A stretch of 64,000 nucleotides of DNA from Dyella sp. ASV24 (GTDB lineage Bacteria; Pseudomonadota; Gammaproteobacteria; Xanthomonadales; Rhodanobacteraceae), in contig NZ_JAELTQ010000004.1 in the NCBI RefSeq assembly GCF_016428905.1, positions 1-64,000 on the forward strand. Direction: 5' to 3'. The notes under the pieces were generated by a model. It was given only the letters and a program-made list of their open reading frames with translations. It did no database searches and was not told the origin of the DNA. Positions 1 through 64,000 of this stretch are shown in pieces. The position numbers were made by a program, and so were the translations under genes. Position 1 is the first letter of the stretch, and the number at the start of each line of letters is the position of its first letter.

Positions 1-379
1 GGCCGATGCCAAGCTTTACTGGCGACGACCCCGCCCGTCGGTGACCTCTGACCAGGTGCATCCGCTGTCCAAGGAGAAACCGGACGATTGGAGCTATCCG
101 AGCGGGCACGCCACTTTCGGCTATACCACGGCGGTTTTGCTGGCCAATATGGTGCCGGAGAAGCGCGCCGAGATTTTCACCCGCGCCGACCTCTACGCGC
201 AGCATCGCGTGGTGATGGGCGCGCATTTCCCGAGCGACGTGGAAGCCGGCAGGCTGGCCGGAACCGTGGTGGGTGCGGAGCTTTTACATCAACCCGACTG
301 GCAAGCGGATTACCAGGCGGCACGCACTGAACTGCGCGCAGCACTACATCTGCCCGCCACGCCCGCGCAAACCCTCTGA
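1..379 (+). CDS. Class A nonspecific acid phosphatase, PAP2 family (C-terminal part)
   Basis: The reading frame is already open at base 2, so this is the 3' part of a gene that begins before the window. The visible protein starts ADAKLYWRRPRP, which carries the KxxxxxxRP-type first motif of the PAP2 phosphatase superfamily. It continues with YPSGHATFGY (PSGH motif, catalytic His) and RVVMGAHFPSDVEAGR (SRxxxxxHxxxD-type third motif). All three phosphatase signature motifs are therefore present. Proteins of this family are secreted or periplasmic enzymes that release phosphate from many monoesters; the signal peptide expected at the N-terminus lies outside the window. The next gene is on the opposite strand and ends 38 bp away, so the two are convergent. 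Confidence 0.85.
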   Translation, partial: ADAKLYWRRPRPSVTSDQVHPLSKEKPDDWSYPSGHATFGYTTAVLLANMVPEKRAEIFTRADLYAQHRVVMGAHFPSDVEAGRLAGTVVGAELLHQPDWQADYQAARTELRAALHLPATPAQTL

Positions 380-416
380 GACAACCGCACGCGTCGATCG
401 AACAAGGGACGCAGCG

Positions 417-1319
417 TCAGAGACGCTGCGGATAGATCACAGACAACGCCGCGGTAGCGCGCATCTGCTGAATGAACGCGCTGACGGCTGCTGAGCGCTC
501 CTGCCGACGAAAGATACCCGCGACACCGGAGGTGACCGGTTTTCCGGCAAGCGGCTTGAAGCGAACGCCCGGCATGTCGATCACATCTTTGAGCACACTG
601 GGCACAATCGCCACACCTGCGCCGACCGATACCTGCGTGAGCACAGCAACCAAGCTGCCGGGCGCGGCACCGATGCGAGGCGTGAAGCGACCGCGACGCC
701 CTATTTCATACGTTCCCAGCGTCTGCTCGGGGACAATGAAGGTTTCGCCGGACAACGCTTTAGCGTGAAGTGCGCCAGCCACCTTCACAAGCACATGCCT
801 GGACGGCAACGCCGCGCAGAACACATCGTGCACAAGCGCGTGCGCCATGAGCGCACTGGGCAACGGCATCGGCAGGCGAACGAAACCGATATCGACCCTG
901 CCCTGCTCCAGCATGTCAGGCAGTTCGTCCATCGGTTGTTCCGTCGCCACGATCTCGACATCAGGCCGGGTGGCACGAAAGCGTTGAATCTGCGTCTGCA
1001 GCGCACCCGAGTAGGCAGCCGAGCCGACGTAGCCGATCTCGATCCGCCCTATCTCGCCACGCCCCGCACGCTGTCCGACACTTTGCGCCCGCTCGAACTG
1101 CGCCAGCGCCAGCCGTGCTTCACCAAGAAACGCCTCGCCGGCCGGCGTCAACGCCACCGAACGCTTGGATCGGGTAAACAGCCGGGCTCGTAGCGTGTGC
1201 TCCAGCTCCTGGATCTGCACGGTCAAGGTAGGTGCCGAGATCCCCAGCCGCTCCGCCGCCCGCGCAAAATGAAGCTCTTCCGCGATCGCCATGAAGTACC
1301 GCAGGTGCCGAAGCTCCAT
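417..1319 (-). CDS. LysR-family transcriptional regulator
   Basis: This 300-residue protein opens with MELRHLRYFMAIAEELHFARAAERLG, the winged helix-turn-helix of LysR regulators (residues 1-60). The effector-binding domain follows from about residue 90 (IGRIEIGYVGSAAYSG). Length and layout are normal for the family. It is divergent from a secreted heme-binding-type gene starting 110 bp away, and a near-ideal inverted repeat lies between them (1335-1351). The usual LysR arrangement would be autorepression plus effector-dependent activation of that neighbour. The effector cannot be told from sequence. Confidence 0.9.
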   Translation of the reverse strand: MELRHLRYFMAIAEELHFARAAERLGISAPTLTVQIQELEHTLRARLFTRSKRSVALTPAGEAFLGEARLALAQFERAQSVGQRAGRGEIGRIEIGYVGSAAYSGALQTQIQRFRATRPDVEIVATEQPMDELPDMLEQGRVDIGFVRLPMPLPSALMAHALVHDVFCAALPSRHVLVKVAGALHAKALSGETFIVPEQTLGTYEIGRRGRFTPRIGAAPGSLVAVLTQVSVGAGVAIVPSVLKDVIDMPGVRFKPLAGKPVTSGVAGIFRRQERSAAVSAFIQQMRATAALSVIYPQRL

Positions 1320-1334
1320 GCCCAGTGCCTCACT

Positions 1335-1351
1335 ATTAGGTAGTACCTAAT
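1335..1351. promoter_or_regulatory. Palindromic operator candidate between lysR and the divergent gene
   Basis: The arms ATTAGGTA and TACCTAAT form a perfect 8-bp inverted repeat around one central G. It lies 16 bp upstream of the LysR start codon and about 80 bp upstream of the divergent gene. It is AT-rich in a GC-rich background and fits the T-N11-A style of LysR binding sites. The role as the LysR operator is inferred from position and symmetry. Confidence 0.55.
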
Positions 1352-1429
1352 TGTATGCCTGTAAAGTCGCAATGAAATGAAATTGCGACAGCGCTTGAAT
1401 AGGACCATCAAGCCGACCGAGACCGACTC

Positions 1430-1927
1430 ATGAATGCTCGCTTCCGTTCCGTGGCCGCCGCTACGCTGATAAGTACCGCAGCCGCCTTGCTGCCCACGGT
1501 AAGCGTTGCCGCCAGTTTGCCTACGCAACCCGTGCTTACGCTGGACGCAGCCAAACGCATCGCCGACGGCGCACAAGCCAAGGCCAAAGCGCAGGGCTGG
1601 CCTTGCGTGATTTCCATAGTCGACGCCAGCGGGTTGCCGATCATGCTGGTGCGGATGGACGATGCTGCCGTGCTTGCCGGCGTGGACCTGGCCCCCGGCA
1701 AGGCGCGAACGGCAGCCTTGTTCCGCCGGCCGAGCGGCGCACTGGAGGATGCCGCCAATGGGCAGCGACCGGCCGTACTGTCCGCACGGGGTTACGTACT
1801 CATGCGCGGCGGCCTGCCTATCGAGGTGAACGGCCATATCGTCGGCGCCATTGGCATTTCGGCCGATACGCCGCAACATGACGAAGAGATCGCCAAGGCA
1901 GGCATCGCTGCGCTGGCCAACGGTTAA
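1430..1927 (+). CDS. Secreted GlcG/HbpS-type heme-binding family protein (DUF336)
   Basis: The 165-residue protein begins with a clear Sec signal peptide (MNARFRSVAAATLISTAAALLPTVSVAA). The mature part matches the GlcG/HbpS fold: LTLDAAKRIADGAQAKAKA, then ISIVDASGLPIMLVRMDDA, then GLPIEVNGHIVGAIGISA. Family members bind heme or small molecules, or accompany glycolate and diol metabolism, and the function of this one is not established. It is transcribed away from a LysR regulator and is probably its target. The following HAD phosphatase starts 26 bp after its stop codon. Confidence 0.8.
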   Translation: MNARFRSVAAATLISTAAALLPTVSVAASLPTQPVLTLDAAKRIADGAQAKAKAQGWPCVISIVDASGLPIMLVRMDDAAVLAGVDLAPGKARTAALFRRPSGALEDAANGQRPAVLSARGYVLMRGGLPIEVNGHIVGAIGISADTPQHDEEIAKAGIAALANG

Positions 1928-1953
1928 GTGGACCTATCAGGAACTCGCACGGC

Positions 1954-2649
1954 ATGTTGCCCCATCGCATTACCGAACGCGTCGCCATCTTCGATCTCGA
2001 CGGCACCCTTGTGGACTCCGTGGACGGCATCACGAATGCCGTCAACCGGAGCCTTCAGGCCAAGGGCATTGCGCCACTGCAGCGCGATGAGGCTATCCCA
2101 CTACTTGGCGATGGCTTGGCGGCATTCGGCCACCGTGCTTATGCGTTGCGCGGCGCGACGTCATCCGCACATGACGTCGACCTTTTCCTGCAAGACTATC
2201 TGGACCATCTACACGGCGGTGCGGCGCTGTATCCGGATGTCGGCGCCACGCTGGATCAGCTGGCAGAAAATGGTTGGCGCTTAGTGGTGTGCACCAACAA
2301 GGTCGAGGCGGCCGCGCTTGCCATCCTTGACGACCTGAACGTGCTCGATCGTTTCGACGCCATCTGCGGCGGGGACACGGTGGAACGGCACAAGCCTGAC
2401 CCAGGGCACATCCATAGCGCACTGCAACGCGCCGGACTGACCGGGCTTCCCGCCGTCATGATCGGCGACAATCGCGTCGATCTCATGGCCGCCTCTGCCT
2501 ATGGCATTCCGGCCATTTTCGCCTGCTGGGGATATGGGCGATTGCCACCTGATATCGAAGCACCTTTCACGGCCACGCGATTCTCGGAACTACCCAGGCT
2601 GCTCGACGCAGCCACGGTGCAAGTTTCACCCTTGCGTCTCTCGATTTGA
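1954..2649 (+). CDS. HAD-superfamily hydrolase, phosphoglycolate phosphatase-like
   Basis: This 231-residue protein has the full set of HAD phosphatase motifs. AIFDLDGTLVDS gives the nucleophile Asp14 and acid/base Asp16. VCTNK is motif II, the lysine of KPDPGH is motif III, and IGDNRVD is the Mg-binding motif IV. The helical cap between motifs I and II is of the Gph/beta-phosphoglucomutase type. It probably removes phosphate from a small metabolite such as 2-phosphoglycolate; substrate cannot be fixed from sequence. It follows the secreted DUF336 gene at close distance and may share its transcript. Confidence 0.85.
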   Translation: MLPHRITERVAIFDLDGTLVDSVDGITNAVNRSLQAKGIAPLQRDEAIPLLGDGLAAFGHRAYALRGATSSAHDVDLFLQDYLDHLHGGAALYPDVGATLDQLAENGWRLVVCTNKVEAAALAILDDLNVLDRFDAICGGDTVERHKPDPGHIHSALQRAGLTGLPAVMIGDNRVDLMAASAYGIPAIFACWGYGRLPPDIEAPFTATRFSELPRLLDAATVQVSPLRLSI

Positions 2650-2704
2650 TCCGGAACGGCCCCATAATTGGGCGCAACCGTTTCACCTTGCGCTCATCTT
2701 TTCC

Positions 2705-3289
2705 GTGCCCCAATTCTCCCTGTTTCCCCAAGGCCCGCTCGTGCTGCTGGATGATGCCAGCGGCCGGATCACGTACGAAGAAGAGGTGATCGACGCGCCG
2801 GAAGCTGCCCAATGGCACGAGCGGCTGCTCGACAGCCCTTTCTGGCGACAGCAACGCCGCATGATGTATCAGCGCGAACTGGACGTACCTCGCCTGACCG
2901 CTCATTTTTTTGATGACACGCCCGACCTGCCGTGGCCACTGGGCACCGCTTTGGATCGCGTTCGCGCCCTGACGGGCGAACCATTCAACAGCATTGGGCT
3001 GAATCTATATCGCAACGAGCATGACAGCGTGGCGATGCATAACGACCGACTGGACGATCTGCAGGAGGGACATTCGATCGCCCTGCTTTCACTGGGTGCG
3101 ACGCGACGGATGCAGATCCGTAGCAAGAAGCACGCTGCGCCGCGACGTTTCGACCTCGACCTGACCGCGGGTAGCCTGCTACTGATGAACTGGGACACGC
3201 AATGGCACTACGACCACGGCATCCCCAAGCAGAGCCACCCGGTCGGCCCACGCATCAGCATTGCGTTCCGCATGCGCAAGACAGCGTGA
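2705..3289 (+). CDS. AlkB-type 2-oxoglutarate/Fe(II) dioxygenase
   Basis: The C-terminal half carries the AlkB core. LNLYRNEHDSVAMHNDR supplies the iron ligands His112 and Asp114, HYDHGIPK supplies His171, and GPRISIAFR supplies the 2-oxoglutarate-binding arginines 183 and 189. Members repair alkylated bases in DNA or RNA oxidatively. The frame is open further upstream, but that stretch overlaps the HAD gene and is not AlkB-like. GTG at 2705 gives a normal 194-residue protein, although no good ribosome-binding site is visible. The AlkB assignment is firm; the exact start is less so. Confidence 0.85.
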   Translation: MPQFSLFPQGPLVLLDDASGRITYEEEVIDAPEAAQWHERLLDSPFWRQQRRMMYQRELDVPRLTAHFFDDTPDLPWPLGTALDRVRALTGEPFNSIGLNLYRNEHDSVAMHNDRLDDLQEGHSIALLSLGATRRMQIRSKKHAAPRRFDLDLTAGSLLLMNWDTQWHYDHGIPKQSHPVGPRISIAFRMRKTA

Positions 3290-3418
3290 GACGACGTGCG
3301 CGTGATCACGCACCGAGCGCATTAAACCCGGTTCATACGATTCCTTGATCCGGCCATCACCTTGGCCCTGACTACCATGCCTGCAAGCGCCATGTGGGCG
3401 TTGGCAGGGGAAAGGCGC

Positions 3419-3700
3419 ATGCGTCCATGGGCTACACGGGAACGGAGCATCCCCTCGCTCGCCGAGCGAGCCGCCTTCGATGAGGCCGTGGCGATCTACA
3501 CGCGAAAAGTTGCCGACTGCAAACGCCGCCGGCTAGGCGCGGACCTGTTGTTGGTGCTGGCCTGCCTGATACTCCTCGCCAGTGGACTGTTTCCGCCGGT
3601 ACTGCGCTATGCCGCTTTGCCACTCACCTTTGGTGTGGCCTGGGCCGGCATCCACTTGGGCGAACGGGCAAGCCGCGCGCGGTCGCGACTCCACTGGTGA
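3419..3700 (+). CDS. Small hypothetical membrane protein
   Basis: With the ATG at 3419, preceded by the purine-rich AGGGGAAAGG, the product is 93 residues. A charged N-terminal half (SLAERAAFDEAVAIYTRKVADCKRRR) is followed by two hydrophobic segments: LGADLLLVLACLILLASGLF and an RYAALPLTFGVAWAGIHLG stretch. It looks like a small inner-membrane protein with a cytoplasmic N-terminus. Earlier in-frame starts at 3377 and 3392 are possible. I do not recognise a family. It is convergent with the GIY-YIG-like gene, whose stop lies 14 bp away. Confidence 0.5.
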   Translation: MRPWATRERSIPSLAERAAFDEAVAIYTRKVADCKRRRLGADLLLVLACLILLASGLFPPVLRYAALPLTFGVAWAGIHLGERASRARSRLHW

Positions 3701-3714
3701 TATGACGGCTTCGT

Positions 3715-4365
3715 TCAGTTCAGCGCACGCCACGCCATAGCGCTCTGAGGGAAAAGGCGATCGAGCGGCAACCCGACCGCCTCGCAGGCATCCATCACGT
3801 AGCGCAAGGAGCGCGCTGCCTCACCCAGCTGAAACGCCACTGGCACATTGAAGGTTTCGTACTCGATGGCTTCGAGCTGTCGCAAAGACCATTCGTACAA
3901 ACCGTCACTCTGGCTTTCGAGTACCTGACGCAACCACTCGCACAGAGCATGTAGCACGAATCCTTCGCGATCGGCGATCTCGTGTAACTCCGCCGTCACA
4001 TCGGCGCTCACGCCACAGAACCACTCGCTGTAACCAGCCGCCGCATCCGGCACGACCAGCGGTGGCGGTGAACGATGCTCCGCATGCCGCAAAATGAGAT
4101 CGCGCTCGATCCGGCGGGCTTGCGCCAATCGCTCGGTTTCCAGCAGATACCCTCGATCGAGATCGAACACGTCGAAAAACCGTCGATGCAGGGTCCGCAG
4201 ACGAACCAGCGGCTGCCGGGAGAAACCCACCTTCAACAGGTCCTGCTCGCGCCAGGGAAGCATGTAAACGTAGGTACGCCCCTTGCCGAGCGTCCTGGGC
4301 ATGAGGAATTCGTCCATGCTTACGATAGTGGCATCAAACGCGTGAAGGGGCGTCGCCACAGGCAA
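3715..4365 (-). CDS. GIY-YIG nuclease-like protein (T5orf172/MUG113 type)
   Basis: The segment RTYVYMLPWREQDLLKVGFSR followed by RLRTLHRRFF matches the GIY-YIG-like fold of the T5orf172/MUG113 group, in which the first Y-x-Y and the KVG-S-R stretch form the active-site sheet. ETERLAQARRIERDL adds the helix carrying a Glu. The C-terminal half is helical and unassigned. The protein is at most 216 residues; the Met at residue 17 (start at 4317) is an alternative start that removes a poorly conserved leader. Related proteins are found alone or fused to DNA-binding domains, and few are characterised. Nuclease activity is inferred. Confidence 0.6.
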   Translation of the reverse strand: MPVATPLHAFDATIVSMDEFLMPRTLGKGRTYVYMLPWREQDLLKVGFSRQPLVRLRTLHRRFFDVFDLDRGYLLETERLAQARRIERDLILRHAEHRSPPPLVVPDAAAGYSEWFCGVSADVTAELHEIADREGFVLHALCEWLRQVLESQSDGLYEWSLRQLEAIEYETFNVPVAFQLGEAARSLRYVMDACEAVGLPLDRLFPQSAMAWRALN

Positions 4366-4385
4366 AGCGAAACGATAGACGCGCC

Positions 4386-4895
4386 TCAGGATGCCGCAGG
4401 TGTAGCAAGGCGCTCCTGGAAGGCGGCGAGATCCAGCCTCTCGATATAGTTGGGGATGTTCTTCCAGATGGAATGGAAGCCATAGCCACCATGCAGCAGT
4501 TCATCCAGGGCTTCTTCCTTGTTCCAGCCTTGATAGACCATGCGGTACATCGCCGACACCAGACCGGTACGGTCCGCGCCATGCTGACAATGGATCAACA
4601 CGGCGCCATAGGTTTCCGCCGTGCGGATGCAGCGCAGCGCCTCCTCCACCTCGCGGTCGCGGATGCGCCAGGTATGCATCGGAATCCGGTGCCGCCGAAT
4701 GGCCGCCTCTTCCAGCAACCGCCAGTCCGAGTGAAACGCGCGGAAGCTGATGATCGTGGCGATACCCAGCGATTTCAGCAACTCGATGTGATTCTTCAGC
4801 GGTTGCTCGCTGCGATACAGCGAGTCAGTGATGCGGTGAAGGTTTCCGCTTCGATCGACGACGGAGGCCCAGCGTGGATTGCGTTCAACAGTCAT
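4386..4895 (-). CDS. Dual-specificity/tyrosine phosphatase-like protein
   Basis: This 169-residue protein contains the cysteine phosphatase loop HCQHGADRTG, with nucleophile Cys103 and Arg109. A WPD-loop-like acidic segment (HTWRIRD) lies upstream. The beginning (NLHRITDSLYRSEQPLKNHIELLKSLGIATIISFR) is typical of bacterial tyrosine phosphatases of the DSP/PFA type, which act on phosphotyrosine, phosphoinositides or phospholipid head groups. There is no signal peptide. It lies in the same direction as the glycosyltransferase and membrane-protein genes to its right, but 61 bp apart, so a shared operon is possible and not certain. Confidence 0.8.
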   Translation of the reverse strand: MTVERNPRWASVVDRSGNLHRITDSLYRSEQPLKNHIELLKSLGIATIISFRAFHSDWRLLEEAAIRRHRIPMHTWRIRDREVEEALRCIRTAETYGAVLIHCQHGADRTGLVSAMYRMVYQGWNKEEALDELLHGGYGFHSIWKNIPNYIERLDLAAFQERLATPAAS

Positions 4896-4956
4896 AGAGG
4901 TCTTGTGCCATGGGCATGTCGTCGGGTTAACACCTGTACCGACACATGCCAGTGAT

Positions 4957-5451
4957 TCAGAGGTAGCGGCTTCGTTTCGGCCGACTGGACAGATAGAACA
5001 TCAGCAAGGCAACGGCGAGATACACCCAGTAATCCGTTGGCGCAGGGCCCCACCAGTGCTTATGCCAGGGAATCCACTGCGGCGAAAAATGCTCAAGGCC
5101 AAAGGCCGGGTTCAATGCGAACCAGAGAAAATCCTCGCTGACCCAGAACATCATGACGCACCCGATCACCCGCGCCTCCGCCCGCCACGACCAATGGGCG
5201 TCAAACGCCAATGGAAAATGGAAGAACAGCGCCATGCAGGGAAAGACCCATACGTGGTAACCCGTCATCGGACGCCCGCCCCAGAAAAGGTCGAGCATCC
5301 AGTGATGTTCGATGCGCCAGGTTGGAAGGTTGGCGGCCCATCCGGCAGCGCCTTCAATCTGCACCTCCACCTTCGCGAAGAAGAAGGAGAGCAGCAATGT
5401 CCACAGGACAGCAAACACGAGCGCCCGTCGTGATTGAAAACCCTTGGCCAT
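4957..5451 (-). CDS. Hypothetical multi-pass membrane protein, coupled to the upstream glycosyltransferase
   Basis: The 164-residue protein has a basic N-terminus (MAKGFQSRR) and four to five hydrophobic segments. Its loops are rich in Trp and His (WRIEHHWMLDLFWGG, WIPWHKHWWGPAPTDYW). Its ATG overlaps the TGA of the glycosyltransferase by one base, which implies translational coupling. I do not recognise the family. The coupling suggests a role in the same lipid modification step, for example substrate presentation or glycolipid transport, and this is inference. Confidence 0.7.
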   Translation of the reverse strand: MAKGFQSRRALVFAVLWTLLLSFFFAKVEVQIEGAAGWAANLPTWRIEHHWMLDLFWGGRPMTGYHVWVFPCMALFFHFPLAFDAHWSWRAEARVIGCVMMFWVSEDFLWFALNPAFGLEHFSPQWIPWHKHWWGPAPTDYWVYLAVALLMFYLSSRPKRSRYL

Positions 5452-6587
5452 CAACCCGCACGCCCGGCGAGATCGGCAAGCACCACGTCGAGCACAGCGC
5501 CAGCAGCCTGCGGGCGGCCTAGTGCCTTGGCGCTGCGCCCCATCGCAACGAGCTTGTCCGGATGCCGAACCAGGTGGCGAACGCGATACACAAGGCCAAG
5601 TTCGTCGACCGCCTTCAGTGCAGCGCCCTGCTCCAGCAGGTAATCCGCGTTGTGTTCTTCCTGCCCGGGAATGGGCGCATTGACGATCATCGGCAGGCCC
5701 ATGGCGAGGCATTCGGATGTGGTCAAACCGCCGGGCTTGGTGATGACGGCGTCGGCGCAGGCCATCAGCCGCTCCACTTCCTGCGTGAACCCTTGGGGGA
5801 ACAGGCGCTGCGGGTACTGTTCCGCCAGCGTTTTCAACGCGGCCAGCGCCTTGGCGTTGCGGCCTGCGAGCACGATCAACTGGAAGTCACCCTCAGATGA
5901 CAGCAGTTCTTTCGCGACACCATCGAGGCCACCTACGCCCGCACCGCCACCCATCAGCAGCAGGGTTTGTCGCGACGGGTCGAGCCCAAATTGCGCAGCA
6001 CATGTCGCGCGATCCAGCGACTGCGAAAAGGCGGGCATGATCGGAATACCGGTGACGTGGATCTGCTCAGCAGGAATGCCGTTGGCCCGCATGCGGAAGG
6101 CGATCTCGTCATTGGCGGCAAAGTAGCCGGTCATAAGCGGGATCACCCACATCCGATGCAGGTCGAAATCGGTCACTTGCACCCACACCGGAACATGCAG
6201 GCGATCGCGGCGGATTTCGTGCATCAGGAGTTCGGCGGGAAGGAAGTGCGTGCAGACAATCGCGTCCGGACCAAACTCTTTGATGGCTTTGAGCAAGGCG
6301 CGCGTACTGAGACGCTCCGTTGTGCGGCGGACCTTCTGCACCAGGGCCGTCGGCTTCATGTCCGAGCTGCTCTTATAGAGCATGCCCCACAGGGTCGGAT
6401 GCGCGTTGACCAGCTTGATGTAGGAGTCCGCATAGATCGCGCGGAAACTATCCGGCACATAGTCCATGACGTCGAGATGCAACGTCGATACGTCCTGATA
6501 GCCATCCGCGCATGTGCGCAGCGCCTCGGCGGCGCGCACATGGCCGGCGCCTGCGGAAACGCTCAAAAATAGAATTCGCTTGCTCAC
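5451..6587 (-). CDS. Glycosyltransferase of the MGDG synthase / diacylglycerol glycosyltransferase type
   Basis: The 378-residue protein starts with KRILFLSVSAGAGHVRAAEAL, the N-terminal signature of the monogalactosyldiacylglycerol synthase domain. A GT-B C-terminal half follows with LLLMGGGAGVGGL and the nucleotide-sugar site AVITKPGGLTTSECLAMGLPMIV. Characterised relatives (plant MGD, Bacillus UgtP) transfer sugar from UDP-sugar to diacylglycerol at the cytoplasmic membrane face. Acceptor and sugar here are unknown. The gene is first in a two-gene unit with the small membrane protein overlapping its stop codon. In proteobacteria such enzymes can supply glycolipids during phosphate limitation; that role is inferred. 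Confidence 0.85.
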   Translation of the reverse strand: MSKRILFLSVSAGAGHVRAAEALRTCADGYQDVSTLHLDVMDYVPDSFRAIYADSYIKLVNAHPTLWGMLYKSSSDMKPTALVQKVRRTTERLSTRALLKAIKEFGPDAIVCTHFLPAELLMHEIRRDRLHVPVWVQVTDFDLHRMWVIPLMTGYFAANDEIAFRMRANGIPAEQIHVTGIPIMPAFSQSLDRATCAAQFGLDPSRQTLLLMGGGAGVGGLDGVAKELLSSEGDFQLIVLAGRNAKALAALKTLAEQYPQRLFPQGFTQEVERLMACADAVITKPGGLTTSECLAMGLPMIVNAPIPGQEEHNADYLLEQGAALKAVDELGLVYRVRHLVRHPDKLVAMGRSAKALGRPQAAGAVLDVVLADLAGRAG

Positions 6588-6900
6588 TCAGTGTCCTTCC
6601 TGGCGTGGTAACGAGGCTGGCCCTGGGCCAGCCCTTGGACGCCGTGCACGCGCCCACGATAGCCGGGACCAAGGCAAAAGCCTGGCCGACGATGCTAACC
6701 GCTAAAGCATGGGCCCTGCACCGCCCCTGCCAGAGCACCGGCCCGGCGCAGGCGCGCCGTCCGTCGCAGGATATTGCCGGTGAACACCTGATGGGCATCC
6801 GCCTGGAAACGGCGACATACCGGGACACACCTCGCCGATCCGTGCTGGGCAGTGCCCTGGCCCCGAGCAGAGTCACCTCAATGCCGGGGCCATCACCGTA
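6588..6900. other. Intergenic region upstream of the glycosyltransferase operon
   Basis: About 310 bp without a convincing gene. It must hold the promoter of the leftward glycosyltransferase unit. It contains a perfect inverted repeat at 6615-6633 (arms GGCTGGCCC and GGGCCAGCC around one T). Frames open across it give basic, low-complexity translations with no recognisable domain. Confidence 0.5.
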
Positions 6901-7329
6901 CTAAGCCGAGCGCGGCCACCGCCACGCATACCAGACGATCAACAGGGAAAGCACGATCTCGATGACGCCGAGGAACAGGTAGAACGTCCAGGCGCCCGGC
7001 ATCGACACCGCCATGATGATCGCGTAGAGCAGGCCCAACACGACGTTCGCCACCCGACTTATCAGGGGCTTCATCACCAGCGACAGAAAAACCATCACGC
7101 TGGGCACTGCCATCAGGATCGAGGTGCCCAGCAGTACACCCTGCGTCGTGGGCCCGAGCGGCCCCATTTTTCCTTCCAGCATGCTTTGCAGCGTGCCTGG
7201 CTGATAAAGCCCGAAATAGTCGCCGTAGATGTAGCAGAACATCAGGCTTGCCCACAGCGCGGCAAGCTTCAATTTGACGGGAACCTTCCAATCCTCGAGG
7301 GCTGCCTTTCCAGATGCGGGAGATGCCAT
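6901..7329 (-). CDS. DUF6326-type four-helix membrane protein
   Basis: This 142-residue protein begins MASPASGKAALEDWKVPVKLKLAALW and has four hydrophobic spans, including LMFCYIYGDYFGLYQPGTL between helices 1 and 2. The pattern matches the small DUF6326 family. The function is not known. The chosen ATG at 7329 avoids a longer leader with no family likeness. It is followed on the right by another leftward gene for a secreted SnoaL-like protein, about 60 bp apart. Confidence 0.65.
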   Translation of the reverse strand: MASPASGKAALEDWKVPVKLKLAALWASLMFCYIYGDYFGLYQPGTLQSMLEGKMGPLGPTTQGVLLGTSILMAVPSVMVFLSLVMKPLISRVANVVLGLLYAIIMAVSMPGAWTFYLFLGVIEIVLSLLIVWYAWRWPRSA

Positions 7330-7392
7330 GCGTGTGCTTCCTTGTCGATATATCCGTGTGGATTCATGGCATACGAACGCCGCAGCCATGCG

Positions 7393-8130
7393 TCAGCCTT
7401 CCTTGCCAAGCCTCAGGTCATTGAATTTTCGCCGCTCGATCAGCGCACTGACCTTACCGTGCTCGTCGCGCTGGAAGACCAACAGGTTGCGCTCGTCATC
7501 GGTGCCCATGAAGACATCCTTCGCCACGGGCTGCAACGTGTTCACCGGACCACCGGGCCGCGTCACGTAGCCAAGCACACCATGATCGACGGAGACGACC
7601 CATGCACGTCCTGGCGCATAGCGAAAGGTGCCCGCGTAGTCGTTCAGCACAAGGCCGGGAACATCCAGCTTCGGCGGCGGCGTAGGAATGGTGACGTCCT
7701 GTGCGCCCGCCAACCTCCATTGATCGCCCTGCTTCACGAACGTGAGCAGCGACCGATAGCGCACCACGAACGACTGGCCAAAATAGGATTCGCGCTCGTA
7801 TTCCTCGACGCTGAGCAAGGCACTTTCACCGTGCAGCCAGGCATGCGGATCGCGCATCTCTATGCTGCCGGTGACGCCAGCAGGAAAATGGTGCAGCGAT
7901 GCGATGGTCTCCGCCTTGCTCGCCACGCGGCCGAATTCATCGATGATCACGGCGTCGTCCGTCACCCATCGCTCCCAGGGCGCCTTGTCGCCCAACGGCA
8001 GCGCATCCATCAGCGCCTGAGTCGTTTTGACCAGCTCATCGCGCAAGGCGGTTGGCGCTTCTTCGGCATGCACCGACGCTACAACCATACCCAACGACAA
8101 AAAGCCGCTTGCCAGCAGTTTTCGAATCAT
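7393..8130 (-). CDS. Secreted protein with SnoaL/NTF2-like (DUF4440) domain
   Basis: The 245-residue product carries a Sec signal peptide (MIRKLLASGFLSLGMVVASVHA). The DUF4440-like half spans roughly residues 25-140 (RDELVKTTQALMDALPLGDKAPWERWVTDDAVIIDE ... RSLLTFVKQGDQWRLAGAQD). A C-terminal beta-rich half follows (LNDYAGTFRYAPGRAWVVSVDHGVLGY). This pairing is seen in secreted proteins of unknown function. The ATG at 8130 was chosen because the signal peptide begins there. Confidence 0.7.
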   Translation of the reverse strand: MIRKLLASGFLSLGMVVASVHAEEAPTALRDELVKTTQALMDALPLGDKAPWERWVTDDAVIIDEFGRVASKAETIASLHHFPAGVTGSIEMRDPHAWLHGESALLSVEEYERESYFGQSFVVRYRSLLTFVKQGDQWRLAGAQDVTIPTPPPKLDVPGLVLNDYAGTFRYAPGRAWVVSVDHGVLGYVTRPGGPVNTLQPVAKDVFMGTDDERNLLVFQRDEHGKVSALIERRKFNDLRLGKEG

Positions 8131-8301
8131 GAGCCCCTCCCAGATGCAGAGCATGCGCCGGCAAGCAGGAGCGCACCCGTGCATGAAGTCATCTTGGGCA
8201 GGCGGGGGAACACCCGCGCGCAAACCTGACGCAGATCAGAGCACCCCGGCTTCGCCAGCAAGGACACTGGCCGACGCATTGCACAGGAACCGCCGCAGGC
8301 C

Positions 8302-9513
8302 ATGCCCACGACCACCCCGTCACCCATCTTGCTTGCCGCCCCTCACCGCGCGATGTTTTTCGTCGGTGCAACGTGTCTGGTCGCCAGCATGTGCTGGTGG
8401 TTGTGGGTGCTAATGGCGTCATGGCATAGCTGGCCGCTTGCCGCCCAGCCGCTGCCGGTGGGCTGGACCCACGGCATCCTCATGCAATACGCGACCCTTG
8501 CCCCGTTCGTGATGGGCTTTCTGCTGACGGTGTTTCCACGCTGGATGAACGTGGGCATCGTGCCCCGCCATGGCTACGTCGCCATCTTCGGCTTGTTGCT
8601 TATCGGCGCAGCGCTGGTGCTGTCAGCTGCCTGCGGTGCGCCACGCCTGTTGCCCGCTGGCCTGGCCTGCATGCTGATCGGCTGGCTGGTGGCGCTACGG
8701 ACGCTGGCTCAACGCCTGCGCCAACATGGATTTCGCGATGTCTGGGCGACGTCAGCCTGGTGCGCGCTGGCCATGGGGGCGATCGGCCTCGCCCTCGCGG
8801 AGTGCGCCAGTCTCGGAGCACCTATCACCTGGATAACGGCGGCCAACCGCGTCGCCACCTTCGGCTTTCTGCTACCCATCTATTTCACCGTCGCGCATCG
8901 CATGGTGCCGTTCTTCTCGGGCAACGTCATTCAGGGCTATCGCGTCTTCCGGCCCACCAGGTCACTGCTGGCCGTATGGATACTGAGCCTTGGCCATTTG
9001 TCCCTGGATCTTGCCGGCTGGAGTCATTGGCGCTGGCTGGCTGATGCCCCTATGACCGTCCTGCTGCTGTGGCAATGGCTGGCCTGGCAACCATGGAAGG
9101 CACTGCGACCAGGACTGCTGCTGGTGCTCTACATCGCCCTTGCGTGGCTGCCACTGTCGTTCCTTCTGTACACGATCGATAGCATACATATGCTGGCAAG
9201 CGGCATGGATTCCCGAGGACTGGCGCCGTTACATGCGCTCACCGTCGGCTTTTTCAGCACGATGCTGGTAGCGATGGTAACGCGCGTGACGCACGGGCAC
9301 TCAGGACGCCCGCTCACCATGGGCCAGGTACCGTGGCTGGCCTTCATAGGCATGCAACTGGTCGCCTTGACTCGCGTAGTGGGCGAATACATGTCACAAC
9401 CATGGCCGTGGTACATCGCCGCGGCAGCGCTCTGGCTGCTTGCGCTCACGCCCTGGGTGGCGCGATCGTTATGGATCTACCTCACGCCAAGGCGCGATGG
9501 CGCACCGGGCTGA
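8302..9513 (+). CDS. nnrS: NnrS family heme-copper membrane protein
   Basis: The 403-residue protein is almost entirely transmembrane, with about twelve helices. It contains the typical NnrS features: WTHGILMQYATLAPFVMGFLLTVFPRWMN near the N-terminus, AHRMVPFFSGNVI in the middle and LHALTVGFFSTMLVAMVTRVTHGHSGRPL near the C-terminus, with the conserved histidines. NnrS proteins help cells tolerate nitric oxide and iron-nitrosyl stress. A truncated hemoglobin gene follows almost at once, supporting an NO or oxygen related role. Confidence 0.85.
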   Translation: MPTTTPSPILLAAPHRAMFFVGATCLVASMCWWLWVLMASWHSWPLAAQPLPVGWTHGILMQYATLAPFVMGFLLTVFPRWMNVGIVPRHGYVAIFGLLLIGAALVLSAACGAPRLLPAGLACMLIGWLVALRTLAQRLRQHGFRDVWATSAWCALAMGAIGLALAECASLGAPITWITAANRVATFGFLLPIYFTVAHRMVPFFSGNVIQGYRVFRPTRSLLAVWILSLGHLSLDLAGWSHWRWLADAPMTVLLLWQWLAWQPWKALRPGLLLVLYIALAWLPLSFLLYTIDSIHMLASGMDSRGLAPLHALTVGFFSTMLVAMVTRVTHGHSGRPLTMGQVPWLAFIGMQLVALTRVVGEYMSQPWPWYIAAAALWLLALTPWVARSLWIYLTPRRDGAPG

Positions 9514-9539
9514 CACGCTTCACCACACGACGTTCACTC

Positions 9540-9959
9540 ATGGCACTTTTCCCTACGGCAAACGAAGTCGGCATCGCGACGCTGGTCGACCGCTTCTACG
9601 ACAAGGTTCGCGCAGACGAGGCATTAGGTCCGGTGTTCAACACCGCCATTCACGACTGGACCACGCACAAGCAGACGCTGCGCGATTTCTGGTCGTCCGT
9701 CATCCTGCGTACCGGGCGTTACCACGGCAACCCAATGGGCGTGCATCGTGCGTTGCCCGCGTTCCCGCAGGCGCTGTTTCATCGCTGGCTGGCGTTATGG
9801 AATGAAACGGCCCGCGAGGTTTTCGATCCGCCTACCGCCGAATTGTTTATCGGCACGGCCGAACGTATCGCCCAGAGCATCAGCCAGGGGATTGGCCATG
9901 GCCGACTGGCGCTGGAACACCCGTCGCGGATCCTGGGGCCTCTGCATATCGCGTCGTGA
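9540..9959 (+). CDS. Group III truncated hemoglobin
   Basis: The 139-residue protein shows the truncated globin pattern of group III: LVDRFYDKVRADEALGPVFN, then FWSSVILRTGRYHGNPMGVHRALP, then FHRWLALWNETAREVF. The frame is open upstream, but that part overlaps nnrS, and the globin starts at the ATG at 9540. Group III globins bind O2 and NO; their physiological reaction is not settled. Position directly after nnrS, and before an iron permease, suggests nitric-oxide or iron stress. Confidence 0.8.
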   Translation: MALFPTANEVGIATLVDRFYDKVRADEALGPVFNTAIHDWTTHKQTLRDFWSSVILRTGRYHGNPMGVHRALPAFPQALFHRWLALWNETAREVFDPPTAELFIGTAERIAQSISQGIGHGRLALEHPSRILGPLHIAS

Positions 9960-10003
9960 TGCGGCACGACCGTCCTGGCGGCATATCGCCCAAAACGGGA
10001 GTA

Positions 10004-10040
10004 CACTTCACAAATGAGAATTAATCGCATTTGTGAAGTG
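10004..10040. promoter_or_regulatory. Perfect inverted repeat covering the FTR1 start codon
   Basis: The arms CACTTCACAAATG (10004-10016) and CATTTGTGAAGTG (10028-10040) are perfectly complementary over 13 bp with an 11-base spacer. The start ATG of the permease occupies the last three bases of the left arm. As DNA, the inner part (AATGAGAAT, T, AATCGCATT) resembles a Fur box of 9-1-9 form with two mismatches. As RNA, the stem would hide the start codon. Which of the two works cannot be decided here. Confidence 0.5.
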
Positions 10041-11960
10041 ATTCAGAAGCTTGCATCCCTGATCCTCATGGCCGGGCTCGCCGCATCGCCTGCGATGGCG
10101 CAACAAGCCGCTGACGATCCCGCCGCAAGCGTGCCGCAAACCTGGCAGATGCTCGACTACCTCGCGGCGGACTACGCTGGCGCAGTCAACCACGGCGAAG
10201 TCGTAAGCGCGTCGGAGTACGCCGAGATGCGCGAGTTCGCGCGCCATGCTCGCGAGCGCGTACTCGCCCTGCCGACATCCCCAGCCACACCCGCGCTGCA
10301 CCAACAAGCTGATCAACTCGTTGCCCTAATCGACGCCAAAGCCCCCGAGGCCGACGTGGCGCGACAGGCGCATGCGCTCACGGATACGCTGCTGCAGGCC
10401 TATCCCATTCCCACCGCACCGACAAAGACACCTGACCTGGCGCGTGGCGCAGCGCTTTATCAGGCGCAGTGCGCGGCGTGCCACGGCGCCACGGGGCACG
10501 GCGACGGCCCCGCAGGGCTGCAGCTCTCGCCGCGCCCCATCGATTTCACCGAGGTGGGTCGCGCCGACCAGCGCAGCCCGCTGTCGCTGTACGAAGTGAT
10601 CACGCAGGGCGTCGCCGGCACACCGATGGTCAGTTATGCCCAGGCACTTTCCAGCGACGACCGCTGGTCGCTGGCTTACTACGTGGGCACGCTTGCCTAT
10701 CCCGTGACTGCAACCCAGGGTGAGCAGGCATGGCGGAACGATGCACGCGCCCGCGGGGCCATCGCTTCGCCGAGCGAGCTGGCCCGAGCTCGCGCGGCAG
10801 GCCTGGCCGACACACTGGGCGCTGCACAGGCACACCTGATCATCGGCTATTTGCGCGCCCATCCCGAAGCCGTGCATGAGGCGCTCGCCGGCATCCCACT
10901 GGCGCGCGCTCGACTGGCGGATAGCCTGGAAGCGCATCGCAACGGCAAAAGTGAAGAAGCCAGGCAGCTCGCCCTGTCGGCCTATCTGGACGGCGTCGAG
11001 CCGGTTGAGGCGCAACTGGACACACGGAACGCGTCGTTGCGCGCACGCATCGAAACCGCCATGGGTGCGTATCGCACGGCGTTGTCGCAATCCACTAACG
11101 ATGATGTGGTGACCAAGCAGGCGCACGAGGTCGACGGTCTGCTCGGGCAGGCGCAAACCGTGCTGTCCGAAACGGCAGCCAGCCCGATGACCACATTCAT
11201 TGGTGCATTCACCATCCTGGTGCGCGAAGGTCTGGAGGCTCTGCTGGTCGTCGTCGCCCTGCTCGCTTTTCTGCGCAAAGCCGATCGGCATGACGCGACA
11301 CGCTACGTGCATTGGGGTTGGACACTCGCCCTGCTGGCCGGCGCCATCACCTGGGCTGCCGCCAGTTATGCGATTTCGATCAGCGGTGCGAGCCGCGAAC
11401 TGACCGAGGGACTGTCGTCACTGTTTGCCGCCGCTGTATTGCTGGGCGTGGGCCTATGGATGCACCAGAAGAGCATCGGCGGCCGCTGGCAGTCCTACCT
11501 GAAGACAAAGATGGCGACGGCATTGAACCGGCGTTCGGCATGGTTCGTGTTCGGCCTTACCTTCATCTCGGTCTATCGCGAGGTATTTGAAACCATCCTG
11601 TTCTACACGGCGTTGTGGAACGAGGGCCAAGGCGCGTGGCTGCTCGCCGGCCTGGCTGCCGGTGCAGCCATGCTCGGCGTCATCGCCTGGGTGTTGCTGC
11701 GTACCAGCCAGCGCCTGCCACTGGGCCTGTTCTTTTCCGTCAGCTCGCTGGTGATCGCCGTGCTCGCCATCGTGCTTACCGGCAAGGGCGTGGCCGCTCT
11801 GCAGGAGGCAGGATGGGCTGCCGTTACCGTGGCGCCGGCGCCATCCATTGATCTGCTAGGCATCTACCCCACGTGGCAATCCTTGCTGGCACAGCTGGCC
11901 GTGGCGCTGATGCTCGCCTTCGGTTTCGCGATCAATCGCTGGCGGGCGCGTACCGCCTGA
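10014..11960 (+). CDS. Cytochrome c - FTR1 iron permease fusion
   Basis: This 648-residue protein has a Sec signal peptide (cleavage near residue 29, AMA). A cytochrome c domain follows with heme motif CAACH (Cys153, Cys156, His157) and candidate axial Met205 in GTPMVSY. A helical linker (about 240-395) leads to an FTR1/EfeU permease domain of seven helices. The two REXXE iron motifs are REGLE (404-408) and REVFE (522-526). Such fusions are thought to couple periplasmic ferrous iron oxidation to high-affinity uptake. It follows nnrS and the globin by 54 bp, and a 13-bp inverted repeat overlaps its start. Confidence 0.88.
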   Translation: MRINRICEVIQKLASLILMAGLAASPAMAQQAADDPAASVPQTWQMLDYLAADYAGAVNHGEVVSASEYAEMREFARHARERVLALPTSPATPALHQQADQLVALIDAKAPEADVARQAHALTDTLLQAYPIPTAPTKTPDLARGAALYQAQCAACHGATGHGDGPAGLQLSPRPIDFTEVGRADQRSPLSLYEVITQGVAGTPMVSYAQALSSDDRWSLAYYVGTLAYPVTATQGEQAWRNDARARGAIASPSELARARAAGLADTLGAAQAHLIIGYLRAHPEAVHEALAGIPLARARLADSLEAHRNGKSEEARQLALSAYLDGVEPVEAQLDTRNASLRARIETAMGAYRTALSQSTNDDVVTKQAHEVDGLLGQAQTVLSETAASPMTTFIGAFTILVREGLEALLVVVALLAFLRKADRHDATRYVHWGWTLALLAGAITWAAASYAISISGASRELTEGLSSLFAAAVLLGVGLWMHQKSIGGRWQSYLKTKMATALNRRSAWFVFGLTFISVYREVFETILFYTALWNEGQGAWLLAGLAAGAAMLGVIAWVLLRTSQRLPLGLFFSVSSLVIAVLAIVLTGKGVAALQEAGWAAVTVAPAPSIDLLGIYPTWQSLLAQLAVALMLAFGFAINRWRARTA

Positions 11961-11969
11961 AAGTCGTAC

Positions 11970-12293
11970 TCAGCGAATCAGGAAAGCCCGCTTGTGCGGG
12001 CGACCGTCCCAGTCGGCGGCATCGGGCATGGCCGGAATTTTGGCGTTGATGACCGGCCACTGCCTGGCAAGCTCGGCATTCAAGGCCACGAAGGGCTCTT
12101 GCCCTGCAGGCACGTCACCCTCCGCATAGATCGCACCGACCGGGCACTCGTCGACACATAACGTACAGTCGATGCATTCGTCAGGGTCGATCACCAGGAA
12201 GTTCGGCCCCTCGTGGAAGCAATCCACGGGGCACACTTCGACGCAATCGGTGTGCTTGCAGTTGATGCAGTTCTCGGTGACGACGTGGGTCAT
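11970..12293 (-). CDS. fdxA: 7Fe-8S ferredoxin FdxA
   Basis: The 107-residue protein is close to Azotobacter-type ferredoxin [18 protein letters not shown] holds the [3Fe-4S] ligands plus one ligand of the second cluster. [12 protein letters not shown] holds the [4Fe-4S] ligands. The C-terminal tail has the family's [10 protein letters not shown] and DAADWDG segments. It is a soluble electron carrier that typically pairs with an Fpr-type NADPH reductase, and such a reductase is encoded at 42543-43319. It is convergent with the iron permease, the stops being 10 bp apart. Confidence 0.93.
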
Positions 12294-12378
12294 GAGGGTG
12301 CTCGCACGGAATCGGCGCGAGCTTGCATCGCCCGCAAGATGCCGGCACTGACAAAGGTCAAGAATCGACGCAAAGCGC

Positions 12379-15300
12379 TCAATGAAAATCGCGCGAACGA
12401 CTGTCGAGCGAACCCAGCAACTCGCTCAGGTCATGCAGGCGATGCGCGATCAGATGGCTCACGCCATCCACGTGCTCCCAGCGACCATCCACGCCGAGCA
12501 GGCGCGATTCGAGAAAAATGCGCCGCTGCCGTTCGGCCACATGGCTCCACACCACGACATTGATGGGGCCAAACTCGTCTTCCAGTGTGATGAAGGTGAC
12601 GCCGCTGGCCGTCTGTGGCCGCTGCCGCTGCGTAACCAGGCCCGCGGCACGCACATGACTGGCATGAAGACAGCTCTGCAGGCTTCGTGAATCCACGCAC
12701 TTGGCTGCGCGAAGGCGCGCACGAATCTGCCGCAAGGGGTGCGGCCCCAGGCTGAGCCCCATGCGTGCGTAGTCGGCCAGCGTGCTTTCACCTTGCGATG
12801 GCGGCGGCAAGGCCACCTCGTCCTCCTGCGGACTGGTATTGCCGAACAGCGGCAACTGCGCCTCGATGCCCGCCATCGCCCAACGTGCTCGATGCCGATG
12901 CCCCGCCAGCCCTCGTAATGCATCCGCCTCAGCCAGCGCCTCCTGCTGATGGCGGTTGAGCCCGGCGCGGGCGCATAGGTCGGCCACGTCGTCGAACGGT
13001 CGCCGGGCCCGCGCAGCCATCAACTGCTCCATCACTTCCTGACGGCATCCGCGCACTTGCCGGAAGCCCAACCGAAGCGCAAAGCCACCCTGCGACGAAG
13101 GGTCGTCTTCCAGCATGTTGTCCCAGTCGCTATGACGCACATCCACCGGCCGCACCTTGATGCCGTGACGCTGTGTGTCCTGCACGATCTGGCTGGGGCC
13201 GTAGAACCCCATCGGCTGGGCATTGAGCAAAGCGCACATGAACGCCGCGCGGTAATGGCATTTGAGCCAGCAGCTGGCATACACCAGCAAGGCAAAGCTC
13301 GCCGCATGGCTTTCGGGGAATCCATAGGAGCCAAAGCCCTTGATCTGCTCGAACAGGCGCGCCGCGAATTCCTCCGTGAATCCATTCTTCAGCATGCCGG
13401 CCATCAGCCGCTGGCGATGAATTTCCATATCGCCGTTGCGTCGCCACGCAGCCATCGAACGCCGCAATTGATCCGCTTCGCCGGGCGTGTACTCGGCCGC
13501 CTCGATGGCGAGCTTCATCACCTGCTCCTGGAACAGCGGCACGCCTAAGGTGCGCTCAAAAACACTGCGCAGCTTTTCCGAGGGATAGGTAACCTCCTCC
13601 TCGCCACGCTTGCGGCGCAAATACGGGTGCACCATGTCGCCCTGAATCGGGCCAGGCCGAACGATGGCCACCTGGATCACCAGGTCGTAGAAATTCTCCG
13701 GCCGGTGCCGCGGCAGCATGGCCATCTGTGCACGGGATTCGATCTGGAACACGCCAATGGTGTCGGCACGCTGGATCAAGTCATAGGTCGCTGGATCATC
13801 CGGAGGAATCGACGCGAGTGTTTCCACACGACCATGGTGCTGCTGCAACAAGGCCAGGCATTTGCGGATGCAGGTGAGCATGCCCAGCGCCAGACAATCC
13901 ACCTTCAGCAGGCGCATGGTGTCCAGATCATCCTTGTCCCACTGGATGATGGTGCGATCGGGCATGGAGGCGTTTTCCACCGGCACCAGATGCGACAGCG
14001 GCTGATCGGAAATAACGAAGCCGCCCACGTGCTGGGACAGGTGGCGCGGAAAACCCATCAATTCCGCCGTAAGCACGAGCACGCGGCGCAACAACGGGCT
14101 CTCAGGGTCGAACCCGCGCTCGCGCAGGCGGCCGTCCACGGGATCGTCACCGTCCTGCCAGGCGAAGGTGCGCGACAGCAGGTCGATCTGGTCCGAAGGC
14201 AGGCCGAGTGCACGTGCCACATCGCGCACGGCGCTGCGACCACGGTAACTGATCACTGTGGCAGCCAGCGCAGCACGCTCTCGTCCGTACTTTTCATAGA
14301 TGTGCTGGATGACTTCCTCGCGCCGCTCGTGCTCGAAGTCGATATCGATGTCCGGCGGTTCGTTGCGTTCGGCCGAGATGAAGCGCTCGACCAGCAATGT
14401 GGTTGTGGCCGGATCCACGGCCGTCACGCCCAATGCGTAGCAGACAGACGAATTCGCCGCCGAGCCTCGCCCCTGGCAAAGAATGTCTTTACTGCGCGCG
14501 AACGCCACGATTTCGTGCACGGTGAGGAAGTACGACTCGTACTTGAGTTGCTTGACCAGATCCAGCTCGTACTCGACCTGATCCCGCACCTTCTTCGGCT
14601 CGCCCTGCGGCCAGCGCCATTTCAGGCCTTCTTCCGTCAGATGCCGCAGCCAGGTGGTTGGTGTCTCGCCCTCCGGCACCAACTCGGCGGGATAGCGATA
14701 GTTGATATCCGTCATCACGAAATGGCAGCGCTCGGCGATGCGCACGCTTTCGTCCATCAGCTCCGCGGGATAGATCGCCGACAAGGCCTCGCGCGTACGC
14801 AGGTGTCGCTCGCCATTGGGAAACAACAGGTCGCCCGCCTCGGCCACGGTGCGGTGATGGCGGATCGCTGTCATCACGTCCTGCAGAGCGCGACGGCGGC
14901 GCACGTGCATATGCGCGTCACCCGTCGCTACCATCGGCAGTGCCAGGGCATCGGCCAGCGCGCGCAATTCATCGAAGCGGCGCGCATCATCCGACCCGTG
15001 ATGCAGTTCGACCGCCAACCATAGGCGTCCGTCGAACAAGGTTTTCAGCCAGGCACCCTGCTCCTGTCGCGAATCAACCTGTGGCAACCACAAGGCCAAC
15101 GTACCCGGCAGGCCGCCAGAAAAATCATCGCGCGTCACGCGATACGTACCCTTCTCCGCCACGCGACGCCCGCGCGTGATGAGGGCGCACAACGCCGTGT
15201 AGCCTTGCAGGTTCTCGCACAGCAACACCAGCTTCGGGCCATCCTCGACCTGGAACTCGGCACCGACGATCAGCTTCGGGCCCGTATCACGCGACGCCTC

Positions 15301-15456
15301 GTAAGCACGCACGATACCGGCCAACGAACACTCATCAGTGATCGCCAGCGCACGATAGCCGCACTCCTTTGCCCGATCGAACAGTTCACGCGCACTCGAT
15401 GCGCCACGCTGGAACGAGAAGTTCGACAGGCAATGCAGCTCGGCGTAGTCGTTCAT
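12379..15456 (-). CDS. dnaE2: Error-prone DNA polymerase DnaE2 (ImuC)
   Basis: The 1025-residue alpha-type polymerase III has an N-terminal PHP domain ([39 protein letters not shown] in overlapping pieces), the polymerase core with the metal-binding [13 protein letters not shown], and a C-terminal OB-fold half ([17 protein letters not shown]). It is shorter than the replicative DnaE and lacks its beta-tau tail, as is usual for DnaE2. It extends primers past lesions during SOS mutagenesis. The ATG at 15456 overlaps the end of imuB by four bases, fixing the start and showing translational coupling. Confidence 0.95.
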
Positions 15457-16865
15457 GCGAACCACCCGTGCAACATCCAGTTGCCCTGCTCGCCCGGTGC
15501 GCAGAACACCCAGGCACATTGCCCTTGCGATGTGCGCACCACGTAGTAATCGCGCCGTATGTCGCCACCATCCCACCAGCCGGTTTCAAGGCGCTCAGGG
15601 CCGGCCAGCACCTCCGGCGGCGGACCGCGCAAGGGGCGCGGGGTATCCAGCAGCCACGTGGGGCGCGGCAAGGTTTCCGGCGACGTTGCCCATGCAGTTG
15701 CCGCCGACGTGCTTTGCGCTTTTTCGGGCCGTGGATCCACCGTACGACGCAGGTGTTGAATGGCCTGCTCGCCCAAGCGTGCACGCAAGCGCTCGCGCAA
15801 CTGCTCCAATGGAACCGCATTCACTGGACGCGTATCGAACAGGTCGCGTCCTGCCGGCACGAACGGTGGCAACTCGCGCGCCACCAGTCGCATGGCCATG
15901 ACCGGCTGCGGCAGTTCAAGTCGCTCGAGGCGACCACGCGCGCAATCGAACAGCAGTGCCGCATCACGCGCGGCGGTGAGCATACCCACCGCGACATGCG
16001 TCGGTGCGCCGCTGCGATGTTCCAACTCAAGCTCGAAACGCTGCACGCCACCGTCGCGACCAGCGAGATACGCCGCCAGGTCACCGGTCAGGCGGCGCAA
16101 TGGAAACATCAAGGCTTCAACGTGCTCGATCTCGTGCGTCCACTCCATGCGTTGCTCGAACGCGTCGGGTGGACGGTAGCTTTCCATGGGCGTCGGCTCA
16201 TCACCGGTAAGGCGATCGAGCTGTGCCACCAAAGCCTCACCAAAGCGCCGCTGCAGCCCGGCACGGGGCAGCTTGAACACTTGCCCCAGCGTGCGGATGC
16301 CCATCGACGGCAAGCCTTGCGTGGCCTCCGCTGGCAAACGCGCACGCGCGATGGGGACGGGAGACAGGGCTTCCCGAAGGATCTCCGGCGACGTAACGGC
16401 CAGACCGTCCTGCACGCCGGCCAGCACATAGGCCGCGTGCGGCGTTGGTGCAAGCGCCACGCGATGACGGAAGCCAAGCTCTTTCAGATCATCGCGCAGC
16501 AGCGACTCGAAACGCTGCCACGGCCCAAACAGATTGAGGCTGCGACTCACCTCCAGCACCACGGCATGCGCATACAGGCCAACCTCGGCGCTATAGCGGT
16601 ACGCCCACGCGGCCAGCAGGCGATGCCAGCGCGCCTCGTCTTCCGCATCGTGTTCGATCATCACGAACTGTTGCAGCAATGCCTGCGCCGCGACGAGCTT
16701 CTGCCCGCGATACATACCCACCGCACGCGCCGATGCATTGGCTGCGTGCACGATGCGCGCCTGCGCGGGCCCACTCACCAGCACCAATGGCTCGTCCGAG
16801 GGCGGCCGTCGCCGGAGGACACCGTCCAGCGCCAGTTGCGGCAGCAGTATGCAGGCCCAGAGCAT
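15453..16865 (-). CDS. imuB: ImuB, catalytically silent Y-family polymerase homologue
   Basis: The 470-residue protein has the Y-family palm/finger and little-finger layout ([35 protein letters not shown]; later [21 protein letters not shown] as a helix-hairpin-helix). The catalytic acids of motif I are missing (ILLPQLALD instead of the usual D-x-D), as is known for ImuB. It acts as a scaffold that links DnaE2 and ImuA to the beta clamp. It lies between imuA (12 bp gap) and dnaE2 (4-bp overlap) in the cassette. Confidence 0.93.
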
Positions 16866-16877
16866 GATGGCGTCCCG

Positions 16878-17507
16878 TCACGACCAGCCGGAGGCCAAAG
16901 CCAGCGGTACCGCCTGCATCGGTGGGTTGCCGCCACGACATTTGCGCACGCGCACCTGCCACTCGGGCGTGCTTTCCAACTCCAGGCGCAAGGCGGCCGG
17001 CGAAGCCTGCACCGCATGGTGGCGATCACGAAATACAAAGGCCAATGCTTTGCCGGTATCAGCCGCCACCTGCAGGCGGCGGAGCGAACGATCGTCCGCC
17101 TTCATGGGCCATGCCAGCACGGCGGCACAACTAGCCGAGCGCAGACATTGCTCGGCAGCCCACAACACGTCGCGCTCGTCAGCCTGCACGATGTCCACGC
17201 GCGACATCACCACGCCACGCGCCTCCCATCCCGCCACATAAGGCACGTAGGGCGGCGCGATCACCATCACCGTACGTTGCTCGCGCGTCAGTCGCGCCAG
17301 CGTGGGGAGTACCAGCTGCAATTCGCCCACGCCATCGGCAGGCAGCAGGATCTCGGTCATCGCATGCTCGGGCCAGCCACCGCTCGGCAGCACCGCATCG
17401 AGCATCGGCCAGCCTGTGGGCTGGGTGCTGGACGGCGCTGGAGCGGCACGCCCTTGCCAGACCTGGCGGCTATGAAAGAGCGAATCGAGCGCAACGACCT
17501 GACCCAT
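16878..17507 (-). CDS. imuA: ImuA, RecA/SulA-like mutagenesis protein
   Basis: This 209-residue protein begins MGQVVALDSLFHSRQVWQG. It contains the ImuA core PTGWPMLDAVLPSGGWPEHAMTEIL followed by the RecA-like beta strand TVMVIAPPYVPYVAGWEARGV. It has no intact Walker A motif, as expected for the proteobacterial short form. It works with ImuB and DnaE2 in damage-induced mutagenesis. The ATG at 17507 lies 7 bp after the stop of the S24 regulator gene, so both should be on one transcript. Confidence 0.9.
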   Translation of the reverse strand: MGQVVALDSLFHSRQVWQGRAAPAPSSTQPTGWPMLDAVLPSGGWPEHAMTEILLPADGVGELQLVLPTLARLTREQRTVMVIAPPYVPYVAGWEARGVVMSRVDIVQADERDVLWAAEQCLRSASCAAVLAWPMKADDRSLRRLQVAADTGKALAFVFRDRHHAVQASPAALRLELESTPEWQVRVRKCRGGNPPMQAVPLALASGWS

Positions 17508-17514
17508 GGCACGG

Positions 17515-18084
17515 TTACCGCAAGGTACGCAGGCAACGCGTGACAACGCCCCACACGCTGAGCGTCTCGCCTTCGCGAAACACAATGGGTTTGAAGTGCG
17601 CGTTCTCCGGCAGCAACGCTATGTGCCCATCCACCTTGCCCAGGCGCTTGATGGTCAGCTCGTTATTGACCACCGCCACCACGATGTCACCCTGACGCGG
17701 CGCAAGCGCACGATCCACCAGCACTTCGTCGCCATCGAAGATGCCCGCACCGATCATCGACCAGCCCGATACCCGAATGATGAAGGTGCTCGGCTCATGC
17801 CCAGGCAGCACCAGATGTTGATTGAGATCGACCACCTCGTCGACATCGTCCTCGGCCAGCGTGGGCACACCGGCCGGCACACGACTGAGGAAGGCCGTCA
17901 GCGCGACCGTCGACGGGTCCAGCGAAACGGGGCGCGGCGCTTCCAGCGAGGCTGGGCTGCGGTAAGCCTCCAGGTAGGCCAGCACCGCCGGCACCTGGCT
18001 GTCAGGCACGCGAATGCGCTGGCTCGGTTCGCCGGCGGGGCGACCGGCGCCGGAGCGGCGTCCACCGTGTTCTGAAGGAGGCAT
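17515..18084 (-). CDS. S24-family SOS regulator, LexA2/UmuD-like
   Basis: The 189-residue protein has a basic N-terminus (HGGRRSGAGRPAGEPSQRIRVP) and a UmuD/LexA protease domain. The self-cleavage site is probably Ala71-Gly72 (RVPAGVPTLAEDD). The catalytic dyad is Ser109 in SGWSMIGAG and Lys146 in LTIKRL, spaced 37 residues as in UmuD. It heads the imuA-imuB-dnaE2 operon. Whether it is a repressor of this operon, a UmuD-like polymerase subunit, or both is unclear. The DNA-binding-like N-terminus and the inverted repeat just upstream favour a repressor role. Confidence 0.85.
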   Translation of the reverse strand: MPPSEHGGRRSGAGRPAGEPSQRIRVPDSQVPAVLAYLEAYRSPASLEAPRPVSLDPSTVALTAFLSRVPAGVPTLAEDDVDEVVDLNQHLVLPGHEPSTFIIRVSGWSMIGAGIFDGDEVLVDRALAPRQGDIVVAVVNNELTIKRLGKVDGHIALLPENAHFKPIVFREGETLSVWGVVTRCLRTLR

Positions 18085-18088
18085 GGAA

Positions 18089-18119
18089 TATCTTGATTAT
18101 CGGGACGGCAATCAAGATA
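18089..18119 (-). promoter_or_regulatory. Inverted-repeat operator and promoter of the mutagenesis operon
   Basis: The arms TATCTTGATT and AATCAAGATA are perfectly complementary over 10 bp with an 11-base spacer, ending 5 bp before the ATG of the S24 gene. Read on the minus strand, TTGATT serves as a -35, followed after 17 bp by GATATT as a -10. That would place the transcript start at or next to the ATG, giving a leaderless or nearly leaderless mRNA. No Shine-Dalgarno sequence is visible, in agreement. Binding by the S24 protein is inferred. Confidence 0.55.
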
Positions 18120-18169
18120 CCACGACGGCATTCTCATGGATCGAGATTCAGCAGGCCGCACCTAAAATA

Positions 18170-18184
18170 TAAATCATTGATTTA
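18170..18184. repeat. Short AT-rich palindrome between the SOS operon and hpnB
   Basis: TAAATCA and TGATTTA form a perfect 7-1-7 palindrome. It lies just beyond the end of hpnB and about 85 bp upstream of the S24 gene. It could be a second regulator site or an upstream promoter element. Only the symmetry supports it. Confidence 0.3.
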
Positions 18185-18192
18185 AAAGAAAA

Positions 18193-19299
18193 TCACACAC
18201 CCGTGCCGTAGACGCGCCCCTTCCACTGGGAGCGCACGCCACGCCAGTAGCGGATGGCCGAACTCCAGGTCATGCCCAGATACAGGCCCGCCCCCAACGG
18301 CAGCAGCAGCGCCCACCACAGAGGCATCCGGTAGTAACGGAGCATGGGCAGATAGCCCAGCATCATGGCCAGCCAGGCCACCCAGGCCAGCGGCCAAACA
18401 TGCGCCACCCCAAGCAAGGCCAGCGGCACGCCATAAGCCAACAGGAACAAGAACGTCACCACCAGCAGCAAGACCGTCGAATAGCCCAATTGGGTAAACG
18501 CCGAGCGCGCCACCATGCGATGGATGGAGTCGAAACTGCCGTACGGCCGCAGGCTTATCACATCACGGCTCAACCCGATCCAGGTACGGCCACCAGCCCG
18601 CTTTACCTGTCGTGCGAGCGTGCAATCGTCAATCAGTGCATCACGCAAGCTGGCAAAGGCGCCAATGCGCTCCAGCATGTCCGTGTCCACCAGAATGCAG
18701 CCACCCGCCCCCGCTGCCACCAGCGTGGAGCGCGAATTGGAGATGGCGAACGGATAAAGCAACTTGAAGTAATAGACGAACGCAGGCAACAACAGGCGAT
18801 CCCAGAAACTGGTGCGGCGCAGATCCGCCATGATCGACACGAACTGCCGCTGCTCACGCTGCTTGTGCGACAACAGGGTCGCCAGCATGCCGGGCCGCAA
18901 TTCGATATCCGCATCCAACAGCAAAGTCAGCGGCGTGCGCACGTGTTGCCTGCCCTGTTCCAGCGCCCACAGCTTGCCCGCCCAGCCATTCGGCAAAGGT
19001 GCACCGGAAACCACGCGAACATTCGGGAGGGCACTCGCCACCGCCGCCGTGGCATCGGTCGACTGGTCGTCGATCACGATGACTTGCAAGCCATCGCCTT
19101 GCGCCTGCAGGCCACGCAGCGTCGTACCGATCACGTCGGCCTCGTTGCGTGCGGGAATCAACACCGTGATGCCGTCGAGCCTTATGCCCGACGGTGAGCC
19201 GGCCTCAAGATGCTCGCGCGTGCTCCACGGTCGCCAAGGCACGATCAATAGTCCCAGCCACATCAGGACTGGGACGATGGCGCAGACAAGCGTCCACAT
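18193..19299 (-). CDS. hpnB: Hopanoid-associated glycosyltransferase HpnB
   Basis: The 368-residue protein has an N-terminal membrane anchor and a GT2 domain with ITVLIPARNEADVIGTTL, VIVIDDQSTDAT and LLLDADIEL (the DxD-type metal site). WIGLSRDVISLRPYGSFDSIHRM comes next, then several C-terminal membrane helices. This layout matches the hopene-associated HpnB family. Its product in hopanoid metabolism has not been clearly shown. The gene begins 3 bp after the hpnH stop, so it is co-transcribed with hpnH and probably idi. Confidence 0.85.
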   Translation of the reverse strand: MWTLVCAIVPVLMWLGLLIVPWRPWSTREHLEAGSPSGIRLDGITVLIPARNEADVIGTTLRGLQAQGDGLQVIVIDDQSTDATAAVASALPNVRVVSGAPLPNGWAGKLWALEQGRQHVRTPLTLLLDADIELRPGMLATLLSHKQREQRQFVSIMADLRRTSFWDRLLLPAFVYYFKLLYPFAISNSRSTLVAAGAGGCILVDTDMLERIGAFASLRDALIDDCTLARQVKRAGGRTWIGLSRDVISLRPYGSFDSIHRMVARSAFTQLGYSTVLLLVVTFLFLLAYGVPLALLGVAHVWPLAWVAWLAMMLGYLPMLRYYRMPLWWALLLPLGAGLYLGMTWSSAIRYWRGVRSQWKGRVYGTGV

Positions 19300-19302
19300 C
19301 GA

Positions 19303-20445
19303 TCAGTGGCCGGCGTCCGCTCCCTGCGAAGGGTTACGACGCTGGATGGCGCTGATGGGGATATGGATGGCCGTCGCGTCGTTGCGATCGCCATACAACA
19401 CCGGCAGATCCGGCGCCATTGCGCCGTCCGTGCGCGGACCAAACGTCGCCACGCGCGCTGCCTTCAACGGGTGCGCAAAGGTGTCATCCACGGCCGTTCC
19501 TTCGAAACCGCAGTGCGCCATGCAGTTGTCGCACTTGGGGTTGATGCCGACGCCGTACTTGTCCCACGCAGTGTCTTCCATCAACTCTTTGTACGAGTTG
19601 GCATAGCCCTCATCGACCAGCAGATAGCACGGCCGCTGCCAGCCGAAGATGTTGTACGTGGGGTTGGACCACGGCGTGCACTGATAGCTCTGGTTGCCCG
19701 CGATAAAGTCCAGGAACATCGACGACTGATTGAACACCCACTTGCTCTTGCGTTCTTTGCCAACGCGGAACACGTCGCGGAAAAGATTCTTGCTTTCCGT
19801 GCGCCCGAGGAACACATCCTGACGCGGCGCATGCTGGTAGCTGTAACCCGGCGAGACCGTGATGCCCTCGATGCCCAGCGACATGGCGAAGTCGAAGAAC
19901 TCGGCAATCTCTTCCGGCTTCTCGTTATTGAACAGCGTGCAATTGATGGTGACGCGGAACCCGCGGGACAGCGCCAGCTTGATCGCCGCCACCGCCTTGT
20001 CGAACACGCCCTCCATGCACACGGATTGATCGTGCCGCTCCTTCAACCCATCTAGGTGAACGGACCAGGTGAAATACGGCGACGGCGTGTACTCGCCGAT
20101 GTGCTTGGTCAACAGGAGCGCATTGGTGCACAGGTAGATGAACTTCTCCCGTGCAATCAACCCCTGCACGATCTGCGGCATCTCCTTGTGGATCAGCGGC
20201 TCGCCACCGGGAATGGACACCACCGGTGCATCGCACTCATCCACAGCACGCAAGGCGTCTTCCACGCTCATGCGCTTCTGCAGGATCTCTTTCGGATGAT
20301 CGATCTTGCCGCAGCCTGCACAGGCCAGGTTGCACTGAAATAAAGGCTCCAACATCATCGCCAGCGGATAACGTTTCTGTCCGCTCAGCTTCTTGCTGAT
20401 GATGTAACGCGCGATCTTGGTTTGCTGAATAAGAGGAATGCCCAA
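19303..20445 (-). CDS. hpnH: Adenosyl-hopene synthase HpnH (radical SAM)
   Basis: HpnH joins the 5'-deoxyadenosyl group of SAM to diploptene, the first step of the C35 hopanoid side chain. The radical SAM cluster motif CNLACAGC (Cys38, Cys42, Cys45 from the chosen start) follows MLEPLFQ. VVSIPGGEPLIHKEM and the C-terminal Cys-containing GINPKCDNCMAHCGFEG are typical. No ATG fits the family N-terminus. A TTG at 20445, preceded by GAGGAGAT at good distance, gives (M)GIPLIQQTKIARYII, matching HpnH starts. The product is 380 residues. Confidence 0.92.
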   Translation of the reverse strand: MGIPLIQQTKIARYIISKKLSGQKRYPLAMMLEPLFQCNLACAGCGKIDHPKEILQKRMSVEDALRAVDECDAPVVSIPGGEPLIHKEMPQIVQGLIAREKFIYLCTNALLLTKHIGEYTPSPYFTWSVHLDGLKERHDQSVCMEGVFDKAVAAIKLALSRGFRVTINCTLFNNEKPEEIAEFFDFAMSLGIEGITVSPGYSYQHAPRQDVFLGRTESKNLFRDVFRVGKERKSKWVFNQSSMFLDFIAGNQSYQCTPWSNPTYNIFGWQRPCYLLVDEGYANSYKELMEDTAWDKYGVGINPKCDNCMAHCGFEGTAVDDTFAHPLKAARVATFGPRTDGAMAPDLPVLYGDRNDATAIHIPISAIQRRNPSQGADAGH

Positions 20446-20547
20446 CGGAATCTCCTCATCGATGATCGATGGATTGTTACGAGCCGCGCCACTGGCGCGA
20501 GCCACAAAATTCCAGACGTTTACATCGTTGAACCAAAGTATAGGCGC

Positions 20548-21156
20548 TCAGGACGCCAGCGTCGCTGGCGGCGCGAACACATGCGCATGCTCTCGCCGCA
20601 ATCGATCCCATTCGATCTTGAACCACGGCGTGAAACGTTCCGGATGGGCAGCGATCTCGCGATCGAGTGCATCCGGCGCCACATAACGCCATGCCGCGAT
20701 CTCATGAATATTGGCGACAGGCGGTACATCGGTTCGACCGGCATAGACCCAGCAGAGTTCATGTTCCGCGCCTTCCGCATCGAACTGCGCCTGATACTGG
20801 AACTTGAACTGAAACTGGAACTCGCACTGCATGCCCAGCTCCTCGCCAAGCCGGCGATGGATGGCTGTCTCCATGCTCTCGCCGCGGCGCGGATGGCTGC
20901 AGCAGGTGTTGGACCAGTACCCCGGCCACAATCGCTTGCCTTCGGCGCGCTGCTGAAGCAATAGCTCGCCATCCGTGTTGAACACGAACAACGAGAATGC
21001 ACGATGCAGGATGCCCTGCCCGTGGTGTGCGGATGCTTTGTCGAGAAAGCCGGTTTCGCGGTCGTGTTCATCGACCAGCACCAGCGGCTCATCCTGGAAG
21101 GAAACCACGTCCCTTGACCAGACTCTTTCGTTGTAGTCCAACTCGCGGCTAGCCAA
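20548..21156 (-). CDS. idi: Isopentenyl-diphosphate delta-isomerase, type I
   Basis: The 202-residue Nudix-type isomerase interconverts IPP and DMAPP. GILHRAFSLFVFN, the SNTCCSHPRRGES active site (catalytic Cys86) and EHELCWVY (Glu133) correspond to Cys67 and Glu116 of the E. coli enzyme. A stretch of alternating Phe/Gln (residues 112-121) is encoded by near-repeats of a GAACTG-like hexamer on the plus strand. It stands upstream of hpnH and hpnB in the same direction (102 bp gap) and balances the IPP/DMAPP pool for FPP synthesis. MEP-pathway cells do not strictly need Idi. Confidence 0.93.
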   Translation of the reverse strand: MASRELDYNERVWSRDVVSFQDEPLVLVDEHDRETGFLDKASAHHGQGILHRAFSLFVFNTDGELLLQQRAEGKRLWPGYWSNTCCSHPRRGESMETAIHRRLGEELGMQCEFQFQFKFQYQAQFDAEGAEHELCWVYAGRTDVPPVANIHEIAAWRYVAPDALDREIAAHPERFTPWFKIEWDRLRREHAHVFAPPATLAS

Positions 21157-21324
21157 GGCTCAAACCTCTCTCTTCCGGTGGACAGCGATACACGCCCGGT
21201 CATCACATCTTCGTCACAAATGGCGTAACGCGCTTCCGACCGTCAAACGAACGCCCACTCAGGCTAGCAAGGATGAGTGAAGTCGAGTAGTCCCTCGCAA
21301 ACATTTACGCCGCATCGACTCCCG

Positions 21325-21879
21325 TCAATTCGTCGAATGAACGCTGCTTGCCGGTACAGGAAAGGGCTCGTGCGTGCGCGTCCATGTGGTGCTCCCACCT
21401 AGCAGCGGTATGCCGATGTAACCGCGGAGCACGAGGCGATCAGGCGACGGCACATGGACTTCGCAGTGATATTCCTTGCCGTTGTCCGAGTTGTAGACAT
21501 GCCCATCCACCCAGGCATGCGCATCGGCGTCATAGCGCAAGCCCCACAACAGGCGCAGGCCCGTCAATGGACGGGAGCGCAACGCGGGATCGGGGTTGTG
21601 CCGATCAGTGACCGTCTTGCCGTTGAGCTCCGGCCCATCCTCGGGACCGTAGGTGTCATGCAACTGCCAAACAATGGTGCCGACAAAAGTGTCTCCCTGC
21701 GGCTCGATGCGGATGATGGCGTCGCGGCTGTCCACCAGCCAGTCGCCGGTGATGGCCGCAGCAGCCGAGCCAACGTCAGAGGGTGCCTGGGCAAACGCCG
21801 CGCCACATGACAGACCCCAACCAAGGAGAAACCGAACAGCCCACCGCCATCGGGAAAGATAGGTTTTCACAAAGCGCAT
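21325..21879 (-). CDS. Secreted DUF2147 protein
   Basis: The 184-residue product has a signal peptide (KTYLSRWRWAVRFLLGWGLSCGAAFAQ, in part) and the DUF2147 pattern: ITGDWLVDSRDAIIRIEP, GTIVWQLHDTYGPED, then LLWGLRYDADAHAWVDGHVYNSDNGKEY and LVLRGYIGIPLLGGSTTWTR. The family is periplasmic with unknown function. Its start lies only 18 bp from that of hpnI on the other strand, so the two genes must use promoters that overlap or extend into coding sequence. Confidence 0.8.
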   Translation of the reverse strand: MRFVKTYLSRWRWAVRFLLGWGLSCGAAFAQAPSDVGSAAAAITGDWLVDSRDAIIRIEPQGDTFVGTIVWQLHDTYGPEDGPELNGKTVTDRHNPDPALRSRPLTGLRLLWGLRYDADAHAWVDGHVYNSDNGKEYHCEVHVPSPDRLVLRGYIGIPLLGGSTTWTRTHEPFPVPASSVHSTN

Positions 21880-21897
21880 GCATTAACTTTGGAAGGA

Positions 21898-23091
21898 ATG
21901 GTGGATCGCGTCCGAGCCGACTTCATGCCGTTCTATGCCTCCGTTACAACACCGCTGTCATGGATGGGCATCGCACTCGCCCTGTCCGCCACGGCATACG
22001 CCTGCCTGAGCCTCTGGGCGTGGTTTCGGTGCGAACGCCTGAACAAGCATCGGCAAGCGAATGTGAACGATCAGGCAAGCCGGCCAGTCAGCATACTCAA
22101 GCCACTGCATGGCGCCGAACCAAGGCTTTACGAGAACCTGCGCAGCTTCTGCATGCAACATTACGCGCCATATGAACTTCTCGTTGGCGTGCGAGATCCG
22201 GAGGATCCGGCTATCGCCGTGGTGCAACGACTGCAACGTGAATTCCCCCAGCTACCCATGGCGCTGGTGATCGATCCGGTAGTGCATGGGGCCAACCTCA
22301 AGGTCAGCAACCTGATGAATGTGCTCGCGCAAGCACGGCACGATTGGCTGGTGCTGGCGGACAGCGACATCAGCGTGACCCCGGATTATCTTTCGCGGGT
22401 TACTGCACCACTGAACGATCCGCGTGTAGGCATCGTGACGTGCCTCTACCACGGCGTATCGCATGCAGCCCTGAGCTCCCGACTGGGGCAATTGTTCATC
22501 GATGACTGGTTTGCTCCCTCCGTACGGCTGGCGCACGCCTTCGGCTCGACCCGTTTCGCTTTTGGCTCCACCATTGCCCTGCGCCGCGATGCGCTGGAGG
22601 CCATCGGCGGCCTCGACGCACTGAAGGACACCCTGGCGGACGACTTCTGGCTGGGTGAGCGCACACGCCAACTGGGCATGCATACAGTGCTGAGCGACCT
22701 GGTCGTAGGCACCGACGTCAGCGAAACGCGGATCGCCAGCCTTTGGCATCATGAATTGCGTTGGCTTCGCACCATACGCGCGATCTCCCCACTGGGATTC
22801 ATCTTCAGTTTCATTTGTTTTACCTGGCCCTTGCTGCTGCTCGCCCTGCTGCTGTCACCCTCTGTGCCCTGCCTCGTCATTGCATTCTTTGGTGGAATGG
22901 CGCGCACGGCACGCTATCTCGCATCATGGCGGAGCACCGCAAGACCTTCCCGCGGGCATGACCTTTGGCTCACCCCTTTCCGCGACGCGCTAATGCTGGT
23001 GGAATGGGCAGGTGCGCTGATCCACTGGCGGGTGGATTGGCGAGGACAGGTATTGCATGCACGCGACCACGCACCATCGCGGTATCCTTAG
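21898..23091 (+). CDS. hpnI: Hopanoid glycosyltransferase HpnI (GT21, ceramide glucosyltransferase-like)
   Basis: HpnI attaches N-acetylglucosamine to bacteriohopanetetrol. The protein (about 397 residues) has one N-terminal helix, the GT21 catalytic motifs RPVSILKPLHGAEPRL, LADSDISVTPDYL (metal-binding), DDFWLGERTRQLG and a (Q/R)xxRW-like LRWLRT, then C-terminal helices. The start is uncertain: ATG at 21898, GTG at 21901 or TTG at 21889 all follow or surround GGAAGG. It is the first of hpnI-hpnJ-hpnK-hpnL on the plus strand. Confidence 0.9.
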   Translation: MVDRVRADFMPFYASVTTPLSWMGIALALSATAYACLSLWAWFRCERLNKHRQANVNDQASRPVSILKPLHGAEPRLYENLRSFCMQHYAPYELLVGVRDPEDPAIAVVQRLQREFPQLPMALVIDPVVHGANLKVSNLMNVLAQARHDWLVLADSDISVTPDYLSRVTAPLNDPRVGIVTCLYHGVSHAALSSRLGQLFIDDWFAPSVRLAHAFGSTRFAFGSTIALRRDALEAIGGLDALKDTLADDFWLGERTRQLGMHTVLSDLVVGTDVSETRIASLWHHELRWLRTIRAISPLGFIFSFICFTWPLLLLALLLSPSVPCLVIAFFGGMARTARYLASWRSTARPSRGHDLWLTPFRDALMLVEWAGALIHWRVDWRGQVLHARDHAPSRYP

Positions 23092-23173
23092 CAATGAAGT
23101 ACGCAAGGCCGAAAGTGCGATGAACCACTCGTTGCAAACGCAGAACAAACTGCTGCAGGAGCTTGGCAATCCC

Positions 23174-24601
23174 ATGAAGACGCTTTTTCTACAAGCCCCC
23201 TCGTTTGATGGTTTCGACGGCGGAGCCGGCTCCCGTTACCAAGCCAAACGCGAGATCAAGAGTTTCTGGTATCCCACCTGGCTGGCACAGCCAGCCGCGC
23301 TCGTCCCCGGATCGCGCGTGCTCGACGCCCCGGTGGAAGAGTTGTCGGTGGAGGAAACCCTCAACATCGCCAGTGTCTACGACCTGGTGATCATCCATAC
23401 CAGCACACCGTCCTTCCCCACCGACGCGAAATTCGCGGAGCTGCTCAAAGAGCGTCACCCAAACGTCCTTATCGGCATGGTGGGTGCCAAGGTCGCGGTG
23501 GAACCGGATGCCTCACTGCTTGCGTCGCCGGCGATCGATTTCGTGGCACGCGAGGAGTTCGACTACACCTGTAAGGAAGTGGCCGAAGGCCGCGCCTTCA
23601 AGGACATTGCCGGCATCAGCTACAAGCTGGCCGATGGCAGCGTGCAGCACAATCCGTCGCGCGCCACCATCGAAAACATGGACGACCTGCCCTTCGTGGC
23701 GCCGATCTATCAGCGCGACCTGAAGATCGAGCGCTACTTCATCGGCTACCTGATGCACCCGTACGTGTCGATCTACACCGGACGCGGCTGCCGATCCAAG
23801 TGCACGTTCTGTCTGTGGCCGCAAACGGTGGGCGGCCATCGCTACCGCGTACGCTCGGCCGCCAACGTGCTGGCCGAAGCGAAGTGGATCAAGGAGAACA
23901 TGCCGGAAGTCCGCGAGCTCATGTTCGACGACGACACCTTCACCGACAGCTCCAACATGGATCGCGTGCACGACATTGCGCGCGGCCTGCACGCCATGGG
24001 CTGGACGTGGAGCTGCAACGCCAAGGCCAACGTGCCGTACGAGTCGCTGAAGATCATGAAGGAGAACGGCCTGCGCCTGCTCCTGGTGGGCTACGAGTCG
24101 GGTGACGACCAGATCCTGCACAACATCAAGAAGGGCCTGCGCACCGATATCGCGCGCACCTTCACCGAGAACTGCCGCAAGCTCGGCATCGTCGTGCATG
24201 GCACCTTTATTCTTGGTCTTCCGGGTGAAACCAAGGAAACCATCGCGCGCACCATCCAGTACGCCAAGGAGATCAACCCGCACACCATCCAGGTGTCGCT
24301 GGCCGCGCCCTATCCGGGCACCTCGCTATACAAGCAGGCCATCGAGAACGGCTGGCTGGAGCCCAACACCTCCGCTCACCTGGTCAACGAGAAGGGCGTG
24401 CAGCTGGCGATGATCAGCTACCCGCACCTCTCCAAGGAAGATATCTTCCACGGCGTGGAAACCTTCTACCGAAGCTTCTATTTCCGCCCCTCCAAGATCT
24501 GGGAGATCGTGAAGGAGATGGCAGGCAGCTGGGAGATGACCAAGCGACGATTGCGCGAAGGCGTGGAGTTCTTCCGATTCCTGCGCGCACACGAGGCATG
24601 A
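23174..24601 (+). CDS. hpnJ: Hopanoid cyclitol-ether enzyme HpnJ (B12-binding radical SAM)
   Basis: HpnJ converts glucosaminyl-bacteriohopanetetrol to the cyclitol ether. The protein starts MKTLFLQAPSFDGFDGGAGS, the usual HpnJ N-terminus, which selects the ATG at 23174 over earlier in-frame starts. An N-terminal B12-binding-like domain is followed by the radical SAM motif GCRSKCTFC (Cys206, Cys210, Cys213). The C-terminal half contains ILGLPGETKETIARTI and QVSLAAPYPGTSLY. Length is 475 residues. It sits between hpnI and hpnK, consistent with the ordered HpnI-HpnK-HpnJ reactions. Confidence 0.93.
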   Translation: MKTLFLQAPSFDGFDGGAGSRYQAKREIKSFWYPTWLAQPAALVPGSRVLDAPVEELSVEETLNIASVYDLVIIHTSTPSFPTDAKFAELLKERHPNVLIGMVGAKVAVEPDASLLASPAIDFVAREEFDYTCKEVAEGRAFKDIAGISYKLADGSVQHNPSRATIENMDDLPFVAPIYQRDLKIERYFIGYLMHPYVSIYTGRGCRSKCTFCLWPQTVGGHRYRVRSAANVLAEAKWIKENMPEVRELMFDDDTFTDSSNMDRVHDIARGLHAMGWTWSCNAKANVPYESLKIMKENGLRLLLVGYESGDDQILHNIKKGLRTDIARTFTENCRKLGIVVHGTFILGLPGETKETIARTIQYAKEINPHTIQVSLAAPYPGTSLYKQAIENGWLEPNTSAHLVNEKGVQLAMISYPHLSKEDIFHGVETFYRSFYFRPSKIWEIVKEMAGSWEMTKRRLREGVEFFRFLRAHEA

Positions 24602-24623
24602 CCGCAAGGCCTGCGCTGGACCG

Positions 24624-25454
24624 ATGACTGCTCCACCCGCACCCGCGCGCCCACGCTTGATCGTGACGGCCGACGATTTCGGCCTGCACACAGCCGTCAA
24701 CCAGGCCGTTGAACGCGGCTATCGCGAAGGCGTGCTGCGCGCAGCCAGCCTGATGGTGACGGCACCCGCCGTTGCCGATGCCGTGGCGCGCGCCAAACAG
24801 ATGCCAGGCCTCGCTGTAGGCCTGCATCTAGTGCTTGCAGATGGGCAGTCGGCGTTACCGCCATCACGCATACCCGACCTGGTCGATGCACGAGGAAACT
24901 TCGGCGATAACATGGTGCGTGACGGATTCCGCTTCTTCTTCCTGCCGCACGTGCGCGCGCAGCTGGCGGCGGAAATCCGTGCCCAGTTCGAGGCGTTCGC
25001 CGCCACGGGCTTGCCGCTCGACCACGTCAACGCCCACAAACACTTTCATCTTCACCCCACCGTGCTGACCCTGATGCTTTCCATCGGCCGCAGCTTCGGG
25101 CTACGCGCTGTGCGCTGGCCGGCCGAACCGAATTCCAGCCCCTGGCTCACCCCTTGGCTGGCACTGATGCGCCACCGGCTGCGCCGTGCCGGCGTGCGCT
25201 CCAACGATCATGTATTTGGTATCCAGCACACCGGAGCCATGGACGAAAAGGTGCTACTGGACGTGGTGCAACGACTACCCAACGGATTGAACGAGATCTA
25301 CCTGCATCCGGCCACCCATGGAGAGCTCACGCCTGCCATGGCGAACTACCGGCATGCCGACGAACTGGCCGCCCTGCTTTCGCCCCGCGTGCAACAAGCC
25401 GTGGCGGAACACTGCCAACTTTGCGCAGGCTTCAGCGATCCGGCGGCCGCATGA
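24624..25454 (+). CDS. hpnK: Hopanoid deacetylase HpnK (YdjC/ChbG-like)
   Basis: HpnK removes the acetyl group from N-acetylglucosaminyl-bacteriohopanetetrol. The 276-residue YdjC-fold protein shows LIVTADDFGLHTAVNQAV with the metal-binding Asp17-Asp18, VGLHLVLADG, DHVNAHKHFHLHP with metal-binding histidines, and NEIYLHPATHGE. It begins 22 bp after hpnJ and its stop overlaps the start of hpnL by four bases, so the set is an operon. Confidence 0.92.
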   Translation: MTAPPAPARPRLIVTADDFGLHTAVNQAVERGYREGVLRAASLMVTAPAVADAVARAKQMPGLAVGLHLVLADGQSALPPSRIPDLVDARGNFGDNMVRDGFRFFFLPHVRAQLAAEIRAQFEAFAATGLPLDHVNAHKHFHLHPTVLTLMLSIGRSFGLRAVRWPAEPNSSPWLTPWLALMRHRLRRAGVRSNDHVFGIQHTGAMDEKVLLDVVQRLPNGLNEIYLHPATHGELTPAMANYRHADELAALLSPRVQQAVAEHCQLCAGFSDPAAA

Positions 25455-26470
25455 AATATTTCGTCTACATCGCCGGGCTGCTCGGGCTGGCTGCTGCGAT
25501 CATCCTGATCACGCACCAGAACTGGTCCGCCATTGAAGGCGCCTTCGACCATGCGGGCTGGGCCTTGCTGTGGCTGCTGCCTTTCCACGCCCTGCCCTTG
25601 TTGCTGGACGTGTTCGGCTGGCGCGCACTGCTCGCACCAAGCGACCCACAACGGCGCGCCGGCACACCCTTCCTGTTCTGGGTCGCCACGGTGCGCGAGG
25701 CGTGCAACCGCCTGCTTCCGGTTGCCAATATCGGCGGCGAAATCGTCGGTATCCGCCTGGTCAAATGGCGAGGGCTAGACGGTGCGCCCGTAGCGGCCAG
25801 CGTCGTGATGGAAGTGCTGCTGACCCTGGTCAGCCAATACGTCTTCGTTGCTCTGGGTCTGTTGTTGCTGATCGGCATGGCGGGCCACATCGGCACACTC
25901 AATTCAGTGATCTGGGCGGTGGTTGCCACGCTTCCGCTACCTATCGGCTTGATCTGGATACTGCGGCATGGCCAGATGTTCTCGCGACTGGAAACGTTTG
26001 CGGAGAAGCTGCTCGGCGGCCCATCGCGTTTCACCGAACTGCTGGATGGCGCCCGTCTGGACGAAGAGGTCCGCAAGCTCTACAGCAAGCCCGCACGACT
26101 GGCCGTCGCCTGCGCATGGCAGGTAGGTGGTTTCGTGGTGGGCAGTTTCGAAAGCTGGCTGGCTTTGCAGTTGCTGGGCTTCCCCATTTCCGTGTGGGAC
26201 GCGATCGCCATCGAAGCAACCACCCAGGCTGTGCGCCATATCATCTTCTTCGTGCCCGCAGGCCTGGGCGTACAAGAAGGCGGACTGGTGTTGTTCGGCA
26301 ACATCATCGGCTTGCCTGCCGACGCGGCCATTGCCCTGTCACTGGTCAAGCGTGCCCGCGAAGTAGGTTTTGGCGTACCGGCGCTATTGTCCTGGCAGTG
26401 GGCGGAGGCGCACCGCATGCATCGCCGCTGGCTCTCGCGCCGCAAGCCGAAGCTTTCCGAGACACCGTGA
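25451..26470 (+). CDS. hpnL: Hopanoid-associated flippase-like membrane protein HpnL
   Basis: The 339-residue protein has about eight transmembrane helices and the lysylphosphatidylglycerol-synthase/UPF0104 flippase-like pattern (NRLLPVANIGGEIVGIRLVKW; later IIFFVPAGLGVQEGGLVLFG and ALSLVKRAREVGFGVPALL). HpnL is assumed to act on or move hopanoid intermediates at the inner membrane, without direct proof. The ATG overlaps the hpnK stop in an ATGA arrangement, which settles the start among many upstream in-frame codons. Confidence 0.9.
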   Translation: MKYFVYIAGLLGLAAAIILITHQNWSAIEGAFDHAGWALLWLLPFHALPLLLDVFGWRALLAPSDPQRRAGTPFLFWVATVREACNRLLPVANIGGEIVGIRLVKWRGLDGAPVAASVVMEVLLTLVSQYVFVALGLLLLIGMAGHIGTLNSVIWAVVATLPLPIGLIWILRHGQMFSRLETFAEKLLGGPSRFTELLDGARLDEEVRKLYSKPARLAVACAWQVGGFVVGSFESWLALQLLGFPISVWDAIAIEATTQAVRHIIFFVPAGLGVQEGGLVLFGNIIGLPADAAIALSLVKRAREVGFGVPALLSWQWAEAHRMHRRWLSRRKPKLSETP

Positions 26471-26486
26471 ATCGATTGAGGTGAGC

Positions 26487-27377
26487 ATGTCCCACGATGC
26501 TGTAGCCGCCGCCGACCACACCATGCGCCACTGGGCAGGCAATGAGCCGGGGCGCATCAAGACCGGCTCTGACGCCCACAAGCGTCTGTTCTGCCGGATG
26601 CTGCTGGACACGCACAACCCGTACAAGCCCGCCGTAATCGATTGGCCGACGCTGAGCGCGGACGCCCTGCATCGCATTACCTCGCTGCCGATCTGGGATA
26701 TTGCGGTGCAGACCGAGGGCAAGGCCAAGCTGCGCGTCGCCACCTACACCAACACGGTGACCGACCCGCTACTGCATGAAGCACTGACCATGGATGGCGA
26801 CGAAGAAGCCCGCCACAAAGTCGTGCTCAGCAAGATGGTGGCGGCCTACGGTATCGAGCTCGCGCCGGAACCGGAATACGAGGTACCGAAAGATCCCGAG
26901 TGGGGCTGGCTGGTCACCGGCTACAGCGAGTGCATCGACAGCTTTTTTGCTTTCGGCCTGTTCGAATCCGCCAAGCGCACGGGTTACTTTCCTTCTGAGC
27001 TGGTGGAAACCTTCGAACCGGTCATGCAGGAAGAGGCCCGTCACATCCTGTTCTTCGCCAATTGGGTGGCGTGGTATCGAAAACAATTGCCGTGGTGGCG
27101 ACGCCCGGCGTTCGAACTGAAGGTGATGCGCGTATGGTTGTTCCTGATCTGGGAGCGCATCGGCATCGCCAAGGGTCTGGATGGCAACGGCGAAATGCAG
27201 GACGCCAACTTCACCCTGACCGGGCACGAGCAGATCGGCCTGGACCTGAAGATCGGCGAACTGATCGACCTTTGTCTGGCGCAGGACAGCTACCGCATGG
27301 GTGGTTATGACGAACGCCTGCTGCGCCCCACTTTCGTCCCGCGCATGGCACGCCTGGCGAGGCGGTTCGTGAAATAA
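26487..27377 (+). CDS. Uncharacterised ferritin-like diiron protein in the hopanoid cluster
   Basis: The 296-residue protein has two identical EEARH motifs (residues 106-110 and 182-186), each giving an ExxH pair. YSECIDSFFAF (Glu148) between them supplies a likely further carboxylate, the arrangement of ferritin-like diiron carboxylate enzymes. It has no signal peptide; a Trp-rich segment (LPWWRRPAFELKVMRVWLFLIWERIG) may touch the membrane. GAGGTGA precedes the ATG at 26487, 17 bp after hpnL, so it belongs to the hpnIJKL transcript. An oxidative step on a hopanoid (hydroxylation or desaturation) is a fair guess but unproven. It has no hpn name that I know of. Confidence 0.75.
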   Translation: MSHDAVAAADHTMRHWAGNEPGRIKTGSDAHKRLFCRMLLDTHNPYKPAVIDWPTLSADALHRITSLPIWDIAVQTEGKAKLRVATYTNTVTDPLLHEALTMDGDEEARHKVVLSKMVAAYGIELAPEPEYEVPKDPEWGWLVTGYSECIDSFFAFGLFESAKRTGYFPSELVETFEPVMQEEARHILFFANWVAWYRKQLPWWRRPAFELKVMRVWLFLIWERIGIAKGLDGNGEMQDANFTLTGHEQIGLDLKIGELIDLCLAQDSYRMGGYDERLLRPTFVPRMARLARRFVK

Positions 27378-27390
27378 ACCGCGGTAACAC

Positions 27391-28368
27391 TCAGCGGTGC
27401 AGACTGAACCAGGCCACCGCATCTTCCAGCGCCAGGCGCACCGGCCCCGCGGCGTAACCCAACTCCCGCTCGGCTTTGGCGCTACTGAAAAACATGCGCT
27501 TGCGCGACATGCGCACCTCTTCCACCGTGGCAATGGGCGGTTTGCCCGTGATCTTGGCCAACGCCTCCGCCACGTAGGCGACCGGCATGACCGCACCATG
27601 CGGCAAACGCCAACGCGGCGGCGGGCGACCGACGATGTCTGCGATCTCGAACAACAAGTCGCGCAGACTGAGGTTGGTGCCACCCAGCACGTAACGTGCA
27701 CCGACCGTACCGTGCCGAAAGGCCAGCCAGTGTCCGTCGGCCACGTCGTCCACGTGCACGACATTCAACCCGGTATCGACATACGCCGGCATGCGCCCCG
27801 CCATGGCATCGCGCACGATGCGACCGGTGGGCGTAGGCTTGATATCCCGCGGACCAATGGGCGTGGAGGGATTCACGATCACCACCGGCAGCCCCTGCGC
27901 CGCGTACTCGCTGACGAGTTGCTCAGCCAGGAACTTGGAACGTTTGTAGTGGCCCACCATGTCCGCCAAGGACACCGAGGTCGCCTCGTCGCCGGGTGTG
28001 CCGTCCTTGGGGATGCCCAATGTCGCCACACTGCTCGTATAGACCACGCGTGGCACGCCGGCCCGCCGCGCGACATCCAGCAAGGCGCGCGTTCCTTCGA
28101 CGTTGGTCTGGTACAACTCCTGCGGCCTGGGCGCCCACAGGCGGTAATCGGCGGCCACGTGGAACAAGGCATCGCAACCGTCGCAAACTCCTGCCAGCGA
28201 AGCGGCGTCGGCCAGATCGGCCTCCACCACCTCCACATCCAAACCCTGCAGGTTGCGCCGGTCGGAACCACGCCGCGCCAACACGCGCACACGATGATCT
28301 TCGCGCAACAAGCGCCGCACCACGGCAGAGCCGACAAATCCCGTGGCGCCAGTAACCAGTGACCTCAC
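27391..28368 (-). CDS. hpnA: Hopanoid-associated sugar epimerase/dehydrogenase HpnA
   Basis: The extended short-chain dehydrogenase (about 325 residues) opens VRSLVTGATGFVGSAVVRRLL with the NAD-binding GxxGxxG. It continues LFHVAADYRLWAPRPQELYQTNVEGT, TSSVATLG and the catalytic HYKRSK (YxxxK). This matches HpnA, whose reaction in hopanoid synthesis is not proven. GTG at 28368 starts the family domain; the longer frame upstream adds an unrelated basic leader. It is convergent with the diiron gene (14 bp between stops) and divergent from squalene synthase. Confidence 0.88.
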   Translation of the reverse strand: MRSLVTGATGFVGSAVVRRLLREDHRVRVLARRGSDRRNLQGLDVEVVEADLADAASLAGVCDGCDALFHVAADYRLWAPRPQELYQTNVEGTRALLDVARRAGVPRVVYTSSVATLGIPKDGTPGDEATSVSLADMVGHYKRSKFLAEQLVSEYAAQGLPVVIVNPSTPIGPRDIKPTPTGRIVRDAMAGRMPAYVDTGLNVVHVDDVADGHWLAFRHGTVGARYVLGGTNLSLRDLLFEIADIVGRPPPRWRLPHGAVMPVAYVAEALAKITGKPPIATVEEVRMSRKRMFFSSAKAERELGYAAGPVRLALEDAVAWFSLHR

Positions 28369-28699
28369 CGGCTGGATACCAAGGTATGCCCGACCATCGC
28401 CAGCACGAACTCTGGACACATAAGTGTGCTTATCCCTGAACTCGGGGAGGAGTTGCGGTTCATTATGGACGAACCGCGCGCACGGCGGCATCGCTCCCGT
28501 CACCGTAGCCATTTCTCGGCGCGTCGCACCAGTGCCAGGCGTTTACCCCGCCCGCTTTCCGCGGCCTTTCAAGCCGCGTGAACGTCTCGACAAACCGAAG
28601 ACATTTGCTCTGGTCAGATGGCTACGTCTCACAGGGACAGGGTGATACCATGCCGACGTTGCTGGTTTCTCTGTATGTGAATACTAAGAAGGCCCAGGC
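28369..28699. other. Divergent promoter region between hpnA and squalene synthase
   Basis: About 330 bp without a credible gene. It must drive hpnA leftward and the squalene synthase-shc operon rightward. It contains a small hairpin at 28560-28578 (arms CGCGGC and GCCGCG). A weak promoter candidate for squalene synthase is TTGCTG at 28659 with TACTAA 17 bp later, followed by an AAGAAGG ribosome-binding site. The promoter call is weak. Confidence 0.35.
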
Positions 28700-29839
28700 A
28701 TGCCAATGTTCGATGCAAAACAAGCCGCTGAGGTCGCCCCGAGCAACGCCAGCGCTTATCAGGAAGCGATTCTTCCAAAGGTTTCACGGACGTTCGCGCT
28801 GACGATCCCGCAGCTGCCGCCGGCACTGCGCGACGTTGTTGCCAATGCGTACCTGCTTTGTCGCATTGCCGACACCATCGAAGACGAACCCGTTTTCACC
28901 GCCGAAGAAAAAGGTCGCTACGAGAACGCCTTCGTCAGCGCTGTCACCGGTCACGTGGACGCGCGCGCGTTTGCAGCCGACATCGCGCCACGCCTGTCCA
29001 ACGCCACGTCGGAAAGCGAACGCGACCTGGTGTTCCGGTTGCCGCTGGTGTTGGAAGTCACCGATACCTTTAATCCCACGCAGCACGAAGCGATCGTGGA
29101 ATGCCTGCGTGTCATGTCGCAAGGCATGCACGACTTCCAGCGCGTCGTCGGCCCGCAAGGCCTGGAGACACTGCGTGACATGGACCGGTACTGCTACCAC
29201 GTTGCCGGCGTGGTCGGTGAGATGCTTACCAAGCTGCTTATCGACTTCGAACCGGAGCTGGTCCCGCAGACGCGTACGCTGATGCGCTTGGCCATTTCGT
29301 TCGGCCAAGGTCTGCAGATGACCAACATCCTCAAGGACCAGTGGGAAGATCGCAGCCATGGCGTGTGCTGGCTCCCGCGCGATGTCTTTGCCCGTCACGG
29401 TGTGGAACTCCGCGACCTCACCGCTGGTCAGCAGGATGCCCGCTACGCCAACGCCATGATCGAACTGATCGGCGTGGCGCACTCACACCTGTGTCGCGCG
29501 GTGGAGTACACCCTGCTCGTGCCGGCGCGCCACGCAGGCTTCCGTCGGTTCTGCCTGTGGAGCATCGGTCTTGCCGTGCTTACGCTGCGCAATCTGCAGG
29601 ATCGCCTGGACTTTTCGTCGGGCACGGAGGTGAAGGTTTCGCGCGCGGCCGTTGCCCAGACCATCGGCCTGACGCGGCTCAGCGACAAGTACGATCCAGC
29701 GGTCCGCTTTTTGTTCGGCGCAGCGGCCCGCAAACTACCACTGACACCTCTGGGGCCAGAGTGGGACGTGCCCCAGGCAAGGAACGTGGCGTGGCCATGG
29801 CGACGAGCATCGGACTTCAAGAACGCACGATCGCTATGA
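28700..29839 (+). CDS. Squalene synthase (single-enzyme type)
   Basis: The 379-residue prenyl-diphosphate condensing enzyme has the features of true squalene synthases: SRTFALTIPQLPPALRDVV, the first Asp-rich motif DTIEDE, YCYHVAGVVGEM and the second Asp-rich motif region LQMTNILKDQWED. They resemble eukaryotic and Methylococcus-type enzymes, which make squalene from two FPP with NADPH in one protein. There is no C-terminal membrane anchor. No hpnC, hpnD or hpnE occurs in the window, which fits this one-enzyme route. Its TGA overlaps the ATG of shc by four bases. Confidence 0.88.
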   Translation: MPMFDAKQAAEVAPSNASAYQEAILPKVSRTFALTIPQLPPALRDVVANAYLLCRIADTIEDEPVFTAEEKGRYENAFVSAVTGHVDARAFAADIAPRLSNATSESERDLVFRLPLVLEVTDTFNPTQHEAIVECLRVMSQGMHDFQRVVGPQGLETLRDMDRYCYHVAGVVGEMLTKLLIDFEPELVPQTRTLMRLAISFGQGLQMTNILKDQWEDRSHGVCWLPRDVFARHGVELRDLTAGQQDARYANAMIELIGVAHSHLCRAVEYTLLVPARHAGFRRFCLWSIGLAVLTLRNLQDRLDFSSGTEVKVSRAAVAQTIGLTRLSDKYDPAVRFLFGAAARKLPLTPLGPEWDVPQARNVAWPWRRASDFKNARSL

Positions 29840-31836
29840 CGGATACGCCAGCCAGCATCGCGTCTCCCACCCTAGCCCCCTCGCGTCAACCGCAACACGA
29901 AACAGATCGTATCGACCAGGCCATCGATCGCGCACGCCGCGCGCTCATGGCCCGGCAGCGGGCTGACGGGCATTGGTGTTTCGAGTTCGAGACCGACTGC
30001 ACCATTTCCTCCGAGTACATTTTGATGATGCACTTCATCGACGAGATCGATGATGTGCTTCAGGAAAAGCTGGCGCGTTACATCCGCCTAAAACAACGAC
30101 TCGACACGCATGGCGGCTGGCCGCTGTATCACGACGGCGCGCTCGACATGTCCTGCTCCGTCAAAGCGTATTACGCCCTCAAGGCCGCCGGTGACTCACC
30201 CGATGCACCGCATATGCAGCGTGCGCGCGAAGCCATCCTCGCCCGGGGCGGCGCAGCGAAGAGCAATGTCTTCACACGCATTCTGCTCGCCATGTTTGGC
30301 CAAGTGCCGTGGCGTGCCGCGCCGTATGTACCAGTAGAGATCATGTTGTTTCCGCGCTGGGCGCCGTTCCATCTCGACAAGGTGTCGTACTGGGCGCGCA
30401 GCACGATGGTGCCGTTGTTCATCCTGTGCTCGATGAAGGCGAAGGCGAAGAACCCGCGCAATATTGGCATTGCCGAATTGTTCGTTACGCCGCCCGACCA
30501 GGAGCGCCGCTACTTCAGCACCACCACCTTCGTCAGCAAGCTGTTCCTGGTGCTGGACAAACTGGGGCGGGCCTGCGATCCACTGATACCAACCGCGTTG
30601 CGCCGCAAGGCCATCCAGCGCGCCGAAGCATGGTTTCTGCCGCGCATGAATGGCGAGGATGGCCTTGGCGGTATCTTCCCGCCGATGGTGAATGCACTGG
30701 AGGCCATGGATCTGCTTGGCTATGCCAAAGATGATCCGCTGCGGGCCACCTGTCTCAAGTCATTGCAAAAACTGATCGTGCATCGCGACGACGGCACGGC
30801 ATTCTGCCAGCCCTGCGTTTCACCCGTATGGGACACCGGTTGGGCCGCCTTCGCCTTGCTGCGCGCTTCGCCCGATGAAGCCACGCAAGATGCGGTGACC
30901 CGCGCCATGGAATGGCTCGCACCCTTGCAGGAACTCGAACTCAAGGGCGACTGGGCCGAACAGGCTCCGGATCTCGCGCCGGGTGGCTGGGCCTTCCAGT
31001 ATGCCAATGCGTATTACCCGGATCTCGACGACACTGCCGTCGTTGCAGGCCTGCTGCACGTCGCTGTACGCGGGACGCCGCGCGAAGGCGTGTATCGCGA
31101 CCGCATCGAGCGCGCCGCGGACTGGCTTATCGGCATGCAGTCCGACAATGGCGGCTTCGCAGCATTCGATCGCAACAACACGCACTATCACATCAACGAG
31201 ATCCCGTTCGCCGATCATGGCGCCATGCTGGATCCACCCACGGAAGATGTCTCCGGTCGCGTGCTGGCATTCCTCGGCGTGCTCGGCCGGCCGCAAGATA
31301 AGCCCGCCATCGGTCGCTGCCTGACGTATCTCCGTGGCGCACAGTTGCCGGATGGTTCGTACTGGGGGCGCTGGGGCACCAATTACATCTACGGCACGTG
31401 GTCTGTACTGGCCGGCCTTGCGCTGGTCGGCGAAGACATGCAGCAGCCGTGGATTCGTCGATCCATTGATTGGCTACTCGCGACGCAGCATGCCGATGGC
31501 GGTTGGGGCGAAACCAACGACAGCTACTTCGACCCGGAATTGCGCGGCACCAATAGCGGCGTAAGCACCCCCCACAGCACCGCCTGGGCACTGCTCGGCC
31601 TATTCGCTGCGGGAGAGCACGCGTCCGATGCAGCGCGACGCGGCATTGAATGGCTGCTTGATCACCAGCAAGCGCAGGGCGAGCAGGAAGCGGACCTCTG
31701 GTACCACCCCAGCTTCAACGCACCCGGATTCCCCCGGGTGTTCTTCCTGAAGTATCACGGCTACACCGCCTACTTCCCGTTATGGGCACTTACTCGCTAC
31801 CGCCAATTGATGGCGCGCACGCGGCTGAGCCCGTGA
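29836..31836 (+). CDS. shc: Squalene-hopene cyclase
   Basis: Shc cyclises squalene to hopene and hopanol at the cytoplasmic membrane. The 666-residue protein has the catalytic DLDDTA motif (Asp396, Asp398, Asp399) and many QW repeats (for example QRADGHW, QSDNGGF, QLPDGSYWGRWG, QHADGGWGE). The chosen ATG overlaps the squalene synthase stop (ATGA) and precedes the first family residues; a Met 13 codons earlier is possible. The order squalene synthase-shc-hpnG follows the reaction order. Confidence 0.97.
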   Translation: MTDTPASIASPTLAPSRQPQHETDRIDQAIDRARRALMARQRADGHWCFEFETDCTISSEYILMMHFIDEIDDVLQEKLARYIRLKQRLDTHGGWPLYHDGALDMSCSVKAYYALKAAGDSPDAPHMQRAREAILARGGAAKSNVFTRILLAMFGQVPWRAAPYVPVEIMLFPRWAPFHLDKVSYWARSTMVPLFILCSMKAKAKNPRNIGIAELFVTPPDQERRYFSTTTFVSKLFLVLDKLGRACDPLIPTALRRKAIQRAEAWFLPRMNGEDGLGGIFPPMVNALEAMDLLGYAKDDPLRATCLKSLQKLIVHRDDGTAFCQPCVSPVWDTGWAAFALLRASPDEATQDAVTRAMEWLAPLQELELKGDWAEQAPDLAPGGWAFQYANAYYPDLDDTAVVAGLLHVAVRGTPREGVYRDRIERAADWLIGMQSDNGGFAAFDRNNTHYHINEIPFADHGAMLDPPTEDVSGRVLAFLGVLGRPQDKPAIGRCLTYLRGAQLPDGSYWGRWGTNYIYGTWSVLAGLALVGEDMQQPWIRRSIDWLLATQHADGGWGETNDSYFDPELRGTNSGVSTPHSTAWALLGLFAAGEHASDAARRGIEWLLDHQQAQGEQEADLWYHPSFNAPGFPRVFFLKYHGYTAYFPLWALTRYRQLMARTRLSP

Positions 31837-32570
31837 TGCCGACGACCGTGGGCATCGTGACAGCGCTGGCCGCCGAAGCGCGTACATTAACGCGCCGGTT
31901 TGTGCCCGTGCTGACAACAGCGACGCTCGACACAGGAGAGTCCCTGTACCTCTCCGGCATGGGTCAGAAGGCGGCACGCGACGGTGCGCTGGCGCTGATC
32001 GCGGCCGGCGCCAATGCGCTTGTTTCGTTTGGCGTGGCGGGCAGTCTTGCTCCCGGCCTGCGGAGCGGCACATTGTTCTGCCCGTCCTGCGTACTCGACG
32101 AACGCAGCCTTGACTACCAGCCGGACCCGACGTGGCGCGCCTCACTCACCAACCGACTGACCGCTGCGCATCTTCCACTGGTGGAGCAAGGCAGTTTATT
32201 GAGCCTGCCTGAGCCGTTGCTTTCCGTGGAGGCGAAGGGGCTTATGCGCGAGCGCCATCAATCGCTTGCTGTAGACATGGAGAGCGCAGCCATCGCGATC
32301 GTTGCCGGTGAACACCGGATACCCTTCATTGTGCTGCGCGCGATTGTCGACGAGCGCGAGGACAACGTACCCGCCGAGCTGCAGAACAGCATCGATGCCT
32401 GGGGCCGTCCCCGCAGCCTGCGCATGCTCGCCACCCTGCTGCGCCACCCTCACCTGCTGATGGAGCTGCCCACCCTGGCTGCACGCATGGGCAAGGCGAC
32501 CCGCGCCTTGCGCGCAGCGGCACAAGCAGCAGGTGCGGGACTGGGGCGCGACGCGGCCCGGTCCTGCTAA
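31836..32570 (+). CDS. hpnG: Hopanoid nucleosidase HpnG
   Basis: HpnG removes adenine from adenosylhopane, leaving ribosylhopane. The 244-residue phosphorylase/nucleosidase-fold protein starts MPTTVGIVTALAAEARTL. It has VSFGVAGSLAPGLRSGTL and the purine-site DMESAAIAIVAGEHRIPFIVLRAIVDE with the catalytic acidic residues. The ATG overlaps the shc stop by one base (TGATG), so translation is coupled. The frame extends upstream into shc without family likeness. Confidence 0.92.
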   Translation: MPTTVGIVTALAAEARTLTRRFVPVLTTATLDTGESLYLSGMGQKAARDGALALIAAGANALVSFGVAGSLAPGLRSGTLFCPSCVLDERSLDYQPDPTWRASLTNRLTAAHLPLVEQGSLLSLPEPLLSVEAKGLMRERHQSLAVDMESAAIAIVAGEHRIPFIVLRAIVDEREDNVPAELQNSIDAWGRPRSLRMLATLLRHPHLLMELPTLAARMGKATRALRAAAQAAGAGLGRDAARSC

Positions 32571-32648
32571 TCTTCAACCATTGTTTTCGGATGTCAGGCT
32601 TGGCCTCGACGTACGGCCGGCGGCATCGTAGTCCGGAGGTCCGACGGC

Positions 32649-35261
32649 GTGTTCAAAGCGATTCACAAAGGCCTGGTTTGGACGGTGGACCGCAGTGGCC
32701 GACATCACTATGTCGTCCTGCTGCTGGCCGCTCTGTTTGTGGTGCTGAGTCTTTGGGGCGCATCGCGGCACCTGAGCATCGACACCGACTCGGACCATCT
32801 CTTCTCCGACAAGCTGCCCTGGCGACAACAGAGCGCCGCTTTCGCGCGCCAGTTTCCCCAGTTCAGCGACACGCTAACCGCAGTGGTGCGCGCACCCACG
32901 CCCGAAGAAGCCCGTATTGCGGCACAGGCGCTCAACGAAAAACTGGTGGCTGACAAGGAGCACTTCCGCTCATCGTCCACGCCGGGCATCAGCCCCTTCT
33001 TCAATCGCGAAGGCTTGCTGCTGCTCCCCCAGGATGAACTGGAAAGCACACTCGACAGCATGCTGCAGGCGCAGCCCCTGCTCGGCCCGCTGGCCAAGGA
33101 TCCATCCGCACGCGGCCTGTTCAACGGCATCGACCTGATGGTTGAAGGTGTGCGCCGCGGCATGGCGGATGACCTGTCCTCTTACGACTCCGCGCTTGGC
33201 AATGTCGCGCAAACCATGGAAGACGCCGCGGCCGGCAAGAACGCGCCACTGTCCTGGCAGGCCCTGCTGACGCCCGACCTGGTCAACAGCAACGGTGGGC
33301 AGGAGTTCATCCTGATCCACCCCGTGCTCGACCACACCGCACTGGAGCCGGGCCAGGCCGCTACGCAGGCCATGCTGCGATTGGCCAATGAACTACCCGG
33401 GGTCAAGTCGGGTCGCGTGCACATCAACTACACCGGTTCAGTGCCGCTGGCGGACGAAGAGTTCGCGTCACTGACTGATCGCGCCGGCCCCATCGCCATC
33501 GGCAGTAGCCTGCTTCTGGTGTTTTGGCTGGTGCTTGCCCTGGGTAGCTGGCGGTTGATCGTGCCGGTGATCATCACCCTGGCGGTGGGCCTGATCTACA
33601 CGCTGGGCTTTGCCGCCCTCGCGGTCGGTCGTCTGAACCTGGTCTCCGTGGCATTCGCCGTGCTGTTCGTCGGCCTCGCGGTGGATTTCGGCATCCAGTT
33701 TGGCGTGCGCCTGCATGCGCGCCAGTACAGCGACCGTACGTTTGACGACTCCCTGCACGAAACGGCCAATCGCGTGGTCAGCCAGGTGGGGCTCGCCGCG
33801 CTCGCCACTGCCTGCGGTTTCCTCGCGTTCGCACCGACGGACTTCACGGGTGTTGCGGAGCTCGGCATCATCGCCGGCGTGGGCATGCTGCTGGCGCTCA
33901 TTTGCACGTTGACGGTGCTGCCCGCACTGCTACGCCTGCTGTCGAAAGGATCGCCGCACGCAGAAGTCGCGCTACCCGGCGGCGTCGCTGCGGATGGGTG
34001 GCTGAATCGTCATCGCAAGGTCGTGCTCATCGTCTTTTCCGTGCTTGGTGTCATCGGCATATGGTGTGCGGCCACTATTCCGTTCGATGCCAATCCGCTG
34101 CACACCAAGCGCGCGGACACCGAAGCGATGCGGACGCTCACCTCGCTGATGGACGACCCGAACACCAACCCATTCACCATGGACGTGCTCGCAAAAGACC
34201 TGCCCACAGCCAAGGCATTGAGCGAGAAGCTGGGCAAGTTGCCGGAAGTCGCCCAGGTGGTATCGGGCGTCGACTTCGTGCCGACCGGGCAAGACGACAA
34301 ACTGGAGCAGCTTCAGCAGGCATCCGACCTGATGTATGCCGTACTGAATCCCGGCGAGAAAGTCGCTGCGCCCACCGCCGACGAAATGCGGGACGCCGCC
34401 AAGAGCACCAGCGAGGGCATTGCCAGTGTTGCCGACAAGCTGCCGGCCAACTCGCCGCTGCGGCGTATCGGCAAGGCACTGGCTACGCTGGCCCACGGCA
34501 ACGATCAGCAGATGGCGACGGCGAACGACGCACTGACGAAGTACCTTCCCTACACGCTCAACCAGCTCGCCGATTCGCTATCGGCCACGCGCATCACCAT
34601 GCAAAGCCTGCCGGACGACCTGCGTCGCGACTGGTTCGCACCGGATGGGCGCGTGCGCGTACAGGTAACACCCACCACCAAGGCACAGAGCACGGCCGGC
34701 CTGCGCGATTTCGTCCAGGCCGTGCAGAAGGAAGCGCCGGATGCCGCGGGTTCCGCGGTCGATACCATCAGAGCGGCCGACACCATCCTCATCGCGTTCC
34801 GCGAGGCGGCGATCTATGCCACTGCTGCCATTGCCATCGTGCTGATACTGGTGTTGCGCCGCGCGCGTGACGCTGGCCTGGTGCTGGCAACGCTGCTGAT
34901 GTCTGCCCTGCTCACCGCGCTGCTGGCACGCTTGTTCGGCATTGCCATCAACTTTGCCAACATCATCGCGCTGCCGCTGCTCTTGGGCGTAGGCGTGTCG
35001 TTCAATGTTTACTTCGTGATGAACTGGCGCCACGGCATGCAACTTTTCTTAGGCTCACCCACAGCGCGCGCCATCCTGTTCTCCGCGCTCACCACAGGAA
35101 CCGCCTTCGGCAGCTTGGCCATCGCACGCCACCCCGGTACGGCGAGCATGGGCAGCGTGCTGCTACTCAGTCTGGTGGCCGTGCTGCTATCCACCTTCGC
35201 CTTCCTTCCCGCCATGCTTTATTCAATCGGGCTGTGCAAACACCCCGTCAGCCACACTTGA
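32649..35261 (+). CDS. hpnN: Hopanoid transporter HpnN (RND family)
   Basis: The 870-residue MMPL/RND protein has two blocks of membrane helices, each preceded by a large periplasmic loop. FAVLFVGLAVDFGIQFGVRLHARQ in helices 4-5 carries the proton-relay Asp, and ALPLLLGVGVSFNVYFVMNWRHG lies in the second block. HpnN moves hopanoids from the inner to the outer membrane. GTG at 32649 is preceded by GGAGG at nine bases. It is 78 bp after hpnG and 24 bp before copC. Confidence 0.93.
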   Translation: MFKAIHKGLVWTVDRSGRHHYVVLLLAALFVVLSLWGASRHLSIDTDSDHLFSDKLPWRQQSAAFARQFPQFSDTLTAVVRAPTPEEARIAAQALNEKLVADKEHFRSSSTPGISPFFNREGLLLLPQDELESTLDSMLQAQPLLGPLAKDPSARGLFNGIDLMVEGVRRGMADDLSSYDSALGNVAQTMEDAAAGKNAPLSWQALLTPDLVNSNGGQEFILIHPVLDHTALEPGQAATQAMLRLANELPGVKSGRVHINYTGSVPLADEEFASLTDRAGPIAIGSSLLLVFWLVLALGSWRLIVPVIITLAVGLIYTLGFAALAVGRLNLVSVAFAVLFVGLAVDFGIQFGVRLHARQYSDRTFDDSLHETANRVVSQVGLAALATACGFLAFAPTDFTGVAELGIIAGVGMLLALICTLTVLPALLRLLSKGSPHAEVALPGGVAADGWLNRHRKVVLIVFSVLGVIGIWCAATIPFDANPLHTKRADTEAMRTLTSLMDDPNTNPFTMDVLAKDLPTAKALSEKLGKLPEVAQVVSGVDFVPTGQDDKLEQLQQASDLMYAVLNPGEKVAAPTADEMRDAAKSTSEGIASVADKLPANSPLRRIGKALATLAHGNDQQMATANDALTKYLPYTLNQLADSLSATRITMQSLPDDLRRDWFAPDGRVRVQVTPTTKAQSTAGLRDFVQAVQKEAPDAAGSAVDTIRAADTILIAFREAAIYATAAIAIVLILVLRRARDAGLVLATLLMSALLTALLARLFGIAINFANIIALPLLLGVGVSFNVYFVMNWRHGMQLFLGSPTARAILFSALTTGTAFGSLAIARHPGTASMGSVLLLSLVAVLLSTFAFLPAMLYSIGLCKHPVSHT

Positions 35262-35285
35262 TCTTCATTGCTCTGGAGTCACTGC

Positions 35286-35648
35286 ATGCAACTCAACCGT
35301 CGCGCCGCACTCGCCACGCTCGCCTTGCTCGTCAGCCTCAATGCAAGCGCCCATGCCATCCTCACTGACAGCACGCCCAAGGCCAATGGCAGCGTCGCCG
35401 CCGGCCACGTAGCGCTGACGCTCAAGTACAACAGCAAGATTGATCAAGGGCGTTCGCGACTGCTACTCGTTGCCGCCGACAAAAGTGAAACGCCGCTCGC
35501 CATCACCGCCAATGCGGACAAACCCAACGAACTGGACAGCACTACGGATCTGAAGCCGGGCACGTATGTCATCCGCTGGCAGGCACTGGCACTGGACGGA
35601 CACATTACGCGCGGCGATCTGCCGTTCACCGTGACGCCTGCGCCCTAA
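35286..35648 (+). CDS. copC: CopC-type periplasmic copper-binding protein
   Basis: This 120-residue secreted protein (signal MQLNRRAALATLALLVSLNASA) has the CopC beta-sandwich pattern. HAILTDSTPKANGSV gives the N-terminal His after cleavage, and YVIRWQALALDGHITRGDLPFTV the C-terminal His ligand region. It binds Cu(II) in the periplasm. The ATG at 35286 has GGAG eight bases before it. It follows hpnN closely and precedes copD, so copper genes may share the hopanoid transcript. Confidence 0.85.
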   Translation: MQLNRRAALATLALLVSLNASAHAILTDSTPKANGSVAAGHVALTLKYNSKIDQGRSRLLLVAADKSETPLAITANADKPNELDSTTDLKPGTYVIRWQALALDGHITRGDLPFTVTPAP

Positions 35649-35703
35649 GCGCGGCCATCAACGTCATCCCAACCGATAGCCACCGCCGACCAACGGGGGT
35701 TCC

Positions 35704-37359
35704 GTGGCACTGCTTGTCGACATCTTTGGTTACCTGAGCGTCATCCTGCATGGACTGGTGATCGTCGCCCAGTCCATGACACTGGGCGGCCTGCTTTTTC
35801 TTGTGTTCCTGCTGCACCCGCTGAGCTCACGACTGGTGCAGGGCGACGTGTTGGAACACCGCATCGTGCGCCTGACCCGCTGGAGCGCGTGGGGACTGGT
35901 GCTCGCCGAGCTGGCGACAGCGGCGCTGCAAGTATCGGTGCTGATGTCGACTGTCGACCTGCCCTTCGGCAACGTCATGCAAGCGTCGTTCGCCATGGCG
36001 GGCAGCATCAAGATCTTCTGCGCACTCGCCATCGCGCTTTGCCTGGGCCAACGCACCATGGCGAAGCCGCTTCCGCGCATGCTCTTGCTGTTGGTGGGTC
36101 TGATCGAACTGGCTGCCGCCACCGCCACCACGCATGCCTATGCACGCCTGGACGACAATGCGCTGCTGATGGTCGTAGAAGGTCTGCACCAGTTCGGCGC
36201 CGCGATCTGGATCGGCGCTATCCCCTGCTTCGTGGTTGTGCTGCGTCACCTGCAGGACACGGATGGCCTGAGCCTGGTCGGTTCTCGCTTCTCTCGCATG
36301 TCGATGATTGGCGTGGCCTGCATACTCCTGTCCGGCATCACCATGTGGATCTTCTACGTCGGTGACATCCAGGGCTTCTACGGCACCGCCTATGGCGTCA
36401 TGGTCGGCGCCAAGGTGGCTATGTTCATCGGCCTGCTAGGCCTGGGACTGGGCAACTTGTTGGTCACCGAGCGCCTGCGCAAAGGTGGCGATGCCTCCGT
36501 GACGCGCATGCGCCGCTTTGCCGAAGTGGAGATCGGCATTGGCTTCACGATCTTCTTCGCCGCAGCATCGTTGACGTCCGTACCACCTGCCGTCGACCTG
36601 ACCACCGACCGCGTGACACTGCACGAAATCGCCGTACGCAATGCACCGGCATGGCCGCGCCTGAGCTCGCCCGATCACGACACGCTAGCCATTTCGCAAC
36701 TGCAGACCCAACTGGACCAGGACGCCGCGCGCGATCATCAAGTGGCACAGTCCGCCACGACCCCTGGATCCGGCATCCTGCCGCCACGCAATGCTGAAGA
36801 CATCGCGTGGTCCGAGTACAACCATCATTGGGCTGGCATCTTCGTCCTGTTGATCGGCCTCCTTGCCCTGCTCAGTCGCGCCGGCATGCGCTGGGCGCGA
36901 CATTGGCCGTTGCTGTTCCTGCTCATGGCGGGCTTTCTGCTACTCCGATCCGACCCGGAGGTGTGGCCGCTGGGCCACGAGGGATGGTGGGTGGCATGGC
37001 GCGACGTGGAAGTAGCGCAGCACCGCTTCTTCGTACTGCTGATCATCCTGTTCGGCACGTTCGAATGGTCCGTGCGTACTGGCCGCCTGAAGAGCGAGCG
37101 CGCAGCGCTGGTCTTCCCCCTGCTGGTCGCGGTGGGTGGCGCCATGCTGCTCACGCACAGCCACCAGATTTCCAATGTGAAGGATCAGATGCTGATCGAA
37201 CTGACCCACACGCCGCTGGCACTGGCTGGCGTGGCCGCAGGTTGGTCACGGTGGCTGGAGTTGCGCCTGCCCGGTCGCGGCGGCCGCATTGCCGGTTACG
37301 TGTGGCCGGCGTGCTTCATGCTGATCGGGGTGATCCTGCTGTGGTATCGCGAGGCCTAA
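35704..37359 (+). CDS. copD: CopD family copper transport membrane protein
   Basis: The 551-residue multi-pass protein resembles CopD: LIELAAATATTHAYARLDDNALLMVVEGLHQFGAAIWIGAIPCF with conserved His, and later EYNHHWAGIFVLL and VGGAMLLTHSHQ with further His pairs. The first half is the CopD domain; the second half has its own helices and His motifs. It likely imports or handles copper with CopC. GTG at 35704 follows a GGGGG ribosome-binding site. Its stop codon sits in the loop of a strong hairpin shared with ispA. Confidence 0.82.
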   Translation: MALLVDIFGYLSVILHGLVIVAQSMTLGGLLFLVFLLHPLSSRLVQGDVLEHRIVRLTRWSAWGLVLAELATAALQVSVLMSTVDLPFGNVMQASFAMAGSIKIFCALAIALCLGQRTMAKPLPRMLLLLVGLIELAAATATTHAYARLDDNALLMVVEGLHQFGAAIWIGAIPCFVVVLRHLQDTDGLSLVGSRFSRMSMIGVACILLSGITMWIFYVGDIQGFYGTAYGVMVGAKVAMFIGLLGLGLGNLLVTERLRKGGDASVTRMRRFAEVEIGIGFTIFFAAASLTSVPPAVDLTTDRVTLHEIAVRNAPAWPRLSSPDHDTLAISQLQTQLDQDAARDHQVAQSATTPGSGILPPRNAEDIAWSEYNHHWAGIFVLLIGLLALLSRAGMRWARHWPLLFLLMAGFLLLRSDPEVWPLGHEGWWVAWRDVEVAQHRFFVLLIILFGTFEWSVRTGRLKSERAALVFPLLVAVGGAMLLTHSHQISNVKDQMLIELTHTPLALAGVAAGWSRWLELRLPGRGGRIAGYVWPACFMLIGVILLWYREA

Positions 37360-37373
37360 TCGCGATACCACAG
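37339..37373. terminator. Bidirectional hairpin between copD and ispA
   Basis: CTGTGGTATCGCG and CGCGATACCACAG form a perfect 13-bp stem with a 9-base loop that contains the copD stop codon. The ispA stop begins 11 bp further on. There is no T-tract on either side, so it may slow or block readthrough in both directions rather than be a classical intrinsic terminator. Confidence 0.6.
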
Positions 37374-37383
37374 GCGCATGCCA

Positions 37384-38322
37384 TCAACGCACGCGATGCA
37401 CGACCATATCGGCCAGCCCATGCAAATGAGCGGCCTGCTCACCGAGTGGCGCCAGCGCCGACCGTGCACGCTCGCCCAGCTCTTCTGCCAACTTGCGCGA
37501 CGCATCCAGGCCGAGCAGCGACACATAGGTTGGCTTGTTGTCTTGCGCATCCTTGCCCGGCGTTTTGCCCAGCGTTGCTGCGTCGGTAGTCACATCCAGA
37601 ATGTCGTCAACCACCTGAAACGCGAGCCCAACGGCGCGCTGGTAGCCATCCAGCGCCGCATGGAGTTCGGGTGACATGACCGATGCGCCGCAATGCGCGC
37701 CCATGAATACCGACGCCCGCAGCAAAGCGCCCGTCTTCAGGCGATGCATCTGCTCGAGCTGGTCACGCGACAGCACATGCCCCACGCTTTCCAGGTCGAT
37801 CGCCTGCCCGCCCACCATGCCTTGCGAACTGCTGGCGGCCGCAAGCTCTTTCAGCAGCGCCACACGCTGCGTCGCGCTGGCTGGCATGTCACCGATCACG
37901 GCGAAAGCCTGGGCCTGCAGACCATCGCCGACGAGGATCGCCATCGCTTCGCCGTAGCGCACGTGTACGGTCGGTTGCCCACGCCGGAGCAGATCGTTAT
38001 CCATCGCGGGAAGATCGTCGTGCACCAGAGAGTACGCGTGGATCATCTCGATGGCGCTGGCGGCGCCGTCGAGGGTCGCCGGGTCGGCATCCACCAGCTC
38101 ACCCGCTGCATGGCAAAGCAGCGCGCGCAGCCGCTTGCCGCCACCGAGCGTGGCGTAACGCATGCCGTCATGCAGTGTCGCCGGTACGGTATCGACCGTC
38201 GGCAGGTAGTGCTCCAGTGCCCGCTCGGTGCGTTGCAGGATCCGTGGCATCCAGGTTTCCAGCGGCTCGGCGTGTGCCGGCGCACCGGACGAAGCAGGCC
38301 ACAGTTGAATCACTTCACTCAC
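37384..38322 (-). CDS. ispA: Farnesyl diphosphate synthase
   Basis: The 312-residue trans-prenyl synthase makes FPP, the substrate of squalene synthase. GGGKRLRALL, the first Asp-rich motif DDLPAMDND with the two-residue insert typical of bacterial FPP synthases, GQAIDLES, and the second motif FQVVDDILD are all present. It is last in the leftward dxs-ispH-dxr-ispA group (20 bp after dxr) and convergent with copD. Confidence 0.95.
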   Translation of the reverse strand: MSEVIQLWPASSGAPAHAEPLETWMPRILQRTERALEHYLPTVDTVPATLHDGMRYATLGGGKRLRALLCHAAGELVDADPATLDGAASAIEMIHAYSLVHDDLPAMDNDLLRRGQPTVHVRYGEAMAILVGDGLQAQAFAVIGDMPASATQRVALLKELAAASSSQGMVGGQAIDLESVGHVLSRDQLEQMHRLKTGALLRASVFMGAHCGASVMSPELHAALDGYQRAVGLAFQVVDDILDVTTDAATLGKTPGKDAQDNKPTYVSLLGLDASRKLAEELGERARSALAPLGEQAAHLHGLADMVVHRVR

Positions 38323-38342
38323 GCACTCGTCTCCGCATTACA

Positions 38343-39551
38343 TCAATGAATGGTCGCCACGACAGCGCGCGGCGCCGATAGCCTGGTAATAATCTGGTGA
38401 GCCGTCGCACGCGCCTGCTCGTCGGCGGCAAGGATATCGTCCAGTTGCGCCGTGACAGCCAGTGCCGGCAACTGATTGAGCGTGCGCTCCACCACCCGTG
38501 CGATGTCGGTGAAACGGATCTGTCCGCGCAGAAACGCGTCCACCGCGATCTCATTGGCGGCGTTCAAGGTTACGCTGGCGCGGCAACCGTCACGCAATAC
38601 CTGCAGACCGAGCCGCAGGCACGGAAACCGCGCCAGATCCGGTGCGTGAAAACTCAGACTGGACATGCGCGTGAGGTCCAAGGGCGCTACGCCCGAGTCG
38701 ATACGATCCGGATGCGCCATGGCATGCGCTATCGGCGTGCGCATATCCGGGTTACCCAGTTGCGCAAGCACGGATTGATCGGCGTAAGCCACCATCGAGT
38801 GGATCACGCTCTGCGGGTGGATCAGCACCTCAATGCGCTCCGCCGGCATATCGAACAGCCAGCGCGCCTCGATGACTTCCAGCCCCTTGTTCATCATGGT
38901 GGCCGAGTCGACCGAGATCTTGCGCCCCATCACCCAGTTCGGATGCTTGCAGGCTTGGTCGGGCGTCACGTCATCCAGCGTATCCAGCTCACGCTGCAGG
39001 AACGGACCGCCCGAGGCCGTCAGGATCAGGCGCTCGACGCCCGCGCCGGTACAAGAGCCTGTAGCTAGACACTGAAAGATGGCGTTGTGCTCGCTGTCCA
39101 ATGGCAACAGCGTAGCGTCATGCTCAGCTACGGCGCGCATGAACAAGGCCCCAGACATCACCAAGGCTTCTTTGTTGGCCAGCAAGATCTTCTTGCCGGC
39201 GCGCGCTGCGGCCAGCGACGAAGCAAGCCCCGCTGCGCCGACGATGGCCGCCACCACGGTATCGCATGCCGCTGCGCTGGCCACCGCGATCAATGCCTGC
39301 GGACCGTAAGCCACCTCGGTGGACAAACGAGCCGCGCGAAGCTTCTGTTCCAGTTCCGCAGCGCCTTCGGCATCACCCACCACAACGACTTCCGGCAGAA
39401 ACGCGCGGCACTGTTCAAACAACCGATCGATCTGGCGATGCGCTGTCAGCGCGAACACGCGGAAACGATCCGGGTGGCGTGCCACCACATCCAGCGTGCT
39501 GGTGCCGATGGAGCCGGTGGAACCAAGAATAGTCAGGCGCTGCACGTTCAT
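38343..39551 (-). CDS. dxr: 1-deoxy-D-xylulose 5-phosphate reductoisomerase
   Basis: Dxr (IspC) converts DXP to MEP with NADPH. The 402-residue protein begins [23 protein letters not shown]. It has [24 protein letters not shown] with metal-binding acids, LTASGGPF and the [16 protein letters not shown] segment. The ATG overlaps the ispH stop by four bases, so earlier in-frame starts are excluded. In many Xanthomonadales dxr lies beside cdsA and bamA. Here it is in an isoprenoid operon, so a second genomic copy is possible. Confidence 0.95.
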
Positions 39552-40477
39552 GACACGGCCTCCAACACCACAGGGAGAGGAAACACCGCGCGCTCGCGGC
39601 GTCCTTCCATGGTGACCAGCTCCACCGGAGCCAGTTGCCGCAAGGCACGAAGTACATCGTCGACGGACGCCTCCGGTGCCGACGCACCCGCCGTGAGCCC
39701 GACAGTGCGCGCATCGGCCACCCATGCCTGCTGCAGTTCGCCACCGTCGGCAAGCAGATAGCTGGGCACGCCCAGCTCTTCGGCGATCTCCTGCAGTCGG
39801 CGCGAATTCGAACTGTTCGGCGAGCCAACCACCAGCATCACATCCACCTGCCCCGCCAGTTCGCGCACTGCGCTTTGACGGTTCTGGGTGGCGTAGCAAA
39901 TGTCGCCCGTGCTTGGGCCCGACAGGTTGGTGAAGCGCCGGCGCAGCACATCGATAATGCGCCGCGTGTCATCAACGCTCAACGTGGTTTGCGAGACGTA
40001 GGCGAGCGGAGCGTCCACAGGAAAGTCGAGCGCCTCAGCTTCCCCCACGTCCTGCACCAACACGACTGGCCCGGGAATCTGATCCAGCGTACCCACTACT
40101 TCGGGATGACCGGCGTGTCCGATCAACACCACCGTGCGCCCTTCCTGCGCGTAGCGCTGGCCCTGGTTATGCACCTTGGTTACCAACGGACAGGTCGCGT
40201 CCAGCACTTGCAATCCGCGTCGCTCGGCCAAGGCCTCGACAGAGCGGCCGACGCCATGCGCACTGAAAATGGCATGTGCGCCTTCCGGCACCCCGGCCAG
40301 ATCATCGACAAAGATCGCGCCCTTGGAACGCAAGTCGTCGACCACATGCCGGTTGTGCACGATCTCGTGATGTACGTACACAGGAGCGCCATAGCGCTGC
40401 AAGGCGCGCTCGACGATTTCAATGGCGCGAACTACGCCCGCACAGAAACCGCGTGGCTGGGCAAGAATCACTTTCAT
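39548..40477 (-). CDS. ispH: 4-hydroxy-3-methylbut-2-enyl diphosphate reductase
   Basis: IspH is the last MEP-pathway enzyme and yields IPP and DMAPP. The 309-residue protein has the three cluster cysteines in QPRGFCAGV (Cys12), LDATCPLV and [10 protein letters not shown]. The substrate-binding [10 protein letters not shown] motif is present too. It overlaps dxs at its start and dxr at its end by four bases each. A ferredoxin and ferredoxin reductase that could supply its electrons (fdxA, fpr) are also in the window. Confidence 0.96.
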
Positions 40478-42390
40478 GGAGAACGAGCCTCCCGCGCCAC
40501 GGCGCAGCTTGGCTTGATAGCCAGCACCCGGTCGGTGAAACGCTGAATGGAAGCACGGATGCCTTCCGCATCCAGCCCGTAGTGATTGAGCAATGTAGCC
40601 GGATCGCCGTGTTCGACGAATTCATCCGGCAGACCCAGGCGAAGTACCGGCACCACCGTACCCGTATCGGACAAGCATTCGATGCAGGCCGACCCGGCGC
40701 CGCCCTGCAGACACCCCTCTTCCACGGTCACCACCGCATCGTGCGTCTGAGCCAACTGCCGCACCAGCGCCTCGTCCAGTGGCTTGACGAAACGCATGTT
40801 GGCAACGGTCGCATCGAGTGCCTCGGCGGCGGCAAGGCTGGGTGCCACCATCGAACCGAAGGCGAGGATAGCTACGCGCTGGCCTGATGCTTTTCCGCTG
40901 TGCCGCCGTAGCTCGCCCTTGCCGATAGGCAACACGCTCATCGCCTCTTCGGTAGCCACGCCCGGTCCGGTACCGCGCGGATAGCGCACCGCGCATGGCG
41001 CATCGTGATTCACGGCGGTATGCAGCATTTGCCGGCATTCGTTTTCGTCCGACGCCGCCATCACCACCATGTTGGGAATGCAGCGCAGATAAGCCAGGTC
41101 GAAAGCACCCATGTGCGTGGCGCCGTCCGCGCCAACAATACCGGCGCGATCGATCGCAAAAGCCACCGGCAAGTTCTGCAACGCCACGTCGTGAATCAGC
41201 TGATCATAGCCACGCTGCAGGAAGGTGGAATAGATCGCCACCACGGGTCGCAGCCCTTCCGTCGCCAGACCTGCCGCGAATGTCACCGCATGCTGCTCGG
41301 CGATGGCGACGTCGAAATAGCGGTCCGGAAAGCGCTTCTCGAACTCGACCAGCCCGGAGCCTTCCCGCATGGCGGGTGTAATACCGACGATGCGCGGATC
41401 CTGCGCTGCCTCGTCGCACAACCATTCGGAGAACACTTGCGTGTAGCTCTTGCGCGCCGCCTTGGCAGACGAGACCAGGCCGATCTTGGGATCGAACTTA
41501 CCGGGGCCGTGATATTGGATGGGATCGGCCTCGGCCAATTTGTAGCCGTGCCCTTTCTGCGTGATGACATGCAGAAACTGCGGGCCACGCAACGTCTTGA
41601 TGTTCTGCAGCGCAGGAATCAGCACATCCAGATCATGGCCGTCGATCGGCCCGGTGTAATTGAAACCAAATTCCTCGAACAAAGGCGACGGCACCACCAT
41701 GCCCTTCATCTGCGACTCCAGCCGCGATGCCAGGTGGCTGATCGGCGGAATGGGCCGCAAGGCGTAATGCACGCCCCGCCGCGCATGCTGATAGAAGCGA
41801 CCGGAAATCAGCCGGCCGAAGCAATAACGCAACGCGCCCACCGGGGGCGAGATGGACATGTCGTTGTCGTTGAGCACCACCAGCAGGGGCAGATCTTCCG
41901 CCACGCCCGCGTTGTTCATCGCCTCGAACGCCATGCCCGCACTGAGCGCGCCGTCACCAATCACCGCGATGCTATGGCGCGTATCGCCCAGGATGCGCGC
42001 GCCGTGCGCCATACCCAGCGCCGCCGAAATGGACGTACTGGAATGCGCCGTGCCGAAGGTGTCGTACTCCGACTCGCTACGCCGCGGGAATCCGGAGATG
42101 CCATCAAGCTGTCGGATGCCGGCCATTGCCTCGCGACGGCCAGTGAGAATCTTGTGCGGATAGGACTGGTGGCCGACGTCCCACACCAAGCGGTCACCCG
42201 GCGTATCGAACACGTAGTGGAGCGCAATGCTCAGCTCGACGCTGCCGAGGTTGGAGGACAAGTGCCCGCCCGTGCGGGAGACGCTCTCCAAGATGAATGC
42301 GCGCAACTCGCTCGCCAACTGGTGAAGCGCCGGCATGTCCAGCTCGCGTAATTGCGCCGGTGAATCGACGGTTTGTAGCAGTTCGTACAC
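40474..42390 (-). CDS. dxs: 1-deoxy-D-xylulose-5-phosphate synthase
   Basis: The 638-residue thiamine-diphosphate enzyme makes DXP from pyruvate and glyceraldehyde 3-phosphate. It shows [38 protein letters not shown] and the ThDP site [19 protein letters not shown] followed by [15 protein letters not shown]. The second domain has [29 protein letters not shown], and [16 protein letters not shown] comes next. It is the promoter-proximal gene of dxs-ispH-dxr-ispA, preceded by about 150 bp up to the fpr gene. Confidence 0.97.
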
Positions 42391-42542
42391 GACGGACTCT
42401 CCTCGGGGCTTTCGGAGTCTCTATCTAGACGTTTTTAACCAAGCAACCGTGTCTGCCACACCGGCAACAACACCGCTTGAACACCATCGGGCGCTGCCTG
42501 CGACGGCACCGCCACGCCATACTGCATCCTGCTTACCTGCAT

Positions 42543-43319
42543 TCACCTTTCGACGAATGCACGCTCGATCACATAGTCACCCGGCTCTCGTGTGCGCGGT
42601 GAAACCTGGAAACCGCGACCGTCCAACAAGGCACTCGTGTCATCCAGCATCGCCTGGCTGCCGCACAACATCACCCGATCCGTTTCCGGATTCAGCGGCG
42701 GCAGGCCCGCGGCATCGCTCATGCGCTCGTCGACAATCGCATCCGTAAGACGCCCACGATGGTGAAATGGTTCACGCGTAACGCTGGGGTAATAGACCAG
42801 CTTGTCGCGCACCAGGTCGCCAAGGTAGGGATGGCCCGGAAGTTCGTGCTCCAGATACTCCGCGAACACCAGGTCGCTGATCCGGCGCACGCCGTGCGCC
42901 AGCACGATCTTGTCGAAGCGTTCGTAAGTTTCCGGATCACGCACGATGCTCAGAAACGGCGCCAAGCCCGTTCCCGTGCCGAGCAGGTACAGGTGCTTGC
43001 CTGGGCGCAAATCGTTCAGCACCAGTGTGCCGGTCGGCTTGCGGCTGACGATGATCGGGTCGCCCGGCTTGAGGTGCTGCAATCGTGACGTCAGTGGCCC
43101 ATCCGGCACTTTGATGCTGACGAATTCGAGGTGTTCCTCGTGGTTGGCGCTGGCGATCGAGTACGCGCGCATCAGCGGCTTACCCTCTACCTCCAGCCCA
43201 AGCATCACGAAATGGCCGCTATCGAACCGGAAGCCCGGATCACGCGTGGTCCGGAAGCTGAAAAGGCTATCGTTCCAGTGATGAACGTCGATCACGTACT
43301 CCGTCGCCAATGCCACCAT
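42543..43319 (-). CDS. fpr: Ferredoxin-NADP reductase, Fpr type
   Basis: The 258-residue flavoprotein contains the FAD motif RAYSIASANHEEHLEFVSIKVPDGPLTSRL (in pieces), the NADP-binding LYLLGTGTGLAPFLSIVRDP, and ends IERAFVER, the C-terminal pattern of the Azotobacter-type subclass. It exchanges electrons between NADPH and ferredoxin, and FdxA (11970-12293) belongs to the partner family. The ATG at 43319 begins the family domain; upstream in-frame residues are not Fpr-like. It sits between dxs and ahpC. Confidence 0.9.
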   Translation of the reverse strand: MVALATEYVIDVHHWNDSLFSFRTTRDPGFRFDSGHFVMLGLEVEGKPLMRAYSIASANHEEHLEFVSIKVPDGPLTSRLQHLKPGDPIIVSRKPTGTLVLNDLRPGKHLYLLGTGTGLAPFLSIVRDPETYERFDKIVLAHGVRRISDLVFAEYLEHELPGHPYLGDLVRDKLVYYPSVTREPFHHRGRLTDAIVDERMSDAAGLPPLNPETDRVMLCGSQAMLDDTSALLDGRGFQVSPRTREPGDYVIERAFVER

Positions 43320-43864
43320 CACAGCCACCGTTGCCAAGTGAATAGTTGCTTGCAAGCGACCAGACCATCCGACGCGCATCACAGGTCTGGCTGGCGTCGC
43401 ATGGCTTGACCGTAAGTGTCTAGGTACAAGTACGGACAGGTCGAAGTCAATCCTGCGCCGTGGTCTCTTTCGTCTATTGCACAATCCGCGCAACGTCCTT
43501 GCACAAACATGCAAATCGTCACGCATCGATCACATTCTGCCTGCTAGCCGAAACATGCTCTGTTCGGCTGTCGCACGGATGCCATGCGAGCCCGTTTCCA
43601 TGCGTGCATACACATCGTTCCGCGGAGTAAATCGCGCTCGAAAGAACCGGTACGGAACGTCGCGCCGGGTTGCGTCGTCGACACAGCGCCACCAGATCAA
43701 AGGTGTAATGGGCATTCGTCGCCTCAAGGCGACAGGCAGGCCGCCCCAGAGATGGTCGTCCATAGCCACCATCAATGACCATCATCCCAACTATCAATTA
43801 GACCTATGGTCATCCATCCCGTATTCTTAGGTTTCTACCCACCACAACCAACGGAAAAACAACG
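43320..43864. promoter_or_regulatory. Divergent fpr/ahpC control region
   Basis: About 545 bp without a gene I can support. Just upstream of ahpC, four tetranucleotides spaced 11 bp apart (ATAG at 43762, CAAT at 43773, ATCC at 43784, CAAT at 43795) loosely follow the OxyR pattern ATAG-N7-CTAT-N7-ATAG-N7-CTAT (12 of 16 positions). A TATTCT at 43822 could be the ahpC -10. OxyR control of ahpC is common; the site here is imperfect. Several ATG-initiated frames in this region translate to unrecognisable sequence. Confidence 0.35.
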
Positions 43865-44428
43865 ATGTCGTTGATCAATACCGAAATCAAAGCGTTCAAG
43901 GCCAGTGCTTTCAAGGACGGCCAGTTCATCGATGTGACCGATGCCTCGCTGAAGGGCAAGTGGTCCGTGGTGGTGTTCTACCCCGCTGACTTCACCTTCG
44001 TCTGCCCGACCGAGCTGGAAGACCTGGCCGATCATTACGAGCAGTTCCAGAAGCTGGGCGTCGAGATCTATGGCGTGTCGACCGACACCCATTTCGCCCA
44101 CAAGGCATGGCACGACACGTCGGATGCGATCAAGAAGGTCAAGTACACCCTGATCGGCGATCCGACCGGCACCATCACCCGCAACTTCGACGTGATGATC
44201 GAAGAAGAAGGCCTGGCGCTGCGCGGCACCTTCCTGATCAACCCGGAAGGCCAGATCAAGCTGTGCGAAATCCACGACAACGGCATCGGCCGCTCGGCTG
44301 CCGAGCTGCTGCGCAAGGTCAAGGCTGCTCAGTACGTCGCTTCCCACCCGGGTGAAGTGTGCCCGGCCAAGTGGCAGGAAGGCGACAAGACGCTGAAGCC
44401 GTCGCTCAGCCTTGTCGGCAAGATCTAA
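43865..44428 (+). CDS. ahpC: Alkyl hydroperoxide reductase AhpC (peroxiredoxin)
   Basis: The 187-residue typical 2-Cys peroxiredoxin has the peroxidatic site [21 protein letters not shown] (peroxidatic Cys in VCP) and the resolving Cys in [20 protein letters not shown]. It reduces hydrogen peroxide and organic hydroperoxides using AhpF, encoded next. The length equals that of enterobacterial AhpC. It is likely a strongly expressed stress gene. Confidence 0.98.
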
Positions 44429-44451
44429 GTTAGACCCTGTAGCACTGTGTT

Positions 44452-44499
44452 GCGGCCCGCTGCATCGGGCCGCACCGGACCCGGCGTCCTGCCGGGTCC
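44452..44499 (+). terminator. Tandem hairpins between ahpC and ahpF
   Basis: Two strong stems follow ahpC: GCGGCCC/GGGCCGC (44452-44473) and GGACCCGGC/GCCGGGTCC with a 5-base loop (44477-44499), then TTCTTCC. They would stop most transcripts after ahpC or protect its 3' end, giving more AhpC than AhpF, the usual stoichiometry. The effect is inferred. Confidence 0.65.
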
Positions 44500-44585
44500 T
44501 TCTTCCAAAGTCAAAAGCACGCACAACGCCCGGCCAAGGCCAGGGTGCTGGCAACGCTCACCCCGAATAAACGACGGAGTCACCC

Positions 44586-46175
44586 ATGCTGGATGCCGAT
44601 CTGAAGTCCCAACTGCAGGCCTACCTCGAGAAGGTCGTACACCCGATCGAGCTCCTGGCCTCCCTCGACCACAGCGAGAAGTCGCAGGAACTCAAGGGCC
44701 TGCTGGAAGATATCGCCCCGCTGTCGGACAAGATCTCGCTGCGCCTCGATGGCACGGCCGTACGCAAGCCGTCGTTCGCCATCAACCGCCTCGGCACCGA
44801 GGTCGGCGTGAGCTTCGCGGGCATCCCGATGGGCCATGAGTTCACCTCACTGGTGCTGGCGCTGCTGCAGGTGGGCGGTCACCCATCCAAGGCTTCGCAG
44901 GACGTCATCGAACAGGTGCGCAACCTCGACGGCGAATATCGCTTCGAGACGTTCATGTCGCTGTCCTGCCACAGCTGCCCGGACACCGTGCAGGCGCTGA
45001 ACCTGATGAGCGTGCTCAACCCGAACATCTCGCACGTTGCTGTCGACGGCGCGCTGTTCCAGGACGAAGTGAACGAGCGCCAGGTGATGGCCGTTCCCAC
45101 CGTGTTCCTCAACGGCGAGTTCTTCGACACCGGCCGCATGGAAATCGAGCAGATAGCCGCACGCCTGGACACCAACGCCCATGAGCGCGCAGCCGAGCGG
45201 TTGAACGCCAAGGCACCATTCGAGGTGCTGGTGGTGGGTGGCGGTCCGGCGGGTGCAGCGGCTGCCATCTACGCAGCGCGTAAGGGTATCCGCACTGGCG
45301 TGGCAGCCGAGCGTTTTGGTGGGCAGGTGCTGGACACCATGGCCATCGAGAACTTTATTTCCGTGTCCTATACCGAGGGCCCGAAGCTTGCGGCTTCGCT
45401 GGAACAGCACGTACACGAGTACGACGTGGACGTGATGAACCTGCAGCGCGCCGAGCAACTGATCCCCGCTACCACCGAAGGCGGCCTGCATGAAGTGCGC
45501 CTTTCCAACGGCGCCACGCTGAAGGCCAAGACGGTGATCCTTTCGACCGGCGCCCGCTGGCGCAACATGAACGTTCCGGGCGAGCAGGAATACCGCAACA
45601 AGGGCGTGACCTACTGCCCGCACTGCGATGGCCCGTTGTTCAAGGGCAAGCGCGTGGCGGTGATTGGCGGCGGCAACTCCGGTGTGGAAGCCGCCATTGA
45701 CCTGGCTGGCATCGTAGGCCACGTCACGCTGCTCGAATTCGACAGCAAGCTGCGCGCGGACGACGTTCTGCAGCGCAAGCTGCGCAGTCTGCCCAACGTG
45801 GACATCATCGTGAGTGCGCAGACCACCGAGGTGACGGGCGATGGCCAGAAGGTGACGGGCCTCAACTACACCGACCGCGCTGGTGGCCAGAATCATCGCG
45901 TGGCGCTCGAAGGCGTGTTCGTGCAGATCGGCCTGCTACCCAACACCGATTGGCTGAAGGGCACGATCAAGCTGTCGCCGCGCCACGAGATCGAAGTCGA
46001 CGCACGCGGCGAGACCTCAGTGCCAGGCGTATTCGCAGCCGGCGACGTCACCACCGTGCCGTACAAGCAGATCGTCATTGCGATGGGTGAAGGCGCCAAG
46101 GCATCGCTGAGCGCCTTCGACTACCTGATCCGCCTGCCGGTAGATGAGCCGGAGCAGGAAACCGTCGCCGCCTGA
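44586..46175 (+). CDS. ahpF: Alkyl hydroperoxide reductase subunit F
   Basis: The 529-residue flavoprotein disulfide reductase has an N-terminal double-thioredoxin-fold domain with redox motif SCHSCPD, and a C-terminal thioredoxin-reductase-like part. [19 protein letters not shown] binds FAD, the active disulfide is in TYCPHCDGP, and [17 protein letters not shown] binds NADH. It reduces AhpC. ATG at 44586 follows ACGGAGTCACCC. A strong intrinsic terminator lies just downstream. Confidence 0.98.
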
Positions 46176-46190
46176 CAACATCGTTCCAAC

Positions 46191-46244
46191 GCCCGGTCCC
46201 GCGCAGCCGCTCCCCTCACGGCTCGCAGGGCCGGGCTTTTTTTT
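46191..46244 (+). terminator. Rho-independent terminator after ahpF
   Basis: GCCCGGTCC (46191-46199) pairs with GGGCCGGGC (46228-46236). Inner helices GCG/CGC and AGCCG/CGGCT add to the stem, and a run of eight T follows (46237-46244). It is a textbook intrinsic terminator. From here to the next start at 46518 I see no gene. Confidence 0.9.
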
Positions 46245-46517
46245 GCGCGCAGGACACTGCCCAGCCCAGGCCACACGCGGCTTATAACCAGGGGTTCTCT
46301 CGACATGAGAAACCCTCATCTGCTGAAGCCTTTTCATCGCTCCGGGTCCGGGCTTAGATAGCTCGACCCACCATCACCCGTGCATCCATACATCGGTGAT
46401 GCCGTAGCGCTGGGAACCTTCCCTGCCAAGGGGCTCTTCTCCCAAGCTGCCGCCGACGCGGAAGTCGTTGACTCCCGTATTGCGCACGGATGCGCACGGC
46501 GGCAGCACCTGCCGCCC

Positions 46518-47870
46518 ATGAGCCAGAAAGCCATCGCCATGCCCCAACCCATTCGCCACACGAAGCACCCGTTGCTCACCACCTTGCTGCTCACCCTGCT
46601 CCCGGCCGCTGCCGCGTGCGCAGCCGAAGCCAAGGCGCCACTGACCATCGATGAAGCACTGAAGGCATCGGCCGAGCAGCATCGGCCCGTACTGGTCGAT
46701 TTCCAGGCGGTGTGGTGCTACTCCTGCTACTACATGGCCAGCCATGTGCTCAACGGGCCGGAATGGGACGCCGTGCAACGCAAGGCCATCGTGATCGAGG
46801 CCGACGCCGATTCGCCGGATGGCCAGACATGGATGAAGAAACTCCACGCATCCTTCCTGCCCAGCTACGTAGTGCTGGACGAGCATGGCAATGAACTGGG
46901 CCGCATCTCGGCGGAGCAGCCTCGAGAGAAGTTCTACCCGAAGGTCAACGCCATCCTCGCCACGGGCAACACACTGGATGGACTGAAGCAGAAAGCACTC
47001 AAGGGTACCGACGACGATGTCGCCAGCGTGCTGGAGGCATATGAGGCGCGCTCCGAAGGCAACGAGGGCCTGGACTGGTTTGCCTCCCTGCCCACAGCAC
47101 GACAACAGAGCGTCCGAAAATATGGCCGCGCCACCGTAGCGCTTGATCAACTCACCCTGATCAAGGCTCTGGCAGCGAAGGACAATGCTGGAGTGATCGC
47201 CAGCGCACAGAAAGTGTTGGCGCAGGACATCGGCTGCCAGCGCCCGTACGTACTCGATAACCTGCTCGACGCCACGGATAAGCTGCCCACCGCCGAGCGC
47301 AAGGCGCTGCTCGCCACGCAGCGAAAGCCGCTCGACACTTACGTCAATACACAAGTTCTCGTTGCCCAACCTGCCTGCGCTGACCAGCGCAGCGCCTTAC
47401 TGACCAGCGTTGAGTTGGACGAAACGCTGGGCGACGATGCTGCCGCCACAGCCCTTCTCGATCGCGCCATCACGCAGACACGCCAGCGTCTTGGCACTAA
47501 CCTCGCCAGCGATCGCAATCTCGCCGACAACCTGCGCATCTACCTGGCTCGCGCCAAGCGCACTGCGGAGCTGGATGACTATCAACGCAAGCTGATTGCC
47601 GCCTATCCGAACGATTACGTCTACGCCTACCGCTACGGCCGCAGCCTGGTGGATGCAGGCAAGCCCGCCGATGCACTGCCTTACCTTGCGCAGGCTGCCG
47701 ACAAGGCTTATGGCGCCAACCGTCTCTCTGTGGCATTGCAGCGAGTGAAGGCACTGAAGGCGCTACATCGCAATGACGAAGCCAAGAAGCTTGCCGACGA
47801 CGTGCTGGAAACCAATGGTCCATGGTTCCCCAAGCAAGCGGACGCACTGAAGGCTGAACTCAAAGCCTGA
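46518..47870 (+). CDS. Secreted thioredoxin-like protein with TPR-type C-terminus
   Basis: The protein (about 450 residues) has a signal peptide (HPLLTTLLLTLLPAAAACA). A thioredoxin-fold domain follows with redox site AVWCYSCYYM (CxxC) and HASFLPSYVVLDEHGNELGR with the cis-Pro region. A helical C-terminal half with TPR-like repeats (NDYVYAYRYGRSLVDAGKPADALPYLAQAAD) completes it. It resembles DsbD-gamma-like or thiol-disulfide exchange proteins of the periplasm. The start may be 46518 or 46539; the latter gives a tidier signal peptide. A hairpin follows at 47886. Confidence 0.75.
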   Translation: MSQKAIAMPQPIRHTKHPLLTTLLLTLLPAAAACAAEAKAPLTIDEALKASAEQHRPVLVDFQAVWCYSCYYMASHVLNGPEWDAVQRKAIVIEADADSPDGQTWMKKLHASFLPSYVVLDEHGNELGRISAEQPREKFYPKVNAILATGNTLDGLKQKALKGTDDDVASVLEAYEARSEGNEGLDWFASLPTARQQSVRKYGRATVALDQLTLIKALAAKDNAGVIASAQKVLAQDIGCQRPYVLDNLLDATDKLPTAERKALLATQRKPLDTYVNTQVLVAQPACADQRSALLTSVELDETLGDDAAATALLDRAITQTRQRLGTNLASDRNLADNLRIYLARAKRTAELDDYQRKLIAAYPNDYVYAYRYGRSLVDAGKPADALPYLAQAADKAYGANRLSVALQRVKALKALHRNDEAKKLADDVLETNGPWFPKQADALKAELKA

Positions 47871-47885
47871 CGTCACTTGATATGA

Positions 47886-47914
47886 CTGGCGCGAAGACCG
47901 CACCTTCGCGCCAG
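47886..47914 (+). terminator. Hairpin downstream of the thioredoxin-TPR gene
   Basis: CTGGCGCGAAG and CTTCGCGCCAG form a perfect 11-bp stem with a 7-base loop, 15 bp after the stop codon. There is no T-run, so termination efficiency is uncertain. Confidence 0.55.
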
Positions 47915-48087
47915 CTCGCTACACCATGCCCCGCACAGGGCCATGGGATACATGGACCGACGTCCATACGATGACTGACGCGCGCACCGGCTGAGGCGAA
48001 ACAAACGCGTGCGACCGCCATCAGGGCGGTCACAGAATCTTCAGGGGCGCGCGGCGAACGCCGCGTCAGCCACCCATGTATGTGCAA

Positions 48088-48339
48088 CTACAGCTGTTGC
48101 AGCAAACGCTCCAGCTCGCCGCGCAACTGCCTCACTTGCGACAAGGCGTTATCACGCTCGCGCATCACATCGTTGTGAACCGCCAACGACACGACGTGCG
48201 CCGACAACGTTTTCTTCCTTGCACGGTAACGACGCGCACGCTCCGCCGGAGTCAAGGCATTGGGCTTGCGTGGACGCCCGCGTGAGCGTTTGAACGCCAA
48301 GGGCAAAGCAAGCGTGCCCGGATCTTGTGGGTCAACCAT
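48088..48339 (-). CDS. Small basic coiled-coil protein, candidate DNA-binding regulator
   Basis: The 83-residue protein has an AT-hook-like SRGRPRKP (residues 19-26) and a strongly basic helix (ERARRYRARKK, 33-43). A helical segment with hydrophobic residues at exact seven-residue spacing follows (Leu45, Leu52, Met59, Leu66), then LRGELERLLQQL. It loosely recalls a basic-leucine-zipper, though the spacing from the basic region to the first Leu differs from eukaryotic bZIP proteins. GAGGAGGA is a very strong ribosome-binding site. A 26-bp perfect palindrome lies just upstream. Autoregulation is inferred. Confidence 0.65.
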   Translation of the reverse strand: MVDPQDPGTLALPLAFKRSRGRPRKPNALTPAERARRYRARKKTLSAHVVSLAVHNDVMRERDNALSQVRQLRGELERLLQQL

Positions 48340-48362
48340 GGTGCGTCCTCCTCATTTGCGCC

Positions 48363-48388
48363 TATTTTACGTGACGTCACGTAAAATA
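48363..48388. promoter_or_regulatory. 26-bp perfect palindrome upstream of the small basic gene
   Basis: Each 13-base arm reads TATTTTACGTGAC towards the centre, with no spacer and no mismatch. The centre is TGACGTCA. The palindrome lies 24-49 bp upstream of the start codon at 48339 and would overlap its core promoter. Such symmetry is typical of a homodimeric regulator site. Nothing else in the immediate area explains it. Confidence 0.7.
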
Positions 48389-48595
48389 CAAGAAAAATCT
48401 CACGAAAAAACAGCCGAAAAGGCCATTTTTTTCATGTAAATCCGCTTATTGACCATGTCGGCCGAAGTGGGCCCCGTGCGTTCACGTGACGAGGAGATTC
48501 CTGTCGCTACCGTGCAACACGTCGGCTACCGGAGGAGGCGGCCACGCGGTGCCGGGGCGAATACGCCCACCAAGTAAAAAAGGGGAAAACCGAAG

Positions 48596-49279
48596 ATGGA
48601 TTCGCTCTATGAGCTGTCGTCGCGGGCCATCCGCCGTCTTTACGACGCACGCATCAAGACACCGCCCGTACTCGATATCGACAGCTGCTTCCCCGACGGC
48701 CACCGTTTTCACAATGCCTGGGAGGTCATTCGCGGCGAGGCTATGGCCGTGCTCGAGGGCGCGCAGCCCATCCCCCGATTCCACGAGATCATGCCGACCC
48801 AGGCCGAGATCTCCGCCACCGATGGGCGTGACTGGCGCATGTTTCTGCTCAGGATCTACGGACAGGACATTCACGCCAACCAGGCGCGCTGCCCGTTTCT
48901 CACCGAGCTGCTGGCCGCCTGCCCCAGTGTACTGTCGGCCACACTCTCCTTCCTTGCCCCTCACAAGCACATACCGCGTCATAGCGGGCCGTTCCGGGGA
49001 ATTCTGCGCTATCAGCTGAACCTGGAAGCGCCGCTGGCCGACGACGGACTTCCTGCTGCCGTGCTATGGCTGGCTGGCGAGGAACATCGAATGGGGAGTG
49101 GCGAGCAATTGCTGTGGGACGACACCTACCCCCACGAAGTGTGGAACCGCTGCGAGCAGACGCGCGTCGCGTTGCTGTTGGACGTCTATCGTCCGGATAT
49201 GCCGTTGGACCTGCGCCTGCTGTCGAGCGCCGTCACCAAGAGCGTCGGCATGGTCGCGCGCTGGCGCGGTCTCGCCTGA
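48596..49279 (+). CDS. Aspartyl/asparaginyl beta-hydroxylase-like dioxygenase
   Basis: The 227-residue protein matches the AspH/LpxO-type double-stranded beta-helix: FLAPHKHIPRHSGPFRGILRYQLNL carries the first His and the GP-R segment, and LLWDDTYPHEVWN holds the distal His, followed by RVALLLDVYRPDMP. Members hydroxylate protein side chains or lipid A acyl chains using Fe(II) and 2-oxoglutarate. The substrate is unknown. It is transcribed divergently from the small basic gene; a partial copy of that gene's palindrome (ACGTGACG at 48484) lies 105 bp before its start. Confidence 0.8.
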   Translation: MDSLYELSSRAIRRLYDARIKTPPVLDIDSCFPDGHRFHNAWEVIRGEAMAVLEGAQPIPRFHEIMPTQAEISATDGRDWRMFLLRIYGQDIHANQARCPFLTELLAACPSVLSATLSFLAPHKHIPRHSGPFRGILRYQLNLEAPLADDGLPAAVLWLAGEEHRMGSGEQLLWDDTYPHEVWNRCEQTRVALLLDVYRPDMPLDLRLLSSAVTKSVGMVARWRGLA

Positions 49280-49445
49280 GCGATCCAACTCAGCACGAAA
49301 CCGCAACCTGGCGATCAGGACAAACACACCACACTGCCTCGTGCCTGCGTGGTGTCGCCCGCCAACCCAGCTGCTCGCGGGACTTACGGCGGGCCATGCA
49401 ACGACAAAGGCCAACCGCGACCGGCTCCGGCCGCGGACGACATCA

Positions 49446-49994
49446 TCAGGAGTGACGACTGGTCTCGAACAGGAACCACACGCGACGCTCGGCCTCGTCG
49501 ATCCAGTTTTCCAGCAGGCTAGCCGTGGCGACGTCGCGGTACTCATCGCATAGCTCGTGCGTGGCGCGCATGTAACCGGCCAGTCGCTGGTTGTCTTCGC
49601 GAAGCTCGGCCAGCATGTCGTCCGGCGTCACGAAATCAGCATCGTTGTCGGACAGGCGGGCCAATCGCTTGGCATGACCAAGCGAGCGCAACGTGGTACC
49701 ACCCAATTTGCGCACGCGCTCAGCGATGGGATCCACCGTGGCGTAGATCTCGTCCGATTGCTCGTCGAGCAGCAAGTGATAGTCACGGAAATACGGCCCC
49801 GACATGTGCCAATGGAAGTTCTTGGTCTTCAGGTACAGAGCCATGACATCGGCCAACAGCGCATTCAGCTCGCCGGAGATATCGCGCGTGGCCTTCTCAC
49901 CCAACGCCGATGGCGTATTGAGTGGTGCCTTCTGACGAGCCTTGGCGCTACTGGTATCGCTCTTGGCTTTGCTTGCCTTGCTTGTCTTGCTCAT
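49446..49994 (-). CDS. dps: Dps family ferritin-like DNA-protection protein
   Basis: The 182-residue protein has a Lys/Ser/Ala-rich N-terminal tail (MSKTSKASKAKSDTSSAKAR) suited to DNA binding. The Dps four-helix core follows with ferroxidase residues in KTKNFHWHMSGPYFRDYHLL and LDEQSDEIYATVDPIAERVRKLGG. It oxidises iron with peroxide and stores it, guarding DNA. The ATG at 49994 starts the lysine-rich tail. It is convergent with the dioxygenase gene; the 166 bp between them show no gene. Confidence 0.92.
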   Translation of the reverse strand: MSKTSKASKAKSDTSSAKARQKAPLNTPSALGEKATRDISGELNALLADVMALYLKTKNFHWHMSGPYFRDYHLLLDEQSDEIYATVDPIAERVRKLGGTTLRSLGHAKRLARLSDNDADFVTPDDMLAELREDNQRLAGYMRATHELCDEYRDVATASLLENWIDEAERRVWFLFETSRHS

Positions 49995-50038
49995 GTGGGA
50001 TCTCCGCGGTAGACCAGACGAGTATGGTCTGGCAAATG

Positions 50039-50731
50039 TCATTTCGATGTCGGCATAGGATCGGCATCGCCATATCGCAACACCGCCGCCGCGCTCAGCA
50101 AGGGCGGCACGACAAAGCACCACATGCCGCCGAAGGCATAAAGCAGTGCACCCGCCGCACAACCGATAGCGAATGCCAGCACGGCAAAACTCATGCGCCG
50201 AAGCCGACCATCGAGCGCGGCTCGTTGCGCTTCAGGCGCACCACGAATGCGATCAGCCACATCCAGCATGATTTGTGTGGTGGTGCCCGTCATCAATGTG
50301 GACGGGGGCGAGCTACCCAAATGCACGCGGTGCACGGCGTTCTGGATCGCCATGGCTCCGACCAGGGTCATACCGGTCAACGTTGCAGCCCAACTGTCAC
50401 CCTGCGGAAACGGCCCGTAGTAAATCGCCAGCACCATGGCCGTCACCAGCAGCAATAACTTGATCGACAGCAACGAACGCACCACGGGCTGCCCTGCGTC
50501 GATCAGGCGGTAACGAAGTAGCCGCGCACCTATGACAAAAATACAGAACACTGGCAGCGCCAAAAGCTTGGCGACGATGCCGGACGTCCCCGACACCAGC
50601 GCTGCCCCGATAGTGACGAAGTTACCCGTCACATGCGCCGTGAACAGACCATGCAATGCCAGGAAGCCTGCAGTATCCACATAGCCGGCCATCACACTGA
50701 GGATGGTCGGCAACCAGGGTTTCTCATTCAT
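50039..50731 (-). CDS. DUF1275 (YoaK) family membrane protein
   Basis: The 230-residue protein has about six helices. The DUF1275 signature is GYVDTAGFLALHGLFTAHVTGNFVTIGAAL near the N-terminus, then AMAIQNAVHRVHLGSSPPSTLMTGTTTQIMLD. The function is unknown; related to transporters by fold. It precedes dps in the same direction with 44 bp between stop and start. Confidence 0.85.
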   Translation of the reverse strand: MNEKPWLPTILSVMAGYVDTAGFLALHGLFTAHVTGNFVTIGAALVSGTSGIVAKLLALPVFCIFVIGARLLRYRLIDAGQPVVRSLLSIKLLLLVTAMVLAIYYGPFPQGDSWAATLTGMTLVGAMAIQNAVHRVHLGSSPPSTLMTGTTTQIMLDVADRIRGAPEAQRAALDGRLRRMSFAVLAFAIGCAAGALLYAFGGMWCFVVPPLLSAAAVLRYGDADPMPTSK

Positions 50732-50773
50732 GCAGTCATCCTCTCCCGATACCAGGTTTGCTTTTTCGTTGCG

Positions 50774-52186
50774 TCACCACATGAACTTCCCTTCGACGCC
50801 CACATAGTCGGCATCGCGCCCGCCGGCCATGCGTATGGCCTGCCCTACGTCGTAGCGCACAGCTTCCACCGCACCAGTGAAGTTAGCGTTGAAGGCGTAG
50901 TCCGCACGCACCTGGCCGTATGCGCCCGTCCATTTGCTACCGCGCCCCGCCGTGCCGGGCAACGGAATATTGGGTTGCACGTAAATGGCATCGGCGGTGG
51001 ATTCACGCCACTGAAATCCCACCGCTGCCATCAGTGTGAGCCGGCTGATCGGCTTGATGGTCACACTGGGTTTCACATGTCGCAGATTGGCGTAACCGGT
51101 ATAGGCCGCCAGCGTGAAGTAATAGCCATTGGGGAACAGGGGGTTGAACGTGCCCACCGTGCCATCACCAGGATGGCGGTCGCCCGAGGCCGCATCCACC
51201 TGCAAGCCGATTCGTGGTGACCACGCAACCGGCCATGTGTAACCAACCCGCGCACCGGTGCCCCAGGCATCGATGTCTTTGGCGCCAACATGGCCGCGCT
51301 GCGCCATGGCTTCCAGATCCCAATCCACGCCCGATTGGTTGCCGGCGAAACGCACGTCATACACATCACGGTGCTCATCGCCCACGGCATCGAGATAGCG
51401 CGCGTTATCGCGACTGTAGAGCGAGTAGTACGCCGAAAGCTCATCCTTTCCCCATAGCAGGCGCTCCACGCGCAGCGTGTGGAAGCGGAAATGGTGGCTG
51501 GACGTGTCGTCGAACGGGTGCTGGTCGTTGTATTGCACGGGCTGACTGAAAAAGCCGATGAAGCGCCACTTGCTGCCCTCCCAATCGGCCCAGATCGCGT
51601 CGAACGACTGGCGCACATTCGGACCGTCGCGTAACGACACGAAGCGCTGCAGGTCGAAGGCGAAATCCTGGCGGCCCACGCGCGCCTTGAAGGTGCCGCC
51701 GGCGAAGGTCCGCACATAGGCGACGAAGGCCAGCCGAAGATCCCAGGGGTTGCGGTCAGCGCCGCTTATCACCTGCTTGTTCATCGTGCGCGCATCTTCG
51801 AACTGCACGAACGCCTGCCAATAGTGGGCGAAATGCAGATCGGCATGTAGCTGAAAACGTTGCAACAGATAGGTGTTGTTCGGGTTGTGACCAATGCCGA
51901 AGCTGGCGGCATCTTGCATTTCCGTTCGCTCACGCAAATTCACGCCGAACGACAGGTAAGTCTTCGGATCACTGTCACTCAACGACAGATATTTGAGCGC
52001 GTCGCCCCACTGGGTACGCAACGAAGGGTCGGCGAGCACCGACCAATCCTCCTGCCAGCGATTGCTGCGCAGCGCAGGTCGCTCAGCCGCATTCTGAACG
52101 GGGGTGACTTGCGTGGAGTCAGCGCTCTCGTCCTGCGCACGCGCTGTGGTCGAGGCAAGACTCAGGCTCAGCATCACGCCTGCCAT
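50774..52186 (-). CDS. Outer-membrane beta-barrel porin, alginate-export type
   Basis: From the Met at 52186 the 470-residue product has a signal peptide (MAGVMLSLSLASTTARA) and the alginate-export domain pattern: YLSFGVNLRERTEMQDAASFGIGHNPNNTYLLQRFQLHADLHF, RVGRQDFAFDLQRFVSLRDGPNVRQSFD, with alternating beta strands and an aromatic C-terminus (VEGKFMW) for barrel assembly. It probably allows diffusion of an anionic or organic solute. An upstream GTG at 52198 is possible. A GGGAGCG/CGCTCCC hairpin lies at 52199-52217, just before the start. Confidence 0.8.
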   Translation of the reverse strand: MAGVMLSLSLASTTARAQDESADSTQVTPVQNAAERPALRSNRWQEDWSVLADPSLRTQWGDALKYLSLSDSDPKTYLSFGVNLRERTEMQDAASFGIGHNPNNTYLLQRFQLHADLHFAHYWQAFVQFEDARTMNKQVISGADRNPWDLRLAFVAYVRTFAGGTFKARVGRQDFAFDLQRFVSLRDGPNVRQSFDAIWADWEGSKWRFIGFFSQPVQYNDQHPFDDTSSHHFRFHTLRVERLLWGKDELSAYYSLYSRDNARYLDAVGDEHRDVYDVRFAGNQSGVDWDLEAMAQRGHVGAKDIDAWGTGARVGYTWPVAWSPRIGLQVDAASGDRHPGDGTVGTFNPLFPNGYYFTLAAYTGYANLRHVKPSVTIKPISRLTLMAAVGFQWRESTADAIYVQPNIPLPGTAGRGSKWTGAYGQVRADYAFNANFTGAVEAVRYDVGQAIRMAGGRDADYVGVEGKFMW

Positions 52187-52198
52187 CACGAAACGCAC

Positions 52199-52217
52199 GG
52201 GAGCGACAAGCGCTCCC
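52199..52217 (-). promoter_or_regulatory. Short hairpin at the start of the porin gene
   Basis: GGGAGCG and CGCTCCC form a 7-bp stem around ACAAG, about 12 bases upstream of the chosen ATG. It could terminate upstream transcripts or affect translation. Weak evidence. Confidence 0.3.
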
Positions 52218-52266
52218 GTGTGAATGCACGAAGGGTTATGTACCCTCCCCGCTCGCCACATGACGC

Positions 52267-53175
52267 TCAGTGACCGACGCTGGCGTGGATCTCGGCTACG
52301 TAACCACCCGGGAATTCCACCACCGTCGATTCACGACCTTCACTGGTATACGGCTCCACCAGCACCTTCACGCCATGCGCCTTGGCCTTGGTCAACGTGT
52401 CGGAAACACTGTCCACCTCGTAGCCGGTCATCTCATGACCGTACGGATACGGCAGATGCCCATCGGTGACGAAGACGGCCATCTTGCCGAAAGTGGACTC
52501 GATGCGAATGCGGCGGAAGGTATCGCCGCTCCGGCCAATCTCCACGCCGGGCGCCTTGGCGTCATCAGCTACTACCTTGCCGTGTGAGAACGTCAGGAAG
52601 CTTTTGACGAATGCTTCCGCGCGATCCGGCGATACGTAGACGCGATTCTCCGGAACGGTCTGGAACGGTGCATAGTTCGGCGGCGTGGTGTGCCAGTACA
52701 GCTGCATGTTGACGCCACCCGGCCACTGGATGACCACGTCGCGACCAATCGGATCGGGAAAGGTTTGCACGATGACATCCGCGCCGGCAACGCGGGCAGC
52801 CTTGACCGCCACGTCGATGTCGGTCACCAGATAGCCCGTGCGCTCATCGCCGAACGGATGCGGGATCGGCGTACGGAAGCCAAACAGCGACACCGTCCCC
52901 ACGGGCGTCTGCAGCAACTGAGTGCTGGTACTGCTAGGCGTAGGCGTCACGGTGGCAATGCCCTGTTTGGTGCTCTGGCCACCGAACGTGGCAAGGAAGC
53001 TCTCCACGAAGCGATCCACATCTGCTGGCGCCACATAGACGTGCGTGGTGTCGTACTGCGCCCCCACGGCCACCATCGGTGTGGCCGGCGCCTCCTTGGC
53101 AAAGACGGGTGGCGATGCGATACCGGCCGCAGCAAGGCCAAGGGCAAGAGCGAGAAACTTTGAATACGTACGCAT
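52267..53175 (-). CDS. Secreted VOC (glyoxalase/bleomycin-resistance) superfamily protein
   Basis: The 302-residue protein has a signal peptide (MRTYSKFLALALGLAAAGIASPPVFA) and two VOC modules. The first is about residues 40-165 (YDTTHVYVAPADVDRFVESFLATFGG ... WPGGVNMQLYWHT). The second is about 175-300 (RVYVSPDRAEAFVKSFLTF ... VVEFPGGYVAEIHASVGH). Metal-binding positions are suggested by His45-like and Glu296-like residues. Exported VOC proteins are uncommon and the substrate is unknown. It is the distal gene of the minus-strand accessory run. Confidence 0.78.
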   Translation of the reverse strand: MRTYSKFLALALGLAAAGIASPPVFAKEAPATPMVAVGAQYDTTHVYVAPADVDRFVESFLATFGGQSTKQGIATVTPTPSSTSTQLLQTPVGTVSLFGFRTPIPHPFGDERTGYLVTDIDVAVKAARVAGADVIVQTFPDPIGRDVVIQWPGGVNMQLYWHTTPPNYAPFQTVPENRVYVSPDRAEAFVKSFLTFSHGKVVADDAKAPGVEIGRSGDTFRRIRIESTFGKMAVFVTDGHLPYPYGHEMTGYEVDSVSDTLTKAKAHGVKVLVEPYTSEGRESTVVEFPGGYVAEIHASVGH

Positions 53176-53195
53176 GGAGAAACTCCCTTGGGTTA

Positions 53196-53645
53196 TCAGT
53201 AACCAGCCGATGAAGAAAAAGGTGCTACCCGGTCGCGCAAGTCATGCCATGCCACCAGCAGGAAGCCGCCGACCAGGCCTAGATGTTCGAAGAAGGCGTT
53301 CGTCACGCCGAATCGATCCGCGGCTGGCACTGCCCAGAAACGATTGGCCATGAAGGTTGCAGCCAACGTGAAGGCCGCGAGCAGCAACGCACCCACCCAG
53401 CGTCCACGCCCTGTAAGAATGGCCAGCGACGCGCCCAGCTCCAGCACGATCACGGCAAACGTCACCGGCCCTGCCGGCGATAATCCGAAGTGGGCCGTTT
53501 CGGCGATCGCGCCGGGGATATCCCACGCTTTCTGCAAGCCACCCTGCAAATAAGCCGCACACAACCCCAGCAGGGCCAGCCAATGCACGGACGGCGAAGC
53601 AAAACGCTCTCGCCAACGCGTCGATGAAGATGTCGCGGGGAGCAT
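53196..53645 (-). CDS. DoxX-like membrane protein
   Basis: The 149-residue protein has four hydrophobic helices with a DoxX-like pattern: LGLCAAYLQGGLQKAWDIPGAIAETAHFGLSP, VIVLELGASLAILTGRGRWVGALLLAAFTLAATFMANRFW, and NAFFEHLGLVGGFLLVAWHD. DoxX proteins are small inner-membrane proteins linked to redox or thiol stress. The ATG at 53645 lies two bases after the amidohydrolase stop, indicating one operon; a longer start is possible. Confidence 0.75.
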   Translation of the reverse strand: MLPATSSSTRWRERFASPSVHWLALLGLCAAYLQGGLQKAWDIPGAIAETAHFGLSPAGPVTFAVIVLELGASLAILTGRGRWVGALLLAAFTLAATFMANRFWAVPAADRFGVTNAFFEHLGLVGGFLLVAWHDLRDRVAPFSSSAGY

Positions 53646-53647
53646 GG

Positions 53648-55528
53648 TCACACCGCCCAGCATGCGCAACCCAGCGCGCCCCAGAACGACTTGAGGTCCG
53701 ACACCGGCAAGCGACTCGACCACGCACCGACGTGATCATGACCATGCACGGAGCACCCATGATTGCAGCCACAGGCGGCCACTGGCGCAGAAGGCGTGGT
53801 GTTTCGCTGCTGCGCCCACGCACCGTATCCACCATAGGTCCGCACTGGCGACCACTCGGGCATCGCAGGCGGCACCGTCACCTCCTCGAACGAGGAGAAA
53901 CCACCGCTGCCGTACACCACGCGCCCACCAACAATGGTGAGCACCGAGGTAGTGTCGGCAATATCCGCTTCAGCGCAGGCAAAGAAGTCGCGATCAGGCA
54001 CGATCAGGTCGGCGAGCTGGCCCGCCTTGATCTGGCCCTTTTTGCCTTCCTCGTTCGAGAACCAGGTGACGTTCTCGGTCCACATGCGCAGCGCGGTCTC
54101 GCGATCGAGGCAATTGCTGCGCGGATACAGCGCCATCCCACCCACCGTCCTGCCGGTCACCAGCCATGAGAGCGACACCCATGGGTTGTATGACGCCACG
54201 CGCGTGGCATCGGTGCCCGCCGATGTGCGCAAGCCTTTTTCCAGCATGCGCTTCACCGGTGGTGTTGCCTGCGCGGCAGCCGGACCATAGCGCTCCACAA
54301 AGTACTCACCCTGATAAGCCATGCGATGCTGCACGGCCACGCCGCCGCCCAGCGCCGCAATGCGGTCGATGGAGCGCTCGGAGATCGTTTCGGCATGATC
54401 GAAGAACCAGTTGAGTCCCTGCAGTGGGATGTCCCGATTGACCTTCTCGAACACATCCAGCGAACGGCTGATCGTTTCGTCATAGGTGGCATGCATGCGC
54501 CAAGGCCAGCGGTTTTCGGCCAGCACACGCACTACTTCTTCCAGCTCACCTTCCATCTGGGGTGGCATGTCCGGACGCGGCTGGCGGAAGTCCTCGAAAT
54601 CCGCCGCCGAGAACACCAGCATTTCACCCGCACCGTTATGACGGAAGTAATCGTCACCCTGCTTGTACGTCGAACTGCGCGTCCAGTTGAGGAAGTCTTC
54701 CTTCTCCTGCTTCGGCTTCTGTGTGAACAGGTTGTAGGCAAGACGAATGGTGAGCTGATTCTCCGCCGCCAGCTTTTCGATGACGGCGTAATCGTCGGGG
54801 TAATTCTGGAAGCCACCGCCCGCATCGATGGCGCCCGTCACGCCGAGGCGATTGAGCTCGCGCATGAAATGGCGCGTGGAGTTGAGCTGGTAGTCGAACG
54901 GCAGCTTCGGCCCTTTTGCCAACGTGGCGTACAGGATTGCGGCATTCGGCTTGGCCAGCAGCAGGCCTGTGGGATTGCCTGCGCCATCACGCATGATCTG
55001 CCCGCCCGGCGGTTCCGGCGTATCCTTGGTGTAACCCACGGCACGCAGAGCCGCACCGTTGAGGATGGCGCGGTCGTACAGGTGCAGCAGGAACACCGGT
55101 GTATCCGGCGCAACGGCGTTGAGTTCGTCGATCGTCGGCAGGCGTTTCTCGACAAATTGATGCTCGGTAAAGCCACCGACCACGCGCACCCATTGCGGTG
55201 CCGGCGTGACTGCCACCTGTTGCTTGAGCATGGCCATGGCGTCGGCGAGCGAACGCACGCCATCCCAGCGCAGCTCCAGGTTGTAGTTAAGGCCGCCGCG
55301 GATAATGTGCAGGTGGTTGTCGATCAGGCCCGGCAGAACGCGCTGACCCTTGAGGTCGATCACGCGCGTGCGCGGCCCCGCCAGTGGCATGACCTCGGCA
55401 TCGCGCCCCACGGAAACGAAGCGACCATCCGCGATGGCCACGGCCTGCGCCTCAGGCAATCCACGGTCGAGCGTGGTGATGCGTCCACCATGAAGAATCA
55501 GATCGGGTGCGTTGTCGCCGGTGGTCAT
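53648..55528 (-). CDS. Amidohydrolase-3 (YtcJ-like) family metal hydrolase
   Basis: The 626-residue protein has the amidohydrolase frame: PDLILHGGRITTLDRGLPEAQAVAIADGRF, the metal motif PGLIDNHLHIIRGG, GAIDAGGGFQNYP, WRMHATYDETISRSL, FDHAETIS, and the late SAGTDATRVASYNPW metal/active site with GQLADLIVPDRDFF. Substrates of this family are mostly unknown. An unusual C-terminal tail is rich in Cys and His (CGCNHGCSVHGHDH) and may bind metal. Its start overlaps the XapX gene by four bases. Confidence 0.85.
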   Translation of the reverse strand: MTTGDNAPDLILHGGRITTLDRGLPEAQAVAIADGRFVSVGRDAEVMPLAGPRTRVIDLKGQRVLPGLIDNHLHIIRGGLNYNLELRWDGVRSLADAMAMLKQQVAVTPAPQWVRVVGGFTEHQFVEKRLPTIDELNAVAPDTPVFLLHLYDRAILNGAALRAVGYTKDTPEPPGGQIMRDGAGNPTGLLLAKPNAAILYATLAKGPKLPFDYQLNSTRHFMRELNRLGVTGAIDAGGGFQNYPDDYAVIEKLAAENQLTIRLAYNLFTQKPKQEKEDFLNWTRSSTYKQGDDYFRHNGAGEMLVFSAADFEDFRQPRPDMPPQMEGELEEVVRVLAENRWPWRMHATYDETISRSLDVFEKVNRDIPLQGLNWFFDHAETISERSIDRIAALGGGVAVQHRMAYQGEYFVERYGPAAAQATPPVKRMLEKGLRTSAGTDATRVASYNPWVSLSWLVTGRTVGGMALYPRSNCLDRETALRMWTENVTWFSNEEGKKGQIKAGQLADLIVPDRDFFACAEADIADTTSVLTIVGGRVVYGSGGFSSFEEVTVPPAMPEWSPVRTYGGYGAWAQQRNTTPSAPVAACGCNHGCSVHGHDHVGAWSSRLPVSDLKSFWGALGCACWAV

Positions 55529-55809
55529 GATTTCTGCTCCGTGGCGTTGCCCTTGTGCCCGGCGTTACGCGCCGTGGGCAGTTCACCGCACATGTGTGGC
55601 TTGACCTGCTCGCGCAGCCAGGCAGTCGGCTGGGCCTGGCGATGCAGGACATTCTTCACCAGCGGAGGCAATTGCTCTCCGCACAAGATACCCAGCAGAC
55701 CCACCAGCGCCACCAAGGGCGGCGCTGGCGAGCGAACCTGCAACAGGGCATAGATAACGCCGACCAGTACACCGGCTGCCAGCGAGATCACGTAGATTTT
55801 CATGGCCAT
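55525..55809 (-). CDS. XapX-domain small membrane protein
   Basis: The 94-residue protein contains the XapX pattern KIYVISLAAGVLVGVIYALLQVRSPAPPLVALVGLLGILCGEQ with two membrane helices, then a soluble tail. The function of this domain is unknown. The tail runs into a four-base overlap with the amidohydrolase start, so the two are coupled. The Met two codons later may be the true start. Confidence 0.8.
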   Translation of the reverse strand: MAMKIYVISLAAGVLVGVIYALLQVRSPAPPLVALVGLLGILCGEQLPPLVKNVLHRQAQPTAWLREQVKPHMCGELPTARNAGHKGNATEQKS

Positions 55810-55827
55810 GCTCCAGAACCGCCCGGC

Positions 55828-56481
55828 TCAGCCTTCGTGCGCCCCGAACATGCTCTTGGCATAGGTAATGCCGAGCCCATACGAACCGCCGAAGCGCTTG
55901 GCGACACCCGTGGTGCTGTCGTAGCTGTCGGTGCGCGCCCAGTCACGCTGGAGTTCCAGCAGGTATTGCAGGGACGTCATCGGGCGAGCACCTGCCTGAA
56001 TCATGCGCTCGACGGCGCGATTATGTGCCTCGGCCGATACGTCGCCGCACGCGTCGGCGATCACGTAGACCTCAAAGCCCTGGTCCAGCGCCGACAGAGC
56101 CGGGCCGACGATGCATACCGAAGTCCACAGACCCGCCAGCACCAGGCGGCTCTTGCCGATCGCGTTGACACGCTTGATCACGGCGGCGTCTTCCCAGGTG
56201 TTCATCGACGTGCGATCCAGCAGCGCCTGCCCGGGGAACGGATCGGTGATTTCGCTATACATGGGGCCCGAGAAAGTCTTCTCGGCCACCGTCGTCAAGA
56301 TAGTGGACACCTTGAAGCTGGCCGCCGCGCTCGCAACGAGCGCCGCGTTGTTGCGCAACACAGTGGGATCGATCGAATGCGTGGCAAACGACATCTGCGA
56401 CTGGAAGTCGATCAGGATCAGCGTGTGATCCGTCGGCGTGAGCAACTGCTTGCCCGGGGTCGGCGTGGCGGTGATGGACAT
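55828..56481 (-). CDS. Isochorismatase-family hydrolase, YcaC-like
   Basis: The 217-residue cysteine hydrolase has LILIDFQSQMSFA (catalytic Asp25) and SRLVLAGLWTSVCIVGPALSALDQGFEVYVIADACGDVS with nucleophile Cys123. It matches YcaC-like enzymes of unknown substrate rather than true isochorismatases. It is upstream of XapX and amidohydrolase in the same direction (18 bp gap to XapX), within the accessory run. Confidence 0.85.
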   Translation of the reverse strand: MSITATPTPGKQLLTPTDHTLILIDFQSQMSFATHSIDPTVLRNNAALVASAAASFKVSTILTTVAEKTFSGPMYSEITDPFPGQALLDRTSMNTWEDAAVIKRVNAIGKSRLVLAGLWTSVCIVGPALSALDQGFEVYVIADACGDVSAEAHNRAVERMIQAGARPMTSLQYLLELQRDWARTDSYDSTTGVAKRFGGSYGLGITYAKSMFGAHEG

Positions 56482-56545
56482 GGGGATACTCCAGGGTACG
56501 AATAAAGGGCGCGCCGACTTGAGGTTGCCGGCGCGCCGCGTTAGA

Positions 56546-57367
56546 TCAGGAACGGATGAACTCGAGCAGATCCTTGTTGACCTGCTCCTGGTGCGTGGCC
56601 GTCAGGCCGTGCGGCGCACCGGGATACACCTTGAGCGTGGCGTGCTTGACGAGCTTGGCGGACAGCCGGCCGGCCTCGTCGATCGGCACGATCTGATCAT
56701 CGTCACCATGGATGACAAGGGTGGGCACCTCGATCTTCTTCAGATCGTCGGTGTAATCGACTTCAGAGAACTGCTTGATGCAGTCGTACAGGCCCTTCAG
56801 GCCACCTAGCATGCCCTGCAGCCAGAACGAGTCGCGCATGCCCTGGGTGGCGTTGGAGTTCGGGCGATTGGCGCCGTAGAACGGACCCGACAGATCCTTG
56901 AAGAACTGCGAGCGATCGGCCAGCGTCTTCGCACGAATGTCGTCGAACACTTCGATGGGCAGGCCGTTGGGGTGGTTCGCTGTCTTCACCATGATCGGCG
57001 GCACCGCACCGATCAGCACCGCCTTGGCGACACGCGCGTTGCCGTGGCGGCCGATGTAATGCGCCACTTCACCGCCACCTGTTGAATGACCGACCAGCAC
57101 GACATTCTTCAGATCCAGTTTTTCGATCAGCGCAGCCAGGTCATCTGCATACGTGTCCATGTCGTTACCGTTCCACGGCTGACTGGAGCGACCATGACCG
57201 CGGCGGTCATGCGCAATGGTGCGGTAGCCCTGCGAACTGAGAAAGAACATCTGCGCATCCCACGCATCAGCGGAGAGCGGCCAACCGTGCGAAAACACGA
57301 TAGGCTGCCCTTGCCCCCAGTCTTTGTAATAAATCTCGGTACCGTCTTTGGTGATGATCGAGCTCAT
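56546..57367 (-). CDS. Alpha/beta hydrolase, non-heme chloroperoxidase-like
   Basis: The 273-residue protein starts [18 protein letters not shown]. It has the oxyanion HGWP, the nucleophile elbow GHSTGGGE (Ser95), the acid in [10 protein letters not shown] and the histidine in GAPHGL. This is the cofactor-free haloperoxidase/esterase group. The name chloroperoxidase is historical; it may be an esterase or perhydrolase. The ATG overlaps the stop of a short upstream frame by four bases, which implies coupled translation. Confidence 0.88.
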
Positions 57368-57507
57368 ATCGATTTTTCCATGTGAGGAATGGGAAGACGC
57401 GCTCGCCCGATCACGGGCAACGCCAGTGCAGCCGATGCCATCGCCACGCCACCAAAGAAAGCACGCTTGATGGAGTCGATCTCCGGACGTTGATCTGTTG
57501 TCGACAC
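57364..57507 (-). CDS. Short leader-like open frame coupled to the alpha/beta hydrolase
   Basis: Starting at GTG 57507, with AGGAG seven bases before it, this 47-codon frame reads [34 protein letters not shown] and then a short tail. It looks like a signal-peptide region (KR followed by a hydrophobic stretch). Its stop overlaps the hydrolase ATG. It could be a small membrane peptide, a coupling leader, or the relic of a secreted form of the hydrolase split off by a frame change. No family is recognised. Confidence 0.45.
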
Positions 57508-57793
57508 ACAGGCTCTCCTGGTGAACCCGTCGAGCGCGGCATAGCAGGCTGCGGCGAACCGTATCCTGCGTCGAGCCATGCGCGTGTGACGGAGATGGAG
57601 GGGTATGCAGGGCCGGCGAATGCCCTCGCCGCCCACCAACATTCTTCCCATTACGCGCCAACCAGGTATCCCTATCGCGGCAAATCTTGCCTACCCGATC
57701 AGGTAGATGACGCCACGGAAGAAAACGCAGACACAGTCACGCTGCTTCGCGAGGCGAAAAGTGTGTCTTGCGTGTTACAGAAGATCGACGGAA

Positions 57794-58426
57794 TCAGCCG
57801 TCGAAGAAGCCGCGATTACGCGCCAACGTCACCGCGTGTGTGCGGTCGAGTGCGCCCAGCTTGGTCATGATGTTCTTCAATCGCGCCTTCACGGTGTCTT
57901 CCGAGACGCAAAGGATGTCGGCGATACGCTTGTTGGTGTGGCCGGTTGCCACCAGACGCAACACGCTGAGTTCTCGATCGCTCAGCATTTCTGACCAGGC
58001 GTGGGAGGCGATCTCTCCCGCCACCTCTACCGCCATTACGCGCCGCCCACCCATCACCGAACGGATGCCGGCAAGGATTTCATCGCGCGTGGCCGTCTTC
58101 AGCAGATAGGCGTTGGCGCCAAACGTCAACGCACGCTTCACGCGGGCATCGCCGGGATAGGACGTGAGCACGATGATCCGTGCGTCCGGAAACTCGCCAC
58201 CCAGCGTCGAAATGGCTTGCAGGCCATCCACGCCGGGCATTTGCAGATCCACCAGCGCCACATCCGGGCGCAGTTCGCGATAGCGCACGATGGCTTCCGC
58301 GCCGTCAGCCGCCTGCCCGACCACTTCCATGTCGGGCGCGCTCTCGATCGCCGCGACGATGCCGTCGCGCATGATCGGGTGATCGTCGGCGATCAGGACC
58401 CGGATGCGTGTCGCATCAACTGTCAC
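57794..58426 (-). CDS. NarL/LuxR-type response regulator
   Basis: The 210-residue protein has a receiver domain (VLIADDHPIMRDG, phospho-acceptor Asp60 in VALVDLQMPG, Lys110 in AYLLK) and a LuxR helix-turn-helix (LSDRELSVLRLVATGHTNKRIADILCVSEDTVKARLKNIMTKL, residues about 147-190). It is divergent from a propeller-type sensor kinase of the matching HisKA_3 class, and the pair presumably works together. The enzyme run to its left is a plausible target. Confidence 0.93.
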   Translation of the reverse strand: MTVDATRIRVLIADDHPIMRDGIVAAIESAPDMEVVGQAADGAEAIVRYRELRPDVALVDLQMPGVDGLQAISTLGGEFPDARIIVLTSYPGDARVKRALTFGANAYLLKTATRDEILAGIRSVMGGRRVMAVEVAGEIASHAWSEMLSDRELSVLRLVATGHTNKRIADILCVSEDTVKARLKNIMTKLGALDRTHAVTLARNRGFFDG

Positions 58427-58651
58427 GTTATGGTCCCTCGACGTATGACTGGGCGGACCTCATCGGCAGGCGCGGGGAAACCCGCCGGGGGGCAATGGCC
58501 TGAACTATAGCGGGCGCAGCACCGTATCGATCAATGCCCATTCGGGTGATTCTGTGTTCGTCACACGGCACCTATGGTCGCGCCTTACGCAGCGATATGC
58601 TGTATGCATCGCCGCCGGACATCTCCGGCGACACCCCCACACGGAATATCT

Positions 58652-61600
58652 ATGACGATGCTCGGATGGCCGGCCTTCGTCCGTCACGCTGTGCGATATC
58701 TTGGCGCAGCGCTATTGACAGCGTGCGTGCTGCTCACCGCCCATGCCAGTGACTCACCCAGCTTTCGCCGCCGGCTGTGGACCACCGAAACCGGTACGCC
58801 CGCCGATATCTGGGCCATGGCTCAGAGCAAGGGTGGCTATCTCTGGCTGGGTACCGGCAGCGGACTGTATCGCTTTGACGGTTTCCGTTTCGAACATTTT
58901 CAGCCGGCGGATGGCGAGCGCTTTCGCTCCAACGACATCACTGCGATGGGCTCGCTGCCCGACGGCTCACTGTGGATCGGCTTTTATTACGGCGGCGTGA
59001 GCAAGCTGCAGGCGGGACACCTACGGCAATACGCGCCGGGCAAAGATTTCCCGCTCGGCATGGTGTTGGCGTTTGCGCAGACGGGTGACGGCACGGTCTG
59101 GGCGGCAACGGAAGGTGGCCTTGCCCGCTTTGATGGCAGTCAGTGGCACACCGTCGGCGCCGATTGGAGTTATTCCTCGCATCGCGCCGATTGGCTCATC
59201 ACCGCGCGTGACGGCACGCTGTGGGTAACCACCGGCGAATCGCTGATGTTTCTACGCCCTGGTGAACACCGTTTCCAGCCGACCGACCAGAACGTCGCCA
59301 AGTACGGCATCGTGGCGCAGGCGCCGGATGGAACGCTGTGGCTGTCCGATCACGACCACGGTACCCGCGCCCTGCCCGGCCTCACGCCCGACCACCCCAG
59401 CGTCACCGCCACCGAACGCCCCGGTGACACGGACTTTGCCTGGGCCAATCGCCTGCTGTTTGACCGCTACGGCAACCTGTGGGGCACGCTGGTCGATCGC
59501 GGCGGCATCTATCGCGTCGCCGACGTGGAACGATTGGCCACCGGCCGCTCCTTGCGGGCACAGGATCTTGCCGAAGTCATCGGCAAGGCCAGCGGGCTCG
59601 TTTCCGAGCGCGCCGTGCCCTTGCTGCAGGATGCCGAAGGCACGATCTGGGCCGGCACGAACATGGGCCTGGCCAGCTTCCATCGCAACAGCTTCCAGGT
59701 GCCTGGGCAGGTTCCGCTTGGCATGGCTGCCGACTATGCGATGGCCGCCGATGCGTCAGGCGTGATGTGGATCGCCAACGGCGGCAAGCTCTACCGTTCC
59801 GACGGCGATGACGACAAGCTGGTGCGCGGTGATTTGCACGACACCAGCGGCATGCTGTTCAACCACGTCGGCGACCTGTGGATGGTAGGCCGCAACAAGC
59901 TCTATCGCCTGCATGGGCAAGCGATCGACAGCACCGAGTGGCCGGTTTCGTCGGACCTCACGCGCGTCAACGCCTTTGCGGTCGACAACCAGGACCAGCT
60001 CTGGCTCGCGCTGGCCGAACACGGCCTTTATCGACTTCGACAAGGACGGTGGCAACAGGTCATCCCGACCGGCGCATTGACCGACGAAACGCCCACGGCG
60101 CTGGCTAGCGACAACCGCGGCGCGCTATGGATCGGTTATGCCGATGATCGCCTGGTCCGCCTCGACGGCCGCACCGCCCGGCTCTACACCGCCACCGATG
60201 GCCTGCACGTGGGCACCGTTACCTCGATCAAAGTCGACAGCGGCGATGTGCTGATTGGCGGTGAGCACGGATTGGCGCGATGGCGCGATGATCGCGTCAC
60301 GTCGATGTCCGTTGCCGACAACGACGCGTTCAGCGGCATTACCGGCATCGTGCGCACATCCCGCGGAGACATCTGGCTGAACACCGGCAAAGGTGTGCTG
60401 CGCCTCGATGCGGCCGAGGCAGCGACCAGTTTCGACCAACCCGATCACGCGCCAGCCTATCGTCTGTTTGATTACCGCGATGGATTGCCAGGTATTGCCA
60501 AGCAGGCTGCGGTCGTTCCGACGAGTGTCGCGGACGAGCTTCAACATCTGTGGTTTCTGACCAACCAGGGCCCTGCCTGGATTGCTCCCGACGATCTCGG
60601 GAGCAACCTGTTGCCGCCGCCCGTCGATATTGCGTCGGTCATCGCCAACGGCAGGCACTACGCTGCCGCCGGTCAGGTCGACCTGCCCAAGGGCACCACT
60701 AATCTGCAGGTGCAGTACAGCGCGGCCAGCCTGGCCATACCGGATCGCGTGCGCTTCCGTTATCGGCTGGACGGCGTGGATGCAGGCTGGCAGGACGCTG
60801 GCAACCGCCGCGACGCGTTCTATTCCAACCTTGGCCCTGGCACGTATCGCTTCCACGTGATTGCGGCCAATGACGATGGTGTCTGGAATACCCAGGGTGC
60901 GGAAATTCGGCTGACCATAGCGCCGTGGTTCTATCAGGCGCGCTGGTTCTACGCTTTGTGCATTCTCGTTATCGTCACGCTGATCGCCGTGTTCCTTCTG
61001 TGGCGCACGCGCCTGGCCGCCGATCGGGTGCACCTGCAATTGATGGAACGCATGAACGAGCGCGAGCGTATCGCCCGCGAAATCCACGACACCCTGCTCC
61101 AGGGTGTGCAGGGACTGCTGCTACGACTGCAAGCCCTGATGGCCCGCCCGGTGCGTGACCAAGCCCATGGCGACGCATTGAATACTGCTATAGAGCAAGC
61201 CCGGCAGATGGTGATCGAGGGGCGCGGCAAGATCATCGCCTTGCGCGGCGATGGCCCGCAGGACAACGAGCCGGTGCAATCGATTCTCGCCGTGGGCGAA
61301 GATCTCGCCTCGCTCTACCCGCACGTAGCTTTCCGCCTCACCGCAGAGGGCAAGCCACGCAGGCTGTTACCCAGCGCACGCGACGAGATCATCGACATCG
61401 TCCGCGAAGCGATCCGCAACGCTTTCCTCCACGCGCAGGCGAAACACGTCGAGGTTCACGTGGATCATCAGGTGCACCAATTGCGCGTACGCATTACCGA
61501 CGACGGCACGGGCATCGACGAGGCCACGGTACGTTCCGCCGCGCAGGCCGGGCACTGGGGCATTGTGGGCATGCGCGAACGCGCTCAGCGATTGGGTGCA

Positions 61601-61684
61601 AAGCTGACGCTGAAGCGTGCACACCCACGCGGCACGGAGTGGGTGTTGAGCGTCCCTTGTCGCGCCGCCTATCGATCAGAGTAG
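58652..61684 (+). CDS. Sensor histidine kinase with periplasmic beta-propeller (reg_prop, Y_Y_Y)
   Basis: The protein (about 1010 residues) has a signal/anchor (YLGAALLTACVLLTAHA) and a large periplasmic region of two-component-regulator propeller repeats (for example IWAMAQSKGGYLWLGTGSGLYRFDGFRFEHF). A Y_Y_Y domain (RFRYRLDGVDAGWQDAGNRRDAFYSNLGPGTYRFHV, in part) and one helix (ILVIVTLIAVFLLW) lead to HisKA_3 with phospho-acceptor His812 in REIHDTLLQGVQGLLLRLQ. A HATPase domain follows (EAIRNAFLHAQAKHVEV, RITDDGTGID). Start 58652 gives the signal peptide; the earlier in-frame Met at 58574 is less likely. The partner is the divergent NarL-type regulator. Confidence 0.92.
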   Translation: MTMLGWPAFVRHAVRYLGAALLTACVLLTAHASDSPSFRRRLWTTETGTPADIWAMAQSKGGYLWLGTGSGLYRFDGFRFEHFQPADGERFRSNDITAMGSLPDGSLWIGFYYGGVSKLQAGHLRQYAPGKDFPLGMVLAFAQTGDGTVWAATEGGLARFDGSQWHTVGADWSYSSHRADWLITARDGTLWVTTGESLMFLRPGEHRFQPTDQNVAKYGIVAQAPDGTLWLSDHDHGTRALPGLTPDHPSVTATERPGDTDFAWANRLLFDRYGNLWGTLVDRGGIYRVADVERLATGRSLRAQDLAEVIGKASGLVSERAVPLLQDAEGTIWAGTNMGLASFHRNSFQVPGQVPLGMAADYAMAADASGVMWIANGGKLYRSDGDDDKLVRGDLHDTSGMLFNHVGDLWMVGRNKLYRLHGQAIDSTEWPVSSDLTRVNAFAVDNQDQLWLALAEHGLYRLRQGRWQQVIPTGALTDETPTALASDNRGALWIGYADDRLVRLDGRTARLYTATDGLHVGTVTSIKVDSGDVLIGGEHGLARWRDDRVTSMSVADNDAFSGITGIVRTSRGDIWLNTGKGVLRLDAAEAATSFDQPDHAPAYRLFDYRDGLPGIAKQAAVVPTSVADELQHLWFLTNQGPAWIAPDDLGSNLLPPPVDIASVIANGRHYAAAGQVDLPKGTTNLQVQYSAASLAIPDRVRFRYRLDGVDAGWQDAGNRRDAFYSNLGPGTYRFHVIAANDDGVWNTQGAEIRLTIAPWFYQARWFYALCILVIVTLIAVFLLWRTRLAADRVHLQLMERMNERERIAREIHDTLLQGVQGLLLRLQALMARPVRDQAHGDALNTAIEQARQMVIEGRGKIIALRGDGPQDNEPVQSILAVGEDLASLYPHVAFRLTAEGKPRRLLPSARDEIIDIVREAIRNAFLHAQAKHVEVHVDHQVHQLRVRITDDGTGIDEATVRSAAQAGHWGIVGMRERAQRLGAKLTLKRAHPRGTEWVLSVPCRAAYRSE

Positions 61685-61688
61685 AGGA

Positions 61689-61722
61689 CCACGCCGTGAG
61701 CACGAAGCGGCTCACGGCGTGG
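61689..61722. terminator. Bidirectional hairpin between the sensor kinase and the EF-G paralogue
   Basis: CCACGCCGTGAGC and GCTCACGGCGTGG form a perfect 13-bp stem with an 8-base loop between two convergent genes, starting 5 bp after the kinase stop. No long T-run follows. It probably serves both transcripts. Confidence 0.65.
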
Positions 61723-61733
61723 GCGTCGAGGCG

Positions 61734-63863
61734 TTACTTCGCCTCTTTCTCCATCAGCGTGTCGACCAGATTGGCCGGCACTTCCTCGTAGTGGTCGAAC
61801 TCCATGGTGAACGTGCCGCGTCCACGCGTGGCCGAACGCAGGAAGTTGATGTAGCCGAACATTTCCGCGAGCGGAACGAAGCCCTGCACGAACGACTGCG
61901 TACCACGCTGCCCTTGTTCGCTCACCGTGCCACGTCGGCGATTGATATCGCCGATGACATCGCCCAGGTAATCGGGCTCCATCGACACCTCCAACCGCAT
62001 CACCGGCTCCAGCAGTTTGGGCTTGCTCAGACGTTGAGCCTCGCGGAAGCACTGGCGCGTCGCAATCTCGAAGGCCAGTGCGGACGAATCGACGTCATGG
62101 AACTTGCCATCGATCAGGCGTGCCTTGAAGTCCACCACTTCGTAGCCCGCCACCTGGCCTTCGCGTGATTCGACATCTACCGCATGCTCCACCGCCGGTA
62201 TGTATTCGCGCGGCACGCGACCGCCGACGATCTCATCGGAGAACACTACGCCGCCACCGGTCCCCAGTGGCTCGAACACCATGGTGACTTCGGCGAACTG
62301 GCCCGAACCGCCCGACTGCTTCTTGTGCGTATAGGTATGCTCGACCGTGCGACCAAACGCTTCGCGGAAGCTCACTTTGGGCTTGCCCATGAGAGCATCC
62401 ACACCCAGCTCGGTGCGCATACGGTCGATGGTGACCTCGAGGTGCAGCTCGCCCATGCCCTTGAGCACGGTCTGGCCGGTTTCCTTGTCCATTTCCAACC
62501 GCAGCGAAGGGTCGGCTTTCACCATCTTGTAGAGCGCCGACGACAGCTTGTCGACATCGTTACGGCTCTTGGGTTCTACCGACACGCTGATCACCGGATC
62601 AGGAAAACGCATGCGTTCGAGCAGCGCGGGATGCGCCGGATCCGACAGAGAGTCGCCGGTTTCCGTTTCCTTGAGCGAAACGAAGGCCACGATGTCGCCC
62701 GCGCGCGCTTCGTCGATCTCCTTGGTGGCGTTCGCCTGCACTTCGACGATACGGCCGATGCGCTCCTTCTTGCCACGCGTGACGTTGAGCAAGCTGTCAC
62801 CCTTGCTGACCACGCCCGAGTAAACACGACAGAACGTGAGCGTACCGAACTGGTCGTTGATCACCTTGAAGGCCAGCACACGGGCCGGCGCGTCGTCCAC
62901 CACGCCTTGCTCGCCGGTCACGTGGCCGTCTTCGTCGACCAGCGCAATGCCGCCGTTCTCACCCGGGTACGGCATATAGTCGATCACGGCATCCAGCAGC
63001 TGCTGCACACCCTTGTTGCGGTACGAGGAGCCGCAGAACACCGGCACCAGCTTGCCTGACACGCAGCCCTTGCGAATGCATTCCTTCAGCTTCTCCGGGT
63101 CGAACTCGCCCGTTTCGATCAGGCGATCGAAGGCTTCGTCATCCATGGCCAAGGCGTATTCCAATGTCTCCTGGCGCAGCTTCGCCAGGTTGGCCACCCA
63201 AGCCTGGTCACGGGCTTCGGAGAACTTGACGCGTCCGGCGATTTCGTCGAGCGGCACGGTATCCCACGGGCTGTCCTTGTCATCGCCCTTCCAGATATAG
63301 CCCACGCCGGCGACCAGATCAGCCATGCCGATGAACTCGTCGTGGCTACCCAGTGGCACCTGGCACAGCAATACGTTGGCGCCGAGGCGCTCACGGATAC
63401 CTTTCACGCAGTGCTCGAAGTTGGCGCCCGTGCGGTCCATCTTGTTGACGTAGCACACGCGCGGCACGTTGTACTGGTCAGCCAGACGCCAGTTGGTTTC
63501 CGTCTGCGGCTCCACGCCCGCCACGCCATCGAACACGACAACCGCACCGTCGAGCACGCGCAGGCTGCGGTTCACCTCAATGGTGAAGTCCACGTGGCCT
63601 GGCGTATCGATCAGGTTGATCTGGTGACCCTTCCACTCGGTAGACACCGCCGCCGACTGAATGGTGATGCCGCGCTTGCGTTCCTGCTCCAGGTAGTCGG
63701 TGGTGGTGGAACCCTTGCCGTCCTTGGTGTCATGCACATCGACGATCTGATGCTTCTTTCCCGTGTAGTACAGGATGCGCTCGGTCGTCGTGGTCTTGCC
63801 CGCGTCGATGTGCGCAATGATGCCGATGTTCCGGTACAGCTGAAGCGACTTCTTACGTGCCAT
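61734..63863 (-). CDS. fusA: Elongation factor G paralogue
   Basis: The 709-residue translational GTPase has G1 AHIDAGKT (17-24), G3 DTPGH and G4 NKMD, then domains II-V ending [24 protein letters not shown]. Switch I differs from the usual [36 protein letters not shown], with an insertion before the conserved Asp. The gene stands alone, not with rpsL-rpsG-tuf as the main EF-G gene usually does. It is therefore probably a second EF-G, perhaps specialised for ribosome recycling or stress. A good promoter lies upstream. Confidence 0.9.
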
Positions 63864-63936
63864 GGGTTCCGCCTAGGATGAAGGTGCATGCCAACCGGGC
63901 GGGGTCCACCAATCCACCCTGCCCGGGGATCCGCCC

Positions 63937-63964
63937 AATATAGGGTCGTTCAGCCAAGCATCAA
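63937..63964 (-). promoter_or_regulatory. Sigma-70-type promoter for the EF-G paralogue
   Basis: On the minus strand TTGATG (63964-63959) is followed after 16 bp by TATATT (63942-63937), four and five of six matches to consensus. It lies about 75 bp upstream of the EF-G start. Confidence 0.55.
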
Positions 63965-64000
63965 TGTCGCGTGAAGTCGTTTGAAATCATTGACTAATGC

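Follow-up and report, generated by a model that had tools for sequence, protein, structure and literature searches.

The window analysed here, a stretch of 64,000 nucleotides from Dyella sp. ASV24, contains a hopanoid island in which hpnB, hpnH and idi are found on the minus strand, followed on the plus strand by hpnI-hpnJ-hpnK-hpnL and then by a gene of unassigned function, designated family A (A) throughout this work. Hopanoids are lipids that correspond in bacteria to sterols. On the 3′ side of this gene, the island continues with hpnA on the minus strand, a squalene synthase-like gene, a squalene-hopene cyclase gene, hpnG and hpnN. The features on which the analysis is centred are the following:

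21889..23091, plus strand: hpnI, glycosyltransferase to BHT-N-acetylglucosamine (TIGR03472, 450 bits, cut-off 310)
23174..24601, plus strand: hpnJ, radical SAM enzyme of cyclitol ether formation (TIGR03471, 818 bits, cut-off 578)
24624..25454, plus strand: hpnK, deacetylase (TIGR03473, 395 bits, cut-off 233)
25451..26470, plus strand: hpnL, flippase-like membrane protein (TIGR03476, 333 bits, cut-off 196)
26478..26484, plus strand: Shine-Dalgarno-like GAGGTGA, 5′ of the family A start codon (direct sequence reading)
26487..27377, plus strand: diiron-type protein of family A (296 aa), put forward as a hydroxylase of the hopanoid side chain at C-31 (open reading frame, co-occurrence, linkage, model and invariant ligands)

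The four plus-strand hpn genes all exceed their NCBIfam cut-offs, with hpnJ and hpnL having been searched from 23177 and 25448 and their starts placed at 23174 (ATG) and 25451, respectively; hpnB (377 bits versus 379) and hpnG (150 versus 187) remained under theirs. One squalene synthase-like gene is present in the island (28700-29839, plus strand; TIGR01559, 116 bits, cut-off 287), to which the HpnD and HpnC models matched more weakly (68 and 58 bits). The island is flanked by a mutasome-type cassette (15453-18084, minus strand) composed of a LexA/UmuD-like peptidase S24 gene, imuA and an imuB-like gene with an IMS domain, and tandem genes with CopC and CopD domains (35268-37359, plus strand) are found immediately 3′ of hpnN.

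The family A frame begins with ATG and encodes the 296 residues that a sequence-only reading of the region had attributed to it, although the distance of 17 bp from hpnL given in that reading failed narrowly, since hpnL ends at 26470 and the gap is 16 bp. When compared with four Dyella orthologues, the gene presented dN values of about 0.04-0.06 and dS values of about 0.65-1.0, showing that it is under purifying selection. This low dN relative to dS, together with its presence in the hpn clusters of other families, indicates that the frame is a real gene and not a chance one. An antisense frame overlapping it (26769-27764, minus strand) was considered as a true gene and rejected as a shadow frame, since purifying selection sits on the plus strand. 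Family A is represented by a single match within its own genome, and the closest titled relatives of the protein are found in Dyella.

Predicted ligands, fold and protein family

As the sequence-only reading had claimed, the protein carries two EEARH motifs, at residues 106-110 and 182-186, with a glutamate (E148) between them. The corresponding codons, with the helices in which they fall in the AlphaFold model and their conservation among homologous sequences, are:

26715..26717, plus strand: codon of E77, predicted diiron ligand, helix 70-88 (E in 151/151 sequences)
26802..26816, plus strand: codons of EEARH 106-110, predicted ligands E107 and H110, helix 94-120 (E106, E107, R109 and H110 in 151/151)
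26928..26930, plus strand: codon of E148, predicted ligand, helix 137-165 (151/151)
27030..27044, plus strand: codons of EEARH 182-186, predicted ligands E183 and H186, helix 170-200 (E183, R185 and H186 in 151/151)

In this alignment of 151 sequences, which includes family A together with its paralogous clade B, nine residues (E77, E106, E107, R109, H110, E148, E183, R185 and H186) are invariant and E182 is present in 150 sequences. The diiron site of five ligands previously proposed (Glu107, His110, Glu148, Glu183 and His186) thus held and was incomplete, as the addition of E77 as the sixth completes the set of four glutamates and two histidines. The predicted ligands E77, E107/H110, E148 and E183/H186 are spread over four long model helices in the order E, ExxH, E, ExxH, as required of diiron-carboxylate oxidases. 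The earlier assignment to this class is supported by these ligands and is compatible with the predicted bundle of helices, with metal binding, O2 activation and the reaction itself remaining inferred.

The AlphaFold model, obtained from 66 sequences, is a helical bundle with a pLDDT of 86.9 and a pTM of 0.87, of low confidence at residues 231-251. R2-like ligand-binding oxidases and ribonucleotide reductase R2 proteins ranked at the top in both Foldseek and VIA searches, and the acyl-ACP desaturases 2uw1 and 1afr were also matched by Foldseek. However, no Foldseek match reached an E value of 0.001 or better (the best was 2.9e-3), and the best VIA Z score, 14.9 over 215 residues, falls within the range of 14-15 that is close to the level of helical models without a clear match; for these reasons, the predicted R2-like nature of the protein is considered probable and not proven. 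The R2 proteins share with family A the set of four glutamates and two histidines and the two ExxH motifs, but they are only 6-18% identical in the structural matches, their gene context differs, and the R2 family was absent among Pfam matches of the family A protein at E values up to 1. R2-like ligand-binding oxidases are known for a Tyr-Val crosslink and a bound fatty acid. Two (D/E)ExRH motifs are, in turn, typical of acyl-ACP desaturases and of the hydroxylases of bacterial multicomponent monooxygenases. In spite of the fold matches to desaturases, neither group appeared among the Pfam matches of family A, which is tied to hopanoid genes, and no monooxygenase subunit was found among the identified neighbours of the gene.

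Profile searches did not place the protein in any established family. No Pfam model was matched by the window protein at its cut-off, with AurF (PF11583; 14.1 bits, gathering cut-off 29.6, E 0.027) and Ferritin_2 (PF13668; 15.3 bits, gathering cut-off 24.7) both insufficient; a NCBIfam search of the family A protein returned nothing at E values up to 0.01, and phmmer against the PDB nothing at E values up to 10. A profile of 66 sequences gave two weak PDB matches, at E 0.24 to a MiaE-like protein and at E 0.22 to a glutathione transferase, and single members of the family presented weak matches to AurF (20/66, best E 0.0013) and to Rubrerythrin (14/66). The similarity of A or B to AurF N-oxygenases, to MiaE-like tRNA hydroxylase (5ux1) and to Metal_hydrol (PF10118) is, in all cases, below the cut-off or non-significant. 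With the named hopanoid genes hpnA-hpnR, family A shares clusters and host range; unlike family A, none of the hpn genes identified here is a diiron protein by model name.

Association with hopanoid genes and the paralogous clade B

The linkage of family A was evaluated in titled contigs, for the 80 best of at least 434 confirmed relatives, with similarity to a sphingomonad sequence as the ranking criterion and many MAGs among them; the counts cover the fetched stretches, up to 10 kb on each side of A. A core hpn gene other than hpnL was found near A in 59 of the 80 loci (two or more such genes in 58), a hpnL-like match alone in six, and no hpn gene in 15, belonging to Burkholderia, Paraburkholderia, Rhodoblastus and two MAGs. 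The genes hpnI, hpnJ and hpnK were all present in the stretch in 52 loci, and the gene immediately upstream of A was hpnK in 45, hpnL in 11 and hpnJ in two. In Cupriavidus metallidurans CH34, A is found near hpnB, hpnA, hpnH and hpnN; in the Burkholderia cenocepacia stretch, no hpn gene occurs within 6 kb of A. Inspection by eye of the neighbours of five unlinked copies revealed no obvious redox-partner gene.

The sequence-only reading had proposed verifying co-occurrence with hpnI/J/K/L across genomes. This was performed with HpnH instead, scored positive at E values up to 1e-60, and the prediction passed, the linkage to hpnI/J/K being seen in the fetched loci. In a sample of 398 Pseudomonadota genomes, 49 of which were HpnH-positive, all 14 carriers of A were HpnH-positive, and the association was maintained when the genome of the window was excluded (13/13, Fisher p 2e-13). 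The four carriers among 151 genomes of the order sample all fell within its 10 HpnH-positive genomes, and A was found in 3/274 genomes of the class sample, where HpnH was not scored. In the family of genome G628 (129 genomes), which we take from close relatives to be Sphingomonadaceae, the three carriers were all among 14 HpnH-positive genomes, with A in 2/13 HpnH-positive genomes outside the genus of G628. In that genus (76 genomes), taken to be Sphingomonas, eight of nine carriers were HpnH-positive and A was present in 8/12 HpnH-positive genomes, the ninth carrier being G1017, an 84% complete genome without a HpnH match. In the family of G747 (f219; 100 genomes), which we take to be Acetobacteraceae by inference without proof, A was found in 52 genomes, 50 of them among the 85 HpnH-positive ones (84 over the cut-off), and G940 and G968 carried A with no HpnH match. 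It was thus shown that, in the samples searched, A is nearly restricted to HpnH-positive genomes, with G940, G968 and G1017 as exceptions. On the basis of co-occurrence and clustering, it is very likely that A belongs to the hopanoid pathway. It is an accessory gene of hopanoid makers, being absent from 35 of the 49 genomes with HpnH in the phylum sample. One genome, G942 (L157), with 1.9 Mb, carries two copies of A of equal score separated by 13.5 kb, possibly a recent duplication.

In the tree of the family, clade A (124 rows) and clade B (27 rows) were split with a support of 100, obtained by a quick method with SH-aLRT only and with some long branches. B proteins are about 33% identical to A and often adjoin or are fused to it: B directly follows A in 19 of the 80 loci, and in five of these (L067, L070, L074, L079 and L086) both form a single open frame of about 580 codons. 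These five, in which a hpnL-like gene is the sole hpn-type match nearby, are all within the six loci with hpnL-like matches only. The single-frame genes are apparently fused two-domain diiron proteins, as inferred from sequence alone. In the family of G747, B was present in 17/100 genomes, all of which also carried A, with the two genes adjacent in 14; no second match was found in the 129 genomes of the family of G628 or the 76 of its genus. In G060, a genome of the window's own family, possibly Frateuria as we take it without proof, A (L004) occupies the equivalent place in a hpn cluster like that of the window and B (L005) lies elsewhere (L026, L027); both group with the family of G747 in the tree, which suggests horizontal transfer of the two genes.

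Some further observations concern clade B and its surroundings. In contig C1 of G747 (G747:C1; L012/L023), A and B are likewise joined in a single frame that spans about 580 codons or more, and about 7.5 kb from the A-B gene of G747 there is a ferredoxin-NADP reductase-like stretch (L033 18186-18531, 75.8% DNA identity), a possible redox partner. A lone divergent B-like gene of G285 (L007/L029), around which no hpn genes occur for about 9 kb, neighbours another gene whose AurF match is weak and below the cut-off (E 0.0012). One B protein (L071 10142-10984) matched most of the profile of PF10118, a predicted metal-dependent hydrolase, also below the cut-off (E 0.0028), and could be a distant relative.

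Lipid profiles and candidate functions

A study profiling 54 alphaproteobacteria stated that no genes are known for the formation of pentols, hexols or unsaturated bacteriohopanepolyols, the vicinity of the hpn cluster having been checked for pentol candidates without success and no candidate being available for pentol or hexol formation (PMC12583986). In that study, bacteriohopanepentol was found mostly as cyclitol ether, in 10 species of Rhodospirillales and six of Sphingomonadales, with Hyphomicrobiales having none; in free form it stayed below 0.3%, with Enhydrobacter, which has free and carbamoylated pentols, as the main exception, and hexols were reported only from Rhodospirillales (PMC12583986). 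Our literature search, which left subscription papers and preprints largely outside, found no title or abstract start assigning the family A gene and no hopanoid profile of Dyella.

The most direct comparison is provided by Sphingomonas formosensis CC-Nfb-2, reported to contain pentol plus hexol at 23% and unsaturated hopanoids at 1% (PMC12583986), which is the same strain as that of locus L052, where A is found between hpnK and hpnL. Since hexols were reported only from Rhodospirillales, this 23% should be pentol. Among the profiled Acetobacteraceae, 9/10 make pentols or hexols and 7/10 have 49-82% unsaturated hopanoids, and in sphingomonad genera other than Sphingomonas, 3/4 cultured species that make bacteriohopanepolyols produce pentols (PMC12583986). 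By contrast, pentol plus hexol reach only 0-1% in the profiled Methylobacteriaceae, and Afipia broomeae has 43% unsaturated hopanoids without pentol (PMC12583986); Methylorubrum extorquens is a producer of cyclitol ether. A is also present in B. cenocepacia CMCC(B)23006; in three other strains of this species, compounds annotated as pentol cyclitol ethers were described together with unsaturated ones, including an annotated delta-6 compound (PMC8560942), so that the species does not discriminate between a hydroxylase and a desaturase. Frateuria aurantia, whose own genome was not checked for A, yields C31 hopanol (PMC8537080). C31 hopanol is a degradation product of pentols.

In the mechanism proposed, A would be a soluble diiron oxygenase, probably of the R2-like kind, that activates O2 and belongs to the pathway of the hopanoid side chain, where it would most likely hydroxylate C-31, the methylene adjoining the polyol of bacteriohopanetetrol (BHT) cyclitol ether or of the hpnI/K/J precursors, giving bacteriohopanepentol cyclitol ether. 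The occurrence of pentol mainly as cyclitol ether, the product of hpnIJK, would explain the position of a pentol enzyme beside hpnI/J/K. That A is an oxygenase acting on a hopanoid is likely, with metal binding, O2 activation and substrate being inferred. Among the options raised by the sequence-only reading, hydroxylation fits the published lipid profiles best, and these profiles combined with gene occurrence point to C-31 as the site hydroxylated by A and, with less confidence, to C-30 as that of B. The evidence leans modestly towards a pentol-forming C-31 hydroxylase, with substrate, reaction, position and product all inferred in the absence of biochemistry. The assignment of paralogue B, which would hydroxylate C-30 to give hexol, is also inferred and more speculative, although the lack of B in the sampled sphingomonads agrees with the absence of hexols there. 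The bolder reading, in which A and B would be sequential diiron hydroxylases, sometimes fused in a protein of about 580 residues, oxidising the adjacent C-31 and C-30 to give pentols and hexols, can only be put forward tentatively, as the evidence falls short of making it the expected outcome.

Several observations weigh against the pentol role. A is present in only 2/13 HpnH-positive sphingomonad genomes outside the genus of G628 versus pentols in 3/4 cultured species (p 0.05), a comparison between different species and without data on hpnIJK in the genomes, and in 50/85 HpnH-positive genomes of the family of G747 versus pentols or hexols in 9/10 profiled Acetobacteraceae. As A is rarer than pentols in these groups, a second pentol enzyme is possible. 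The other five pentol-making sphingomonads are absent from the list of the best 80 relatives, which offers no test as that list is not exhaustive, and gene and lipid profile are matched by strain in one species only, S. formosensis. The carriers without a HpnH match (G940, G968 and G1017) also count against this role, as do the free and carbamoylated pentols of Enhydrobacter and the 1% pentol plus hexol of Enterovirga, a member of Hyphomicrobiales (Table 3 of PMC12583986).

The first alternative is that A is a hopanoid ring desaturase, acting at delta-6 or delta-11. In its favour, the acyl-ACP desaturases 2uw1 and 1afr, diiron proteins of the same broad kind, are among the model matches; B. 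cenocepacia carries A and strains of the species make the compound annotated as delta-6; and high levels of unsaturation occur in 7/10 profiled Acetobacteraceae. However, A lies within the hpn cluster of S. formosensis, whose unsaturated hopanoids amount to just 1%, for which reason desaturation, one of the options of the sequence-only reading, fits poorly. Moreover, no Sphingomonas in Table 3 exceeds 1% (PMC12583986), yet A is found in 8/12 HpnH-positive genomes of the genus of G628, and A is often placed straight after side-chain genes. This alternative is consequently regarded as unlikely.

Also unlikely is the oxidation of the cyclitol or glucosamine head group, either at the amine, in an AurF-like N-oxygenation, or at another carbon, to give an unrecognised derivative. 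It is supported by the presence of hpnI, hpnJ and hpnK, whose products carry an amine, in 52/80 loci and by the weak AurF matches in 20/66 members (best E 0.0013). On the other hand, the AurF score of the window protein (14.1 bits) is far under the curated cut-off of 29.6, no oxidised head group was mentioned in the passages of the hopanoid literature consulted, and the parallel with pentols would be left unexplained.

A rubrerythrin-like role in shielding HpnH and HpnJ, both radical SAM enzymes, against oxygen, the remaining option of the sequence-only reading, could account for the co-occurrence of A with HpnH and for the weak Rubrerythrin matches in 14/66 members, but it fits poorly because 35/49 HpnH-positive genomes of the phylum sample are without A, and 15/80 loci lack any hpn gene nearby, making it very unlikely. 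Two further roles were rejected: conversion of ribosylhopane to BHT, the gene for which is also stated to be unknown (PMC12583986), since this is formally a reduction and the same 35/49 genomes lack A; and a required partner of HpnJ, since hopanoids of the cyclitol ether type are made by Hyphomicrobiales, for example Afipia and Microvirga (PMC12583986), and A is missing from all HpnH-positive genomes of two families, f217 (10 genomes) and f207 (7 genomes), which we take, on a weak basis, to be relatives of Bradyrhizobium and Methylobacterium.

Bacteriohopanepolyols trace bacteria in sediments, where pentols and hexols are used as biomarkers. If A and B are indeed sequential C-31 and C-30 hydroxylases, a gap in hopanoid biosynthesis would be closed. 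With A as candidate, pentol producers would become predictable from their genomes; if the enzyme is an oxygenase, the pentol and hexol biomarkers would be tied to molecular oxygen. With a candidate gene at hand, the origin of pentols and hexols becomes open to a knock-out or gain-of-function experiment.
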